A stretch of DNA of 64,000 bases. Source: an uncultured Lentisphaerota bacterium. GTDB lineage: Bacteria; Verrucomicrobiota; Lentisphaeria; Victivallales; UBA1829. The position numbers and the translations under genes are program-made. Where the stretch lies: assembly GCA_900320095.1 (NCBI GenBank), contig ONQZ01000003.1:1-64000 (forward strand), given 5' to 3'. How positions within the stretch are numbered: the first letter of the stretch is position 1; every line of letters starts with the position of its first letter. The notes under the pieces were generated by a model. The model made no database searches and had not been told where the DNA came from. It worked only from the letters and a program-made list of their open reading frames with translations. This document shows positions 1-64,000 of the stretch, in pieces.

Positions 1-556
1 CTACTCCAACATCGCCGATGAGATCGGGCGGGATTCCGTCACGGTCAAACGCTGGGTCTCCATCCTCGAAGCATCCGGCCTTGTTTATCTTCTGGAGCCA
101 TTTGCCAATAGTGCCCTCAAACGGACGACCAAGACCCCGAAGCTTTACTTCCGCGACACGGGGCTGGTTTGCTACCTTACCCGTTGGCTGACTTCGGAAA
201 CGCTTGCCTATGGCGCGATGAGCGGACACATCTTCGAAACATTCGCAGTCTCTGAAATCCTGAAGTCGTTTGCGAACGCCGGACTGGAGTACAAACACTT
301 CGTATCGTTCTACCGGGGACATGGCAGCTCGGAAGAGAAGGAATCCGAGATCGATTTGATTGTCGAGGAGAACGGCATCCTGTACCCGATTGAGATCAAG
401 CAGGGCACAAATGTGAAAGCAACGGAAACTGCGGCATTCCAGATTTTGGATAAAGTCAAATCCTCGAAGCGCGGTCCCGGCGCAATTGTCTGCAACTGTC
501 CTCAACCCGGACGACTTCGGGAAAACGTGCTTCAAATTCCGGTCTGGTACATTTGA
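1..556 (+). CDS. DUF4143-type AAA ATPase, C-terminal part (5' end outside window)
   Basis: The frame is open from base 2 to the TGA at 554-556, so only about the last 184 residues are visible. They hold the winged-helix part (VTVKRWVSILEASGLVYLL), the family signature KTPKLYFRDTGLVCYL, and a PD-(D/E)XK-like C-terminal domain with ESEIDLIVEENGILYPIEIK, which matches the E-x-D-hydrophobic ... E-I-K pattern of DUF4143. The ATPase domain lies upstream of the window. The family is common in free-living bacteria and archaea, and its role is unresolved. It closely resembles the complete gene at 40527-41711. Confidence 0.85.
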   Translation, partial: YSNIADEIGRDSVTVKRWVSILEASGLVYLLEPFANSALKRTTKTPKLYFRDTGLVCYLTRWLTSETLAYGAMSGHIFETFAVSEILKSFANAGLEYKHFVSFYRGHGSSEEKESEIDLIVEENGILYPIEIKQGTNVKATETAAFQILDKVKSSKRGPGAIVCNCPQPGRLRENVLQIPVWYI

Positions 557-629
557 TATCGATTCCGACGGACTGGATTCAGCTTTTCTTCCTGTAGGCT
601 AAAAATCAATTCATGTTCAAATACTGCAC

Positions 630-658
630 CCCCATGCCGGAACCAATCCGGCATGGGG
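630..658. terminator. Perfect hairpin between convergent genes
   Basis: A 12-bp perfect stem (CCCCATGCCGGA at 630-641 and its complement at 647-658) with a 5-nt loop sits between the plus-strand ATPase and the minus-strand helicase. There is no T-run on either side, so termination is inferred from position and symmetry only. Confidence 0.45.
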
Positions 659-689
659 AGGCGAGTTCTTATGTGCCGTTTCTAAGCTC

Positions 690-2807
690 TTATACCCATT
701 GCCGCCAGTACTTGGGGACCAGGTGGTGGACCGTCTCCATTTCGCTTTCGAACAGGTAGCCCTCAACGAGATACTTTTCCGCGAGCGGCGTGAGCACAGG
801 AGCATCGTGTTTGTTGAAGCCGACGCCGTTCACTCTTTTTGTCGCCATTGCGAACCGTTCGTCCGGGTTCTGGTTGCGGTACACGATGAGCAGGTGATCA
901 ATGTCGGGGTCCTCCGTGATCCGCTTTTCGTCGGATTCATCGTCCTGCTCTTCGTCCTCAGGTTCGTTGTCTTTCAACGCTTCATCGATCTCCGCCTCAA
1001 TCTCGGCTTGGAGCTCTTCGTCCATCTCCTCCTCAATCGCATCCATCTCTTCCTCTTCCGTCATTTCCGGCTCGTCACCCTCCGGATCGAGGCCATTCTC
1101 CGGCAACATGAGCGGTTCCATGAACGGGTTTTCCTGATGGTTCTCCAGCTCCGGAACCGAGGCTTGCAGACGCCCCGACTGTTCAATGGCCGGATAGCTT
1201 TGGCTGTTTTCCATTTCCGGGAATGGGGGCTGTAAGCGGACCTGCTGTTCGAAGGGAGGATAGACCTGGCGGTTTTGCGGTGCTCCGGTCGGGATCAACA
1301 GACGTCTCCGGGAAGGCTCTTGACGCGGGATCATCGGAGGAGGAGGCATTGCGCTGTTTCCCCCCTGCAGCTGGGCCAGATACGCCATGATTGCTGATTT
1401 GTACTCCTTCGGAATCGTCAGCGTGACCCCCTCCGGTTTGTGTTCGGGTTTCCGCCCGCCTTCGATGGCGCGATAAAAATCAATGACGGCCTGATCAATG
1501 ATGGAGTCTTCAGGATGAACAGGACGGTCGATCCGGAGGTTTTTGATGGTGCGGCAACGGGAAATCGCGGTATAGAATTGGCCATGAGCAAAACACCCGT
1601 TACCGAGTTTGACCGAAACATAATCCAGGCTCAACCCCTGCGCTTTATGGATTGTTGTCGCGTAGGAGAGTTTGAGCGGCATCTGTACAAACTTTCCAAC
1701 CTCATTTTGACGGATTACCTGCCTGCAGCTGTTTGCATCGTATTCCAGATAATACTCGTATTGACTCCATTCCGCGCGTTGGACCGAAACCGTGGCTCCG
1801 CGATCCAAGCGAACTTGCACCACTGCATCATCACCGTCTTCCACAGCTTCAACGACACCGATTTCACCGTTCACATATTCGATCTCTCCGTCCGGTGTGC
1901 GCTTGTTTGTAAGGGTCATCACTCGGGCTCCAATCTTCAGCGCGAGAGTTTCCGGTGTCGGATAGTCACATTCCTTGAACTTGCCGAACACCGCGGCACG
2001 GAATGTATGCGTCTCGCTTTTGAGCTTGCCGAGACAATGCTGATTGAAAGCATCAGCATCGTAGTTCGTGGTACAGAGGTATACCGGAGTTTGTTCGAGC
2101 GCGGGGGCCTTGACGCAGAGGCGCGTCAGGGCCTCGATTGCGTTCACCGGCTCGTCCTGACCGTCCAGCAGCAGGTCGCGTTTCTCAAGTTCCCCGTAGC
2201 GCAGATGGTTCAGAATCGACAGAAAGAGCACGTCGTTCTGCTGGCGGTGGATGGTCTGCAGGCACATGCAGTGGAAATCCGCCTGGTTCCAGAGCTTTGT
2301 CTGAAAGGCGTAATACCCGCCGAGCGTACGTTGAAGATACGCCGACTCGGGTTCCGTTTTCACCACGGGCGGGAGCTGAAAGAAGTCGCCGACCAGAATG
2401 ATCTGTTTTCCGCCGAACGGTCTGGTATCTTTAGTGACCTCCCGCAGCCTCGCATCAATGGCGGCGAAAAGGTCACTCCGGACCATGGACACCTCGTCGA
2501 TCACGATGGTCTCGACCTGGCGGATGAGGTTAATGCGTTTTTTGCTCCTGAGCTCCTCCATTGAATCCGGGGTAAGCAACCCCGGCTTCAGCTGAAAGAA
2601 GCTGTGCAGGGTCGAGCCGCCGATGTTGATAGCCGCAATCCCGGTCGGGGCCAGGAAAACGCACTCGCGAGTACAAACTTCCTTGAATTTTTGGAGGATC
2701 GTCGACTTGCCCGTTCCGGCTTTCCCGGTCAAAAAAACGTTCTTGCCGGAGAGCATCATGGCCAGGGCCTGCTCTTGTTCATTTGTGAGCTTAATGTCTT
2801 CTTTCAT
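690..2807 (-). CDS. PIF1/RecD-like superfamily 1 DNA helicase
   Basis: This 705-residue protein is an ATP-driven DNA helicase of the PIF1/RecD2 type. Walker A is GKAGTGKST at residues 28-36, Walker B is VIDEVSM at about 102-108, followed by VGDFFQLPPV. The C-terminal helicase motif YATTIHKAQGLSLD and the FYTAISRC box are intact. The last 170 residues add a Pro/Gln-rich linker, a strongly acidic stretch rich in E and D, and a basic/aromatic tail, which is unusual and may bind partners or act as a regulatory tail. I chose the ATG at 2807 over the TTG two codons upstream because it is the first ATG and removes only two residues. Such helicases occur in chromosomes and mobile elements. Here it sits inside the tRNA-Val-bounded region, so a role in element or DNA-fork metabolism is possible but unproven. 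Confidence 0.88.
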   Translation of the reverse strand: MKEDIKLTNEQEQALAMMLSGKNVFLTGKAGTGKSTILQKFKEVCTRECVFLAPTGIAAINIGGSTLHSFFQLKPGLLTPDSMEELRSKKRINLIRQVETIVIDEVSMVRSDLFAAIDARLREVTKDTRPFGGKQIILVGDFFQLPPVVKTEPESAYLQRTLGGYYAFQTKLWNQADFHCMCLQTIHRQQNDVLFLSILNHLRYGELEKRDLLLDGQDEPVNAIEALTRLCVKAPALEQTPVYLCTTNYDADAFNQHCLGKLKSETHTFRAAVFGKFKECDYPTPETLALKIGARVMTLTNKRTPDGEIEYVNGEIGVVEAVEDGDDAVVQVRLDRGATVSVQRAEWSQYEYYLEYDANSCRQVIRQNEVGKFVQMPLKLSYATTIHKAQGLSLDYVSVKLGNGCFAHGQFYTAISRCRTIKNLRIDRPVHPEDSIIDQAVIDFYRAIEGGRKPEHKPEGVTLTIPKEYKSAIMAYLAQLQGGNSAMPPPPMIPRQEPSRRRLLIPTGAPQNRQVYPPFEQQVRLQPPFPEMENSQSYPAIEQSGRLQASVPELENHQENPFMEPLMLPENGLDPEGDEPEMTEEEEMDAIEEEMDEELQAEIEAEIDEALKDNEPEDEEQDDESDEKRITEDPDIDHLLIVYRNQNPDERFAMATKRVNGVGFNKHDAPVLTPLAEKYLVEGYLFESEMETVHHLVPKYWRQWV

Positions 2808-3101
2808 AAGCAAATCACTTTCATTTTGGTTTTATATTGTCATGTGTCTTTCTCGAAGATTCCGAGACCATGCAAACAATATACATCGAAAACAGCAAAA
2901 TGCAAGCAAATCGCTGATTTTGAGTTACTTGTGGCAAATTATAGCGCATTGTTTCCTGATTGGGCGGATTGTAGCATGAAGGCCGGAATTTTTTCGAAAA
3001 AAAGTTATATAAAATCGAGAAAAATGCCGGATACATGGGGTATTTATCCGGCAGATACCTTACCTGGAGCTTCAAACCCTGTTCGCAAAGTTCATTTGCG
3101 T

Positions 3102-3584
3102 TCACCGAGGGCGATGGACGTACGGGTTGACGAGCGGGCTCGACCCGACGAGGTGCGTCGGGGCTACGGGTGTCAGAACGACTGGGCCGAGTTCATAGGA
3201 CGAAGCCTGCCGGGTCACGGTCGTGACCGTACCGTCGCTGTGTGTGGTAACGATTGTAGTGGTCGGAACCGCAACCGGAGCCGTTTTGACGGCAACCGGA
3301 GGTGCTACCATCACAGGAGCCGGGGCAACGATGATTGGCGCAGGAACAGCCCTTGCGGGGGGCACTACGACGATCTGCGTGGAACCGTGGAGCAGCGAAC
3401 CGGCTGCTTCTACAGTGCCGACGACGATGCCTTCGGCAGCAGCAAGCGGCAAAGCCACAATTGCACCAGCCGCTGATGCCAGATCGGCGAGAACACCGGG
3501 CCGTTCGATGACGACAGTCTGTTGGGCGTGAAGCGAGGTGAAGACCAGAAGCCCGAGGATTAGAGCGAGTGTGAGTTTCTTCAT
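3102..3584 (-). CDS. Small secreted Ala/Val/Pro-rich protein of unknown function
   Basis: The 160-residue product begins with a typical signal peptide (MKKLTLALILGLLVFTSLHA, cleavage likely after A-Q). A hydrophobic Ala/Gly-rich segment follows, then a low-complexity stretch of alternating V, A and P, and a Thr/Val/Ser-rich end. I chose the internal ATG at 3584 over the one at 3680 because a GGA-type ribosome-binding site (AAAGGA) lies just upstream and the signal peptide starts there. No conserved domain is recognised. The composition suggests an exported surface or periplasmic protein with a flexible linker. Confidence 0.6.
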   Translation of the reverse strand: MKKLTLALILGLLVFTSLHAQQTVVIERPGVLADLASAAGAIVALPLAAAEGIVVGTVEAAGSLLHGSTQIVVVPPARAVPAPIIVAPAPVMVAPPVAVKTAPVAVPTTTIVTTHSDGTVTTVTRQASSYELGPVVLTPVAPTHLVGSSPLVNPYVHRPR

Positions 3585-3806
3585 TGTGAAGTCCTTTCTT
3601 TTGAGGGTGAATAAGTTTGCAGCGTTTCGTTTTACTGCATTCAAGTTATATATCCTCGAAAAATGACGACCGCCACCCATCTCAACTCACCTCCCGGTGA
3701 AGCCGGATGAAACCTTAAGATTTCGACATGCCCCCTATGACTTGTGGTTTTTTGAGGGGGAAGCCACACCCTATTGATTTTTTTCTCAATTTTTTTTGTT
3801 TTGGAT

Positions 3807-3835
3807 TTGACATTGACCAGATGTTGTAGTATATT
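3807..3835 (+). promoter_or_regulatory. Near-consensus sigma-70 promoter upstream of a non-coding stretch
   Basis: TTGACA at 3807-3812 and TATATT at 3830-3835 are separated by exactly 17 bp. This is the strongest promoter match in the window. The first credible start codon downstream is 600 bp away at 4442, so the main product seems to be an untranslated RNA. Confidence 0.75.
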
Positions 3836-3841
3836 AACACA

Positions 3842-4345
3842 AGAAACGCAGAAAACACAAGATGTTGGTGCTTTCTGTTTACCCAACCCCAGGAGGCTTT
3901 ACTTTAAACACCGCAACATCCTTAAGGACGACGATTAATATCGTTTACAGCAAAATGACCAAAGCCAGTCCACATCCGTTCGGACAGCGCGGGTAACTCA
4001 GGATAGGCAGAGGTCCAGTAGCGTGAAGACAAAATGGCCGAAAGCAGACCTGAGAGAATCTCCGCACCCAGCGGAATCCCGCAGAACAAGCCAAGGCTGA
4101 GAGAGTCCGGATTAAATCCGGGCGGTTGCGTCCCTCTGCAACGCAACTTGTAGTAGTACCGCAGGACAGAATCATAGGACCCCGTAAGGGCGCGAGATTT
4201 CCTTATCCAGAGGAAAAAACGCAGACGGCTTACGGGCAAGCTACAGTGAATTGTAGTCGTCCTCGGATTTAACAATCCTTGGACCCGCCGAAGAGGCGCG
4301 GTCATATATTGCGGCCGTGCCGATTCACCCCGGCGCGGTCGATTC
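3842..4345 (+). ncRNA. Candidate structured non-coding RNA of about 500 nt in a mobile element
   Basis: No convincing reading frame lies between the promoter at 3807-3835 and the terminator at 4313-4351. The stretch is rich in short self-complementary segments: TCCG/CGGA around 3976-3985, CCGGAT-TAA-ATCCGG at 4107-4121, a GTTGCG/CGCAAC stem at about 4125-4147, CCCCGTAAGGG near 4182, and a stem of GACC-CGCC with GGCG-C-GGTC at 4282-4303. The size, mobile-element setting and strong promoter recall large phage- or element-borne RNAs such as GOLLD and ROOL, but I see no motif that assigns it to either. It could also be a long leader for the downstream excisionase-like genes. Confidence 0.45.
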
Positions 4346-4351
4346 TTTTTT
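4313..4351 (+). terminator. Rho-independent terminator ending the candidate ncRNA
   Basis: GGCCGTGCCG at 4313-4322 pairs over 10 bp (with G-T wobbles) with CGGCGCGGTC at 4331-4340, and GATTCTTTTTT follows. A second, similar hairpin at 4352-4385 repeats both arms without a T-run. Confidence 0.65.
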
Positions 4352-4441
4352 GGCCGTGCCGGACAACCAAAACCCCGGCGCGGTCAACTCGTTCATACGC
4401 GACGGTTTATTTAAACCGGACCTTGTGTCCAAGGAGAAATT

Positions 4442-4681
4442 ATGAACGAAAATAGAATAAAATATATCACCATTAAGGATGCTTGTGAAATCACAAAGTT
4501 CTCCCGGTGGACAGTTTCTAGATGGCTCAGAATGACGGACTCCAACGGAAATTACTTGATCCGCTGGAGTAAGAACGGGCCCAGCAAAAACAGCCCGGTC
4601 CGCATCAACGAGGCAAGCTTTATGGCGTTCCTCGAAACCAAAGAACAACATGCAAAAAAGGAAGGAGGTGAAAAAAAATGA
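4442..4681 (+). CDS. Excisionase/AlpA-like helix-turn-helix protein
   Basis: The 79-residue protein begins with an HTH of the MerR/excisionase type (ITIKDACEITKFSRWTVSRW at about residues 9-28) and a winged region with basic residues, followed by a Lys/Glu-rich tail. It is preceded by an AAGGAG ribosome-binding site and overlaps the next gene by ATGA. Small HTH proteins of this kind control excision or promoter choice in integrative elements, and the integrase lies 3.5 kb downstream. The exact role (excisionase or activator) is inferred from size and position. Confidence 0.65.
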   Translation: MNENRIKYITIKDACEITKFSRWTVSRWLRMTDSNGNYLIRWSKNGPSKNSPVRINEASFMAFLETKEQHAKKEGGEKK

Positions 4682-4854
4682 GAGTGTTCATGTCTATCAA
4701 AACGGCGTGTGCGTTTGCACATGTCAGCAGATGGACTATGTACCGCTGGATAACCAGCGGTCAAGTCCAGACCATCGGAGACGGCCACGACAAGTCCAGC
4801 CCGATCTACGTTGATGCGGCATCGCTGCAGGCGTTCATGACGGTGACAAAATGA
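4678..4854 (+). CDS. Second small excisionase-like HTH protein
   Basis: This 58-residue reading frame starts at ATG 4678 inside the stop codon of the preceding gene (ATGA overlap), with GGAGGT just upstream, and ends by ATGA overlap into the RepA-like gene. Its sequence (SIKTACAFAHVSRWTMYRW, then a short wing and SPIYVDAASLQAFM) parallels the preceding protein: an HTH with a W-T-x-x-R-W core and a terminal I-x-V/I-(D/N)-x-A-S-(F/L) segment. The two look like a tandem duplication that has diverged, and they may act as a pair on the same DNA sites. Confidence 0.6.
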   Translation: MRVFMSIKTACAFAHVSRWTMYRWITSGQVQTIGDGHDKSSPIYVDAASLQAFMTVTK

Positions 4855-7800
4855 AGGCCGTCGTTGAAAGCAATGCCGTCCGGGGATTATTTCCCCGGAC
4901 GGCTAGCCCAACCACCCTGTCGTGTGAGAGAAACGGACTGCTGTCCACATCCTGCGTCCCGATGCTTTGTGTCGGGACGCTAAAAGCCATCCTCCGGTGG
5001 CATGGTTGCTCCGATCCATTCGTCGATCTAATCGCGGAAGGATACGCGCCTCGTGAGTTCCGCCTCGGGATGACGGAGCTCTGGAAGGTTCGGGATACTT
5101 TCTTCATGTTGGCAAAGGACGCCATCAACCGCTTGAACGGGAGAATCTCCCTCAATGTGATCGACCTGAACGCTATTATGACAGACATCACAGAGGACAA
5201 TCCCTCCAATAGACTGCTTTTTCCTGAAGCTTCGAGCATGATGTGGAATCTCCGGCACTCGGTCGCGGGCAGCTTCATGTGGCCGTCGTTCTGCCCTTCC
5301 TGTGCGACACCGGCTTTTTGGACTTCCTGCCGATTGTTTATTCTGAACTCGATTTGGCGTTTGCATCCGGCGCTGCTTGCCGTCGATTTCTCGACGGGAC
5401 TTGCGGACTTCTCGAACGAGGATTGCGCCCGCATCCAGAAGCTGATCGCCGATGCAATCCAGTCAAGACCGGCCCTGCCGGAATCCACGGCCAGGTGTGA
5501 CGCCGAGATCACTGTCGAAGCTGGAGAATCCGCCCTGACCACTGAAGTCCAGCGATTGCTTGTTATTCTCCAGGACGGACCGAAGAGCCGTCAGGAGCTA
5601 CAAGAGGTGCTGGAGGTGGGACGGACCGCCCTGCTCAAGCGTTTCCTCGATCCGGCACGAGAATCAGGTCTGGTCATGACCACGGAACAAGGCAGCAGCC
5701 CGAAACAGAAGTATATGTTGACGAGCTTAGCCGTTGCGGCAGGCGGAAAACAGGCTCAGCCGGGAAGCGAAACAGGCTTGGCATATCCTGTTTCCACCGA
5801 ACTCGTTCCTCCTCAAAAACAGGCTGACCTCCCGAAAAACGGTGTTTTTTCGCCCGTAGCTGTGTCCGTCGCAGACGGACACGCACCCGTGCGCCTGGCC
5901 CGGTACAACCGTTGGCCAGAGGCGGAAAGAATCCTGATTCTGTTTGGCCGTGTAGAGCGGTTCCTTCGCAGTTCGTTCAAGTCCGGTACGTGGAAGGAGC
6001 TTGGAATCGTCGGCAAGCTTAACGAAAGCGATCTGTTTCGCTTCGGAAACTGCATCTTTTCCCCTCAATACTGGGGTGCCAATGCCGGTGTAGTGCTGGC
6101 GAATGAGGGCGTCGACATTTACGGTAATCGCCGCTTGTGCGCGGTTGGCGAATCGAATCTTCTGTGTCTCTTTGCTCAAAAGGCGGGGTTGAACCTGGTG
6201 ACCTGTTCGGAAACGGAACGAGCTGAGCTGGGAAGACTCGCTATGGTCATCCCGCCCGCCGTGCTCCATTTGACAAATTTCTACGGACAGCGCTTCGGTA
6301 TCTCCGATGACCTCGACAAGCCGTATCATGGAGACAAGAAATCAATGCAGCAAGCCGCGGTCGATCTGTTCAATTTGTATCATCCCGGCATGGCCAAGAT
6401 CGTTTTTCATGGGAAAGACCGGGCTCCGCAGCTTCAGGTGGCCCGCATCGACTTTGATGGTCGAACATTGCTCCTGCCGGTCACGTTCTACGCCTCGGCC
6501 AAGGACCCGATGCCGTGCTGCATGATGCCGGAGGTCCCGGACTCTCCTGCCCTGTACAACGCTGACGCCATCGCCGCGAATCCGGGTGCTACGGTCATCC
6601 TCACCGATGAAATTGGCATCCCGCTCGTCAACGATAACGATAGCGATTTCATCTACTGCTCGTGGTACGGCGGGATGGACGTGATCGACAAGGTCGTCCG
6701 CGAGTTGCCGCCCGATCATCCGTACCAGTGGCTGTGCTTCGACAATGGCGATGGCCCGGCGAAGATGTACGAAAAGGCCGTGACGGTCGGGACGATCTTC
6801 CAGAAACACGGACGCAAGATCGCGTTCCAGGTCTTCGATGGGGTGACATGGACCCGCAACGCCTTCGGTATGGATGCCGGTACATACGAAAGCTCTCGGG
6901 TGCTGTCCTTCGAAGAGCTCAAGGCCGAGGCGTCCAAGTTCGGTGTCAGCAGTTGCGATTCAAATGAGGTCGCCGACCTCCATATCTACACCATGGATGA
7001 GCTGCTCAAACTCAAACCGGAAGAATTCATTCTGGCTCCGGTGTTGATGCCTGGGTTCTATTGCCTTATCTACGGTGGGTCCGGCGTTGCGAAGACCTGG
7101 TTCGCGCTTCATCTCGCCATTTGCCTTAGTCAAAGCCAAGCCCCGTTCAAGCACTGGGAGTTTTGTGGAACGGCTCCGCTCAATGTGCTGTATGTCGCCG
7201 GGGAGATGCGCGAGTCCGAGTATGGCAAACGCTTGAGAAAACTGCTGGCAGACCAGAAAGCCAACCCGCATTTCGGGCTGATCCGGGAAGACCTTGACCT
7301 TACGACCGAGGCGGACCAGGAAACAATTACCAAGGCGGTCAAGGAGCTGAAGAGCAAGGTCGTCGTGCTCGACAATCTGTCCACGCTCGCGACCAACGGC
7401 CATACCGAGGGGCAGTTTGAGAAAATCCTGGGATTCATCCGCAAGCTGCAGGCGGACGGGATCATCGTCCTTCTCGTCCATCACGAGAATCGCGAAGGCG
7501 GCTTCAAAGGTTCCGGCAAGATCGAACTGGTCGCCGACCAGTCGCTGCATCTCTTTTCTGCGGGGAAAGGCGATAAGATTGAACTGCTGGTTCGCGCGGA
7601 AAAAATCCGCATGACCTCCAAAGCCGAACAGGAAGCGTTTCATACGGAATTCGACCCGAAAGATCCGACAACTGTCTGGGAAACAAGACCTCTGAAGCCG
7701 GAAGAATGCCGTCGCCTTGATATCGACGACCCGCTCGGCGAAGTCGAACGGAACGTTGGAAAGAAGCGCAAGAATAACCAGCTGGCATGGAAATACCTGA

Positions 7801-8051
7801 ACGACGATGAACGCGCCATCGCGATTCTCGACGACATGCTCAACGGATGCCTCGACGACGTCATTGCCGCCGACCTCGCCGTGCGTGAATCCGTAATATC
7901 CGATTTCAAGCAGCAATACGGGATTTCGCCGGAGGCACTGGACCTGCATCTCGCCGAGGCCAAAGAAATCGCAAAAAATAATTCAGGAAAAATAACACCG
8001 AATGAGCTTGCGCCGATTCTTTGGAAGCGACTCACAGACAATAAGAAGTAA
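4851..8051 (+). CDS. RepA-like AAA ATPase (plasmid/element replication helicase type)
   Basis: The 1066-residue product ends in a RecA-like ATPase module of the RepA/AAA_25 type. Walker A is YGGSGVAKTW at about residues 741-750, the following segment gives LNVLYVAGEM, and Walker B is VVVLDNLSTLA. The sensor-like VLLVHHENREGGFKGSG and the predicted loop after it also match the family. Before it comes a region with VILTDEIGIP and DFIYCSWYGG that may be Toprim/primase-like, and a winged helix lies at about residues 225-290. The N-terminal 200 residues look poor in this frame, and a short out-of-frame segment at 5290-5395 reads better, so a compensated frameshift is possible. Position between the excisionase-like genes and the integrase suggests a replication protein of the integrated element. 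Confidence 0.75.
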   Translation: MKAVVESNAVRGLFPRTASPTTLSCERNGLLSTSCVPMLCVGTLKAILRWHGCSDPFVDLIAEGYAPREFRLGMTELWKVRDTFFMLAKDAINRLNGRISLNVIDLNAIMTDITEDNPSNRLLFPEASSMMWNLRHSVAGSFMWPSFCPSCATPAFWTSCRLFILNSIWRLHPALLAVDFSTGLADFSNEDCARIQKLIADAIQSRPALPESTARCDAEITVEAGESALTTEVQRLLVILQDGPKSRQELQEVLEVGRTALLKRFLDPARESGLVMTTEQGSSPKQKYMLTSLAVAAGGKQAQPGSETGLAYPVSTELVPPQKQADLPKNGVFSPVAVSVADGHAPVRLARYNRWPEAERILILFGRVERFLRSSFKSGTWKELGIVGKLNESDLFRFGNCIFSPQYWGANAGVVLANEGVDIYGNRRLCAVGESNLLCLFAQKAGLNLVTCSETERAELGRLAMVIPPAVLHLTNFYGQRFGISDDLDKPYHGDKKSMQQAAVDLFNLYHPGMAKIVFHGKDRAPQLQVARIDFDGRTLLLPVTFYASAKDPMPCCMMPEVPDSPALYNADAIAANPGATVILTDEIGIPLVNDNDSDFIYCSWYGGMDVIDKVVRELPPDHPYQWLCFDNGDGPAKMYEKAVTVGTIFQKHGRKIAFQVFDGVTWTRNAFGMDAGTYESSRVLSFEELKAEASKFGVSSCDSNEVADLHIYTMDELLKLKPEEFILAPVLMPGFYCLIYGGSGVAKTWFALHLAICLSQSQAPFKHWEFCGTAPLNVLYVAGEMRESEYGKRLRKLLADQKANPHFGLIREDLDLTTEADQETITKAVKELKSKVVVLDNLSTLATNGHTEGQFEKILGFIRKLQADGIIVLLVHHENREGGFKGSGKIELVADQSLHLFSAGKGDKIELLVRAEKIRMTSKAEQEAFHTEFDPKDPTTVWETRPLKPEECRRLDIDDPLGEVERNVGKKRKNNQLAWKYLNDDERAIAILDDMLNGCLDDVIAADLAVRESVISDFKQQYGISPEALDLHLAEAKEIAKNNSGKITPNELAPILWKRLTDNKK

Positions 8052-8164
8052 TATAAGAATAACGTAACCGGTCGGATACAGATGGCCGGTTATTTTGAAG
8101 CGGAATTATGCCACTTGAAATGCTCGAAAAACCATGTATTGTAAGGAATGGAGGTGGTGCAAAA

Positions 8165-9532
8165 ATGAGCATACGAAACAAAAACGGAATATGGTACTAC
8201 GAATTCATGGCCGAGGGCAAACGGTACTCCGGAACGTGTCTTGATAAGACCGGGGCACCGACCGGAAACGAACGGGTTGCTCAGGCGTATGAGCGAGCAA
8301 AACGAGAGGAGCTCGGGAGTGTCCGCGCAAACAAGTCGTTGAAGGCGCTGGTGGAGAACTACCGCGAGGAGCTGACAGGGTCAAGGGCTATCCCCCTTCG
8401 CGAAGCATACGAGCGTTCCCTTGGAAAGCCCCGGAAGCGCATTCCCGGAGTGGCACGGCAGGCGTTGAAGGCCGCTCACTGGCAGAATTTTCTGGCGTAT
8501 ATGGAGGACGTCTACCCTGAGGTTACTCACCTCGCAGCGGTCTCCCGGCATCATGCGGAAAACTTCGTGGCGAACCTCAGCCTTTACGGGAAATATACGC
8601 CCCGCAAGCCTGGGAAGCGTCGAGAGGCGCATCCTCTTTCCGGCGCGACCATCACGGACCATATCACAACGATCACGGAGGTCTTCTCGTTGCTTGCCGA
8701 TGATGCCGGACTCGTGGGCAATCCGTTCGCCAATATTCCCAAGCCGTCCCTGCAGACCGAGACTCGACAGCCGTTCACGCTTGAAGAGCTGAAGACGATC
8801 AAAGAGAACCTCGACGATTTCACCCGACCGCTGTTCACCATCGCGATTGCCACAGCTCTGCGCGAGGGGGACATCTGCACGCTGAAGTGGAGCGAGATCG
8901 ACCTGACGAACCTCGTCATCCGTAGAGGAAAAATGCGCAAGACGCAAGTCGGCGTGGATATTCCGATCATGCCGCCGTTGGCCGTCTACCTCGAAGAGCT
9001 TTTGGAAAAACGGACGGACAGCGGCGAGTATGCCCAATACGTACTGCCGCTTCATGCTGAAATGTATCTGCATAACCGCAGCGGCGTTTCCTACCGCATC
9101 AAGACTTTTCTGGAAGAGAAGTGCCACATCGTCACCCTAAGCAAGCCCGCAGGCCGTGATCGTGCCGTCTCGGTCAAGGACCTTCACAGCTGTCGTCATA
9201 CGTTCTGTTACTATGCTGGGCTGTACGGAATCCCGATGAACATCGTTCAGGGGATCGTCGGCCACATGACGCCGGAGATGACCAAGCTCTACAGCAATCA
9301 TGCCAGTCTGGAGGCCAAGCGCGAAAAGATGCAGCTTCTGCCCGACTTCCTGAATCTCGCTGATGGAACGAATCCGCATACAATCGGAAACTGCTCGCAG
9401 GACCCGGAAATCCATGATCTCCTGAAACAGCTGCCTCATCAGTATGCCGAAGAGATCAAGCAGATTCTGGAAATCATGATCAAATCCGGTCCGCGAACGG
9501 TCATTGAGCTTCGCCGCCAGCTGACGGGGTGA
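8165..9532 (+). CDS. Tyrosine recombinase/integrase
   Basis: The 455-residue protein integrates and excises DNA through a covalent tyrosine intermediate. The catalytic set is visible: Arg in ATALREGDICTLKW, H-x-x-R in LHSCRHTF, then GHMTPEMTKLYSNH giving the second His and the nucleophile Tyr. An N-terminal arm-binding part (SIRNKNGIWYYEFMAEGKRY) and a SAM-like core-binding domain precede the catalytic domain. I chose ATG 8165 because GGAGGTGG lies upstream; an earlier in-frame ATG at 8108 has no such site. It is the probable integrase of the region that ends in the tRNA-Val fragment at 12995-13044, though that site is 3.5 kb away. Confidence 0.92.
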   Translation: MSIRNKNGIWYYEFMAEGKRYSGTCLDKTGAPTGNERVAQAYERAKREELGSVRANKSLKALVENYREELTGSRAIPLREAYERSLGKPRKRIPGVARQALKAAHWQNFLAYMEDVYPEVTHLAAVSRHHAENFVANLSLYGKYTPRKPGKRREAHPLSGATITDHITTITEVFSLLADDAGLVGNPFANIPKPSLQTETRQPFTLEELKTIKENLDDFTRPLFTIAIATALREGDICTLKWSEIDLTNLVIRRGKMRKTQVGVDIPIMPPLAVYLEELLEKRTDSGEYAQYVLPLHAEMYLHNRSGVSYRIKTFLEEKCHIVTLSKPAGRDRAVSVKDLHSCRHTFCYYAGLYGIPMNIVQGIVGHMTPEMTKLYSNHASLEAKREKMQLLPDFLNLADGTNPHTIGNCSQDPEIHDLLKQLPHQYAEEIKQILEIMIKSGPRTVIELRRQLTG

Positions 9533-9580
9533 AGTGGACGTTTTTGCCGTGGGGTGGCTCAAAACCGCCTCACGGTCATC

Positions 9581-9647
9581 TTTCTTTCGGAACAATATCA
9601 CATTTCTTTCGGAATAATTCCGAATGATGCTTGGCATTATTCCGAAT
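9581..9647. repeat. TTCGGAA direct and inverted repeats just after the integrase
   Basis: TTTCTTTCGGAA occurs at 9581-9592 and again at 9603-9614. TTCGGAATAAT and its complement ATTATTCCGAA flank a spacer, ending near 9647. Such clusters next to an integrase can be arm-type or accessory binding sites, but they could also be a terminator. No long T-run is present. Confidence 0.4.
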
Positions 9648-9666
9648 CAAGTGTTGCGGAAAGACT

Positions 9667-9720
9667 CGAAATCGTGGTAGGATGAGGCGGCCTGAAGGTC
9701 GCATGAAAGATTGCCCAAAC
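9667..9720. repeat. Left copy of a direct repeat bracketing the DUF4143 ATPase gene
   Basis: The segment starting CGAAATCGT, then GATGAGG, GGTCGC, TGAA and ATTG-CC in order, reappears at 11198-11250 on the other side of the ATPase gene with two small gaps. Within it GCGGCC-TGAA-GGTCGC can form a short hairpin. The pair delimits a cassette of about 1.5 kb. Confidence 0.55.
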
Positions 9721-9820
9721 GTATTGTCTCCAAGTCGGCATGCAGTATTCTGTCTTTATTCTGTCTTGATAGGAAACCAACATTATTTATAATTGGCAGA
9801 GATTTCTTGCCAATTTTTAC

Positions 9821-9848
9821 TTGAAATGGTGAGATCATGTGCTATATT
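9821..9848 (+). promoter_or_regulatory. Promoter of the DUF4143 ATPase gene
   Basis: TTGAAA at 9821-9826 and TATATT at 9843-9848 are 16 bp apart. The transcript would start about 15 bp before the start codon at 9871, leaving just room for the ribosome-binding site. Confidence 0.6.
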
Positions 9849-9870
9849 AAGATTAAAGGAGGCAACCATC

Positions 9871-11193
9871 ATGGAAAAAACTCTGCTCAAAAACACACTT
9901 CGCGAACTGTTTTCCGACTTTTATGAAACACCGATTCCGGAGCTGACCCGTCGTCAGATAGACATCCCGGAAGCGCCGCGTTTCGCTACGGTCATCCTGG
10001 GCATGCGTCGAACGGGGAAAACATTCCTGCTCTATCAGCGCATGAACGATCTCCTGTCGTCCGGTATCCCGAAAGACAGAATATTGCACGTCAACTTCGA
10101 GGACGACCGTCTGATGGGCATCACGGCGGAAGATCTCAGGTATGTGCCGGAGGTCTACTACCAGATGTACCCGGACAATCATGGCAAGCGCTGTTATTTC
10201 TTCTTTGACGAGATACAGAATATCGAACACTGGGAAACCTTTGTCCGGCGCATGGTCGATACGAGCAACGTTCAGGTTTATCTTTCCGGTTCTTCAGCGA
10301 AACTTCTCTCCAAGGAAATCGCTACAGCAATGCGCGGTCGATCCATCGAAATCGAGAATCTCCCGCTTTCCTTCGAGGAGTTCCTGATCCACCACAAGGT
10401 TTTCAAGGCAATCCCGAAAAACATCAGCAGTACTGCCCGAAGCAAGATACAAAATGCGATAGAGAAGTATTTCACCATCGGCGGGATGCCCGCCGTGCAG
10501 GAAATGAACGACACGCTCCGCGCATCCATTCTGCAGGGGTATGTGAACACGGTGATCTACAGGGACGTGGTGGAACGCCATGAAATATCCAATTCTCAGG
10601 CGCTGAAGTTCACCATGCAGATGGTGTTCAACAATCCCGCCCGACAGCTCAGCACACGAAAAATAGCAGACAGCCTCAAAAGCCAACAGATAACGGTAAG
10701 CCGGGAGATGGTATCCGACTATCTGGACTGGCTTGCCGATGCTTACCTCCTGCACAAGGTGGAACTGCATACCGAATCTGTGGCGAAGCGTCGCGTCAAT
10801 CCGGCCAAGTATTACCTGAACGACATCGGCATCATCCGGGCTATGCGTATCAAACACGCCCTCGATTTGGGACCGCTTCTGGAGAATCTTGTGTATCTCC
10901 ATCTGCGACGCCTGGGATATCAGATGGAGTATGTTCTTACCGGAGATGGCTCCGAGGTTGATTTCCTCGCATTCCGGCCTATGCAGGAGTCCAAGCTGAT
11001 CCAGGTCTGCTTCGATATGAGCAATCCGAAGACGTTTGAACGTGAGGTCTCGGCGTTGACAGATGCTGCCAAAGCCCTTGGCGTGAAGAAGCGCTGTATC
11101 GTTACATGGGATGATGAAGACGAGCTGCCTGGAAATATCCAAGTCATTCCTGTGTGGAAATTCCTTCTGAACAATGTTTCACCCTATGTTTGA
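9871..11193 (+). CDS. DUF4143-type AAA ATPase
   Basis: The 440-residue protein combines an AAA domain (Walker A GMRRTGKT at residues 44-51, Walker B FFFDEIQNIEHWE) with a central winged helix and a nuclease-fold C-terminal domain (GSEVDFLAF, then IQVCFD). In this copy the usual E-I-K is replaced by I-Q-V, so nuclease activity is doubtful. I chose the ATG at 9871 because AAAGGAGG sits 8 bp upstream; the longer TTG start at 9793 does not. The gene is bracketed by direct repeats and lies between the integrase and the tRNA-Val scar, so it is probably cargo of the mobile region. The family's function is not established; roles in toxin control or DNA repair are guesses. Confidence 0.9.
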   Translation: MEKTLLKNTLRELFSDFYETPIPELTRRQIDIPEAPRFATVILGMRRTGKTFLLYQRMNDLLSSGIPKDRILHVNFEDDRLMGITAEDLRYVPEVYYQMYPDNHGKRCYFFFDEIQNIEHWETFVRRMVDTSNVQVYLSGSSAKLLSKEIATAMRGRSIEIENLPLSFEEFLIHHKVFKAIPKNISSTARSKIQNAIEKYFTIGGMPAVQEMNDTLRASILQGYVNTVIYRDVVERHEISNSQALKFTMQMVFNNPARQLSTRKIADSLKSQQITVSREMVSDYLDWLADAYLLHKVELHTESVAKRRVNPAKYYLNDIGIIRAMRIKHALDLGPLLENLVYLHLRRLGYQMEYVLTGDGSEVDFLAFRPMQESKLIQVCFDMSNPKTFEREVSALTDAAKALGVKKRCIVTWDDEDELPGNIQVIPVWKFLLNNVSPYV

Positions 11194-11197
11194 CGAC

Positions 11198-11250
11198 CGA
11201 AATCGTTTTGTGATGAGGTAGCCTTAGGTCGCGTGAAGCCCGATTGTCCG
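11198..11250. repeat. Right copy of the direct repeat bracketing the ATPase gene
   Basis: This is the partner of 9667-9720. Both copies share CGAAATCGT, GATGAGG, GCCT-AGGTCGC, TGAA and GATTG-CC in the same order. It starts four bases after the ATPase stop codon. The rest of the 300-bp gap to the next gene holds only a loose inverted repeat (TACTGC ... GCAGTA) and AT-rich sequence. Confidence 0.55.
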
Positions 11251-11490
11251 AGGTCCTACTGCGAACTTTTTGGTTCTTTCTACAAAGTTTGCAGTATAGT
11301 GAGAACTTTTGCTTGACTTTTGCAAAGCTGGTGTGTTTTCGAGTGGACAGAGCGTATTTTCTTCTCTTTATGCGCCTTTTTTGATAAAAACAACAAAAAC
11401 TGACGCTTGAAAGAGACTTTTTCTCTTTCGTATTTGTATTTCTTGAAAACCGATGTACTGTATAGTTAAGAAACGAAAAGAGGTCCATCC

Positions 11491-12810
11491 ATGATTGTTG
11501 AGCTGAAACTGAAAAACTGGACATCATTCCGTGATGAAACGACATTCTCTCTTGCTGCAACCGATGAGCGACGTTTGAAAGCCAGAATACCTCGGATTCG
11601 CAAGAATCCAGCCCTATCGGTTCTGCCTGTATCGGTTCTTTATGGCGGTAATGCATCCGGTAAAACCAATTTATTCTCGCTTCTGGCATTTCTTCAGAGC
11701 ATGATTGTTGCTCCCCTGCACGAGGACGGCAAGGAAATCCCGCTGGATGTGTTTCTGCTGGCCCCTGAAAGCCAGAAACGGGCAACGGAAATCTCCTTGT
11801 CTTTTCTCGCAGCAGACGATAAGATTTACACCTTTGAATTGCATTTGAACAGAAAAGAGATTCTGAAAGAGTCTCTTTCCGTAGTAAAACGTCAGGGCAG
11901 GTATCAGCTTTTCTCTCGACAGAACGGGCGTATTGCGCTGACAGATCGGTCATTACAGAAAGACAAGGATTCTGTTGCTTTTGCACGGATTATCCAGCAC
12001 AATCAATCTTTCCTCGGGATTGCTGGTAATAAGGTCAAATCTCTGCATTATGCCTATCGGTGGTTCCGGAATCAACTGTCTCTGATCAACACCCGGTCTC
12101 TGTTCCAAGGCTTCCGGGATATGTTCGTTTCAGCACCTTCGGATGTTGAGCATCTCTCCCAGATTCTGAAACAGCTTGACACGGGAATCTGTCGCCTGGA
12201 ATTGGAGGATTCCACGTTTGCAGCTATCCCCCCCAACATGTTTTCTGAATCCGACTTCAAAACCAAGCTCAACAATGGAGAAGTCGTTGAACTCAATGTG
12301 AGGGGACTGCGTTATATTGTCAGGAAGGATGATGACAGGATTTCGGTTAAAAAAATGGTCTCCTACCATCAGAACGCCGATGGGAAGCAAGTGAAATTTG
12401 AACTGAGCAATGAATCGGAAGGTTCCTTGAGACTCCTTGACATCCTTCCGGCCTTTATTGAACTGGAAAAAAACGATTCTCGCAAGGTTTACGTCATAGA
12501 TGAACTGGATCGCAGTTGGCACTATACGCTTTCTCAGCGATTGCTCGGGATTTATCTCTCGCACTGTTCGCCTCAATCCAGATCGCAGCTTTTGTTTTCA
12601 ACACAAGATCTCATGCTGATGGACCAGGATATTTTCCGTCGGGATGAAATCTGGTTCGTTGAACGTAACACTTGCGGAGTTTCTAAGCTGTTTCCGATGT
12701 CTGCTTTCGATATACGCTACGACAAGGATATTCGAAAGCTGTACCTACAGGGGGCTATCGGAGGAATACCACAATTGGCTGTATTCGGACAGCCAGATCA
12801 AGGGAACTAA
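11491..12810 (+). CDS. AAA family ATPase of the COG1106/RloA type
   Basis: The 439-residue protein has the layout of COG1106 ATPases: an N-terminal beta strand LKLKNWTSFRDETTFSL, Walker A YGGNASGKTN at about residues 51-60, a long middle insert, a signature region LSNESEGSLRLL, and Walker B VYVIDELDRSWHY, followed by LLFSTQDLMLMD. Relatives occur with RloB-type or other nucleases in phage-defence loci, and some act alone. No nuclease gene is adjacent here. It is preceded by GAAAAGAGG as ribosome-binding site. Its position as the last gene before the integration scar fits a cargo or defence role, which is inference. Confidence 0.8.
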   Translation: MIVELKLKNWTSFRDETTFSLAATDERRLKARIPRIRKNPALSVLPVSVLYGGNASGKTNLFSLLAFLQSMIVAPLHEDGKEIPLDVFLLAPESQKRATEISLSFLAADDKIYTFELHLNRKEILKESLSVVKRQGRYQLFSRQNGRIALTDRSLQKDKDSVAFARIIQHNQSFLGIAGNKVKSLHYAYRWFRNQLSLINTRSLFQGFRDMFVSAPSDVEHLSQILKQLDTGICRLELEDSTFAAIPPNMFSESDFKTKLNNGEVVELNVRGLRYIVRKDDDRISVKKMVSYHQNADGKQVKFELSNESEGSLRLLDILPAFIELEKNDSRKVYVIDELDRSWHYTLSQRLLGIYLSHCSPQSRSQLLFSTQDLMLMDQDIFRRDEIWFVERNTCGVSKLFPMSAFDIRYDKDIRKLYLQGAIGGIPQLAVFGQPDQGN

Positions 12811-12940
12811 AGTTAATGGGGCTTAAAACTGGGCATGGATCAAAGATGATGAGACGGGTTACGCGCGCACATGCGGCTACAACGCGCACCATGCAACAAC
12901 AACACACAAAGCACCCCATAAAGCTATATTTGAGGAGAGA

Positions 12941-12962
12941 TTACGGAAAAATTACGTAAAAA
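12941..12962. repeat. Tandem TTACGNAAAAA motifs near the att site
   Basis: TTACGGAAAAA at 12941-12951 is followed directly by TTACGTAAAAA at 12952-12962, about 40 bp left of the tRNA-Val fragment. Short direct repeats at this distance from a core site are typical of integrase arm-type sites. The rest of 12811-12994 contains no gene that I can recognise. Confidence 0.4.
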
Positions 12963-12994
12963 ATCTATAACCAATTGGAAATCAATGCAGACTC

Positions 12995-13044
12995 CCACAT
13001 TGACATCGTGGAGGTCGTAGATTCGAGTTCTACTACGCCCACCA
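12995..13044 (+). other. 3' half of tRNA-Val(GAC): right attachment site of the integrated region
   Basis: Reading back from ACCA at 13041-13044, the parts fit a class I tRNA: acceptor strand TACGCCC, T arm GTAGA-TTCGAGT-TCTAC, variable loop AGGTC, and an anticodon arm with loop TTGACAT, which carries anticodon GAC. The 5' acceptor strand and the D arm are absent upstream. The anticodon stem shows one A-C mismatch (12999 with 13007) at the edge of the loop, as expected if the recombination crossover lies in the anticodon loop. A Rho-independent terminator follows, so the right side is the original chromosomal tRNA end. Confidence 0.8.
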
Positions 13045-13060
13045 TTTTTGTATCATGTCA

Positions 13061-13098
13061 AGCCGCTGGAAACGAACAGGTTTCCGGCGGTTTTTTTT
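13061..13098 (+). terminator. Rho-independent terminator of the former tRNA-Val gene
   Basis: CCGCTGGAAAC pairs over 11 bp (one T-G wobble) with GTTTCCGGCGG across a GAACAG loop, followed by eight T residues. Confidence 0.85.
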
Positions 13099-13183
13099 CC
13101 AGCTTTCCCGCCTGGTCCCCCCCCCTCAGCTGCGCAAACAAACCGTTTCCACAAGAAAAACGCGCGTATCCTGTCTGTTTTCC

Positions 13184-13212
13184 TTGCATTTTCCACGGGA
13201 TTATGCTATATT
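13184..13212 (+). promoter_or_regulatory. Promoter of ackA
   Basis: TTGCAT at 13184-13189 and TATATT at 13207-13212 are separated by 17 bp. The predicted leader is about 40 nt. Confidence 0.65.
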
Positions 13213-13258
13213 ATTTACTTTCTTCGATTTTAAACCCCGAAACTGTAAAGGATTCCGC

Positions 13259-14467
13259 ATGAAAATTCTCGTGATCAACTCCGGCAGCTCCTCCCTCAAA
13301 TTCACCCTCTTCGAGATGGATGGCGGCAGCAACACCGTCATCGCATCCGGCCTCGTGGAGCGTGTCGGCACCCCGACTCCGAACCTCATCATCAAGCGTC
13401 CGGACGGTTTCAAGTTCGAAGAATCCCCCGAAGGCGTGAAGAACCACTCCGACGGTCTCCGCGCGGTCTGCGCCAAGCTCGTCGATCCCCAGATCGGCGT
13501 CCTGAAGAGCCTGTCCGAAGTCAAGGCGATCGGCCACCGCGTGCTCCACGGCGGCGAAAAGATCACCGCCCCGGTCAAGGTCGACGCCGAGGTCAAGGAC
13601 ATCATCCGCGAGTGCATCCCGCTGGGACCGCTCCACAACCCCGCCAACCTCAGCGGCATCGAAGCCTGCGAAGAGATCTTCGCAGGCGTCCCGAACGTGG
13701 CGGTCTTCGACACGCAGTTCCACCAGACCATGCCCCCGGAGGCCTACCTCTACGCCATCCCGATGGAGTTCTACAAGAAGTACGGCATCCGCAAGTACGG
13801 GTTCCACGGCACCAGCCACCGTTTCGTGACCCTCTCCACCGCCGAATTCCTCGGCAAGAAGCCTGAAGACATCACGATCATCACCTGCCACCTCGGCAAC
13901 GGCTGCAGCATGGCCGCCGTCAAGAACGGCAAGGTCATTGACACCACCATGGGCCTCACCCCGCTCGAGGGCCTCATGATGGGCACCCGCAGCGGCGACA
14001 TGGATCCCGCCGCCGTGCTCCGCATGGTCCAGGTCGGCAACACCGCCCAGGACGTCGACACCATCCTGAACAAGAAGTCCGGCCTGCTCGCCATCGGCGG
14101 CATCGGCAGCGGCGACATGCGTGACATCGTGAACGCCGCCGACTCCGGCAACAAGGACGCCGCCCTCGCCCTCAAGATGTTCATCCGCCGCATCGTCAAG
14201 TACATCGGCTCCTACTACGTGCTCCTCGGCGGCGCGGACGCCATCGTCTTCACCGGCGGCATCGGCGAACACTCCATCCCGGAACGCAAGGCGATCCTCG
14301 ATGGCATCGCCTGCCTCGGCATCAAGTGCGACGACGCGAAGAACAACGAATGCTTCGGCAAGGCGGGCGTCATCTCCACCGACGACAGCGCCTGGAAGGC
14401 CATCGTCATGCCCACCAACGAAGAGCTGATGATCGCCCTCGAGACCGTCAAGACCCTCGGCCTCTGA
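13259..14467 (+). CDS. ackA: Acetate kinase
   Basis: The 402-residue enzyme transfers phosphate between ATP and acetate in the Pta-AckA pathway, which yields ATP during fermentation. It opens with the ASKHA phosphate-binding motif LVINSGSSSLKF. HRVLHGGEKI, the FHQTMP segment, KYGFHGTSH, CHLGNGCSMAAV, GTRSGDMDP and FTGGIGEHS are all family signatures in the right order. I chose ATG 13259 because the product then matches the usual length of about 400 residues and AAAGGA lies upstream; longer in-frame starts would place the tRNA terminator within the gene. No pta gene is adjacent. It is the first chromosomal gene beyond the integration scar. Confidence 0.97.
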   Translation: MKILVINSGSSSLKFTLFEMDGGSNTVIASGLVERVGTPTPNLIIKRPDGFKFEESPEGVKNHSDGLRAVCAKLVDPQIGVLKSLSEVKAIGHRVLHGGEKITAPVKVDAEVKDIIRECIPLGPLHNPANLSGIEACEEIFAGVPNVAVFDTQFHQTMPPEAYLYAIPMEFYKKYGIRKYGFHGTSHRFVTLSTAEFLGKKPEDITIITCHLGNGCSMAAVKNGKVIDTTMGLTPLEGLMMGTRSGDMDPAAVLRMVQVGNTAQDVDTILNKKSGLLAIGGIGSGDMRDIVNAADSGNKDAALALKMFIRRIVKYIGSYYVLLGGADAIVFTGGIGEHSIPERKAILDGIACLGIKCDDAKNNECFGKAGVISTDDSAWKAIVMPTNEELMIALETVKTLGL

Positions 14468-14486
14468 GGCAAAGCCTCCCGCGACA

Positions 14487-14590
14487 GTGCCCGGCTTCGC
14501 CCGGGCACGTGCTCTCGCGCAGCAGAGCACTGGATCATCACACGCAGTGTGTGCCCCGGAACCCTGTATGATGCAAGATTCCGGGGTTGA
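14487..14590 (+). terminator. Cluster of hairpins after ackA
   Basis: Several stems follow the stop codon: GTGCCCGG/CCGGGCAC at 14487-14508, GTGCTC/GAGCAC next to it, CACAC/GTGTG at about 14540, and CCCCGGAA/TTCCGGGG at 14554-14586, which leads into a T-rich stretch. Together they probably end ackA transcription. The remaining 160 bp up to 14751 holds a direct TGACGGAATGACG-type repetition but no gene. Confidence 0.5.
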
Positions 14591-14750
14591 TTCTTGTCGG
14601 TTTATTAAATTCTTTTCATTGTCTCGGAAATGATGGATGGCGGAATGCCAAATCTTTCCAAATCAAAGAAATGACGGAATGACGACGGAATGACGGATGA
14701 TTTGACGGAGATATAATCCGTCCAAATATATCACCATAAAAAAAGGAAGG

Positions 14751-15542
14751 TTATTCTCCCGGCTGGAGACGGTCGAGATACGCGCTGAACGTCTCGAATA
14801 TGCCGGACCGGCCGAGGCTCGCGATCAGACGGCGCAGGCGATTGCATTGGGATTCGCCGGCATGACGCACGATGTAGCCGGGGATCTTCCACCGGGATTC
14901 CGCGGCGCGCTCGTGGTATTCCCACGGATGCGAATACATATTGAAGAATCCGGTGGCGGCCATGGCGGTCTTCGCCATCGGAAGGTAAACCGGCAGGGGG
15001 AGGTTTTTGAACGAAAGCCAGAACAGCGGGAACCGGACCACGGGCAGGGCGGACACGGGCATCTGCCACAGGCCGCACGTCTCGCGGAAAGGCTTCAGCG
15101 TCGCGGTGAAATTGCTGTAGCGGCCCGGCAGCCAGACGGGATTCAGGGAGGATTCGTATTCGTACCCGGCGTCCAGGATGTCCTGTTTGCCGACTTTGGC
15201 GAGACGCGCCATGCGGAATCCGCGGACGGGTGTGCCGTTGATCTCTTCCAGAGCCTCGCGGGAACGCTTCAGGTCGGCGGGCTCGAACGTGGTGTGGGAA
15301 TACCCGTGGGATGCGATTTCGTGTCCGGAGGACTTCATTTCTCGCATGAGATCGGGGAACTCCAGCGCGAATGCCGCCGTAACGAAAAACGTGACGCGCG
15401 CGCCCGCCTCGTTCACGATCCTGAGAATGCGCCGCGTCCCCTCGCCCGCGATGGAAAACATGTCGTCGCGGGAGATCTCCACGCCGAACTCGGTCGGCAG
15501 ATCGAATTCCTCGATGTCGAACGAAAGCAGGATACTTTTCAT
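14751..15542 (-). CDS. Polysaccharide deacetylase (NodB-fold)
   Basis: The 263-residue protein has the NodB homology domain of carbohydrate esterase family 4: MT1 LLSFDIEEFDLP with the Asp pair, MT2 GHEIASHGYSHTTF with the metal-binding H-x-x-x-H, and the MT3 region GTPVRGFRMARL. It resembles the subgroup found with exopolysaccharide and glycan biosynthesis genes. It starts 3 bp after the stop of the upstream glycosyltransferase gene, so the two are almost surely translated together and probably act on one envelope glycan or glycolipid. Confidence 0.88.
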   Translation of the reverse strand: MKSILLSFDIEEFDLPTEFGVEISRDDMFSIAGEGTRRILRIVNEAGARVTFFVTAAFALEFPDLMREMKSSGHEIASHGYSHTTFEPADLKRSREALEEINGTPVRGFRMARLAKVGKQDILDAGYEYESSLNPVWLPGRYSNFTATLKPFRETCGLWQMPVSALPVVRFPLFWLSFKNLPLPVYLPMAKTAMAATGFFNMYSHPWEYHERAAESRWKIPGYIVRHAGESQCNRLRRLIASLGRSGIFETFSAYLDRLQPGE

Positions 15543-15545
15543 CGG

Positions 15546-16295
15546 TCAGTCCTGCGCCGGGTGGTGCTGTTTTTTGCGGACCCAGTGCGCGGGCATGATG
15601 CGGAGGAAGTGTCCGAGCTCGCGGAACAGCACGCGCCAGCCCATTTTCGAGAAGGAGAGGCCGGGCCGCAGCGTGAGCGGGATCGTGTCGATGCGGAGTC
15701 CGCGGTCCCAGGCGAGCAGAATGAACTCGGTGTCGAACAGGAAGGTGTCGACCGTGGTGTCCAGAAACGCCTGTTTCCCGGCGCCGCGGAAGCCTTTCAT
15801 CCCGGCCTGCGTGTCGAGGTAGCGTTCCGGCATCCCGAGCAGGAATCGGTTCAGACGGCGCACGCCTTTGGAAATGAGCTTGCGGAGCGGATGCAGCGCC
15901 TTGCCGTAATCGACTCCGCGCACGCCCATGACGACGTCCGCGCCGGATTTCAGGCGGTCGAACGCCTCGGCGGCGCACTGCCAGCCGAACGGGAAATCGC
16001 CGTCGGTGTAAATCTGAATGTCGCCGTCCGCTTTCTGAACTGCGTGGCGCAGGCAATAGCCCTTCCCGTGATTGACGTCGTAGGTGGAAAAGATGAATTC
16101 GTCGGCGGCCGCGCGGATGGCGTCCAGCGCCTCGTCCGGGTAGCAGGACTTCGGCGAGCCGTCGTTCGCGAGGATCACGCGCAGCGTCGAGCCACGCCTG
16201 TTCAGTTCCTGCCGGAGCGCCGTGACGGATTCGAGCAGATGGTTCAGCCAGCCTTCATGGGGTTTGTAGAACGGGAGGATCAGGTCGGTTTTCAT
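15546..16295 (-). CDS. Family 2 glycosyltransferase
   Basis: The 249-residue product is a GT-A fold sugar transferase. The N-terminal strand DLILPFYKPHEGWLNHLLES, the VILANDGSP loop, the GKGYCLRHAV segment and the YTDGDFPFGW metal-binding region match GT2 enzymes such as dolichyl-phosphate sugar synthases. There is no C-terminal membrane anchor. It sits between ruvB and the deacetylase gene and likely works with the latter on a lipid-linked or envelope sugar. Confidence 0.88.
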   Translation of the reverse strand: MKTDLILPFYKPHEGWLNHLLESVTALRQELNRRGSTLRVILANDGSPKSCYPDEALDAIRAAADEFIFSTYDVNHGKGYCLRHAVQKADGDIQIYTDGDFPFGWQCAAEAFDRLKSGADVVMGVRGVDYGKALHPLRKLISKGVRRLNRFLLGMPERYLDTQAGMKGFRGAGKQAFLDTTVDTFLFDTEFILLAWDRGLRIDTIPLTLRPGLSFSKMGWRVLFRELGHFLRIMPAHWVRKKQHHPAQD

Positions 16296-16334
16296 AGAGT
16301 GCGCGGGGTGGCGCGGATATCGGAGGTGTGGGGG

Positions 16335-17402
16335 TTATTGGAAGAAATCGGGCTGGTCGGGATCGCCTTTTTTCCCGGATGAGCCGCGTCCGGTCAGACG
16401 GTTTTTCGCCGTGAGGCCGAAGAGAGACCAGGATTTGTCGGTGGCGATGCGTCCCTGCGGCGAACGCATGAGGTAGCCCTCCTGGATGAGGTAGGGCTCG
16501 TAGACTTCCTCGATAGTGCCGGGGTCCTCGCCGATGGCGACGGCGAGCGAGTTCAGGCCGACCGGGCCGCCGTTGAAGTTGGCGACGATGGTCTCGAGGA
16601 TGCGCTTGTCCATCTCGTCGAGGCCGTTGCTGTCGATCTCCATCATGGAAAGCGCCTTGCGGGCGGTCTCGTCGTCGATCGTGCCGTTGCCCTTGACTTG
16701 CGCGAAGTCGCGCGCCCAGGAGAGCAGGTTGTTGGCGATGCGCGGGGTGCCGCGGCTTCTGCGCGCGATCTCGAACGCGGCTTCCGGAGTGATCCCGACG
16801 TTCAGGATGCCGGCGGACCGCTGGACGATCTTCTGCAGGTTTTGCGGATCGTAGTAGTCCAGCCTCGGCGCGAGCTTGAATCTGGCACGGAGCGGCGCGG
16901 AGAGCAGGCCCTGCCGCGTGGTCGCGCCGATAAGCGTGAATTTGGCGAGGTTCAGGCGGACGGACCGCGCGCCGGGGCCCTGGTCCAGCATGATGTCGAT
17001 GAAATAGTCCTCCATGGCGCTGTAGAGGTATTCCTCCACGGCGGTGTTCAGGCGGTGGATCTCGTCGATGAAGAGGATGTCTCCGTCCTCCATGGACGTG
17101 AGCAGGCCGGCGAGGTCGCCGGGCTTTTCGATGACCGGGCCGCTGGAGGATTTGATGCTCGCGCCTTTCTCGTTTGCGATGATGTAGGCGAGCGTGGTCT
17201 TGCCGAGTCCGGGCGGACCGTAGAGCAGGAGATGCCCGAGCGGTTCGTTGCGCCGTTTGGCGGCCTCGACGTAGACTTTGAGGCGTTCCTTGACGCTGTC
17301 CTGACCGGGGAAATCTTCGAACTTCTGCGGACGGAGCGTCTTCTCGACGGTCTCGTCGCGGCGGTTCAGCGTCGAGGTGATGTATCGTTCGGTTTCTGCC
17401 AT
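16335..17402 (-). CDS. ruvB: Holliday junction branch-migration helicase RuvB
   Basis: RuvB is the AAA+ motor that works with RuvA to move Holliday junctions. The 355-residue protein has LRPQKFEDFPGQ, Walker A YGPPGLGKTT, Walker B FIDEIHRLN, sensor 1 IGATTRQGLLSAPLRARF, arginine-finger region, and the C-terminal winged helix ending in YLMRSPQGRIAT. The length is normal. It starts 28 bp after mreB, an unusual partner, and ruvA and ruvC are not nearby. Confidence 0.97.
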   Translation of the reverse strand: MAETERYITSTLNRRDETVEKTLRPQKFEDFPGQDSVKERLKVYVEAAKRRNEPLGHLLLYGPPGLGKTTLAYIIANEKGASIKSSSGPVIEKPGDLAGLLTSMEDGDILFIDEIHRLNTAVEEYLYSAMEDYFIDIMLDQGPGARSVRLNLAKFTLIGATTRQGLLSAPLRARFKLAPRLDYYDPQNLQKIVQRSAGILNVGITPEAAFEIARRSRGTPRIANNLLSWARDFAQVKGNGTIDDETARKALSMMEIDSNGLDEMDKRILETIVANFNGGPVGLNSLAVAIGEDPGTIEEVYEPYLIQEGYLMRSPQGRIATDKSWSLFGLTAKNRLTGRGSSGKKGDPDQPDFFQ

Positions 17403-17430
17403 TTCAGATCGGGAACCGGATGCCGCCGTT

Positions 17431-18438
17431 TCAGTTCATTTCCTGCAGAACTACGCCGGTGCCCTTGACGACGGCGTTCAGCGGGTCGTCGGACACGAAG
17501 ACGGGGAGGTTGATCTCCTCGGAGATCAGGCGGTCGAGGCCGCGGATCAGCGCGCCGCCGCCCGCGAGCATGATGCCGCGGTCCATGAGGTCGGAGGCGA
17601 GTTCCGGCGGGCAGTGTTCGAGCGTGGAGCGCACGGCGTCGACGATGCTGGCGATGGGCTCCTGGAGGGCGGTGCGTATCTCCTGCGAGGAGACGCGGAT
17701 GCTCTTCGGAAGTCCGGACACGAGGTCGCGCCCCTTCACCTCCATGGACTCGTCGAGGTCGGGCACCTGGTAGGCGCTGCCGATGCGGATCTTGATGTCT
17801 TCCGCCATGCGTTCGCCGATGAGCAGGTTGTACACGCGCTTCATGTGCTGGATGATGGAGGAGTCCATCTCGTCGCCGCCGACGCGGCAGCTGCGCATTT
17901 CCACGATGCCGGAGAGCGAGATCACCGCCACTTCGGTCGTGCCGCCGCCGATGTCGACGATCATGCTGCCGGTCGGTTCCGCCACGGGCAGGCCCACGCC
18001 GATCGCGGAGGCCATCGGTTCCGGGATGGTGATGACCTTCGCCGCGCCCGCGTGCATGGCGCTGTCCTGCACGGCGCGGCTTTCGACTTCCGTGATGCCG
18101 GAGGGAACGGCGACGACAACCGTGGGATGGAAGATGCGCTGGTACGGCGCCATGAAGCCTTTCGCCTTCGTGATGAAATAGCGCAGCATGTCCTCGGTCA
18201 CGGCGAAGTCGGCGATCACGCCCGCCTTCATCGGACGGACCGCCTTGATGTTCATCGGGCAGCGCCCGAGCATGCGTTTCGCCTCGATTCCGACCGTGAC
18301 CTCCCCGTCGTCGCGGATCGCGACCACGGACGGCTCGTTCAGGACGACGCCGTGGTCCTTGACATAGACCAGGCAGTTCGCGGTCCCGAGGTCGATGCCG
18401 ATATCACTCGAAAAGAATTTTGAAAATCTGAACTTCAT
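17431..18438 (-). CDS. mreB: Rod-shape-determining protein MreB
   Basis: MreB is the bacterial actin homologue that guides lateral wall synthesis. The 335-residue protein carries the actin-fold phosphate loops DIGIDLGTANCLVYV and MIVDIGGGTTEVAVISL, the GIMLAGGGALIRGLD adenosine motif, and the usual length. It is preceded by a GGAGG ribosome-binding site. The genes mreC and mreD do not follow; ruvB does, which is not the common arrangement. lysA upstream shares the same strand. Confidence 0.97.
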   Translation of the reverse strand: MKFRFSKFFSSDIGIDLGTANCLVYVKDHGVVLNEPSVVAIRDDGEVTVGIEAKRMLGRCPMNIKAVRPMKAGVIADFAVTEDMLRYFITKAKGFMAPYQRIFHPTVVVAVPSGITEVESRAVQDSAMHAGAAKVITIPEPMASAIGVGLPVAEPTGSMIVDIGGGTTEVAVISLSGIVEMRSCRVGGDEMDSSIIQHMKRVYNLLIGERMAEDIKIRIGSAYQVPDLDESMEVKGRDLVSGLPKSIRVSSQEIRTALQEPIASIVDAVRSTLEHCPPELASDLMDRGIMLAGGGALIRGLDRLISEEINLPVFVSDDPLNAVVKGTGVVLQEMN

Positions 18439-18542
18439 GTTTATGCCCTCCGGCGGTTCTTGTTCTCAGGCTGCATCATCGCTGCATATCCATAATTTAG
18501 CCTGCATTTTCAGGAAGTAAAGCGTGTTTCCTGTTTTTTCTG

Positions 18543-19811
18543 TTATTTTTTCAGACGCTCCGGCACATGCGTGTGATTGATCATGTCGTCGAACGTCTCG
18601 CGGTCGCGGATCACGGTCGCCTCGGAACCGTTCACCAGCACCTCGGCGGCGCGCAGACGGCCGTTGTACTGGTAGCTCATGCCGAATCCGTACGCGCCGG
18701 CATTCTCCACCACGATGAGGTCGCCGGGCCCCAGGCTCGCCGGCAGGCTGCGTTCCTTGACCCAGTAGTCGGTGTTTTCGCAGAGCTGGCCGCAGAGGCC
18801 CATGGTCTCGCGCGGTTCGCTTTCCTTGCCGTCGACGTAGATGTGGTGGTAGGACCCGTAGAACGCGGGCCGCACAAGCACGTTCATGCCGACGTCAGTG
18901 CCGACGATCTTAGTATAGGAATTCTTCAAGGCGTGGACGCGGCCGATCACATATCCGGCGTTGCCGACGAAATAGCGCGCGGGCTCCATTTCAAGGCGCG
19001 GCGGCTTCATGCCGTATTGTTCCACAAAAGACTTGAAGACTTCGGCGGTCTTCTTCGCGGCGGCTTCCAGGTCCAGGGACGCTTCGCCGGGCTCGTACGG
19101 GATGCCGAGTCCGCCGCCGAGGTCGATGAACTCGAAGTCGATCCCGAGCTCCTTGCCGGTCTTGCACACGATCTCCATCAGCAGTTTCGTGACGAAGGGA
19201 AAATAGTCCGCGTCAGTAATGCAGGAGCCGGTCATCATGTGTACGCCGAAACGCTTCACGCCGGCCTCTTTGGCCATGCGGAACGCGTCGGTGACCTTGT
19301 CCGGATGGATGCCGAATTTCGCCTTCGGCCCGGCGTTCGTCACATATTCGCCGACGTTGCTCTTGCCGTAGCCCGGGTTCACGCGGAACGAAATGACCTC
19401 CGGCACGCCGAATTTCAGGAGGCGCGGGAACAGGCTTTCGTCATCGAGGTTGATGACGGCTCCGGTCTCGATGCCCTGCCGCAGGTCCTCGTCGGAGAGG
19501 AAGTTGCCGCTGAACATGATGTTCTCGCCGGTGAGCCCGACGGATTTCGCCAGCAGGATCTCGTTCACGCTGGCGCAGTCCGCGCCCGCGCCCTCCTGAC
19601 GGAGGATGTTCACGATGGCCGGATTGTTGCAGCACTTCACGGCGTAGAACATGCGGAAATCGGGATAGTATTTCTTGAACGTCGCGACCGCGCGCCGGTA
19701 GTTGTCGCGGATCTTCTGCTCGTCGTAAACATAGAGCGGAGTTCCGTATTTCGCGGCGAGTTCCGCGACGGGGATGTCTCCGATTTTGATCTTGTCCTGT
19801 TCGAACTTCAT
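18543..19811 (-). CDS. lysA: Diaminopimelate decarboxylase
   Basis: The 422-residue PLP enzyme makes lysine from meso-diaminopimelate. It has the fold type III barrel with the PLP lysine in FRMFYAVKCCNN, the HMMTGSCI region, the glycine-rich phosphate site DLGGGLGIPY, and ENAGAYGFGMSYQYN near the end. The substrate-specificity loop is closer to ornithine/arginine-type than some LysA proteins (for example CGQLCENTDYW), so a carboxynorspermidine-type activity is an outside possibility. I chose ATG 19811 because the upstream extension overlaps lptD and does not look like the family. It follows lptD by 29 bp. Confidence 0.88.
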   Translation of the reverse strand: MKFEQDKIKIGDIPVAELAAKYGTPLYVYDEQKIRDNYRRAVATFKKYYPDFRMFYAVKCCNNPAIVNILRQEGAGADCASVNEILLAKSVGLTGENIMFSGNFLSDEDLRQGIETGAVINLDDESLFPRLLKFGVPEVISFRVNPGYGKSNVGEYVTNAGPKAKFGIHPDKVTDAFRMAKEAGVKRFGVHMMTGSCITDADYFPFVTKLLMEIVCKTGKELGIDFEFIDLGGGLGIPYEPGEASLDLEAAAKKTAEVFKSFVEQYGMKPPRLEMEPARYFVGNAGYVIGRVHALKNSYTKIVGTDVGMNVLVRPAFYGSYHHIYVDGKESEPRETMGLCGQLCENTDYWVKERSLPASLGPGDLIVVENAGAYGFGMSYQYNGRLRAAEVLVNGSEATVIRDRETFDDMINHTHVPERLKK

Positions 19812-19840
19812 AGTTTTGATGCCTTTCGATATGTCTTTGC

Positions 19841-22525
19841 TTAATTGCCGATGCCGACCTTCGGGCCGAACGAGAAGCCGGGCATGGCCGTGAGTCCGAC
19901 GGAAATGGCAAGGTAGTTTTTCAGGCGCTGCGAGTATTCGCCGTTTCTGTGGCGGTCCCATTTCTGCCCCGTGCCGCATTCGGCAGAGACATACCAGCAG
20001 TGGAACCGTTTCGTAAGGCCGATACAGGCGTTCCTGACCAGATTCTGATCAATGTCGTAGGAACACCGTGTGTAGCCGTGCAGGTCCTTATCGAAGATTA
20101 ACGGGAATTCAAGCCCGCCGCTGACCACCTGGGAACGCGTCGTCGGCGAGACCATCATGGATGCGGCCGTGATCGTGGAGAACTGGGTTCCCATGGAGTA
20201 AATGGACCGCTGCAGGAACGCATCCGAATAGGTGTAGCTGGCGTAGATGCGCCATTCCGGGGCGAACCGGTAGTCGATTGAGGTCGTCAGGCGGTTGATG
20301 GCCGTTCCGCTGATGCCGGGCCGTCCGACGTAACTGTTGCCGCGCCGCACCTCGTAATCGTGGTCTCCGTTGTTGCCGATGTCCAGCAAAAGCTCGGCGG
20401 AAATCGTGAGTTTGTCTGTCGGCCGGAATTTGAAGATCGTGCCGAAGTCGCCGATGTGGTTGAATCCGTCCGTGGTGTGGATGAAGAGGTCCCAGTAGTT
20501 TTCCAGCGACATCCACTCGTAGATTTGCCCGTTCCTGCGTGTCTGCAACCGGTTCGTGATGCCGAACCGGACGAAATGCTGTTCGGTGATGCGGTCGATC
20601 TCGTCGAAATAATACAGGTTGTCGGCGTTCACGGTCGGCCGCGGGATGTACGTGTAGTTCACGTACGGCGTGACCACGTGGCGCAGGCCGTCGAGTCCCC
20701 AGTAGGCGTTCTTCACATCCTGCCAGGCGTGGTAGAACTTCGTGTTGACCTCGACGCCGAGTTCGCCGATCACGCGGAATTTCGATCCGCCCTTTGAATC
20801 GTAGTTCGTGACCTTGTAGCCCCACGGGATTCCCTCGGCCTCGTCCGCGACGGACATGATGCCGAGCTCCCGGACGCCGACTTCCCGTTCGGAAGAGGCG
20901 GAATACGCGGTCAGCCGGATGCCGGTCCTCGGGATGATGTTGATGCCCCAGAGGTTGATCGGATAGTAGATCATGTGGAGCGAGTCGAACCGGAGCGTGC
21001 CGTAGTTCCGGATGTGCCAGTATTCGTCGCCCGGTATGTCGCGGTCGAACCTGCGCCAGCGCATGAAGAGCGGCGTGAGGGACATTTCACCCTGATAGTA
21101 CAGGTTTGCGAAGAGTTCCTGCCGCTGGAAGTCCAGCCTCAGTTCCGGCAGACGGTCGACCGTGGAATAGAAATCGTTGATGCGGAGCGTCATGTACGCG
21201 CTGGCCGTGAACCGGTCGCCCTGGTATTCCAGCGAAGCGTAGGTCGGCGGCTCATACTCGGTGTTGAACCGGTCGACGTAATAATCTCTCAGATACTCGT
21301 AGTCGCTGATGAGGTCGATCTGCATCCGGAAATCCAGCCGGTTCGTGAGGTGCGTCGTGTTGTTCGTGCGGACCTCATAGCGGTAATACGGGATCTTGAG
21401 GCGGGAATTGTTCAGCATATAGTGCGGATCGCCGTCGTTCAGGTCGCGGTCCCAGTATGCGTACCGGTTCCGGTCGTAAATGCCGTAGAAGGAGAATTCC
21501 GTGGCGGATTCCGGCGTCAGCAGGTCGGAGGTCAGCCCGTATCCGATGCCGCGCTCCTCGTACCAGTCCAGCATCAGGTTCATGTTCCAGTACGGCTCGT
21601 CCGTGAGCTTGAAGTGCTTCGCGCTGCGGATGTACCAGCCCCAGTCGCCGTTGCTGCCGAATTCGATCTTGCCGCCGAAGCTCGAGAGGTCGGACGGCTT
21701 GTACAGGATCGGCAGCCAGAACACAGGCACGCCGTAGATCTGGAGGAAGTTGTTCTTCATCAGGATGCTGTGGTCGCCAAGCTGGTTGTCGTAGTGGAAC
21801 AGGCTGCTGTTGCTTTCCCTCGGTTCGATCGTGGCGTCGTAGGCCGCGATCGCGAAGTGGTCGTGGTCGTCCTGAATGTATTCGCAGGTCGTGAATCTCG
21901 CCTTGTGGACCTTCAGCGTCCCGTCGAAGAACCGGTCCGCGCGTTCGCCGACGCAATAGAACAGGCCGGACTTCAGCGCGAAGTTCGAGAACTGGATCAC
22001 GCCGGTCAGCAGGTTGCCCGCCACGCGTTCGGCGCGGATCACCGAGGATTCCGTCACGATTTCCACTTCGGCAAACTGTTCGCCGAGGTCGTTCATCACA
22101 TAGCGGAGCAACGTCACGCGGGCTCTCGGGTCTTCCAGCATGGCCTGGTAGTTTTCCAAGGTCATGGTCTGCACGACGCTCGACAGAACGCAGAATTTGA
22201 CGTTCCCCGCGGCTTCGAAGTCGTAAAGCTCGGAGTCGAGGTTGATCACGATCTTGTCGGCGGACACCTCGGTCCCCGGCGACTGGATCACGGCGTTTCC
22301 GCGCGCCACCAGGTTGTCTCCCACGAACTCATACGAGTCCGCGGCCGCGTCGAATCCCTCCGGCAGTTTCGCCAGCTTTTCGATGTCCGAGACATTGATC
22401 AGGCTGTCGGCATTGAACTTCCGGACCGAGGGAATGCCGTTGCTCTGGCCGAATGCTTCCGCCGCATTCAGCAGCAGAAACACGGCCGTCATGGCGCAAA
22501 GAATGTATGTCCGGATGGTTTTCAA
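19841..22525 (-). CDS. lptD: LPS-assembly outer-membrane protein LptD
   Basis: LptD is the beta-barrel that inserts lipopolysaccharide into the outer leaflet. The 894-residue protein has a signal peptide (about residues 1-26), an N-terminal OstA/LptA-like beta-jellyroll (SADKIVINLDSELYDFEAAG region), and then a long barrel rich in alternating aromatic and polar strands, including the conserved VPVFWLPILYKPSD plug/barrel junction. No cysteine pairs typical of E. coli LptD are evident. The gene marks the organism as LPS-bearing and heads the lptD-lysA-mreB run. Confidence 0.88.
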   Translation of the reverse strand: MKTIRTYILCAMTAVFLLLNAAEAFGQSNGIPSVRKFNADSLINVSDIEKLAKLPEGFDAAADSYEFVGDNLVARGNAVIQSPGTEVSADKIVINLDSELYDFEAAGNVKFCVLSSVVQTMTLENYQAMLEDPRARVTLLRYVMNDLGEQFAEVEIVTESSVIRAERVAGNLLTGVIQFSNFALKSGLFYCVGERADRFFDGTLKVHKARFTTCEYIQDDHDHFAIAAYDATIEPRESNSSLFHYDNQLGDHSILMKNNFLQIYGVPVFWLPILYKPSDLSSFGGKIEFGSNGDWGWYIRSAKHFKLTDEPYWNMNLMLDWYEERGIGYGLTSDLLTPESATEFSFYGIYDRNRYAYWDRDLNDGDPHYMLNNSRLKIPYYRYEVRTNNTTHLTNRLDFRMQIDLISDYEYLRDYYVDRFNTEYEPPTYASLEYQGDRFTASAYMTLRINDFYSTVDRLPELRLDFQRQELFANLYYQGEMSLTPLFMRWRRFDRDIPGDEYWHIRNYGTLRFDSLHMIYYPINLWGINIIPRTGIRLTAYSASSEREVGVRELGIMSVADEAEGIPWGYKVTNYDSKGGSKFRVIGELGVEVNTKFYHAWQDVKNAYWGLDGLRHVVTPYVNYTYIPRPTVNADNLYYFDEIDRITEQHFVRFGITNRLQTRRNGQIYEWMSLENYWDLFIHTTDGFNHIGDFGTIFKFRPTDKLTISAELLLDIGNNGDHDYEVRRGNSYVGRPGISGTAINRLTTSIDYRFAPEWRIYASYTYSDAFLQRSIYSMGTQFSTITAASMMVSPTTRSQVVSGGLEFPLIFDKDLHGYTRCSYDIDQNLVRNACIGLTKRFHCWYVSAECGTGQKWDRHRNGEYSQRLKNYLAISVGLTAMPGFSFGPKVGIGN

Positions 22526-22569
22526 CGGTTTTCTCCGAAAAATGGTCTATGGATACTTTTTCAAAAAGA

Positions 22570-22598
22570 AATATACCACTGAATTCGGGAAAATGCAA
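22570..22598 (-). promoter_or_regulatory. Promoter of lptD
   Basis: On the minus strand TTGCAT (22598-22593) and TATATT (22575-22570) are 17 bp apart, about 45 bp before the lptD start. Confidence 0.6.
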
Positions 22599-22705
22599 TC
22601 AAAAAACGGAAAACTTTTGCTATTTATTTTAAAGCAAGCGGACAAAGCCGTGAAAAAACGGACCTGTTCCCGAAAGAAAACAACGGAAGGACAGCCGGTT
22701 TTGAC

Positions 22706-23623
22706 TCAATCTTCAGCCGGAACGGCGAGGACGGCGGCTTCCCTATGCTGACTGCGGAACCAGGATGCCTGTCTCCGGGCGTACTGGCGCGTCGCGATCA
22801 CGATGGATTCCAGCAGTTCGTCGCGCGTCATCTTCCCGGCGAGATAATCGCCGATCTGCGCGTATCCGATGGCCTGCCACGCGGTGGGCGCCTGAAGCAG
22901 CCCCTTCGCGAGCATCTCTTTTGCCTCCTCGATCCAGCCGGATTCCAGCATCACGGCGGCGCGACGGCGGATCCTGTTCACCAGGTCGGCGCGGTCGCGG
23001 ACCAGCACGAACTGTGCGAACGTCGGATCGGGGGCGAATCCGCCGGACTGAAGCTCGGAGATCTGTTTGCCGGACAGTAAAAAGACTTCTCGGGCCCGGA
23101 TGAGCTTGCGCCGGTGCGGATAAAAACGTTTGAAATCCAGCGGACATTCGCGTTCCATGACGGCCGCGAGTTCCGGGAAATGTTCCTCGTTGTCGTATGC
23201 CGCGTCGAGCTCGTCGCGCAGGCTCTGTTTCGCGGGAAGCGAGTCCAGTCCGTACACGAGCGCATGAAGGTACAGTCCGCTGCCGCCCGCCACGACCGGA
23301 AGATGTCCGCGCGCCCGGATCTCGCCGATGATGCGGAGGGCGTCCGTTCGGAACCGGAACACGTCGGACTTTTCCGAGATGTCCATGGAGTCGATCAGGT
23401 GATGCGGCACGAGGCGGCGTTCCTCCGCGGTCGGCTTGGCCGTGCCGATGTCGAGTCCGCGGTAGAACTGCATGGAGTCGGCGGAAACGATTTCCCCGCC
23501 GCTTTCGCGCGCGAGGGCGAACGCCAGTTCGGATTTCCCGGCGGCGGTCGGTCCCATGATGACGGGGATCCCGGGCGTCCGCCGGACGGCGTCAAGCAGA
23601 TTTCGCAGCGTCGCCAGCGTCAT
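22706..23623 (-). CDS. miaA: tRNA dimethylallyltransferase
   Basis: MiaA adds a dimethylallyl group to A37 of tRNAs that read UNN codons. The 305-residue protein has the P-loop IMGPTAAGKSELA, SADSMQFYRGLDIGTAKP, the VPHHLID motif, the GGSGLY loop and the late A-T-R-Q-Y-A-R-R-Q motif, all in normal order. The start codon overlaps the end of lspA by 32 bp, so the two are co-translated. Confidence 0.95.
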   Translation of the reverse strand: MTLATLRNLLDAVRRTPGIPVIMGPTAAGKSELAFALARESGGEIVSADSMQFYRGLDIGTAKPTAEERRLVPHHLIDSMDISEKSDVFRFRTDALRIIGEIRARGHLPVVAGGSGLYLHALVYGLDSLPAKQSLRDELDAAYDNEEHFPELAAVMERECPLDFKRFYPHRRKLIRAREVFLLSGKQISELQSGGFAPDPTFAQFVLVRDRADLVNRIRRRAAVMLESGWIEEAKEMLAKGLLQAPTAWQAIGYAQIGDYLAGKMTRDELLESIVIATRQYARRQASWFRSQHREAAVLAVPAED

Positions 23624-24152
23624 CCTTCTTCTCCTCGGATTTGTTTTCGGGCCGGAAGAACGAGGAGATCACGTAGAGCGTCACGCCGCAGCAGATCGCC
23701 GAATCCGCCACGTTGAACGACGGCCATTCGAGGTTGCGCCAGTGGAACCGGAGGAAGTCGATGACCGCGCCGTTCCAAATACGGTCCGTGCAGTTTCCGG
23801 TGATGCCGGACAGGACCATCAGCAGCGCGAAACAGCGTTCCGGCCATCCCGCGCTCAGTTTCCGCAGAAACACGATCATGAGGACGAACGCGACGATCGA
23901 AATCCCGAACGGGATCCACGGCAGGTTGTAGAACATGCCCCATGCCGCGCCTTTGTTCGTGACGTGCGTGAGGTCGAAGAATCCGGGGATGACCGTGATG
24001 TTTCCGTGCAGTTCGATGTGCTCCTGGACCAGAAGCTTGGTCGCCTGGTCGAGAACGACCAGGACCAGCGCGAACAGAATGCCCGCGAGGATGACATGAT
24101 TTTCGCGGGCGGAACCCGGCTTCATGTATGCTTCAGGCGTAAATAACTTCAT
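23592..24152 (-). CDS. lspA: Lipoprotein signal peptidase
   Basis: LspA is the membrane aspartyl protease that removes signal peptides from prolipoproteins. Four membrane segments are visible. The catalytic aspartates sit in GNCTDRIWNGAVIDF and in FNVADSAI. The product has 186 residues, with a short polar tail. It lies between the dksA-like gene and miaA; dksA-lspA neighbours are common in PVC-type genomes. Several lipoproteins in this window (27735, 31388) are expected substrates. Confidence 0.95.
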   Translation of the reverse strand: MKLFTPEAYMKPGSARENHVILAGILFALVLVVLDQATKLLVQEHIELHGNITVIPGFFDLTHVTNKGAAWGMFYNLPWIPFGISIVAFVLMIVFLRKLSAGWPERCFALLMVLSGITGNCTDRIWNGAVIDFLRFHWRNLEWPSFNVADSAICCGVTLYVISSFFRPENKSEEKKDDAGDAAKSA

Positions 24153-24250
24153 GGCAGGACGAAAAATGACAAAAAGGGACGGCGATGCGGCGCGGCGGAC
24201 GGTGCGGAGTGATACCCATCCGCCGTGCGGAACTTATGCGGGGACCCGGA

Positions 24251-25168
24251 TCAGCGGCGGCGTCCTTCGTGCGCTTCCTTTCTGGACTTGCATTCCAGGC
24301 AGAAACGCGCATACGGTTTGACCTCAAGACGGGCGGGGCTGATCTCCTGGCCGCATTCGATGCAGATGCCGTATTCGTTCTCGTCGAGACGGGTCAGCGC
24401 TTCGTCGATCATTTCGATCACGGTGCCCTCGTCGGAGAGGAGTCCCAGCTCGAAATCGTGCTGGAAATTGTCGCTGCCGAGATCGGCCATGTGCGTCGCC
24501 ATGCCCGCGCCGGGACCGGACTTTCTGTTGGTCAGGGCGTCGTCGCGATGGATGTTCAGCTGGTCCTGATACGATTCTCTCAGCTTCAGCAGCATCTCTC
24601 TATAATGCTTTTTCATCTTCGTCGAGAGGTAGGACTTTTTGATGACGTGTCCGTTGGCTTCCGCCTGATTCTGGAACGCCTTGAGCTCGGCCTTCGTGAT
24701 GATGCGGCCGTGATGGGACGCCTGAGCATCTTTGTTCTTGTCGATTTTCTTTTTGGCGGAAACCGCCTGAACGGCGGCTTTCTTCGCCGGAGCGGCCTTC
24801 TTCACCGGAGCGGCCTTAGCAACAGTCTTCGCCGGAGCCTTCTTGGCAGGCGCGGCCTTCTTCGCCGGGGCAGTCTTCTTCGCGGCAACCGCCTTGACCG
24901 GAGCTTTCTTCGCCGGTGCGGCCTTCTTCGCGGCAACCGCCTTGACCGGAGCTTTCTTCGCCGGAGCGGCCTTCTTCGCGGCAACCGCCTTAACCGGAGC
25001 CTTCTTCGCCGGGGCGGCTTTCTTCGCGGCAACCGCCTTGACCGGAGCCTTCTTTGCCGGAACAGCCTTCTTGGCGGGCGCGGCCTTGACAGCGGCCTTC
25101 TTCGCAACGGTTTTGACAGCCGGCTTGGAGGCCGGTGATTTGGCCTTCTTTGTTTCGTTCTTTTTCAT
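24251..25168 (-). CDS. DksA/TraR-type zinc-finger protein with histone-like N-terminal repeats
   Basis: The 305-residue protein is a fusion of two parts. Residues 1 to about 130 are almost only K, A, P and V, with several copies of a 15-residue unit built on KKAPVKAVAAKKAAPA, as in histone H1-like proteins. The C-terminal half is a DksA/TraR domain: a coiled-coil with MADLGSDNFQHDFE at the tip, then a C4 zinc finger (CIECGQEI ... FCLECKSRK). DksA binds the RNA polymerase secondary channel and tunes rRNA and stringent-response promoters. The basic tail would add strong, sequence-independent nucleic-acid binding. DNA repeats in the gene make length variation likely. Confidence 0.9.
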   Translation of the reverse strand: MKKNETKKAKSPASKPAVKTVAKKAAVKAAPAKKAVPAKKAPVKAVAAKKAAPAKKAPVKAVAAKKAAPAKKAPVKAVAAKKAAPAKKAPVKAVAAKKTAPAKKAAPAKKAPAKTVAKAAPVKKAAPAKKAAVQAVSAKKKIDKNKDAQASHHGRIITKAELKAFQNQAEANGHVIKKSYLSTKMKKHYREMLLKLRESYQDQLNIHRDDALTNRKSGPGAGMATHMADLGSDNFQHDFELGLLSDEGTVIEMIDEALTRLDENEYGICIECGQEISPARLEVKPYARFCLECKSRKEAHEGRRR

Positions 25169-25342
25169 CTGTTACAACTCCTGGTTTTACGGCTGTCAGC
25201 GGCCGGTTTCATGTGTTTTTGAGGTCGATTTATCCCGGCGGACCGGCTTTCCCGTCATTCATCGGATGAATGTTCGCGTTCGCAAAGATTTCATCGAACT
25301 GTTTAAAATAGCACTAAAAGCATGATAATCAAGCCGGATGAA

Positions 25343-25370
25343 TTGAAAAAAACGTTTTTTGCTGTATATT
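25343..25370 (+). promoter_or_regulatory. Promoter of the PHP phosphoesterase gene
   Basis: TTGAAA at 25343-25348 and TATATT at 25365-25370 are 16 bp apart. Because the promoter lies downstream of the longer in-frame ATG at 25322, it also supports the start at 25445. Confidence 0.6.
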
Positions 25371-25444
25371 TTATGGCCGGGTTTTCCGCCGCGCCTCAAA
25401 TTCCGGAGTTCGTGCGCCGCCGGATCCCGCCTTCTGGAGACCTC

Positions 25445-26320
25445 ATGATTGACCTTCACATGCACAGCACCTGTTCCGACGGTACCCTGACGCCGGAGGA
25501 GCTTGTCGCCGCCACCCTGAATATGGGGCTGGAAGCCGCCGCCCTGACCGACCACGACACGGTTTCGGGCGCGGAACGGTTCCTGTCCGCCGCGTCCGGG
25601 ACGCCGCTTCATGCCGTGCCAGGCGTCGAGCTTGCGAGCATGCTGTTCAACAAGGACATCCACATCGTGGGGCTGTTCCTCGACCCCGGCTGTCCCGCTT
25701 TGCTGTCCGCGCTGGAGCAGATGCGTCTGTGGCGCGAGGAGCGCAACGCGGAAATGGTGGAGAAGATCCGGTCGAAGGGATACGAGATCACGATGGACGA
25801 AGTGCTGGCCGAGGCTGGCGGCGAAAGCGTCGGGCGTCCGCACATGGCGTCCGTCCTGCTCAGAAAAGGCTATTTTCAGGATATGCAGAGCGTGTTCGGG
25901 CGGCTGATCGGCCGCAACGGCTCCTGCTTCGTCCTCCGCAAATACTACCCCGTCGATGTCTGCATCCGGCTGATCCACGAGGCGGGCGGCCTGGCGATCT
26001 GGGCGCATCCGCTTCATGCCGCGCACGGAGCGAGGGCGGCCCTCCGCAGGATCGGCTCGCGGCTGATCTCCTACGGCCTCGACGGCCTCGAATGCTACTA
26101 CTCGATGTTCGCCGAACAGCAGCAGGCCGACGCGCTGAAATTCGCCCGCGCCCGTTCGCTGCTCGTCTCCGGCGGAAGCGATTTCCACGGGGCGTCCCAT
26201 CCCCAGGTCAAATTGGGCTCCGGGATCGACGGCAACCTCGCGATCCCGTTCGAGATTTACGAACGGCTCCTCGCCGCAAAGCAGAACAGGGTTTCCCATG
26301 ACAACGAAAAAACATGTTGA
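25445..26320 (+). CDS. PHP-domain phosphoesterase (RNase AM/TrpH type)
   Basis: The 291-residue protein has the four PHP metal motifs: DLHMHSTCSDGT, LTDHDTVSG, the PGVELAS motif, then IWAHP and GGSDFHG. The arrangement fits the RNase AM (3',5'-nucleoside bisphosphate phosphatase/5'-3' exonuclease) group rather than DNA polymerase PHP domains. I chose ATG 25445 because the domain begins there and GGAG lies upstream. It overlaps trmB by 23 bp, so the two form an operon with an RNA-metabolism theme. Confidence 0.9.
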   Translation: MIDLHMHSTCSDGTLTPEELVAATLNMGLEAAALTDHDTVSGAERFLSAASGTPLHAVPGVELASMLFNKDIHIVGLFLDPGCPALLSALEQMRLWREERNAEMVEKIRSKGYEITMDEVLAEAGGESVGRPHMASVLLRKGYFQDMQSVFGRLIGRNGSCFVLRKYYPVDVCIRLIHEAGGLAIWAHPLHAAHGARAALRRIGSRLISYGLDGLECYYSMFAEQQQADALKFARARSLLVSGGSDFHGASHPQVKLGSGIDGNLAIPFEIYERLLAAKQNRVSHDNEKTC

Positions 26321-26906
26321 CGGCATCGTGATGCTCCATAACCTGTACACCCGGCTGGAAAACGTGGTCCCCATGCCGGAACCCGGAATGCGCGCCGAAC
26401 TTGACCTCGGATGCGGCGATGGCGAGTATGCACTGGCGCTGGCGGCACGCCGTCCCGACGTGTACGTGATCGCGGCGGACATGCTGCTCGGCCGCGTGCG
26501 GAAGGTCCGGAAACGCGTCCTGCGGGACGGCTTGGCGAATCTGCATGTGCTGAAAAGCGAGTCGCGCGTGCTGATCTCCCGGACGATCCCGGACGCGTTC
26601 CTCGACCGCGTGAACCTGCTCTGCCCGGACCCGTGGCCGAAAGCGAAACACCGCTGCCACCGCCTCATCACCTCGGACATCATGATGCAGTTCGCACGCA
26701 TCCTGAAGCCGGACGGCGTGTTCCATTTCTCCACGGACAACGCGGAGTATCTGGAAATCGCGGACCGGACCGTCGCGGAGTCGGGGCTTTTTGCGCCGTC
26801 CGACCTCGCGCTCATCGCCGACGTCGCGGACATCAAGACCGGATTCGAACTCCTTTGGGAGTCCGAAGGCAAGACCGTGACGCACCGCGCCTGGCGCAAG
26901 CTCTGA
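26298..26906 (+). CDS. trmB: tRNA (guanine-N7-)-methyltransferase
   Basis: TrmB methylates G46 of the tRNA variable loop using S-adenosylmethionine. The 202-residue protein has the SAM motif ELDLGCGDGEYALALA and the TrmB signature LCPDPWPKAKHRCHRL, which holds the tRNA-binding and catalytic residues, followed by FHFSTDN. The start overlaps the end of the PHP gene. Confidence 0.93.
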   Translation: MTTKKHVDGIVMLHNLYTRLENVVPMPEPGMRAELDLGCGDGEYALALAARRPDVYVIAADMLLGRVRKVRKRVLRDGLANLHVLKSESRVLISRTIPDAFLDRVNLLCPDPWPKAKHRCHRLITSDIMMQFARILKPDGVFHFSTDNAEYLEIADRTVAESGLFAPSDLALIADVADIKTGFELLWESEGKTVTHRAWRKL

Positions 26907-27020
26907 ACCTGGAGCTGGTCACGCTGAGCGACAGACCATTCTCGGAGCGTTCCATATCAATCTGCCATGTTAAGGTGAAACTGGTTTTCAGGATACCCCC
27001 TTATCAGGATACCCCTCTCT

Positions 27021-27435
27021 CAAGTTTCAGTTAAAAGGAACTTGTTTTAACTGAAACTTGCGCGTATGCGCGGGAGGGGGCTGTGTCTGGCATATTGCGA
27101 AACCGTGACCGCCGGAGAGACTGTATTCAACAAAGGAACTAACCGAGGTTAAATGAGATGCATGAAAAGAGGCAGTGCTCTTTTGGGAAATCACCCCATC
27201 AAGTTTCAGTTAAAAGGAACTTGTTTTAACTGAAACTTGCGCGCATGCGCGGGAGGAGGCTGTTTATGGCGCTTTGTGCCCCCGGACCTTCAGACGGGAT
27301 CGCATTCAGAGATGAGAAGAAACGAGGTCCAATGAAGCGAAATTTGAAGAGTCAGATCCTTTCCTGAGTCAATAACAGTCAAGTTTCTGTCAAAAGGAAC
27401 TTGTTTTGACAAAAACTTGCGCGTATGCGCGGGAG
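27021..27435. repeat. Hairpin array A: three palindromic units about 180 bp apart
   Basis: Hairpins lie at 27021-27060, 27200-27239 and 27380-27419. Each has a 16-bp stem (CAAGTTTCAGTTAAAA with its complement) and the 8-nt loop GGAACTTG. Each is followed by a GC-only palindrome such as CGCGCATGCGCG and GGGAG. The start-to-start distance is 179 and 180 bp. Between the first two units the spacers also align weakly (GGCTGT, ATTCA, CGAGGT, AATGA in register), so the whole 180-bp unit is repeated. The third hairpin carries paired changes (TCAAAA against TTTTGA), which keep the stem. No gene is recognised in 26907-27734; the part from 27436 on is unique sequence ending in a promoter. Confidence 0.85.
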
Positions 27436-27650
27436 AGGATTTCTCGACCCTTCTGCCCTTTCTGCCTCCTTTTCGCCCTTTGAGATGATGCCGATTGCGC
27501 CGGGACATCATGTCTGTGTTGCGGCCTATGACAAGATGCCTGTCCAACGGGGAATGCGTGAAACCGGCATGTCCGCTTGTTTCCTGGCGGATGAACCGCT
27601 CCCGCCGCCGCATTTTTCCTCTTTTTTTCGGAAAACTTCGGAAAAACGAC

Positions 27651-27679
27651 TTGATTAAAACGGCGGAGTATGATATATT
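27651..27679 (+). promoter_or_regulatory. Promoter of the TRL-like lipoprotein gene
   Basis: TTGATT at 27651-27656 and TATATT at 27674-27679 are 17 bp apart. In the predicted leader, TTTTAACTGAAACT at about 27699-27712 equals one arm of the hairpin repeat of array A. Confidence 0.65.
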
Positions 27680-27734
27680 GCTTTATAAACTATACGCTTT
27701 TAACTGAAACTCATTCTATCAGGAGACAAATCTC

Positions 27735-28121
27735 ATGAAAAAGTCCCTCAAGCTCGCCGTCCTTTCCGCCTGCGCCGTCCTCGGCGCCCTCTCCGCCACC
27801 TCCTGCGCCACGCCGTTCCCGCTCGGATGCCTCTACACCGACGTCGTTCTGCCCGGCCCCCTCGGCGACGGCAACCTGAGCCAGTCCTATAACCGCCGCG
27901 GTTCCTCCTCCTGCTACAGCATCCTCGGCTGGGTGGCGGGCGGCGACGCCTCCATCAACGAAGCCGCAGTCAACGGCGGCATCGACAAGATCGGCTGGAC
28001 GAACATCCACGTGACGAACTACTTCGGCATCTACGGCATCTACAAGACCGAAGTCTTCGGCACCAGCAAGTCCCTCGGTCCCGACCAGACCCTCGCTCCG
28101 GCCAAAAGCGCCCAGAAGTAA
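27735..28121 (+). CDS. TRL-like family lipoprotein
   Basis: The 128-residue protein has a lipoprotein signal peptide with lipobox ATSC at about residues 21-24. The rest matches the TRL-like family: GCLYTDVVLP, a central SSSCYSILGWVAGGDASI, then EAAVNGGIDKIGWTNIHV. The family is small, exported and of unknown function. AGGAGA lies before the start. It is transcribed alone, downstream of hairpin array A. Confidence 0.8.
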   Translation: MKKSLKLAVLSACAVLGALSATSCATPFPLGCLYTDVVLPGPLGDGNLSQSYNRRGSSSCYSILGWVAGGDASINEAAVNGGIDKIGWTNIHVTNYFGIYGIYKTEVFGTSKSLGPDQTLAPAKSAQK

Positions 28122-28257
28122 TTGATTGTTCCGGTCCGAAGCTGTTTCGGCCGAAACAAAGCAAACAGGCGGTTTTCTCGACTGTGTTGCGGTTTTTCCC
28201 CGCGACACATCGGATGCCGCCGTTTTTTGTACGGAAACAACCCCGTTTTTTTCTGGC

Positions 28258-29088
28258 ATGACGTTTCTTGAACTGAAAAAGGATCTCGCGCAACGTTTCT
28301 CGCAGGCCGGATTCGAGGCGGCCGACCTCGAAGCGCACTTCATTGTCTGCGAGGCCGCCGGCATCCCGGACCGCGAGTTCCCGCTCTATGCGCATGAACC
28401 CCTCGCGTCCGAGGCGCAGGCACGCGCGGAATCCTTCGCTGCGCGCCGCCTGAAAAACGAGCCGTGGCAGTACATTTTCGGACATGCGCCGTTCCGCGAC
28501 CTCGAGCTTGCGGTCGGTCCGGGCTGTCTGATCCCGCGTCCCGAGACGGAGTATTCCATTGACCTCATGCTCGACGGCCTGCCGTACGGCGCGGCCGTCT
28601 GCGAGCTCGGCGTCGGCAGCGGCGCAATCTCGCTGGCGCTCGCCTCGGAACGTCCCGGCCTGACGGTCGTCGGCGTCGAGCTTTCTCCTGCCGCGCTGAG
28701 GTGGGCGGAGCTCAACCTGAAAAAACTTGCCCTGCCGAACGTGACATTCCTGCAGGGCGATCTTTTCGGACCGGTCGCCGGACGCAAGTTCGACCTCATT
28801 GTGGCAAATCTCCCGTACATCCCGGAGAGTGACCGCGACGCTCTTCCGCCGAACGTGCGCGGTTACGAGCCGGACGAAGCATTATTCGGCGGCGCCGACG
28901 GCCTGGACGTCATCGCCCGCGCTCTGGAACAATCCCCCTCATTCCTGAATCCGGGGGGACGCATCTTTTTCGAGCTTGACCCATGCAATGCGGACCGGGC
29001 ATTCGAGCTCGCCTCAAAGTATCTGAACAAGCCCGCGCTTCTGCACGACCAGTACGGCGCGGTGCGTTTCCTCACGGCGCAAAAATAA
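28258..29088 (+). CDS. prmC: Release factor glutamine methyltransferase
   Basis: PrmC (HemK) methylates the Gln of the GGQ loop in RF1 and RF2. The 276-residue protein has the N-terminal helical domain, the substrate loop LIPRPETE, SAM motif VCELGVGSGAISLALA and the catalytic NLPYIPESD, where the usual NPPY is NLPY. I chose ATG 28258 because the family N-terminus (FLELKKDLAQRF) begins there. No prfA is adjacent. Confidence 0.92.
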   Translation: MTFLELKKDLAQRFSQAGFEAADLEAHFIVCEAAGIPDREFPLYAHEPLASEAQARAESFAARRLKNEPWQYIFGHAPFRDLELAVGPGCLIPRPETEYSIDLMLDGLPYGAAVCELGVGSGAISLALASERPGLTVVGVELSPAALRWAELNLKKLALPNVTFLQGDLFGPVAGRKFDLIVANLPYIPESDRDALPPNVRGYEPDEALFGGADGLDVIARALEQSPSFLNPGGRIFFELDPCNADRAFELASKYLNKPALLHDQYGAVRFLTAQK

Positions 29089-29091
29089 CGC

Positions 29092-29160
29092 CCGGACCGC
29101 CGCATAAGACGATCCGGGCACACATTGACTGTCGAGCGGTGCGCGGCTATGCTTGCGCAC
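29092..29160. terminator. Hairpins between convergent prmC and phosphoglycerate mutase genes
   Basis: GCCCGGA and TCCGGGC flank a short spacer at about 29092-29120, and GTGCGC pairs with GCGCAC at about 29139-29160. There are no T-runs, so termination is inferred from the convergent position. Confidence 0.4.
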
Positions 29161-29191
29161 AAACGATCTGATCGGTCGTTCCGTTATTTCC

Positions 29192-30415
29192 TCAGAGGCC
29201 GAGCACCATCCGGATGAACGCGTCGCCGGTCATGAACCCGAGCGAGCCGTTCGGCGCCGCCTTCTCCGAGTATTCCGTGACGGAATCGGGCTGGATGTGC
29301 GGCCCCCAGATGCAGACGGGCACCGGGGTGCGCGTGTGCTGGCGCATGGAGAGCGGCACGGGGTGATCGGGGAGGACAGCGAACGTGACGCCGCGTCCCT
29401 GGAGCGCCTCGACGACTGGCTTGATGATGCGGTTTTCGAAGTCGCGGATCGCCTGCATTTTAAGGTCGAGACGTCCTTCGTGTCCGGTCTCGTCGATCGC
29501 CTCGAGGTGGACGTACACGAAATCGTGGTCTTCGATCGCGCGGATGGCCGCCGCCGCTTTGCCCTCGTAGTTCGTGTCGATGTAGCCCGTGGCGCCCTCG
29601 ACGGGGATCACGTCCATCCCGGCGCACTTGGCGATGCCGGAGATCACGTCGACCGCCGTGATGACCGCGCCGGTCTTGCCGCCGTAGCGCTCCGTGAACT
29701 TCGGGAACGACGGCGTACGGCCCGGGCTCCACGGCCAGATCGCGTTGCCTTTCGCCTCGCCGGACTTCACCAGCGGGTGTTCCGCCAGGAACGCCGCCGC
29801 GTCCGCCCAGAGCTTGTTCAGGAATTCCACCGTGTACGCGGCTTCCTTCGAATCGTCCAGCGCGGTCCACGGGAGCTCGGCGACCGGGATGTCCTGCGAG
29901 GAATCCGGCTTGTAGTAGCCGACTTTCGGGGAGAACTCCGGTCCGTGCAGGATCAGCAGGTTGCGGTAGCTCACGCCGGGGTAGAACGTGAGCTTGTCCG
30001 AGCCGAAATGCTCCTGAAGTGCCTCCATCAGGACGCGGGCGTGTTCCTTCGTGATGTGGCCGGCGGAATAATCCTTCAGGATGCCGTCCTCGACCGTGAT
30101 CAGGTTGCAGCGCCACGCGACGTCGTCGGGCGCGAGCGGGATGCCCTGGCTGACCGCCTCGATCGGGCCGCGTCCCGGATAGTACAGCGATGGCGCGTAG
30201 CCCAGCACGGACATGTTCGCGACGTCCGAGGAGGTCGGGTAGCCTTCCGGAAGGGTCAGGAATGTGCCGGACGCGCCGTTTGCGGCGATCTTGTCCATGG
30301 TCGGGGTCGGGACGGATTCGAGCGGGGTCTTCCCGCCGAGTTCGGGGATCGGGAGGTCGGCCATGCCGTCGCCGAGGAAGACGACGGCTTTGCCTTTCAG
30401 GTCGCATGCGTTCAT
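29192..30415 (-). CDS. apgM: Cofactor-independent phosphoglycerate mutase, archaeal type
   Basis: This 407-residue enzyme interconverts 3- and 2-phosphoglycerate without 2,3-bisphosphoglycerate. The alkaline-phosphatase fold metal motifs are present: VVFLGDGMADLP, the SSD of YPTSSDVANMSVLGY, and late VYVHLEAIDETGHEG and FAVLPDHPVPLSMRQH. The compact length and the GYDP-like segment place it in the ApgM (archaeal) family rather than in GpmI. It is monocistronic with its own promoter. Confidence 0.92.
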   Translation of the reverse strand: MNACDLKGKAVVFLGDGMADLPIPELGGKTPLESVPTPTMDKIAANGASGTFLTLPEGYPTSSDVANMSVLGYAPSLYYPGRGPIEAVSQGIPLAPDDVAWRCNLITVEDGILKDYSAGHITKEHARVLMEALQEHFGSDKLTFYPGVSYRNLLILHGPEFSPKVGYYKPDSSQDIPVAELPWTALDDSKEAAYTVEFLNKLWADAAAFLAEHPLVKSGEAKGNAIWPWSPGRTPSFPKFTERYGGKTGAVITAVDVISGIAKCAGMDVIPVEGATGYIDTNYEGKAAAAIRAIEDHDFVYVHLEAIDETGHEGRLDLKMQAIRDFENRIIKPVVEALQGRGVTFAVLPDHPVPLSMRQHTRTPVPVCIWGPHIQPDSVTEYSEKAAPNGSLGFMTGDAFIRMVLGL

Positions 30416-30467
30416 GATTGGAGATTTCCTTTCCTGTCATGCAGGGATTGTTTTTTCTGATATAAAT

Positions 30468-30496
30468 AAAATACCATGCCGGAGGCGAAAAGTCAA
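30468..30496 (-). promoter_or_regulatory. Promoter of the phosphoglycerate mutase gene
   Basis: On the minus strand TTGACT (30496-30491) and TATTTT (30473-30468) are 17 bp apart. Confidence 0.55.
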
Positions 30497-30540
30497 GGCG
30501 TTCCGGCTGTTTCCGGCATCGAAAACTGGCTGACATTTGT

Positions 30541-30612
30541 AAGTATACTTTGAAAATACTTTCAAAAAAGTTGCAAAACGCGCTTGAAACTGAATGCTTC
30601 CCGTTGTATTGT
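30541..30612 (+). promoter_or_regulatory. Promoter and possible operator of the LexA-like gene
   Basis: TTGAAA at 30584-30589 and TATTGT at 30607-30612 are 17 bp apart. A perfect 10-bp palindrome AAGTATACTT lies at 30541-30550 and a related AATACTTT follows; these could be binding sites for the product itself. Confidence 0.45.
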
Positions 30613-30712
30613 ATCTTATCGGAAGAACATTTCATGTTTTCCTCTCACGCCGCCGGTGTTTTCCGTCTGTCGCCCGGCGGCACGCCAATCCCCAGCACCA
30701 GGACCCGGACGA

Positions 30713-31279
30713 ATGAAGAAAATCACGAAACGTCAGTTTGAGATTGCGGCTTATATTCGCGATTTCATCGGTAAAAACGCAATCTCGCCCACGCTTTACG
30801 ACATAGCCGGGTACTTTTCCATCAAGCCGTCCACCGCGGCCGCGCACGTTGCTGCCCTGGAACGCAAACGCGTCATCGTCCGGCAGAAAGGCCGCCGCCG
30901 GAGCATCCGTCCGGCCGGGATGGGGGCCTGCCTGCCGAAGAAAGTTCCCCTATGCGTTCCGTTTTACATGAAAGGCGCAAACGTTTCCGGCGCGCCGTCG
31001 TCCTATTACCATGTGGACTCCAGTCTGCTGCCGGACAATGTCCGCGCAAAGGATTTGTTCGCCGTCCGGTTCGGGCTGTTCAACGGGATGCCCGCCGGAT
31101 TCGACCTCGATCCCCGCGACATCCTGATCGTCTGGACCAAGCCGGGCCGTCTGCATCCCGGCATGATCGTGATGGAACACGCCGAAAAAACGCCGGTCTG
31201 CCGTCAGGTGAACATGGATTCGGAACCCGGCCCGAAGGTGGTCGGGCAGGTGATCGCGCTCCTGCGTCCGCTCAAATAA
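30713..31279 (+). CDS. LexA-like transcriptional regulator lacking the catalytic serine
   Basis: The 188-residue protein has a LexA-type winged helix (KITKRQFEIAAYIRDF ... SPTLYDIAGYFSIKPSTAAA) and a C-terminal domain with the S24 peptidase outline (VDSSLLPDNVRAKDLF, then DPRDILIV and VVGQVIALLR). Where LexA has G-D-S-M, this protein reads F-N-G-M, so the nucleophilic Ser appears lost and self-cleavage is unlikely. I chose ATG 30713 because the HTH starts there. It may be a constitutive repressor, or one that senses a ligand. Confidence 0.7.
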   Translation: MKKITKRQFEIAAYIRDFIGKNAISPTLYDIAGYFSIKPSTAAAHVAALERKRVIVRQKGRRRSIRPAGMGACLPKKVPLCVPFYMKGANVSGAPSSYYHVDSSLLPDNVRAKDLFAVRFGLFNGMPAGFDLDPRDILIVWTKPGRLHPGMIVMEHAEKTPVCRQVNMDSEPGPKVVGQVIALLRPLK

Positions 31280-31322
31280 GAAACGCCGTGCCGGTGTTTT
31301 CGTCTTTTTTCTTCATACAGGC

Positions 31323-31350
31323 TTGACTTTACGGAAAATGATCCTACATT
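31323..31350 (+). promoter_or_regulatory. Promoter of the small lipoprotein gene
   Basis: TTGACT at 31323-31328 and TACATT at 31345-31350 are 16 bp apart, 38 bp before the start codon. Confidence 0.55.
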
Positions 31351-31387
31351 ATCTTACCATGCATTTTTTCAACCGGAAAGGCCTGTC

Positions 31388-31783
31388 ATGTTCAGATCGC
31401 TTTGCATTCTTTTCGCCGCCGCTATCGTCGTTCTTTTCAGCGGCTGCCGCAGTACCGTTGAGAACAACAACCGTACCGCGCAGGAGCTTTGCCGGTACAT
31501 GATGCAGCAGACCGGCGGCAAATTCGACGGCCCGATGGCGGTCGAGCCGATCCACGCGGACGACGGATTCGCGCTGAAGATCGCGGACCGTCAGGTCGCG
31601 TTCTACAAGTTCAACACGAAGTACAAAAAAGCCCGCGCGAAGATCGAATACGTCGACAAAAACGGCTTCATCTACATCTACGGGTTCAAGTATTCCGCCG
31701 TCTCCCACGGCTCGTTCATCATGGTCGATTACGAGACCAACCCGCTGAAGGACAGGCTCCTCGAAGCATTCAAGAGCTTCTGA
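31388..31783 (+). CDS. Small lipoprotein of unknown function
   Basis: The 131-residue protein has a lipoprotein signal peptide with lipobox LFSGC (Cys at about residue 20). The mature part is mixed alpha/beta with many charged residues (AFYKFNTKYKKARAKIEYVD) and no domain that I recognise. It stands alone between the LexA-like gene and the convergent azlD. Confidence 0.75.
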   Translation: MFRSLCILFAAAIVVLFSGCRSTVENNNRTAQELCRYMMQQTGGKFDGPMAVEPIHADDGFALKIADRQVAFYKFNTKYKKARAKIEYVDKNGFIYIYGFKYSAVSHGSFIMVDYETNPLKDRLLEAFKSF

Positions 31784-31817
31784 GCTCGTCCTCTTTCCTT
31801 TTTCTCTGTCTCCCGTA

Positions 31818-32168
31818 TTACGGGATGACGGTCTGCACGAGCGTCATGTATACCGCGGTTCCCGCCAGAATGGACACCAGCGGATTGCGTTTCCACAGCT
31901 GAAGCGCGACCACCACGACCGCCGCCGCGAGTTCCGCCAGCCCGAACATGTGTTCGGCGGGCGCCCGGTCCCGCACGTAGCACGCGAAACAGTACACCAC
32001 CAGCATGGCGATCGCCGCCGGGGACAGGACGTTTCCGATGCTCAGGACCAGCGCGGGCGGGCGTTTGCCTGTGCCGAAGAACAGGAACGGCAGCGCGCGG
32101 AGCAGGAACGTGACACCAGCGGTCACCGCGGTCAGGATCAGCAGATATTCGGTCGATGTTCCGCTCAT
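31818..32168 (-). CDS. azlD: Branched-chain amino acid export subunit AzlD
   Basis: The 116-residue protein has four predicted membrane helices and the AzlD pattern (FLLRALPFLFF near the N-terminus, GNVLSPAAIAMLVVYCF). With AzlC it exports branched-chain amino acids. I chose ATG 32168 because the AzlD domain starts there and it overlaps the end of azlC by 4 bp. Confidence 0.88.
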   Translation of the reverse strand: MSGTSTEYLLILTAVTAGVTFLLRALPFLFFGTGKRPPALVLSIGNVLSPAAIAMLVVYCFACYVRDRAPAEHMFGLAELAAAVVVVALQLWKRNPLVSILAGTAVYMTLVQTVIP

Positions 32169-32890
32169 TTCTTCCCTCCGAATTTCCACGATTCCAGTTT
32201 TTCGAGCGGCTTCCGGAACACGACCAGCGCGGACAGCATCAGGATCATGGACGGGATCAGCATCTTTCCCGCGCCGAAGACGAGCGCGCAGGCGATGGAT
32301 GCCAGAAGCCCGACCGCCGCGTAAACACGGTTTTTCCGTTCCCGGCACTGGTCCGTCAGGATCACCAGAAAGAGCGCCGTCATGGCGAAGTCGATGCCCT
32401 TGTTCGGGAACGGCAGGGCGGCTCCGGCGAGCGCACCGGACACGACGCCGAGGATCCAGTAGAAATGGTTCAGCGCGGCAAGCGTGATGCAGTACAGGAT
32501 GGAATCGCCTCCGGGCGGCACCTTGTTTTCGACTTCGAGCGCGTAGGTCTCGTCCGTAAGGCTCCAGATCAAATAGAGTTTTTTCGCGAGCGGGATTCCG
32601 CGGAAACGCTCAATAAGGGAAAGCCCGTACATGGAGTAGCGGATGTTCAGGCACACGGTCAGGAGCGCCACGTCCAGCATCGGCTGCGAGTTCCGGATCC
32701 AGTCCACGAGCATGAACTGAAGCGCGCCGGAAATGCTTGTGGCGCTGGTCAGAAACGCCCAGAGCGCGGGCAGGCGAATGCCGCTTTTCGCGGCCAGCAG
32801 GACGCCCGCCGCGAATCCCATGGCGGTATACCCCATCAGGACTGGCAGCGAGCTGATAAACGCCTGTTTCAGAACCGGTTTCTGATTCAT
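32165..32890 (-). CDS. azlC: Branched-chain amino acid exporter AzlC
   Basis: The 241-residue membrane protein matches AzlC/YgaZ: SLPVLMGYTAMGFAAGVL, the SATSISGALQFM segment and RYSMYGLSL are in family order. I chose ATG 32890 because AGGAG lies upstream; the longer frame from 33022 crosses the promoter. It overlaps azlD at its 3' end, forming a two-gene operon. Confidence 0.92.
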   Translation of the reverse strand: MNQKPVLKQAFISSLPVLMGYTAMGFAAGVLLAAKSGIRLPALWAFLTSATSISGALQFMLVDWIRNSQPMLDVALLTVCLNIRYSMYGLSLIERFRGIPLAKKLYLIWSLTDETYALEVENKVPPGGDSILYCITLAALNHFYWILGVVSGALAGAALPFPNKGIDFAMTALFLVILTDQCRERKNRVYAAVGLLASIACALVFGAGKMLIPSMILMLSALVVFRKPLEKLESWKFGGKK

Positions 32891-32921
32891 GGATTGGATG
32901 CTCCTGAAAAATGAAGCTACT

Positions 32922-32949
32922 AATATATCATCGTTCTCCGCAAATACAA
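32922..32949 (-). promoter_or_regulatory. Promoter of azlCD
   Basis: On the minus strand TTGTAT (32949-32944) and TATATT (32927-32922) are 16 bp apart. It is divergent from the feoAB promoter about 50 bp away. Confidence 0.55.
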
Positions 32950-33001
32950 AATCTTTTTCCATTCTTTTCTCCGCTTTTCCCGTTTTCGCACCCTCCTTTT
33001 C

Positions 33002-33030
33002 TTGAAAATGGCACACCCGCATGATATATT
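33002..33030 (+). promoter_or_regulatory. Promoter of feoAB
   Basis: TTGAAA at 33002-33007 and TATATT at 33025-33030 are 17 bp apart. I see no clear Fur box around it. Confidence 0.6.
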
Positions 33031-33102
33031 ATATGCTGAACTACTACACACTGCACAGCCGCGCCCCGTATCCCTGCATGGGGCCGGCAGAATGAAGGAA
33101 AC

Positions 33103-33414
33103 ATGTTCATCATGAACGATGAAAAGACCCCGGCCGCGAAGTCCGGGGCATCGGTACGCGTCGCCGCGGCTCCGGCGGAATGCACGCTGGCGGAACTCCC
33201 CGTCGGCAGGTCGGCCGTTGTGATCTATATGAAGCCTTCCCTGCGCGGGAAGAAGAAATTCGCGGACGTCGGGATCGTGCCCGGCACCCTGCTCGAAATG
33301 GAAGCCCACGCCCCGTTCGGCGGCCTCCTCCGCATCAAGGTCATGGAGAGCAGCCTGTCCATCCACCGCGACGATGCCGCGAACATCATCATCCGCATGC
33401 AGGAGCGCCCATGA
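33103..33414 (+). CDS. feoA: Ferrous iron transport protein FeoA
   Basis: The 103-residue protein is the SH3-like partner of FeoB. ADVGIVPGTLLEMEAHAPFGG and the final SLSIHRDDAANIIIR match the family core. About 30 residues precede the domain, including a low-complexity start. The stop codon overlaps the feoB start (ATGA), indicating translational coupling. Confidence 0.92.
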   Translation: MFIMNDEKTPAAKSGASVRVAAAPAECTLAELPVGRSAVVIYMKPSLRGKKKFADVGIVPGTLLEMEAHAPFGGLLRIKVMESSLSIHRDDAANIIIRMQERP

Positions 33415-35579
33415 GCCGCAAATACCGGATCGTCCTCGCCGGAAATCCGAACTGCGGCAAAACCACGATCTTCAACTGCCTCACCGGCGCGCGCCAGCAC
33501 GTCGGCAACTACCCCGGCGTGACGGTCGAGAGCAAGACCGGAAAATTCATGCTCGGCGAGGACGAGATCGAGATCATCGACATCCCCGGCGTGTACAGCC
33601 TGTCCTCCAGCTCGCCCGAAGAGGGCGTCGCATTCGAAGAGCTGACCAAACCCGGGATCGACCTCATCATGAACGTGATCGATTCGTCGATCCCGCAGCG
33701 CAGCCTGTACCTCTCCACGCAGCTCGCCGAGCTCCATATCCCGATGCTGATCGTCTTCAACATGAGCGACGAGGCGAAAAAGAAGGGGCTCAACTTCAAT
33801 ATCCAGAAGCTCCAGTCCTATTTCGGATGCAGCATCGTCCAGACGGTCGGCTCCCGCGGCGACGGCATCGACAAGCTCAAAAACGCCCTTGCGGAAAGCC
33901 TCCTGCATCTGGAGGATCACGACGTCCCGAAGCTCACCTACGGCGCGGACGTCGACGACGCCATCCGCGAGATCGTGGAGTGGATCGAACCCGCCATGAC
34001 CGACCGCGTCCGCCACATCCCCGCGCGGTTCTTCGCCATCAAGCTGCTGGAGAAGGACTCCTGCGTGATGCGGCTTCCCGATTTCCAGAATCTCGATGCC
34101 ATCATCGACGCCCAGATCACGCACCTCTACGCCCGGCACGCCATCACCGCCGAGACCTTCATGGCGGACTGCCGTTACGCCATGATCTCCGGCGCATGCC
34201 GCGACGCCATCTCCTTCACGCAGGAACGCCGCCGCGAGATATCCGACAAGATCGACGCCGTGGTCACGAACCAGTGGGTCGGGCTTCCGCTCTTCTTCGC
34301 CATCATGTACCTTATGTTCTGGTTCACGTTCACCTGCGCCGCGCCCATGACCGACGGCATCGAATGGCTGTTCGGCTGGATCCAGAGCCTCATCGAACGC
34401 TTCTGGTCGCCGGATTTCCAGCCCGTCCTGCGCAGCCTCCTGATCGACGGCGTGATCCACGGCGTCGGCGGCGTGATCGTCTTCCTCCCGAACATCCTGT
34501 TCCTCTTCCTCGCCATCGCGTTTCTGGAGGACACCGGCTACATGGCGCGCGCGGCGTTCGTGATGGACGGCATCATGCGCAAGTTCGATTTGCAGGGCAA
34601 GAGCTTCGTGCCGCTCGTGCTCGGGTTCGGCTGCAACGTCCCCGCGATCATGGCGACGCGCAGCATCGAGTCCGAACGCGACCGCCGGACCACGATCCTC
34701 GTCCTGCCGCTGATGAGCTGCGGCGCGCGCCTGCCGATCTACGCCCTGCTGATCCCGGCGTTCTTCGCGGTCAAATACCAGGCGTTCGTCATGTTCCTGA
34801 TCTACGCGATCGGCGTCGCCTTCGCGATGCTCGCCGCCCGCCTGCTCAAATCTACACTGTTCAAGGGCGACGGCGAAGTCTACCTGATGGAGCTCCCGCC
34901 CTACCGCGTCCCGACCGCGAAAAGCATCCTCCTGCACATGTGGGACCGCGGCGTGATGTACCTGCAGAAAGCCGGCACGATCATCCTCGGCGTCTCCGTG
35001 CTGCTCTTCATCGCGAACAATTATCCCGAGAAGAAGACGTTCGACGTCGACTACGGTGCGCAGATCATGGCTGTCGCCGCAAATACATCCCTCACTCCGG
35101 AGGAACAGGCCGATGCCTTCAAACACATCGAAAGACTGCGCCACGCCGAAGCCGCCGAATACACCGTTTCCGGACGCGTCGGAAAGTTCCTCGAACCCGC
35201 GTTCCGCCCCATCGGCTTCGACTGGCGCGTCACGACCGCCGCGATCAGCGCGCTCGCCGCGAAGGAGATCTTCGTCTCCCAGCTCGGCATCCTGTACGCC
35301 GAGGACACCGAATCCGCCGGAGACGGGGAGGACGAACAGGAACCGCTCCGCCAGCAGCTCCGCCGTGCCTACACGCCCCTGCAGGGATTCTGCATGATGC
35401 TCTTCTGTCTGCTCTCCATCCCGTGCCTCGCCACGCTCGCGATCATCCGCCGCGAACTGAACTCGTGGAAATGGATGTTCTTCGAGGCCGCCGGACTCTT
35501 CGTCCTGGCGTACGTGACCACGTTCATCGTGTACCAGCTCGGACTGCTCCTGAAGATCGGGACGAACTACCTGCTCTGA
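33411..35579 (+). CDS. feoB: Ferrous iron transporter FeoB
   Basis: The 722-residue protein pairs an N-terminal GTPase domain with a polytopic Fe(II) permease. G1 is GNPNCGKTTIFN at residues 11-22, G3 is DIPGVYSLSS, and G4 is FNMSDEAKKKG, where FNMS-D replaces the usual N-x-x-D spacing. The membrane part has the two Gate motifs, with GFGCNVPAIMATR and MSCGARLPIYALL intact. The protein imports ferrous iron under anoxic conditions, which suits a gut or sediment bacterium. Confidence 0.96.
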   Translation: MSRKYRIVLAGNPNCGKTTIFNCLTGARQHVGNYPGVTVESKTGKFMLGEDEIEIIDIPGVYSLSSSSPEEGVAFEELTKPGIDLIMNVIDSSIPQRSLYLSTQLAELHIPMLIVFNMSDEAKKKGLNFNIQKLQSYFGCSIVQTVGSRGDGIDKLKNALAESLLHLEDHDVPKLTYGADVDDAIREIVEWIEPAMTDRVRHIPARFFAIKLLEKDSCVMRLPDFQNLDAIIDAQITHLYARHAITAETFMADCRYAMISGACRDAISFTQERRREISDKIDAVVTNQWVGLPLFFAIMYLMFWFTFTCAAPMTDGIEWLFGWIQSLIERFWSPDFQPVLRSLLIDGVIHGVGGVIVFLPNILFLFLAIAFLEDTGYMARAAFVMDGIMRKFDLQGKSFVPLVLGFGCNVPAIMATRSIESERDRRTTILVLPLMSCGARLPIYALLIPAFFAVKYQAFVMFLIYAIGVAFAMLAARLLKSTLFKGDGEVYLMELPPYRVPTAKSILLHMWDRGVMYLQKAGTIILGVSVLLFIANNYPEKKTFDVDYGAQIMAVAANTSLTPEEQADAFKHIERLRHAEAAEYTVSGRVGKFLEPAFRPIGFDWRVTTAAISALAAKEIFVSQLGILYAEDTESAGDGEDEQEPLRQQLRRAYTPLQGFCMMLFCLLSIPCLATLAIIRRELNSWKWMFFEAAGLFVLAYVTTFIVYQLGLLLKIGTNYLL

Positions 35580-35645
35580 GCGGCTAAAGTATTCACTTTT
35601 TTCCCCTGAATTCAGGTTATAGTCGCGAAACAGCCGGAAAATCCC

Positions 35646-36070
35646 CAAGTTTCAGTTAAAAGGAACTTGTTTTAACTGAAACTTGCGCGGATAGCGCGAG
35701 TATGCGCACGTGCGCGAGAACGGATGTCCTGAACGGGGATGGAAGCGATCTGCAAAGACCTGGAAAACGGAGAATAGTCCGAGATCAACAGCAAAAAACA
35801 GCCAATCACTGAAGTAAACAGCCGGAAAATCTCCAAGTTTCAGTTAAAAGGAACTTGTTTTACTGAAACTTGCGCGGATAGCGCGTGAATGGTCTTTTTT
35901 TGGGGGTGCCGTTTTCAGACCGCCGTGAAAACCAGTTTGATTTCGGGCCGAACAAAGGGATTGAAGAAGCACAGGCAATGCGCGACAAGAAGAACAGCCG
36001 GAACCCCCCAAGTTTCAGTTAAAAGGAACTTGTTTTAACTGAAACTTGCGCGGATAGCGCGAGTATGCGT
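35646..36070. repeat. Hairpin array B: three palindromic units 175-188 bp apart
   Basis: Hairpins at 35646-35685, 35834-35872 and 36009-36048 use the same 16-bp stem and GGAACTTG loop as array A. The middle copy lacks one A in the right arm. All three are preceded by AACAGCCGGAA and followed by CGCGGATAGCGCG, so this array has its own flank variant. Between 35580 and 36311 I see no gene; the right part holds only the promoter of the DUF2339 gene. Confidence 0.85.
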
Positions 36071-36221
36071 GTGCGCGCATGTTCGAGAGCGCATGTACAC
36101 CCGCTCGAGTGTCTGCGCGAAGATTTGCCTCGCCCCTTTTTTCTGTCAAAACCTCCTCTCTGGGAACGATCATCCGAATTGTTATGCAAAAAAAAAGAAT
36201 TTGAACTTTTGCCGCCGATAC

Positions 36222-36249
36222 TTGCTTTTTCTTTTACGCATGCTATAGT
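36222..36249 (+). promoter_or_regulatory. Promoter of the DUF2339 gene
   Basis: TTGCTT at 36222-36227 and TATAGT at 36244-36249 are 16 bp apart, about 60 bp before the start codon. Confidence 0.5.
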
Positions 36250-36311
36250 ATATCAGGATCATTATTCAGATACCCTCAGTTTATCCTGAAAAACAAGAAA
36301 GGAAGCTCTTC

Positions 36312-38981
36312 ATGCCTGTTCTTATCTTTTTTGGGGCACTTCTCCTGATCTTCATTGTCGGGATTCTTCCGATCGTCAATCTGGTCCTTCTGTCCTCCTG
36401 CAAATCAAAACTTGAGGACCTCATGCGCCGGATCATGGAACTGGAAAAGGCGGCAAAGACCGGACAGGCCGCACCTCCGCCGAAGCAGCCGGAGGTCAAA
36501 ATCCAGGTCCCCGGCACGACGGAATCCAAACCGGTCCCCGGATTCCTGCTGTCAAATCAGACCGCGGCGAATCCGCCTCAAAAACAGGCGGAGATCAAGC
36601 CGGAAGTCAAGCCGGAAGCCCCTGCCCTGTCCGTTGTCAAACCGGAAGTCAAACCCATGCCTGTTCATGTGGAGCCCCCGGCGCAGGCGCCTTCGCCAAT
36701 CAAGCCGGAACCGCCGAAACAGGTCCAGCCGGAGATCAAACCAGCCGCCGCTGCTGCGAATACATCCGAAACATTCGATACCAAGTCCCTGCTCAATGTT
36801 CCGAAAGAGAGCAGTGCCTGGATGGCGGGAACAAAACCGGCCGGCGCATCGCATTTCGCTCCGCAAGGTTCCGCCATCGAGGAACGCACGGCCGAGGTGC
36901 TGTCGAAGCTGTGGCAGTGGCTGATTGTCGGGGAGGAATACCGCAGGGGCGGCATGCCGAAGGAATACGCGATCGCGACGACCTGGATGCTCCGCGCCGC
37001 GATGCTGCTTCTGATCTTCGGTCTGGCGTACTTCATCAAGTACACGCACGACCGCAATCTGCTCCCGCCGGAACTCCGTCTCTCCGTCGCCGCGCTGTTC
37101 ACGATGGCGCTGCTCGGCGTCGGATGCCGCCTGCTGAAGGGCGCGAAGTACCGGATCTTCGGGACAGCGCTCGCCGGAGCCGGGTTCACGGGGCTGTACC
37201 TGTGCGTGTTTGCGAGCGTGTCGGTGTACCATCTGCTGAGTCCGCTTGCCGGACTCGCCGGGCTGGTCGTCGTGACGGCGGCGGGCGTCGCGCTCGCGTT
37301 GCGGTTCAATTCGATCCTGCTTGCCGTGCTCGCGGTCTGCGGCGGCTATCTGGCGCCGGTCCTGATGGATACCGGGTCGCGCAACCTCGCCGGGCTGTAC
37401 GGCTACATGCTGATCCTGGTCATCGGTTCGCTCGTCGTGGCGCGGATGCGTTCGTGGCAGCCGGTGAACATCCTGTCGTTCCTCTTCACCTGGGGCATCT
37501 ACGCCGCTTCGGATCCGTTCCCGAGGGGCGGCGGGGTCAACGTCCCCCTGACCGCTTCGCCGAACTGGCTTGAGCTCGCGGGCGATGTAAATCGCGGCTA
37601 TGCGATAGCCCTGATCGCCGGAACGCTGTTCTTCCTGGCGTTCTGCGTGCAGACCGTGGCGTTCAACCTGTTCACGAAACGGAAGGTATCGCTGCTGGAG
37701 CTCGAATTCGCCGCGCTGAACGGCATCGTGTTCATGTCGCTGACGATCCGTCCGACGATCTTCCTTTACGGCCGCGAATACGCCGCCGCCATCACGTTCG
37801 GCGGTGCGTTCGTCTACCTGCTCCAGATCGCGCTGCTGATCCGCGTGAAGCTGGAGGACCGCAATCTCCTGCTCACGCTGCTGGTGTTCGCCTGCGGCCT
37901 GATCTCGCTGACGTTCCCGCTGCTGCTGAACCAGGACCACCTCGCCGTGGCGTGGTCGGCGCAGGCGGCGGCGATGCTGTACATCGCATGCCGGACGCGC
38001 TCCGTGATCCTGCTGCGCCTGAGCTACATCGTGTACATGGTCGCCGCGGTGCGCCTGCTCGGATTCGACCTGGCGCGCGGCTACTGGCGCCACAGTGTCA
38101 CGTTCTGGACGCGCCTGCTGAACTTCGGCTCCTACACGGCGGCGCTCGCGGGCGGGTTCTTCCTGCTGAACCGTTACGGCGCGGAGCTGATGCCTGCGTC
38201 CTGGCGGTCCGCGGACGACGGATCCCGGCCCGTTTACTCCCGTTCGTCGAAAGCGATGTTCTGGTGCGCGTTCGGCGTGAGCTTCCTCCTGATCGCGGGC
38301 GAGTTCACGTATCTGCCGCATCTGAAGGTCGGCGGTGTGGTCATGACGGCTGCGCTGTACCTGCTGATCCTGTCGCTGATCCCGAGGCTGTTCCGGGAGA
38401 ACCGAAGGGCCATCATGACGGCGGGCGCTGTCCTGCTCGGCGTGTTTCTGTGGTATGTCATCTTCTCGTGGCAGTCCGGCGGCCAGTCCGTACATGATTC
38501 GCTCTGGCGGTTCTTCCCGAACCTGCTGGCCGTGGCGTCGCTGATCTTCGCCGGGACGTTCTTCGGCGCGTTCGGCGGCGCGGAGGACAATGAACGGTTC
38601 GGCGGCAAGGCCGTCAGCCGGTTCTTCATCCTGAGCGCGTGCATCCTGTGGTTCGTCTACAGCTCGGAGGAAACCTCCTTCCTGGTCGGGCTGTACGGCT
38701 CGCGCGGTGGCGCGAAGATCGCCGTCTCGCTGCTCTGGGGCGCGTACGCGCTCGCGCTCCTCGCGTTCGGCATCCTCCGCAAGAAGAAGATCGTCCGCAT
38801 CCCCGCGCTGGTCCTCTTCGCCGTCACCGTCCTGAAAATATTCTTCCTCGACCTCGTCGGGACGCCCGCGCTGTACCGGATCGCGGGCTGCATGATCACC
38901 GGCGCCGTGCTCGTTGCCGGAGCCTGGCTCTATGTCCGGTTCGCACAGAAAGGAGATCCGTCCGATGAAAACCGTCCGTAA
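36312..38981 (+). CDS. DUF2339-type polytopic membrane protein
   Basis: The 889-residue protein starts with one membrane helix, then a low-complexity P/K/E/V linker to about residue 170, and then some 20 or more hydrophobic helices. The conserved helical segment WLIVGEEYRRGGMPKEYAIA before the first helix of the core and RFNSILLAVLAVCGGYLAPVL agree with DUF2339. Its role is unknown; the family often sits beside a DUF3999 gene, as here. The 3' end overlaps the next gene by 17 bp. Confidence 0.85.
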   Translation: MPVLIFFGALLLIFIVGILPIVNLVLLSSCKSKLEDLMRRIMELEKAAKTGQAAPPPKQPEVKIQVPGTTESKPVPGFLLSNQTAANPPQKQAEIKPEVKPEAPALSVVKPEVKPMPVHVEPPAQAPSPIKPEPPKQVQPEIKPAAAAANTSETFDTKSLLNVPKESSAWMAGTKPAGASHFAPQGSAIEERTAEVLSKLWQWLIVGEEYRRGGMPKEYAIATTWMLRAAMLLLIFGLAYFIKYTHDRNLLPPELRLSVAALFTMALLGVGCRLLKGAKYRIFGTALAGAGFTGLYLCVFASVSVYHLLSPLAGLAGLVVVTAAGVALALRFNSILLAVLAVCGGYLAPVLMDTGSRNLAGLYGYMLILVIGSLVVARMRSWQPVNILSFLFTWGIYAASDPFPRGGGVNVPLTASPNWLELAGDVNRGYAIALIAGTLFFLAFCVQTVAFNLFTKRKVSLLELEFAALNGIVFMSLTIRPTIFLYGREYAAAITFGGAFVYLLQIALLIRVKLEDRNLLLTLLVFACGLISLTFPLLLNQDHLAVAWSAQAAAMLYIACRTRSVILLRLSYIVYMVAAVRLLGFDLARGYWRHSVTFWTRLLNFGSYTAALAGGFFLLNRYGAELMPASWRSADDGSRPVYSRSSKAMFWCAFGVSFLLIAGEFTYLPHLKVGGVVMTAALYLLILSLIPRLFRENRRAIMTAGAVLLGVFLWYVIFSWQSGGQSVHDSLWRFFPNLLAVASLIFAGTFFGAFGGAEDNERFGGKAVSRFFILSACILWFVYSSEETSFLVGLYGSRGGAKIAVSLLWGAYALALLAFGILRKKKIVRIPALVLFAVTVLKIFFLDLVGTPALYRIAGCMITGAVLVAGAWLYVRFAQKGDPSDENRP

Positions 38982-40350
38982 TCACCTCAAACTCCTGTCC
39001 GCCGCGTCGTGCCTCCTGCTCGCGGCCGCGGCCGGATTCTCCGGCGAGGAGGAAAAGACCGCCGCGTTCCCGTTCTACAAGGACATCATCCTCCCCGAAC
39101 ACCCGAAGGACATCTCCACCTTCACGATCGACGCCGATATCTACCGGGAGACGGAGACCGTCCCGAACGACATGCGCATCATCGGTCCGGACGGGGAAAA
39201 CTGCCCGTTCATCCTCAGCGAACAGAAGCAGGTTGCCCGGGACAATACCGTGGAATCCAGTTATTCCGCGTCCGTCACCGGCTTCGAAACGCTCCCGGAC
39301 GGGTCCGTGCGCATCTCCGTGAGCATGAACAGCGCCATCGCGGATTCTTCCGATCCGCGGGTCGTCGGACTGAAGATCCAGACACGTGCAAAGGATTTCG
39401 ACAAGAAAGTGAAGGTCTATGACGGGAGCGGCGAGACTCTGATCGCCGAGGGCGCGTTCCTGGATTATTCCAGCCGCGTCAACCTCAGGAACGATTCCGT
39501 CCGGTTCCCCGCCCCGGTGCGCGAATTCAGCTTCGTCATCGTCATGGACAACTACACGGAGATCAAGGATTCGCCTCTCTTCCGCGTCGTCGAGGGGGAC
39601 AACAACATCGTGGAGCAGGAGAAATTCCGCGAGTCGCCGAAGATCGACGGCATCTCCCTGTACGTTCTCCGAAAACAAACGGTCAGGAACACCGTTCGTA
39701 CCCAATGGCCTGTCGAGATCCTCTCCAAAACGAAACGGGGCAAGACCACGGTCGTGACCTTCTCCAACGGCTTCGCGCCGCTCGACAGCATCACTGTCGA
39801 CAGTTCCGACGTCTTTTTCTCCCGTCCGTACCGCCTCTACGACGCATCCGGAAAGCTCCTCGCATCCGGGACTGTTCGCAAGCTCGATTCCGCCTCCTTC
39901 CGCATGTCCGTGTCCGACCGCGCGATCACGATCTCCGAGAACCGTTCCAAAACCTGGACGCTTGAGCTGGACGACGGCGAATATGACGAGCTGAAGGATA
40001 TCGCGCTTCAGCCGAGCGGCCGTGTGTATCAGGTCTGCTTCCTTGCCTTGAAGTCCGACACTGCCGGCGGCTCGGGGCAGCCCGGCTACAGGATCTACTA
40101 CGGCGGCTCCGGCCAGCCCATGCCCTCTCCGGATTTCACGGATGTCCTGCGGAATCAGGAGGAACCCGTCGTGTCCGATTGCACGCTTTCCGAACAGAAG
40201 GAGAATCCGCACTGGGATTCCTCCGGCACACCTTTCGCGTATGCTCAAAACTGGGGCGTAGTCTACAAGATCGTCATGGCCGCCGCAGCCCTCGCGGTAT
40301 TCCTAGTCCTGCTTTTCTCCGTCAAGAAGATCGACAAGATCGGCGACTGA
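38965..40350 (+). CDS. DUF3999-like exported protein
   Basis: The 461-residue protein has an N-terminal signal peptide (about 25 residues), a large beta-rich extracytoplasmic part, and a single C-terminal membrane helix followed by a basic tail (SVKKIDKIGD). The assignment to DUF3999 rests on size, topology and the pairing with the upstream DUF2339 gene, with which it overlaps; I do not recall a strict motif. I chose ATG 38965, preceded by GGAG. Confidence 0.65.
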   Translation: MKTVRNHLKLLSAASCLLLAAAAGFSGEEEKTAAFPFYKDIILPEHPKDISTFTIDADIYRETETVPNDMRIIGPDGENCPFILSEQKQVARDNTVESSYSASVTGFETLPDGSVRISVSMNSAIADSSDPRVVGLKIQTRAKDFDKKVKVYDGSGETLIAEGAFLDYSSRVNLRNDSVRFPAPVREFSFVIVMDNYTEIKDSPLFRVVEGDNNIVEQEKFRESPKIDGISLYVLRKQTVRNTVRTQWPVEILSKTKRGKTTVVTFSNGFAPLDSITVDSSDVFFSRPYRLYDASGKLLASGTVRKLDSASFRMSVSDRAITISENRSKTWTLELDDGEYDELKDIALQPSGRVYQVCFLALKSDTAGGSGQPGYRIYYGGSGQPMPSPDFTDVLRNQEEPVVSDCTLSEQKENPHWDSSGTPFAYAQNWGVVYKIVMAAAALAVFLVLLFSVKKIDKIGD

Positions 40351-40413
40351 TCGGCTGCCGACTGCCGGCTGTGATGTTGTTCAGGATCAGGACGGATCAT
40401 CCTCATGCAAAAG

Positions 40414-40447
40414 GCGGATCGCCGCAAATCGGTCATCCGCTTTTTTT
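40414..40447 (+). terminator. Rho-independent terminator after the DUF2339/DUF3999 operon
   Basis: GCGGAT at 40414-40419 pairs with ATCCGC at 40435-40440, followed by seven T residues. Confidence 0.7.
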
Positions 40448-40469
40448 CGTTTTTTTTGCCCCTGAACCC

Positions 40470-40497
40470 TTGCAATTCTAACATCGGATGTTATATT
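40470..40497 (+). promoter_or_regulatory. Promoter of the third DUF4143 ATPase gene
   Basis: TTGCAA at 40470-40475 and TATATT at 40492-40497 are 16 bp apart. The spacer region holds a small palindrome (AACATCGGATGTT). Confidence 0.55.
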
Positions 40498-40526
40498 TAC
40501 AAAGGATAAACCCACAGGAGGCTCCG

Positions 40527-41711
40527 ATGATTACACGACATTTGAACTCATTTGTCAAGGAAATGGCGACACAGTACCCGATTGTTGCGGTCACAGGACC
40601 GAGACAGTCCGGGAAGACGACCTTATGCCGTTCGCTTTTTCCCGATTACGATTATGTCAATCTGGAAAAACCGGACACCAGAGCCTTTGCCATCGAGGAT
40701 CCGAACGGGTTCCTGGCGCAGTTCAAAAAACCCGTCATCCTGGACGAGATCCAGCGTGTGCCCGACCTGTTCAGTTATATCATGGTCCTTGCCGATGAAC
40801 GGAACCGGATGGGGGAATTTGTCCTGACCGGCTCTCAGAACTTTCATCTTCAGGATGCGATCAGCCAGTCTCTTTCCGGACGCTGTGCGATCGCAAAACT
40901 CCTGCCGTTGTCCCACAGGGAGATCGAGGGGCTGCCGAACCGCGACATCTTCCAAATCAAAAGCTGGGACATCCCGGAATCTCCTGCCGGAAATGCCTTC
41001 GAACAGGTTTTCCGCGGAGGTTATCCCCCCATCTACGACCGGAAGATCAAACCGGCAAACTGGCTTTCCCAGTATACCCAGAGCTATCTGGAACGGGATA
41101 TCAGGACGCTAGTCAATGTCAGCGACCTTGAGACGTTCGAACGTTTTCTCCGTCTGACGGCGGGCCGCACGGGGCAGATACTCAACATGGATTCGCTCGC
41201 TTCTGATACCGGAGTGTCGCCCGTGACCGTCAAACGCTGGATCTCTCTGCTTGCCGCCAGTTATATCGTGTTTCTGCTCCGTCCGCATCAGAAGAACTTC
41301 AACAAACGCCTGATCAAAAGCCCCAAACTGTATTTCTACGACACCGGTCTGGTCTGCTATCTGCTGAACATCCGTTCTGCCGAAGTACTGGCGCTCCACA
41401 GTCAGCGCGGCGCGGTTTTCGAGACCTACATCGTATCGGAAATGGTCAAGACCTGCATGAACGCCGGAATTGAACCGCCTCTGTACTACTGGCGCGATTC
41501 CCAGGGGCACGAGGTGGATTTGATGATCGAAGACGGGGAGGACCTTTATCCCGTCGAGATCAAGTCCGGCCAGACGGTCAATGGAAGCATGTTCGACGGG
41601 CTGAACTACTGGCGGCAGCTTTCCGGCTGCGGAAACGGCATGCTGTGTTACGGCGGGAATGAATCCTGCGACAGAAACGGGATCAGCGTCCGGTCGTGGA
41701 ATGCGATTTGA
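40527..41711 (+). CDS. DUF4143-type AAA ATPase
   Basis: The complete 394-residue protein has Walker A TGPRQSGKTTL, Walker B VILDEIQRVPDLF and sensor FVLTGSQNFHL. The winged helix (VSPVTVKRWISLLAASYIV), the family signature KSPKLYFYDTGLVCYL, and the nuclease-fold end (GHEVDLMIEDGEDLYPVEIK) follow. AGGAGG precedes ATG 40527. It is much closer to the partial gene at the window start than to the copy at 9871. Its own promoter and terminator-flanked position suggest an independent unit. Confidence 0.92.
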   Translation: MITRHLNSFVKEMATQYPIVAVTGPRQSGKTTLCRSLFPDYDYVNLEKPDTRAFAIEDPNGFLAQFKKPVILDEIQRVPDLFSYIMVLADERNRMGEFVLTGSQNFHLQDAISQSLSGRCAIAKLLPLSHREIEGLPNRDIFQIKSWDIPESPAGNAFEQVFRGGYPPIYDRKIKPANWLSQYTQSYLERDIRTLVNVSDLETFERFLRLTAGRTGQILNMDSLASDTGVSPVTVKRWISLLAASYIVFLLRPHQKNFNKRLIKSPKLYFYDTGLVCYLLNIRSAEVLALHSQRGAVFETYIVSEMVKTCMNAGIEPPLYYWRDSQGHEVDLMIEDGEDLYPVEIKSGQTVNGSMFDGLNYWRQLSGCGNGMLCYGGNESCDRNGISVRSWNAI

Positions 41712-41810
41712 ACCGTTGGGAATAAAAGCATTTGCCTGCTCGAAACGCAAGCGCAAAAAGCCGCTTCCGTCCGCGATCGGCGCTTTTCCGTCTTTTTTTG
41801 CTTTTCCGCC

Positions 41811-41838
41811 TTGACTTTATTTCGGACGGGGGTATATT
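41811..41838 (+). promoter_or_regulatory. Promoter of glgC
   Basis: TTGACT at 41811-41816 and TATATT at 41833-41838 are 16 bp apart. Confidence 0.65.
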
Positions 41839-41909
41839 TTCTAAATAGTGAAGCGTTTTGTTAAGAAATACACCATTTGAAAAAAATACACCACCAGGAG
41901 GTTTGAACC

Positions 41910-43280
41910 ATGAGAACATCTGTTTTGGCCATGATCCTCGCAGGCGGCGAAGGGACCCGTCTGGCTCCCCTGACCGACCAGCGCGCGAAACCCGCGGTCC
42001 CGTTCGGCGGCAAATACCGCATCATCGACTTCGTGCTGAGCAATTTCGTGAACAGCGGCATCGACAGCATCTTCGTGCTGACCCAGTTCAAATCCCAGAG
42101 CCTGATGGAACACATCATCAACGGCTGGAACCTCTCGAATGCCCAGCAGCGCGGTCACTTCATCATCCCGGTGCCCGCCCAGATGCAGACCCGCGAACGC
42201 GAATGGTACCAGGGCACGGCGGACGCCATCTACCAGAACATGAACCTGATCGAAGATTTCGATCCCGACCTCGTGGCGGTCTTCGGCGCGGACCACATCT
42301 ACCGCATGGACGTCAGCCAGATGGTCGACTTCCACCAGGCGAACAACGCCATCGCGACCGTGGCGGCGATCCCGATCCCGATCGAGGAAGCCAGCCAGTT
42401 CGGCATCATCGAGGTCGACGACCAGTGGCGCATCACCGGATTCCAGGAGAAGCCGAAGAACCCGACCCCGCTGCCGAACGACAAAAACATGTGCCTCGCC
42501 TCCATGGGCAACTACATCTTCAACTCCGCCGACCTGCTGGCACTGCTGAACCGCGACCACAAGGCGGGCAAGACCAGCCACGACTTCGGCAAGGACATCA
42601 TCCCCGCCCTCGTGAAGACGAAACGCCTCTTCGCCTACAACTTCTACACGAACGTGATCCCCGGTCAGGACCTCTCCACGAAGCCCTACTGGCGCGACGT
42701 CGGGACCCTGAAGGCGTATTTCGAGGCGAACATGGACCTGCGCAGCACCACGCCGCACCTCGACCTCTACAATCCGCTCTGGCCGATCAACAACTACCAC
42801 TACAGCCTGCCCCCTGCCAAGTTCATCCACAACGAGGAGATCGACGCCTTCGGCCTTCCGCGCATCGGCAGGGCCATCAACTCCATCGTCTGCGACGGCT
42901 GCATCGTCTCCGGCAGCACGGTCACCGACTCAATCCTGTTCAACAAGGTCTTCGTCCACAGCTATGCCACCGTCCATAACTGCATCCTGCTGTCCGACGT
43001 CGACATCGGCGAACACTGCCGCATCCGCAACGCCATTATCGACAAGCACAACATGATCCCGCGCGGCACGATCATCGGCTACGACAAGGCCGACGACGAG
43101 AAGCGCTATTTCGTGGTCGACCTCGGCGTCGACGAGCAGGGCAACCCGAAGTGGCTGACCGTGATCCCGAAGGAACGCCATTCCCTGCAGGTGGTGCATC
43201 CCTCCGCCGACCTCGCCCGGCTGGACGCCGAACCGGAACCCGAAGCGAAGGCGGACGGCGCCGAACCGGCGAAAAAGTAA
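41910..43280 (+). CDS. glgC: Glucose-1-phosphate adenylyltransferase
   Basis: GlgC makes ADP-glucose for glycogen. The 456-residue protein shows the nucleotide-binding [15 protein letters not shown], the [15 protein letters not shown] motif, EWYQGTADA, and the glucose-1-phosphate region [19 protein letters not shown] left-handed beta-helix follows and has the IKN-like repeats. The last 25 residues form an Ala/Glu/Pro-rich tail. No other glg gene is adjacent; an HD hydrolase follows 19 bp later. Confidence 0.95.
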
Positions 43281-43298
43281 GATTCCGCGAGACCTGCC

Positions 43299-62268: not shown

Positions 62269-62348
62269 TCACAAAAATACAGCATGATTTCCATAAATAT
62301 TCACAAAAACGCAGCATTATCTTCGCGAGAGATCACAAAAACACAGCA
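62269..62348. repeat. Three 16-bp direct repeats at exact 32-bp spacing
   Basis: TCACAAAAATACAGCA at 62269, TCACAAAAACGCAGCA at 62301 and TCACAAAAACACAGCA at 62333 have a start-to-start distance of 32 bp (three helical turns). They lie next to the divergent promoter of the ATPase gene. They could be binding sites for a regulator or iterons. The further stretch 62349-63053 shows one hairpin (AAGCCCG/CGGGCTT at about 62645-62670) and the debris at 62922-62970, but no gene. Confidence 0.7.
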
Positions 62349-62921
62349 CGACGGCAAGTCGTCAGCAGGCAGCCCGTTCCAAATCTGGGCAAGTGGAGGC
62401 GGAAAGTTCAGTGTAACGGTTGCGCGAAAAGCGCAGAATGGTGGTAATGAGGCCACTTTTCGCAGGTACAACTTGTCCGAATTTGACCTCACAATAATCC
62501 CGCGCGGTGACACAAAAACTGCTAATCGGGCATGGCTTTTTTTAGCAGTTTTGCGATTTTGGTCCCCGAATCGGCTCGAAAAAGGGTATGAAAGATGATG
62601 CGGATAGCAGGTTTGAGTTCGGATTTGTGGGGGAAAAATGAGAAAAGCCCGGTGGAATCTATCGGGCTTGAAGAATCGAATGGTGGTGTACCCCGATTAC
62701 AAGCCTGTGATTGCTATCGCCACACAACTGTTTTGCTTGATTTTCGCTCAAGTTATGTCTCTTAATTGGCAGTTTAGTAATTTCCTGTTAGCGGTTATTA
62801 GCTAAGTTTCTAAAACATAGGTTTTGGTGACTTTAGTTTATGGGCTTTTTTGAGCAATGGAGTACCATTCCCCCAAAAAAAGGAATCCTGCTAATACCAG
62901 ATAGCATCAAAGATGGAATTG

Positions 62922-62970
62922 AGCTTGATTCGGCAACTTGGCGGGATTTCATTTAGCAACTTGGCAAAAA
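62922..62970 (-). repeat. Dispersed sequence related to 54529-54573
   Basis: This stretch aligns without gaps to 54529-54573. It also contains two internal copies of GCAACTTGGC. See the entry at 54529. Confidence 0.45.
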
Positions 62971-63053
62971 GCTGATTCGGCTCTTATTGTCGGAGCAACT
63001 CCCCGCGTTTCCCTGGAGGAGACGTTTTCTTCAATCGCCCTCAGGATGAATAC

Positions 63054-63081
63054 TTGATTATTTCATTGTACATGCTATATT
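63054..63081 (+). promoter_or_regulatory. Promoter of the 5'-nucleotidase-type gene
   Basis: TTGATT at 63054-63059 and TATATT at 63076-63081 are 16 bp apart. Confidence 0.6.
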
Positions 63082-63131
63082 ACCTGTGTACTTCACCAAT
63101 AACCTTATCTTAACCCGAAGGATATGACGCC

Positions 63132-64000
63132 ATGAAAAAAATCATTTCGATTCTATTCCTTTTTGTTGCGTTCGTGTGTGGTATTCCGTTTGTTTCCGCT
63201 GAAGAAGAGGAGAGTTTTTCCATTTTTCAGACAACGGACATTCACGGGGTTGTCGGGGATAAAACAAATCCCGGACTGTTGCAGGTCGCATCTGAAATAC
63301 GCAGACAACGCAAGGAAATCGGTGAAAACACATTGTGGATCGACTGCGGCGATCTGATGCAAGGCACATCGATTGCAGCTTCCGATCAGGGCGCAAGCAT
63401 GATCAACGCGCTCAGTACGGCGGGATGCGATATCTTTGTGCCCGGAAACCATGATTTCGATTACGGACGGGAAACACTGATCCGCAACTTGAATGCGTTC
63501 CACGGGACGGTTCTCGGTGCGAATCTGAAAATAAACGGATACGACAAACTGAAACCATGGACTCTGATCGAACGGGGCAAATACCGGATTGCCGTCATCG
63601 GCATCGTGACTCCTTTCCTGAAGCAGTTGACCAGGCGCACCCCGCAAATCCTGGAGGGGATCGAAGTGACTTCCGCCGAGGATGCCCTCAAGTCCATCAT
63701 GCCGGACATCATGAAAAAGGAACCGAACGTAATCGTCCTCGCAATCCATCTTGGGGAATATACCGGAGAGAGAATGACCGGAACAGGGAAACCGATTTAT
63801 CTGTCCGCTTTTTCAACCGATTACCCGCAGATCGACCTGATTCTGAGCGGGCACTCGCACAGCACGGTGGCGGGGAAGAGTCTGACCCCGGATGCATGGC
63901 TGGCACAGGCGCCCTTTCAGGGGAAAGACGCAGTGAAGGTCGACCTGCAATTGAAGCAGGGCGAACGCAAAAAAGTTTCAATCACCTCGAAACTGCTCAA
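63132..64000 (+). CDS. 5'-nucleotidase/UshA-type metallophosphoesterase, N-terminal part
   Basis: The frame opens at ATG 63132 and is still open at the window end, giving 289 residues. A Sec signal peptide (IISILFLFVAFVCGIPFVSA) is followed by the calcineurin-like metal motifs: FQTTDIHG (D-x-H), IDCGDLMQG, VPGNHDFDYG, LAIHLGE and LSGHSH. The order and spacing fit secreted 5'-nucleotidase/2',3'-cyclic phosphodiesterase enzymes that release nucleosides and phosphate in the periplasm. The C-terminal substrate domain lies outside the window. Confidence 0.9.
   Translation, partial: MKKIISILFLFVAFVCGIPFVSAEEEESFSIFQTTDIHGVVGDKTNPGLLQVASEIRRQRKEIGENTLWIDCGDLMQGTSIAASDQGASMINALSTAGCDIFVPGNHDFDYGRETLIRNLNAFHGTVLGANLKINGYDKLKPWTLIERGKYRIAVIGIVTPFLKQLTRRTPQILEGIEVTSAEDALKSIMPDIMKKEPNVIVLAIHLGEYTGERMTGTGKPIYLSAFSTDYPQIDLILSGHSHSTVAGKSLTPDAWLAQAPFQGKDAVKVDLQLKQGERKKVSITSKLL

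Follow-up and report, generated by a model that had tools for sequence, protein, structure and literature searches.

A displaced tRNA-Val(GAC) 3′ half in front of ackA as the right attachment site of an integrative element in an uncultured Lentisphaerota bacterium

The partial tRNA gene that precedes ackA in the window (the whole stretch of DNA analysed, 64,000 nucleotides) is almost certainly the right attachment site, attR, of an integrative mobile element inserted in tRNA-Val(GAC) between thiN and ackA. Here we describe both ends of the element, their 49-bp common core, the arm-type repeats at both ends, an empty site in a congener and a complete homologous element in another; the exact positions of strand exchange are inferred, and the element may still be mobile. 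In this reading, attP carries a 3′ half of tRNA-Val(GAC) with a terminator (predicted to read CCCACATTGACATCGTGG joined to the terminator now seen at the left end, attL), and the tyrosine integrase of the element recombined it with the host copy of tRNA-Val(GAC) at its anticodon stem-loop. Restored by the imported 3′ half, the tRNA stands at the left end, on contig C41; the original host 3′ half moved with its terminator to the right end, before ackA. The window lies on contig C37 of a 2.75-Mb genome in 80 contigs (G000), one of 13 genomes of the genus that were compared.

Positions 12995–13044 read CCACA TTGACAT CGTGG AGGTC GTAGATTCGAGTTCTAC TACGCCCACCA, supplying the anticodon stem-loop, variable loop, T arm, 3′ acceptor strand and CCA of tRNA-Val(GAC), with the 5′ half absent. 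ARAGORN makes no tRNA call in the window, and the Rfam tRNA model matches below threshold (12979–13033, plus strand; 20.8 bits against a gathering score of 29), as expected where only half a tRNA remains. A search of the genome gave a sole strong partner, C41:66340-66442, matching positions 12995–13098 (84% over 103 bp, E = 1e-24). The exact common block, window 13000–13048, spans 49 bp, starting at the first anticodon-loop base and ending with the TTTT after CCA, and the first-pass annotation, which had read the scar as a 3′ half of tRNA-Val(GAC) without its 5′ half, was correct to the base. The mismatch it had noticed just left of the loop is equally real: the scar has CCACA for the CCACG of the intact tRNA, with four of the five stem bases matching. 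A 49-bp identity followed by a similar terminator in the correct order is far beyond chance, and the crossover would lie in or beside the 7-bp anticodon loop (13000–13006). GC content is 45–57% left of 13,000 and 58–64% right of it, a step at about 13 kb, and ackA is 88–98% identical to the whole copies of congeners. The features of this region are listed in Table 1.

Table 1 Features of the element and its right flank in the window
Feature	Position	Strand	Basis
3′ part of AAA_14-DUF4143 gene, 5′ part beyond contig start	2..556	+	PF13635, E = 1.1e-30
PIF1/Dda-like helicase	690..2813	−	PF05970, E = 6e-34; phrog_325, E = 8.7e-89
Small protein, signal-like N terminus (MKKLTLALILGLLVFTSLHAQQTVVIERPG...), backbone	3102..3590	−	73.5% DNA identity to G009 element copy
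AAA_25/KaiC (RepA-like) helicase-ATPase, backbone	4851..8051	+	PF13481, E = 5.6e-18; homologous stretch in G009 element
Tyrosine integrase, 474 aa	8108..9532	+	PF00589, E = 7e-15; phrog_1, E = 4.5e-40
Cargo AAA_14-DUF4143 ATPase, PADLOC candidate defence family PDC-S01	9793..11193	+	PDLC04787, E = 1.3e-113; Pfam AAA_14/DUF4143
Cargo AAA_21 ATPase, AbiLi-like (abortive infection)	11491..12810	+	PDLC02335 AbiLi, E = 3.2e-70; PF13304
Tandem 11-bp repeat ATTACGGAAAA ATTACGTAAAA, candidate integrase arm sites at attR	12940..12961	+	17-bp core, offset shared with sister elements
Element-side left half of core site (CCACA)	12995..12999	+	attL/attR comparison
Displaced 3′ part of tRNA-Val(GAC), TTGACAT loop to CCA, attR core	13000..13044	+	Identity to C41:66313-66389
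Original tRNA-Val terminator	13045..13098	+	Hairpin 13063–13090, T-run 13091–13098
ackA (acetate kinase), chromosomal right flank	13259..14467	+	PF00871, E = 1e-144

The intact partner, the only tRNA with a GAC anticodon detected in the genome, lies on the plus strand at C41:66313-66389, adjoined on its left by thiN (thiamin pyrophosphokinase, PF04263), and the contig ends 2.3 kb past it. To its right follow, in order, a terminator, an ATTACGG-type repeat pair, an XRE-like helix-turn-helix remnant and a D5/DUF5906 helicase-primase gene (L039:7269-8699; PF19263, E = 1.6e-13; phrog_864 DNA primase, E = 7e-47). An intact plus-strand tRNA-Val(GAC) upstream, followed by the same 30–50 bp, had been predicted for a scar of this kind, and C41 supplies it, with 49 bp shared and mobile genes after.

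The two ends are further tied by the 17-bp arm-type repeat ATTACGGAAAAATTACG, present in exactly two copies in the 2.75-Mb genome, each close to one end of the element and both oriented alike: window 12940–12956 precedes the 49-bp block by 43 bp, and C41:66505-66521 starts 116 bp past the intact tRNA. Each copy opens a tandem of two 11-bp units. Lambda-type tyrosine integrases have arm sites arranged in tandem to either side of the core. The tandem units of about 11 bp seen here match that arrangement, and the integrase of the element probably binds them. They differ in being recognized from sequence and in that the unit sequence varies between elements while its position is kept.

An empty site, with ackA beside tRNA-Val, had been anticipated in related genomes and is found in G010, in which thiN, tRNA-Val(GAC), the terminator and ackA follow one another without an insert. 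Joined at the loop, the left flank from C41 and the right flank from the window give one end-to-end alignment of 1,249 bp (86%) to this site; the uncut left and right ends align to it only up to the tRNA region. The terminators indicate which tRNA half is which. Those after the intact tRNA at attL are 97–100% alike in G000, G002 and G009, but only 67–68% like the scar terminators, which are 91% alike between G000 and G009 and 79–81% like the empty-site terminator of G010. The right-hand terminator of the window, held from the start to be the tRNA's own, is thus nearest to the G009 scar (91%) and the G010 native terminator (79%) and unlike that at attL (67%). From these likenesses, the element brought a 3′ tRNA half with its terminator, leaving the host's own orphaned before ackA. 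We rejected the attL terminator as an element-specific sequence, as the native tRNA-Val terminator of G007, beside which no element is seen, is 95% identical to it; this suggests capture from a former host of the G007 kind.

In G000 the two ends of the element lie on separate contigs, C41 and C37. The assembly breaks at the start of C37 because window 1–697, the DUF4143 gene region, recurs with 91% identity where contig C40 ends (C40:63722-64418); C37 and C40 break at the same point in this repeat, and the left edge of the window is accordingly an assembly break. The C40 end was considered as the missing left part of the element and rejected, since the second DUF4143 copy has chromosomal-type genes behind it.

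The gap is bridged by a complete sister element in G009 (CACYHQ010000002, rumen MAG RUG11954). There, a single contig (G009:C2) carries thiN, an intact tRNA-Val(GAC), about 5.4 kb of inserted DNA, a 3′ tRNA-Val scar and ackA, the insert being ordered attL, D5, a small secreted-like protein, an AAA_25 fragment, integrase and attR, with an integrase 76% identical to that of the window. Four stretches of this element recur in the same order on the tail of C41 and in the window, which points to the same backbone plus extra genes in G000, namely the DUF4143 gene, the PIF1 helicase and the two cargo ATPases; the element is thus probably continuous across the gap between C41 and C37. The small protein is kept in place and on the minus strand in both (L118:3635-4108 in the G009 element); neither copy has a Pfam match, and the window copy has no PHROG match. 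The earlier proposal that an imported region longer than 13 kb lies left of the scar is backed by the matching arm sites, by the G009 gene order and by the GC step. We also note a 4.4-kb contig binned as Coriobacteriaceae RUG14206 (CADBQL010000263.1) that carries an AAA_25-integrase pair with 79% DNA identity to window 5369–8626; either the host range is wide or this contig was mis-binned.

The contig gap would also accommodate two elements in tandem at tRNA-Val, the C41 end deriving from one and the 13 kb of the window from another with its own left arm in the gap. More than one integration event is indeed recorded in G002, in which attL (C52) and the ackA scar (C26) have unlike arms and a further scar lies on C40, and these unmatched arms show that elements accrete, or have their arms replaced, at the tRNA-Val site. 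In G000, however, the C41 and window ends share one 17-mer found nowhere else in the genome, and D5 on C41 together with AAA_25 and the integrase in the window make up the backbone of the single complete G009 element, such that we regard a tandem arrangement as improbable and favour one element spanning the gap. Two further observations concern G002. Its second tRNA-Val(GAC) 3′ scar (C40; L120:7201-7250) adjoins an ABC-F ATPase gene and not ackA, which implies either integration into a tRNA-Val copy elsewhere or rearrangement of the region. Its element ends on C52 and C26 encode repetitive adhesin-like proteins of very great length, 2,580 aa in one case, and carry a sigma-factor-like and a kinase-like gene, all adjoining the arm repeats that are unmatched between these two ends.

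A scar of this kind could in principle be a decayed or duplicated tRNA pseudogene, produced by ordinary duplication or deletion and unrelated to the mobile genes: partial tRNA copies are known from prokaryotic genomes (PMC9897764), and the tRNA-Val cassette sits at different loci among congeners. The breakpoint, however, falls exactly at the anticodon loop, the intact partner has mobile genes adjoining it, G010 retains the empty site and in G009 the same scar accompanies another, complete element. The empty site and this complete sister element led us to reject a pseudogene origin, which we consider very improbable, in favour of integration. With respect to the tRNA-Val loci themselves, a cassette of ~215 bp comprising promoter, tRNA-Val(GAC) and terminator is found by tRNA-Leu(TAG) in G006 and G011, by tRNA-Ser(GGA) in G008 and elsewhere in G007, and in G005, G006, G008 and G011 thiN directly adjoins ackA, with no tRNA-Val between them; the tRNA-Val gene itself seems to have moved among congeners.

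The integrase retains the R/H-R-H-Y residues R252, H360, R363, H386 and Y395, which are conserved in its relatives. No structural PHROG was found in the scanned open reading frames of the window, and the complete G009 element likewise has no capsid, terminase or portal genes; among the element genes scanned on C41 and in the window, Pfam gave no relaxase or type IV secretion gene. The interval between integrase and attR holds two candidate defence genes in G000, for the PDC-S01 ATPase and the AbiLi-like ATPase. In G009:C2 the same interval is empty, in G002:C40 it holds a PDC-S01 gene, and in G002:C26 and G009:C8 it holds AlbA_2-type genes; on this comparison of gene content it behaves as an exchangeable slot.

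Where relatives of this integrase occur in the genus or the family, the partial tRNAs beside them all begin at the anticodon stem-loop (tRNA position 26–33) and run 3′-ward. They comprise 3′ fragments of Val(GAC) in G000, G009 and, twice, G002; of Ala(CGC) in G009; of Arg(CCT) in G008, G010 and G011; of Thr(TGT) in G006, in which the intact tRNA-Thr is 7.9 kb away and both ends lie on one contig (G006:C73); and of Arg(TCT) and Ala(GGC) in other genera. By a strict test, a tandem pair of 10–11-bp units lies 50–64 bp left of the fragment at 11 of 13 sites (chance, 0.35% per random point), although the near-identical sites of G010 and G011, and likewise those of G032 and G033, are not independent within the 13; the remaining two (G009 Val and G002 C40) have looser pairs in the same place. 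The sequence of the arm units differs among elements and agrees between both ends of one element (G000, G009 and G006). The integrase associated with Ala(CGC) in G009 is without its first ~85 residues and its element may be decayed; some related integrases have no tRNA fragment in the stretch examined, many of them near contig ends. At the sensitivity used, viral contigs yielded no relative of the integrase, and integrases in the phage collection are only 22–28% identical to those of this clade, on which grounds a known phage was dropped as the identity of the element. Taken as a whole, these sites raise the tentative possibility that one integrase clade in this bacterial family switches between target tRNAs from relative to relative (Val-GAC, Ala-CGC, Ala-GGC, Arg-CCT, Arg-TCT and Thr-TGT) while keeping the crossover in the anticodon stem-loop and an arm-pair offset of ~50–64 bp, with the arm sequence drifting in step at both ends and the integrase-attR interval serving as an exchangeable defence-gene slot.

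The Islander database contains 3,760 islands with 3′ tDNA fragments and 2,083 with an anticodon-centred attP (sublocation class A) (PMC4383910). Those anticodon-centred islands share with the present element a tyrosine integrase, a regenerated tRNA at one end and a displaced 3′ fragment at the other; the element differs in that its hosts are a family of uncultured bacteria and that its clade of integrases is so distant (22–28%) from phage-collection ones. Restoration of the tRNA with displacement of a 3′ fragment is a textbook principle, of which the element is a well-documented further case. P4-like satellites have a variable slot for defence genes between psu and int (Rousset et al. 2022, PMC9122126), and share with the present element a helicase-primase of the D5/P4-alpha type, a tyrosine integrase that targets tRNA genes and, next to it, a changing set of genes with a candidate role in defence. 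The slot described here, in contrast, lies between integrase and attR. No psu, sid, delta or cos stands out in the 5.4-kb G009 element, no capsid-size gene was noticed, and we do not claim membership of the P4 group.

Collectively, these results place the right-hand limit of imported DNA in an uncultured lineage at an exact position, supply its two att sites together with candidate arm sites, and link two candidate anti-phage genes with a mobile carrier. Related integrases that use different target tRNAs provide a natural series for studying the evolution of target choice.

Follow-up and report, generated by a model that had tools for sequence, protein, structure and literature searches.

A tagged 40-nt palindrome repeated in a genus of rumen Lentisphaeria: a possible family of protein-bound DNA sites at rearrangement junctions

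Introduction

The window analysed here, the first 64,000 nt of contig ONQZ01000003.1 (assembly GCA_900320095.1, an uncultured bacterium of the order Victivallales), contains three 40-nt palindromes at nearly regular intervals, for which the initial annotation, made from the letters of the window alone, could name no described element. The questions raised by this locus are what kind of element is repeated in this way, how it is inherited and distributed, and what has kept it.

Two arrays in the window

In the first array (array A, Table 1) the intervals from one palindrome to the next are 179 and 180 bp, as initially annotated, and chance can be ruled out as the origin of the palindromes, since the window holds four exact copies of the 40-nt palindrome against none in 100 dinucleotide shuffles. 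The description as perfect palindromes holds for the 16-bp arms of A1 and A2 but not for A3, which keeps the loop (GGAACTTG) while differing by five substitutions and containing one C/A mismatch. Each palindrome is followed by CGCG-TATG-CGCG-GGGA or a near variant, so that the GC-only palindrome reported 3' of the hairpins is GC-only in its arms (CGCG) but not throughout. The annotated interval also omits a second array (array B) at 35646-36048. Immediately 5' of array A, at 26985-27016, there are two tandem 16-bp repeats (TTTTCAGGATACCCCC, 88% identical).

Table 1. Arrays A and B and the features beside them, in window coordinates.
Feature	Position	Strand	Remarks
trmB-like gene	26298..26906	+	directly 5' of array A; used to anchor orthologous loci
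Palindrome A1	27021..27060	+	16-bp arms, spacer GGAACTTG
Tag of A1	27061..27075	+	CGCGTATGCGCGGGA
Spacer of unit 1	27076..27199	.	in-register homologue of spacer 2
Palindrome A2	27200..27239	+	identical to A1
Tag of A2	27240..27254	+	CGCGCATGCGCGGGA
Spacer of unit 2	27255..27379	.	
Palindrome A3	27380..27419	+	variant stem CAAGTTTCTGTCAAAA / TTTTGACAAAAACTTG, 15/16 pairs
Tag of A3	27420..27434	+	CGCGTATGCGCGGGA
CTTTTAACTGAAACT in leader of TRL gene	27697..27711	+	14 nt as in the palindrome 3' arm
TRL-family protein	27735..28121	+	PF13146, lipoprotein-like signal; 3' of array A
feoB-like gene	33180..35579	+	directly 5' of array B; ORF as listed
Array B palindrome 1	35646..35685	+	tag CGCGGATAGCGCG
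Array B palindrome 2	35834..35872	+	3' arm minus one base
Array B palindrome 3	36009..36048	+	
DUF2339 membrane protein gene	36312..38981	+	3' of array B

The further proposal, that a 180-bp unit had been tandemly repeated with the hairpin under the strongest constraint, stands for array A itself: spacers 1 and 2 are alignable in register (z = 7.4 relative to shuffled sequence; 73% over 150 nt), the unit 1 spacer matches its orthologue in a related genome (G003) at 80%, and the trmB locus of that genome likewise carries a three-copy array. It does not extend to the 180-bp unit as one element, since only about 66 nt are conserved over 97 copies and the unit spacers are unrelated between most loci. 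Candidate mini-ORFs in the spacers of the trmB array were not preserved from copy to copy and were rejected.

Genes beside the elements are unrelated housekeeping genes, such as trmB, feoB, yajC-secD and gyrB (named from sequence), and at 25 element loci, with gene calls resting in part on a heuristic of codon usage and conservation, their orientation was read as 16 tandem, 6 divergent and 3 convergent. The mixed orientation indicates that the elements are not tied to transcription and, together with the unrelated neighbours, disfavours a role as a regulon or a terminator. A first impression of uniform element orientation within each contig failed across species. The leader of the TRL gene contains CTTTTAACTGAAACT, possibly a half-site for the same putative protein as the palindrome; it is also found in G005, where there is no array, and degrades gradually in remoter species. 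The true start of the feoB-like gene is probably downstream of the listed ORF start.

Other repeats in the window are a 47-nt dispersed repeat (54528-54574 and 62922-62968, 79% identical, ending in GGCAACTTGGCAAA or AGCAACTTGGCAAA), which is unrelated to the palindrome, and five 48-bp tandem repeats (AAKKAAPAKKAPVKAV, 24855-25105). The latter lie in the long Lys/Ala/Pro-rich N-terminal region, recalling histone H1-like tails, of a gene at 24251-25168 (- strand) whose C-terminal region is, as judged by eye, a DksA/TraR-like zinc finger.

Anatomy of the conserved element

A logo of 97 copies, many of them orthologous and not independent, places the conserved part at about -9 to +57, where an A-rich patch (A at about 60% from -7 to -5) precedes the 40-nt palindrome and the tag (CGCGTATGCGCGGGA) follows it; the arms approach 2 bits per site, the tag is CGCG/CGTG in nearly all copies, and information falls to background past this stretch. 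Of 121 copies, 116 have their 16-bp arms 8 bp apart, and the remaining five have indels in the arms. Among 59 distinct palindromes the 8-bp spacer takes 32 sequences, and its conservation is 0.72 against 0.94 for the arms. Units are between 145 and about 250 bp long, and single copies make up 32 of the 67 groups. The spacing of the arrays showed no clear period that would indicate helical phasing. A reading of the tag as Z-DNA was likewise rejected, the alternation being broken in variants with a 5-nt loop that nonetheless keep the CGCG arms.

Watson-Crick pairing is found at 97% of arm positions, and both sides have changed in 5 of the 16 pairs. Mismatches in the arms comprise 7 G/T and 6 A/C and thus have no strand bias, which is more consistent with a symmetric DNA site than with an RNA hairpin, as G-U would be favoured on one strand in RNA.

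Distribution within the genome and the genus

Searched for in the host genome and its relatives, as the initial annotation had suggested, the element was found in 18 copies at eight intergenic loci on four contigs of the host (2.75 Mb) and, by covariance model, in 12 of the 13 genomes of the genus, the exception being G007, whose TrmB is only 58% identical. Copies per genome number about 8-22, taken as half of the covariance-model matches. The assemblies are fragmented metagenome-assembled genomes. By synteny with G004 and G005, three host contigs (C29, C41 and C37) follow one another, so that 17 of the 18 host copies are inferred to lie in one segment of about 240 kb. Similarly, 18 of the roughly 22 copies of G011 are on a single 133-kb contig. 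DnaA is encoded on contigs other than those with hairpins, GC skew tracks gene strand and so gives no placement of the segment relative to origin or terminus, and a scan of the contigs examined for dif-like sites returned nothing convincing.

Exact matches to the core in GTDB r220 were confined to rumen Lentisphaeria/Victivallales assemblies of this genus, and no near-exact pattern was found in the other genera searched within the family and order. A search of other genera for an analogous palindrome family, covering 159 kb (G007) and 195 kb (G014) of sequence, found none, and a literature search found no account of such an element in Lentisphaerae or Victivallales. A phage origin was rejected, as the exact core had no match in IMG/VR.

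Inheritance, array growth and rearrangement

Element loci and their orientation are common to several species, the trmB and yajC loci to six each, which indicates largely vertical inheritance. At the trmB locus there are three copies in G000 (the host) and G003, two in G004 and G009, and one in G010 and in G001, where the contig ends just past the element. The same locus has no array in six genomes (G005, G006, G011, G012, G002 and G008), so no single locus appears to be essential. The A3 stem variant recurs at the trmB locus of G003, G004 and G009, and such sharing of stem variants within an array (CTGTC/GACAG in these three genomes) shows concerted change. Consecutive spacers are often homologous, indicating that arrays grow by tandem duplication, in which the element is copied along with DNA next to it. 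Units are also shared between loci, array A unit 2 (27200-27379) being homologous to the unit upstream of yajC on C41 from palindrome to palindrome (83% over 176 nt).

Of 27 gene junctions with elements, 12 were broken in other species, compared with 41 of 629 junctions that have no element (p = 1.5e-7); among junctions with an intergenic length of at least 300 bp the figures were 11 of 25 and 15 of 116 (p = 9e-4), both p values being optimistic because orthologous junctions were counted once per genome. The clearest case is a reciprocal rearrangement with elements at both of its ends, which can be followed between two genomes, with X, Y and Z denoting flanks. The arrangement in G000 is Y-[elements]-Z on C29 (36 kb) and feoB-[array B]-X on C37; in G011, Y is joined to feoB (Y-[elements]-feoB, 55.6 kb) and X to Z (X-[elements]-Z, 124.6 kb). 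On the Y side, G000 C29:35567-36503 matches G011 C7:54703-55682 and the elements end at 36505 and 55684; homology stops within 2 bp of the element end, the near-identity of the copies barring finer mapping inside them. In a second case, the genes joined in G011 (34.9 kb) lie in G004 beside elements on C8, at 54 kb and at 78 kb. Taken together, these observations indicate that the elements coincide with crossover points, whether the agent is RecA or a dedicated enzyme.

Two tandem Sel1-like repeat genes lie between oppositely oriented elements in G004 (C2:124632-128458) and G005 (C4:28067-31985), and the orthologous place in G000 has one Sel1-like gene with elements on one side only. As the enclosed genes are Sel1-like by sequence and not transposases, an autonomous element was rejected.

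Possible explanations

The best explanation, to which a probability of roughly 0.4 is assigned, is that the element forms a REP-like family, restricted to the genus, of double-stranded DNA sites that are bound by protein and that also serve as crossover points. The 16-bp arms would be bound by a dimeric, sequence-specific protein, as yet putative and presumably still present throughout the genus; binding would give the sites a function in their segment, with selection keeping the arms, and recombination between copies, which reshuffles units and inverts segments, would be incidental. This reading builds on the fixed 8-bp distance between the conserved arms, the asymmetric spacer and the CGCG...CGCGGGA tag on one side, together with the intergenic loci and orientations common to several species, the clustering in one segment, the tandem growth of arrays, the units shared between loci and the coincidence with rearrangement junctions. 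Against it, the conservation of the arms could come partly from gene conversion between copies, and the clustering in one segment could reflect local spread and not function.

Possible, if doubtful, is a selfish or once-mobile REP-like repeat whose enzyme has been lost, the present pattern then being the outcome of vertical decay and RecA recombination between 66-bp repeats. This would suit a tagged, intergenic, dispersed palindrome of one genus whose units are common to different loci and which is present or absent at one and the same locus; the host moreover has no Y1 transposase, and REP-like families without a dedicated transposase are on record (the CGTC class, PMC3733652). However, copies are few and restricted to one segment, and arms that are near-invariant across species and orthologous loci are contrary to decay.

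Rather unlikely is a genus-specific recombination or chromosome-domain system, in which low-copy, lox-shaped sites confined to one domain would be under selection and a candidate protein would pair or recombine the chromosome. If so, the non-coding 145-250-bp units would be exchangeable cassettes and segments of the domain would have been inverted between species.

An unlikely alternative is that the palindrome serves as a tyrosine-recombinase core site of the lox/FRT/dif type. The enzyme would excise, insert and invert units, which would again behave as cassettes, and inverted sites would flip segments. The geometry is that of such a core site, with inverted arms about a spacer of fixed length within 6-8 bp, whose length is held while its sequence varies, and the palindrome-to-palindrome homology of trmB unit 2 with the yajC unit, the reciprocal G000/G011 rearrangement with homology stopping at the element edge and the excess of broken junctions (also when length-matched) are in its favour. 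Conversely, spacers vary from locus to locus within a genome, an active system should have deleted direct repeats separated by 180 bp, and there was no co-distributed recombinase among the families tested. The host has seven tyrosine recombinases, including one XerD and one XerC-like, both of universal kind; two larger integrase families are patchy, being missing from G012, which is rich in elements, and occurring in genera that lack the element. The window itself encodes a 474-aa tyrosine integrase (8108-9532, +), patchy in the genus; G004 has homologues of 76-80% identity on C2 (202 kb) and C8 (145 kb).

A role at the RNA level, as a small RNA, as a structure at the 3' end of an mRNA or as an intrinsic terminator acting in both directions, is very unlikely, for although the A-rich patch 5' of the palindrome amounts to a T-rich patch past the stem on the other strand, one copy is terminator-like by score and the changes in five pairs are compensatory, the wobble mismatches are without strand preference, orientation is independent of the genes, with the 6 of 25 loci between divergent genes being where a terminator is unexpected, loop length is invariant, the stem is AT-rich with its T tract some nucleotides off, and there was no Rfam match at gathering thresholds within the window.

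Comparison with known systems

The arms contain GTTTCA...TGAAAC, as does parS; a ParB/parS system was rejected, with no PF02195 match in the host genome and no parS (TGTTTCACGTGAAACA-like) within two mismatches there. Integron attC arrays likewise consist of head-to-tail units parted by palindromic sites, but here the arms have no attC motif pair, the units have no ORFs and the loci are many and separate; in a scan of three of the seven recombinases against the NCBIfam model for an integron integrase, XerD and the XerC-like protein fell below the cut-off and the window integrase had no match. The matS sites of E. coli, 13 bp long and numbering 23 within the 800-kb Ter domain (PMC3330122), are also low-copy, conserved palindromic sites limited to one chromosomal domain, a restriction seen here in both the host and G011, but they differ from a 40-nt palindrome with a tag, in tandem arrays, whose domain is not located relative to the terminus. 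With loxP, FRT, dif and the dif modules of Acinetobacter the element shares its inverted arms, its short, asymmetric spacer of fixed length, the sharing of units and the position at rearrangement endpoints, and it differs in its gene-less units, head-to-tail arrays, locus-dependent spacers and the lack of a cognate recombinase among those found.

Palindromic repeats in bacteria are usually explained by a Y1 transposase, and reported REP stems are 5-13 bp long, with head-to-head dimers predominant. The present element falls within a wide definition of REP-like sequences as a dispersed extragenic palindromic repeat, and resembles REPs, tagged repeats and BIMEs in being short, grouped and genus-restricted, with a one-sided tag that pairs weakly or not at all. 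The initial annotation's view that no described element has this structure, which would have been overturned by a known REP family or insertion sequence end with its transposase, holds in detail, but REP-like tagged palindromes are the obvious relatives. REPs of the GTAG/CGTC type carry one of these tetranucleotides at one end, and the CGTC class includes families described without a dedicated transposase (PMC3733652). Here the tag is CGCG, the stem is 16 bp, groups are head-to-tail, copies number about 8-22 in one segment and there is no RAYT; a Y1/RAYT transposase (PF01797) was found in none of the host contigs and in only 4 of the 13 genomes of the genus, three times as a fragment. The element is neither a GTAG/CGTC REP nor an Rfam family. 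A family that combines a host without Y1 transposase, a lox-like 8-bp geometry, confinement to one segment and a position at rearrangement junctions in several species allows the persistence of small palindromic repeats to be tested in a lineage to which the usual explanation does not apply, and perhaps points to a new domain-organising or recombination protein in Lentisphaerota.
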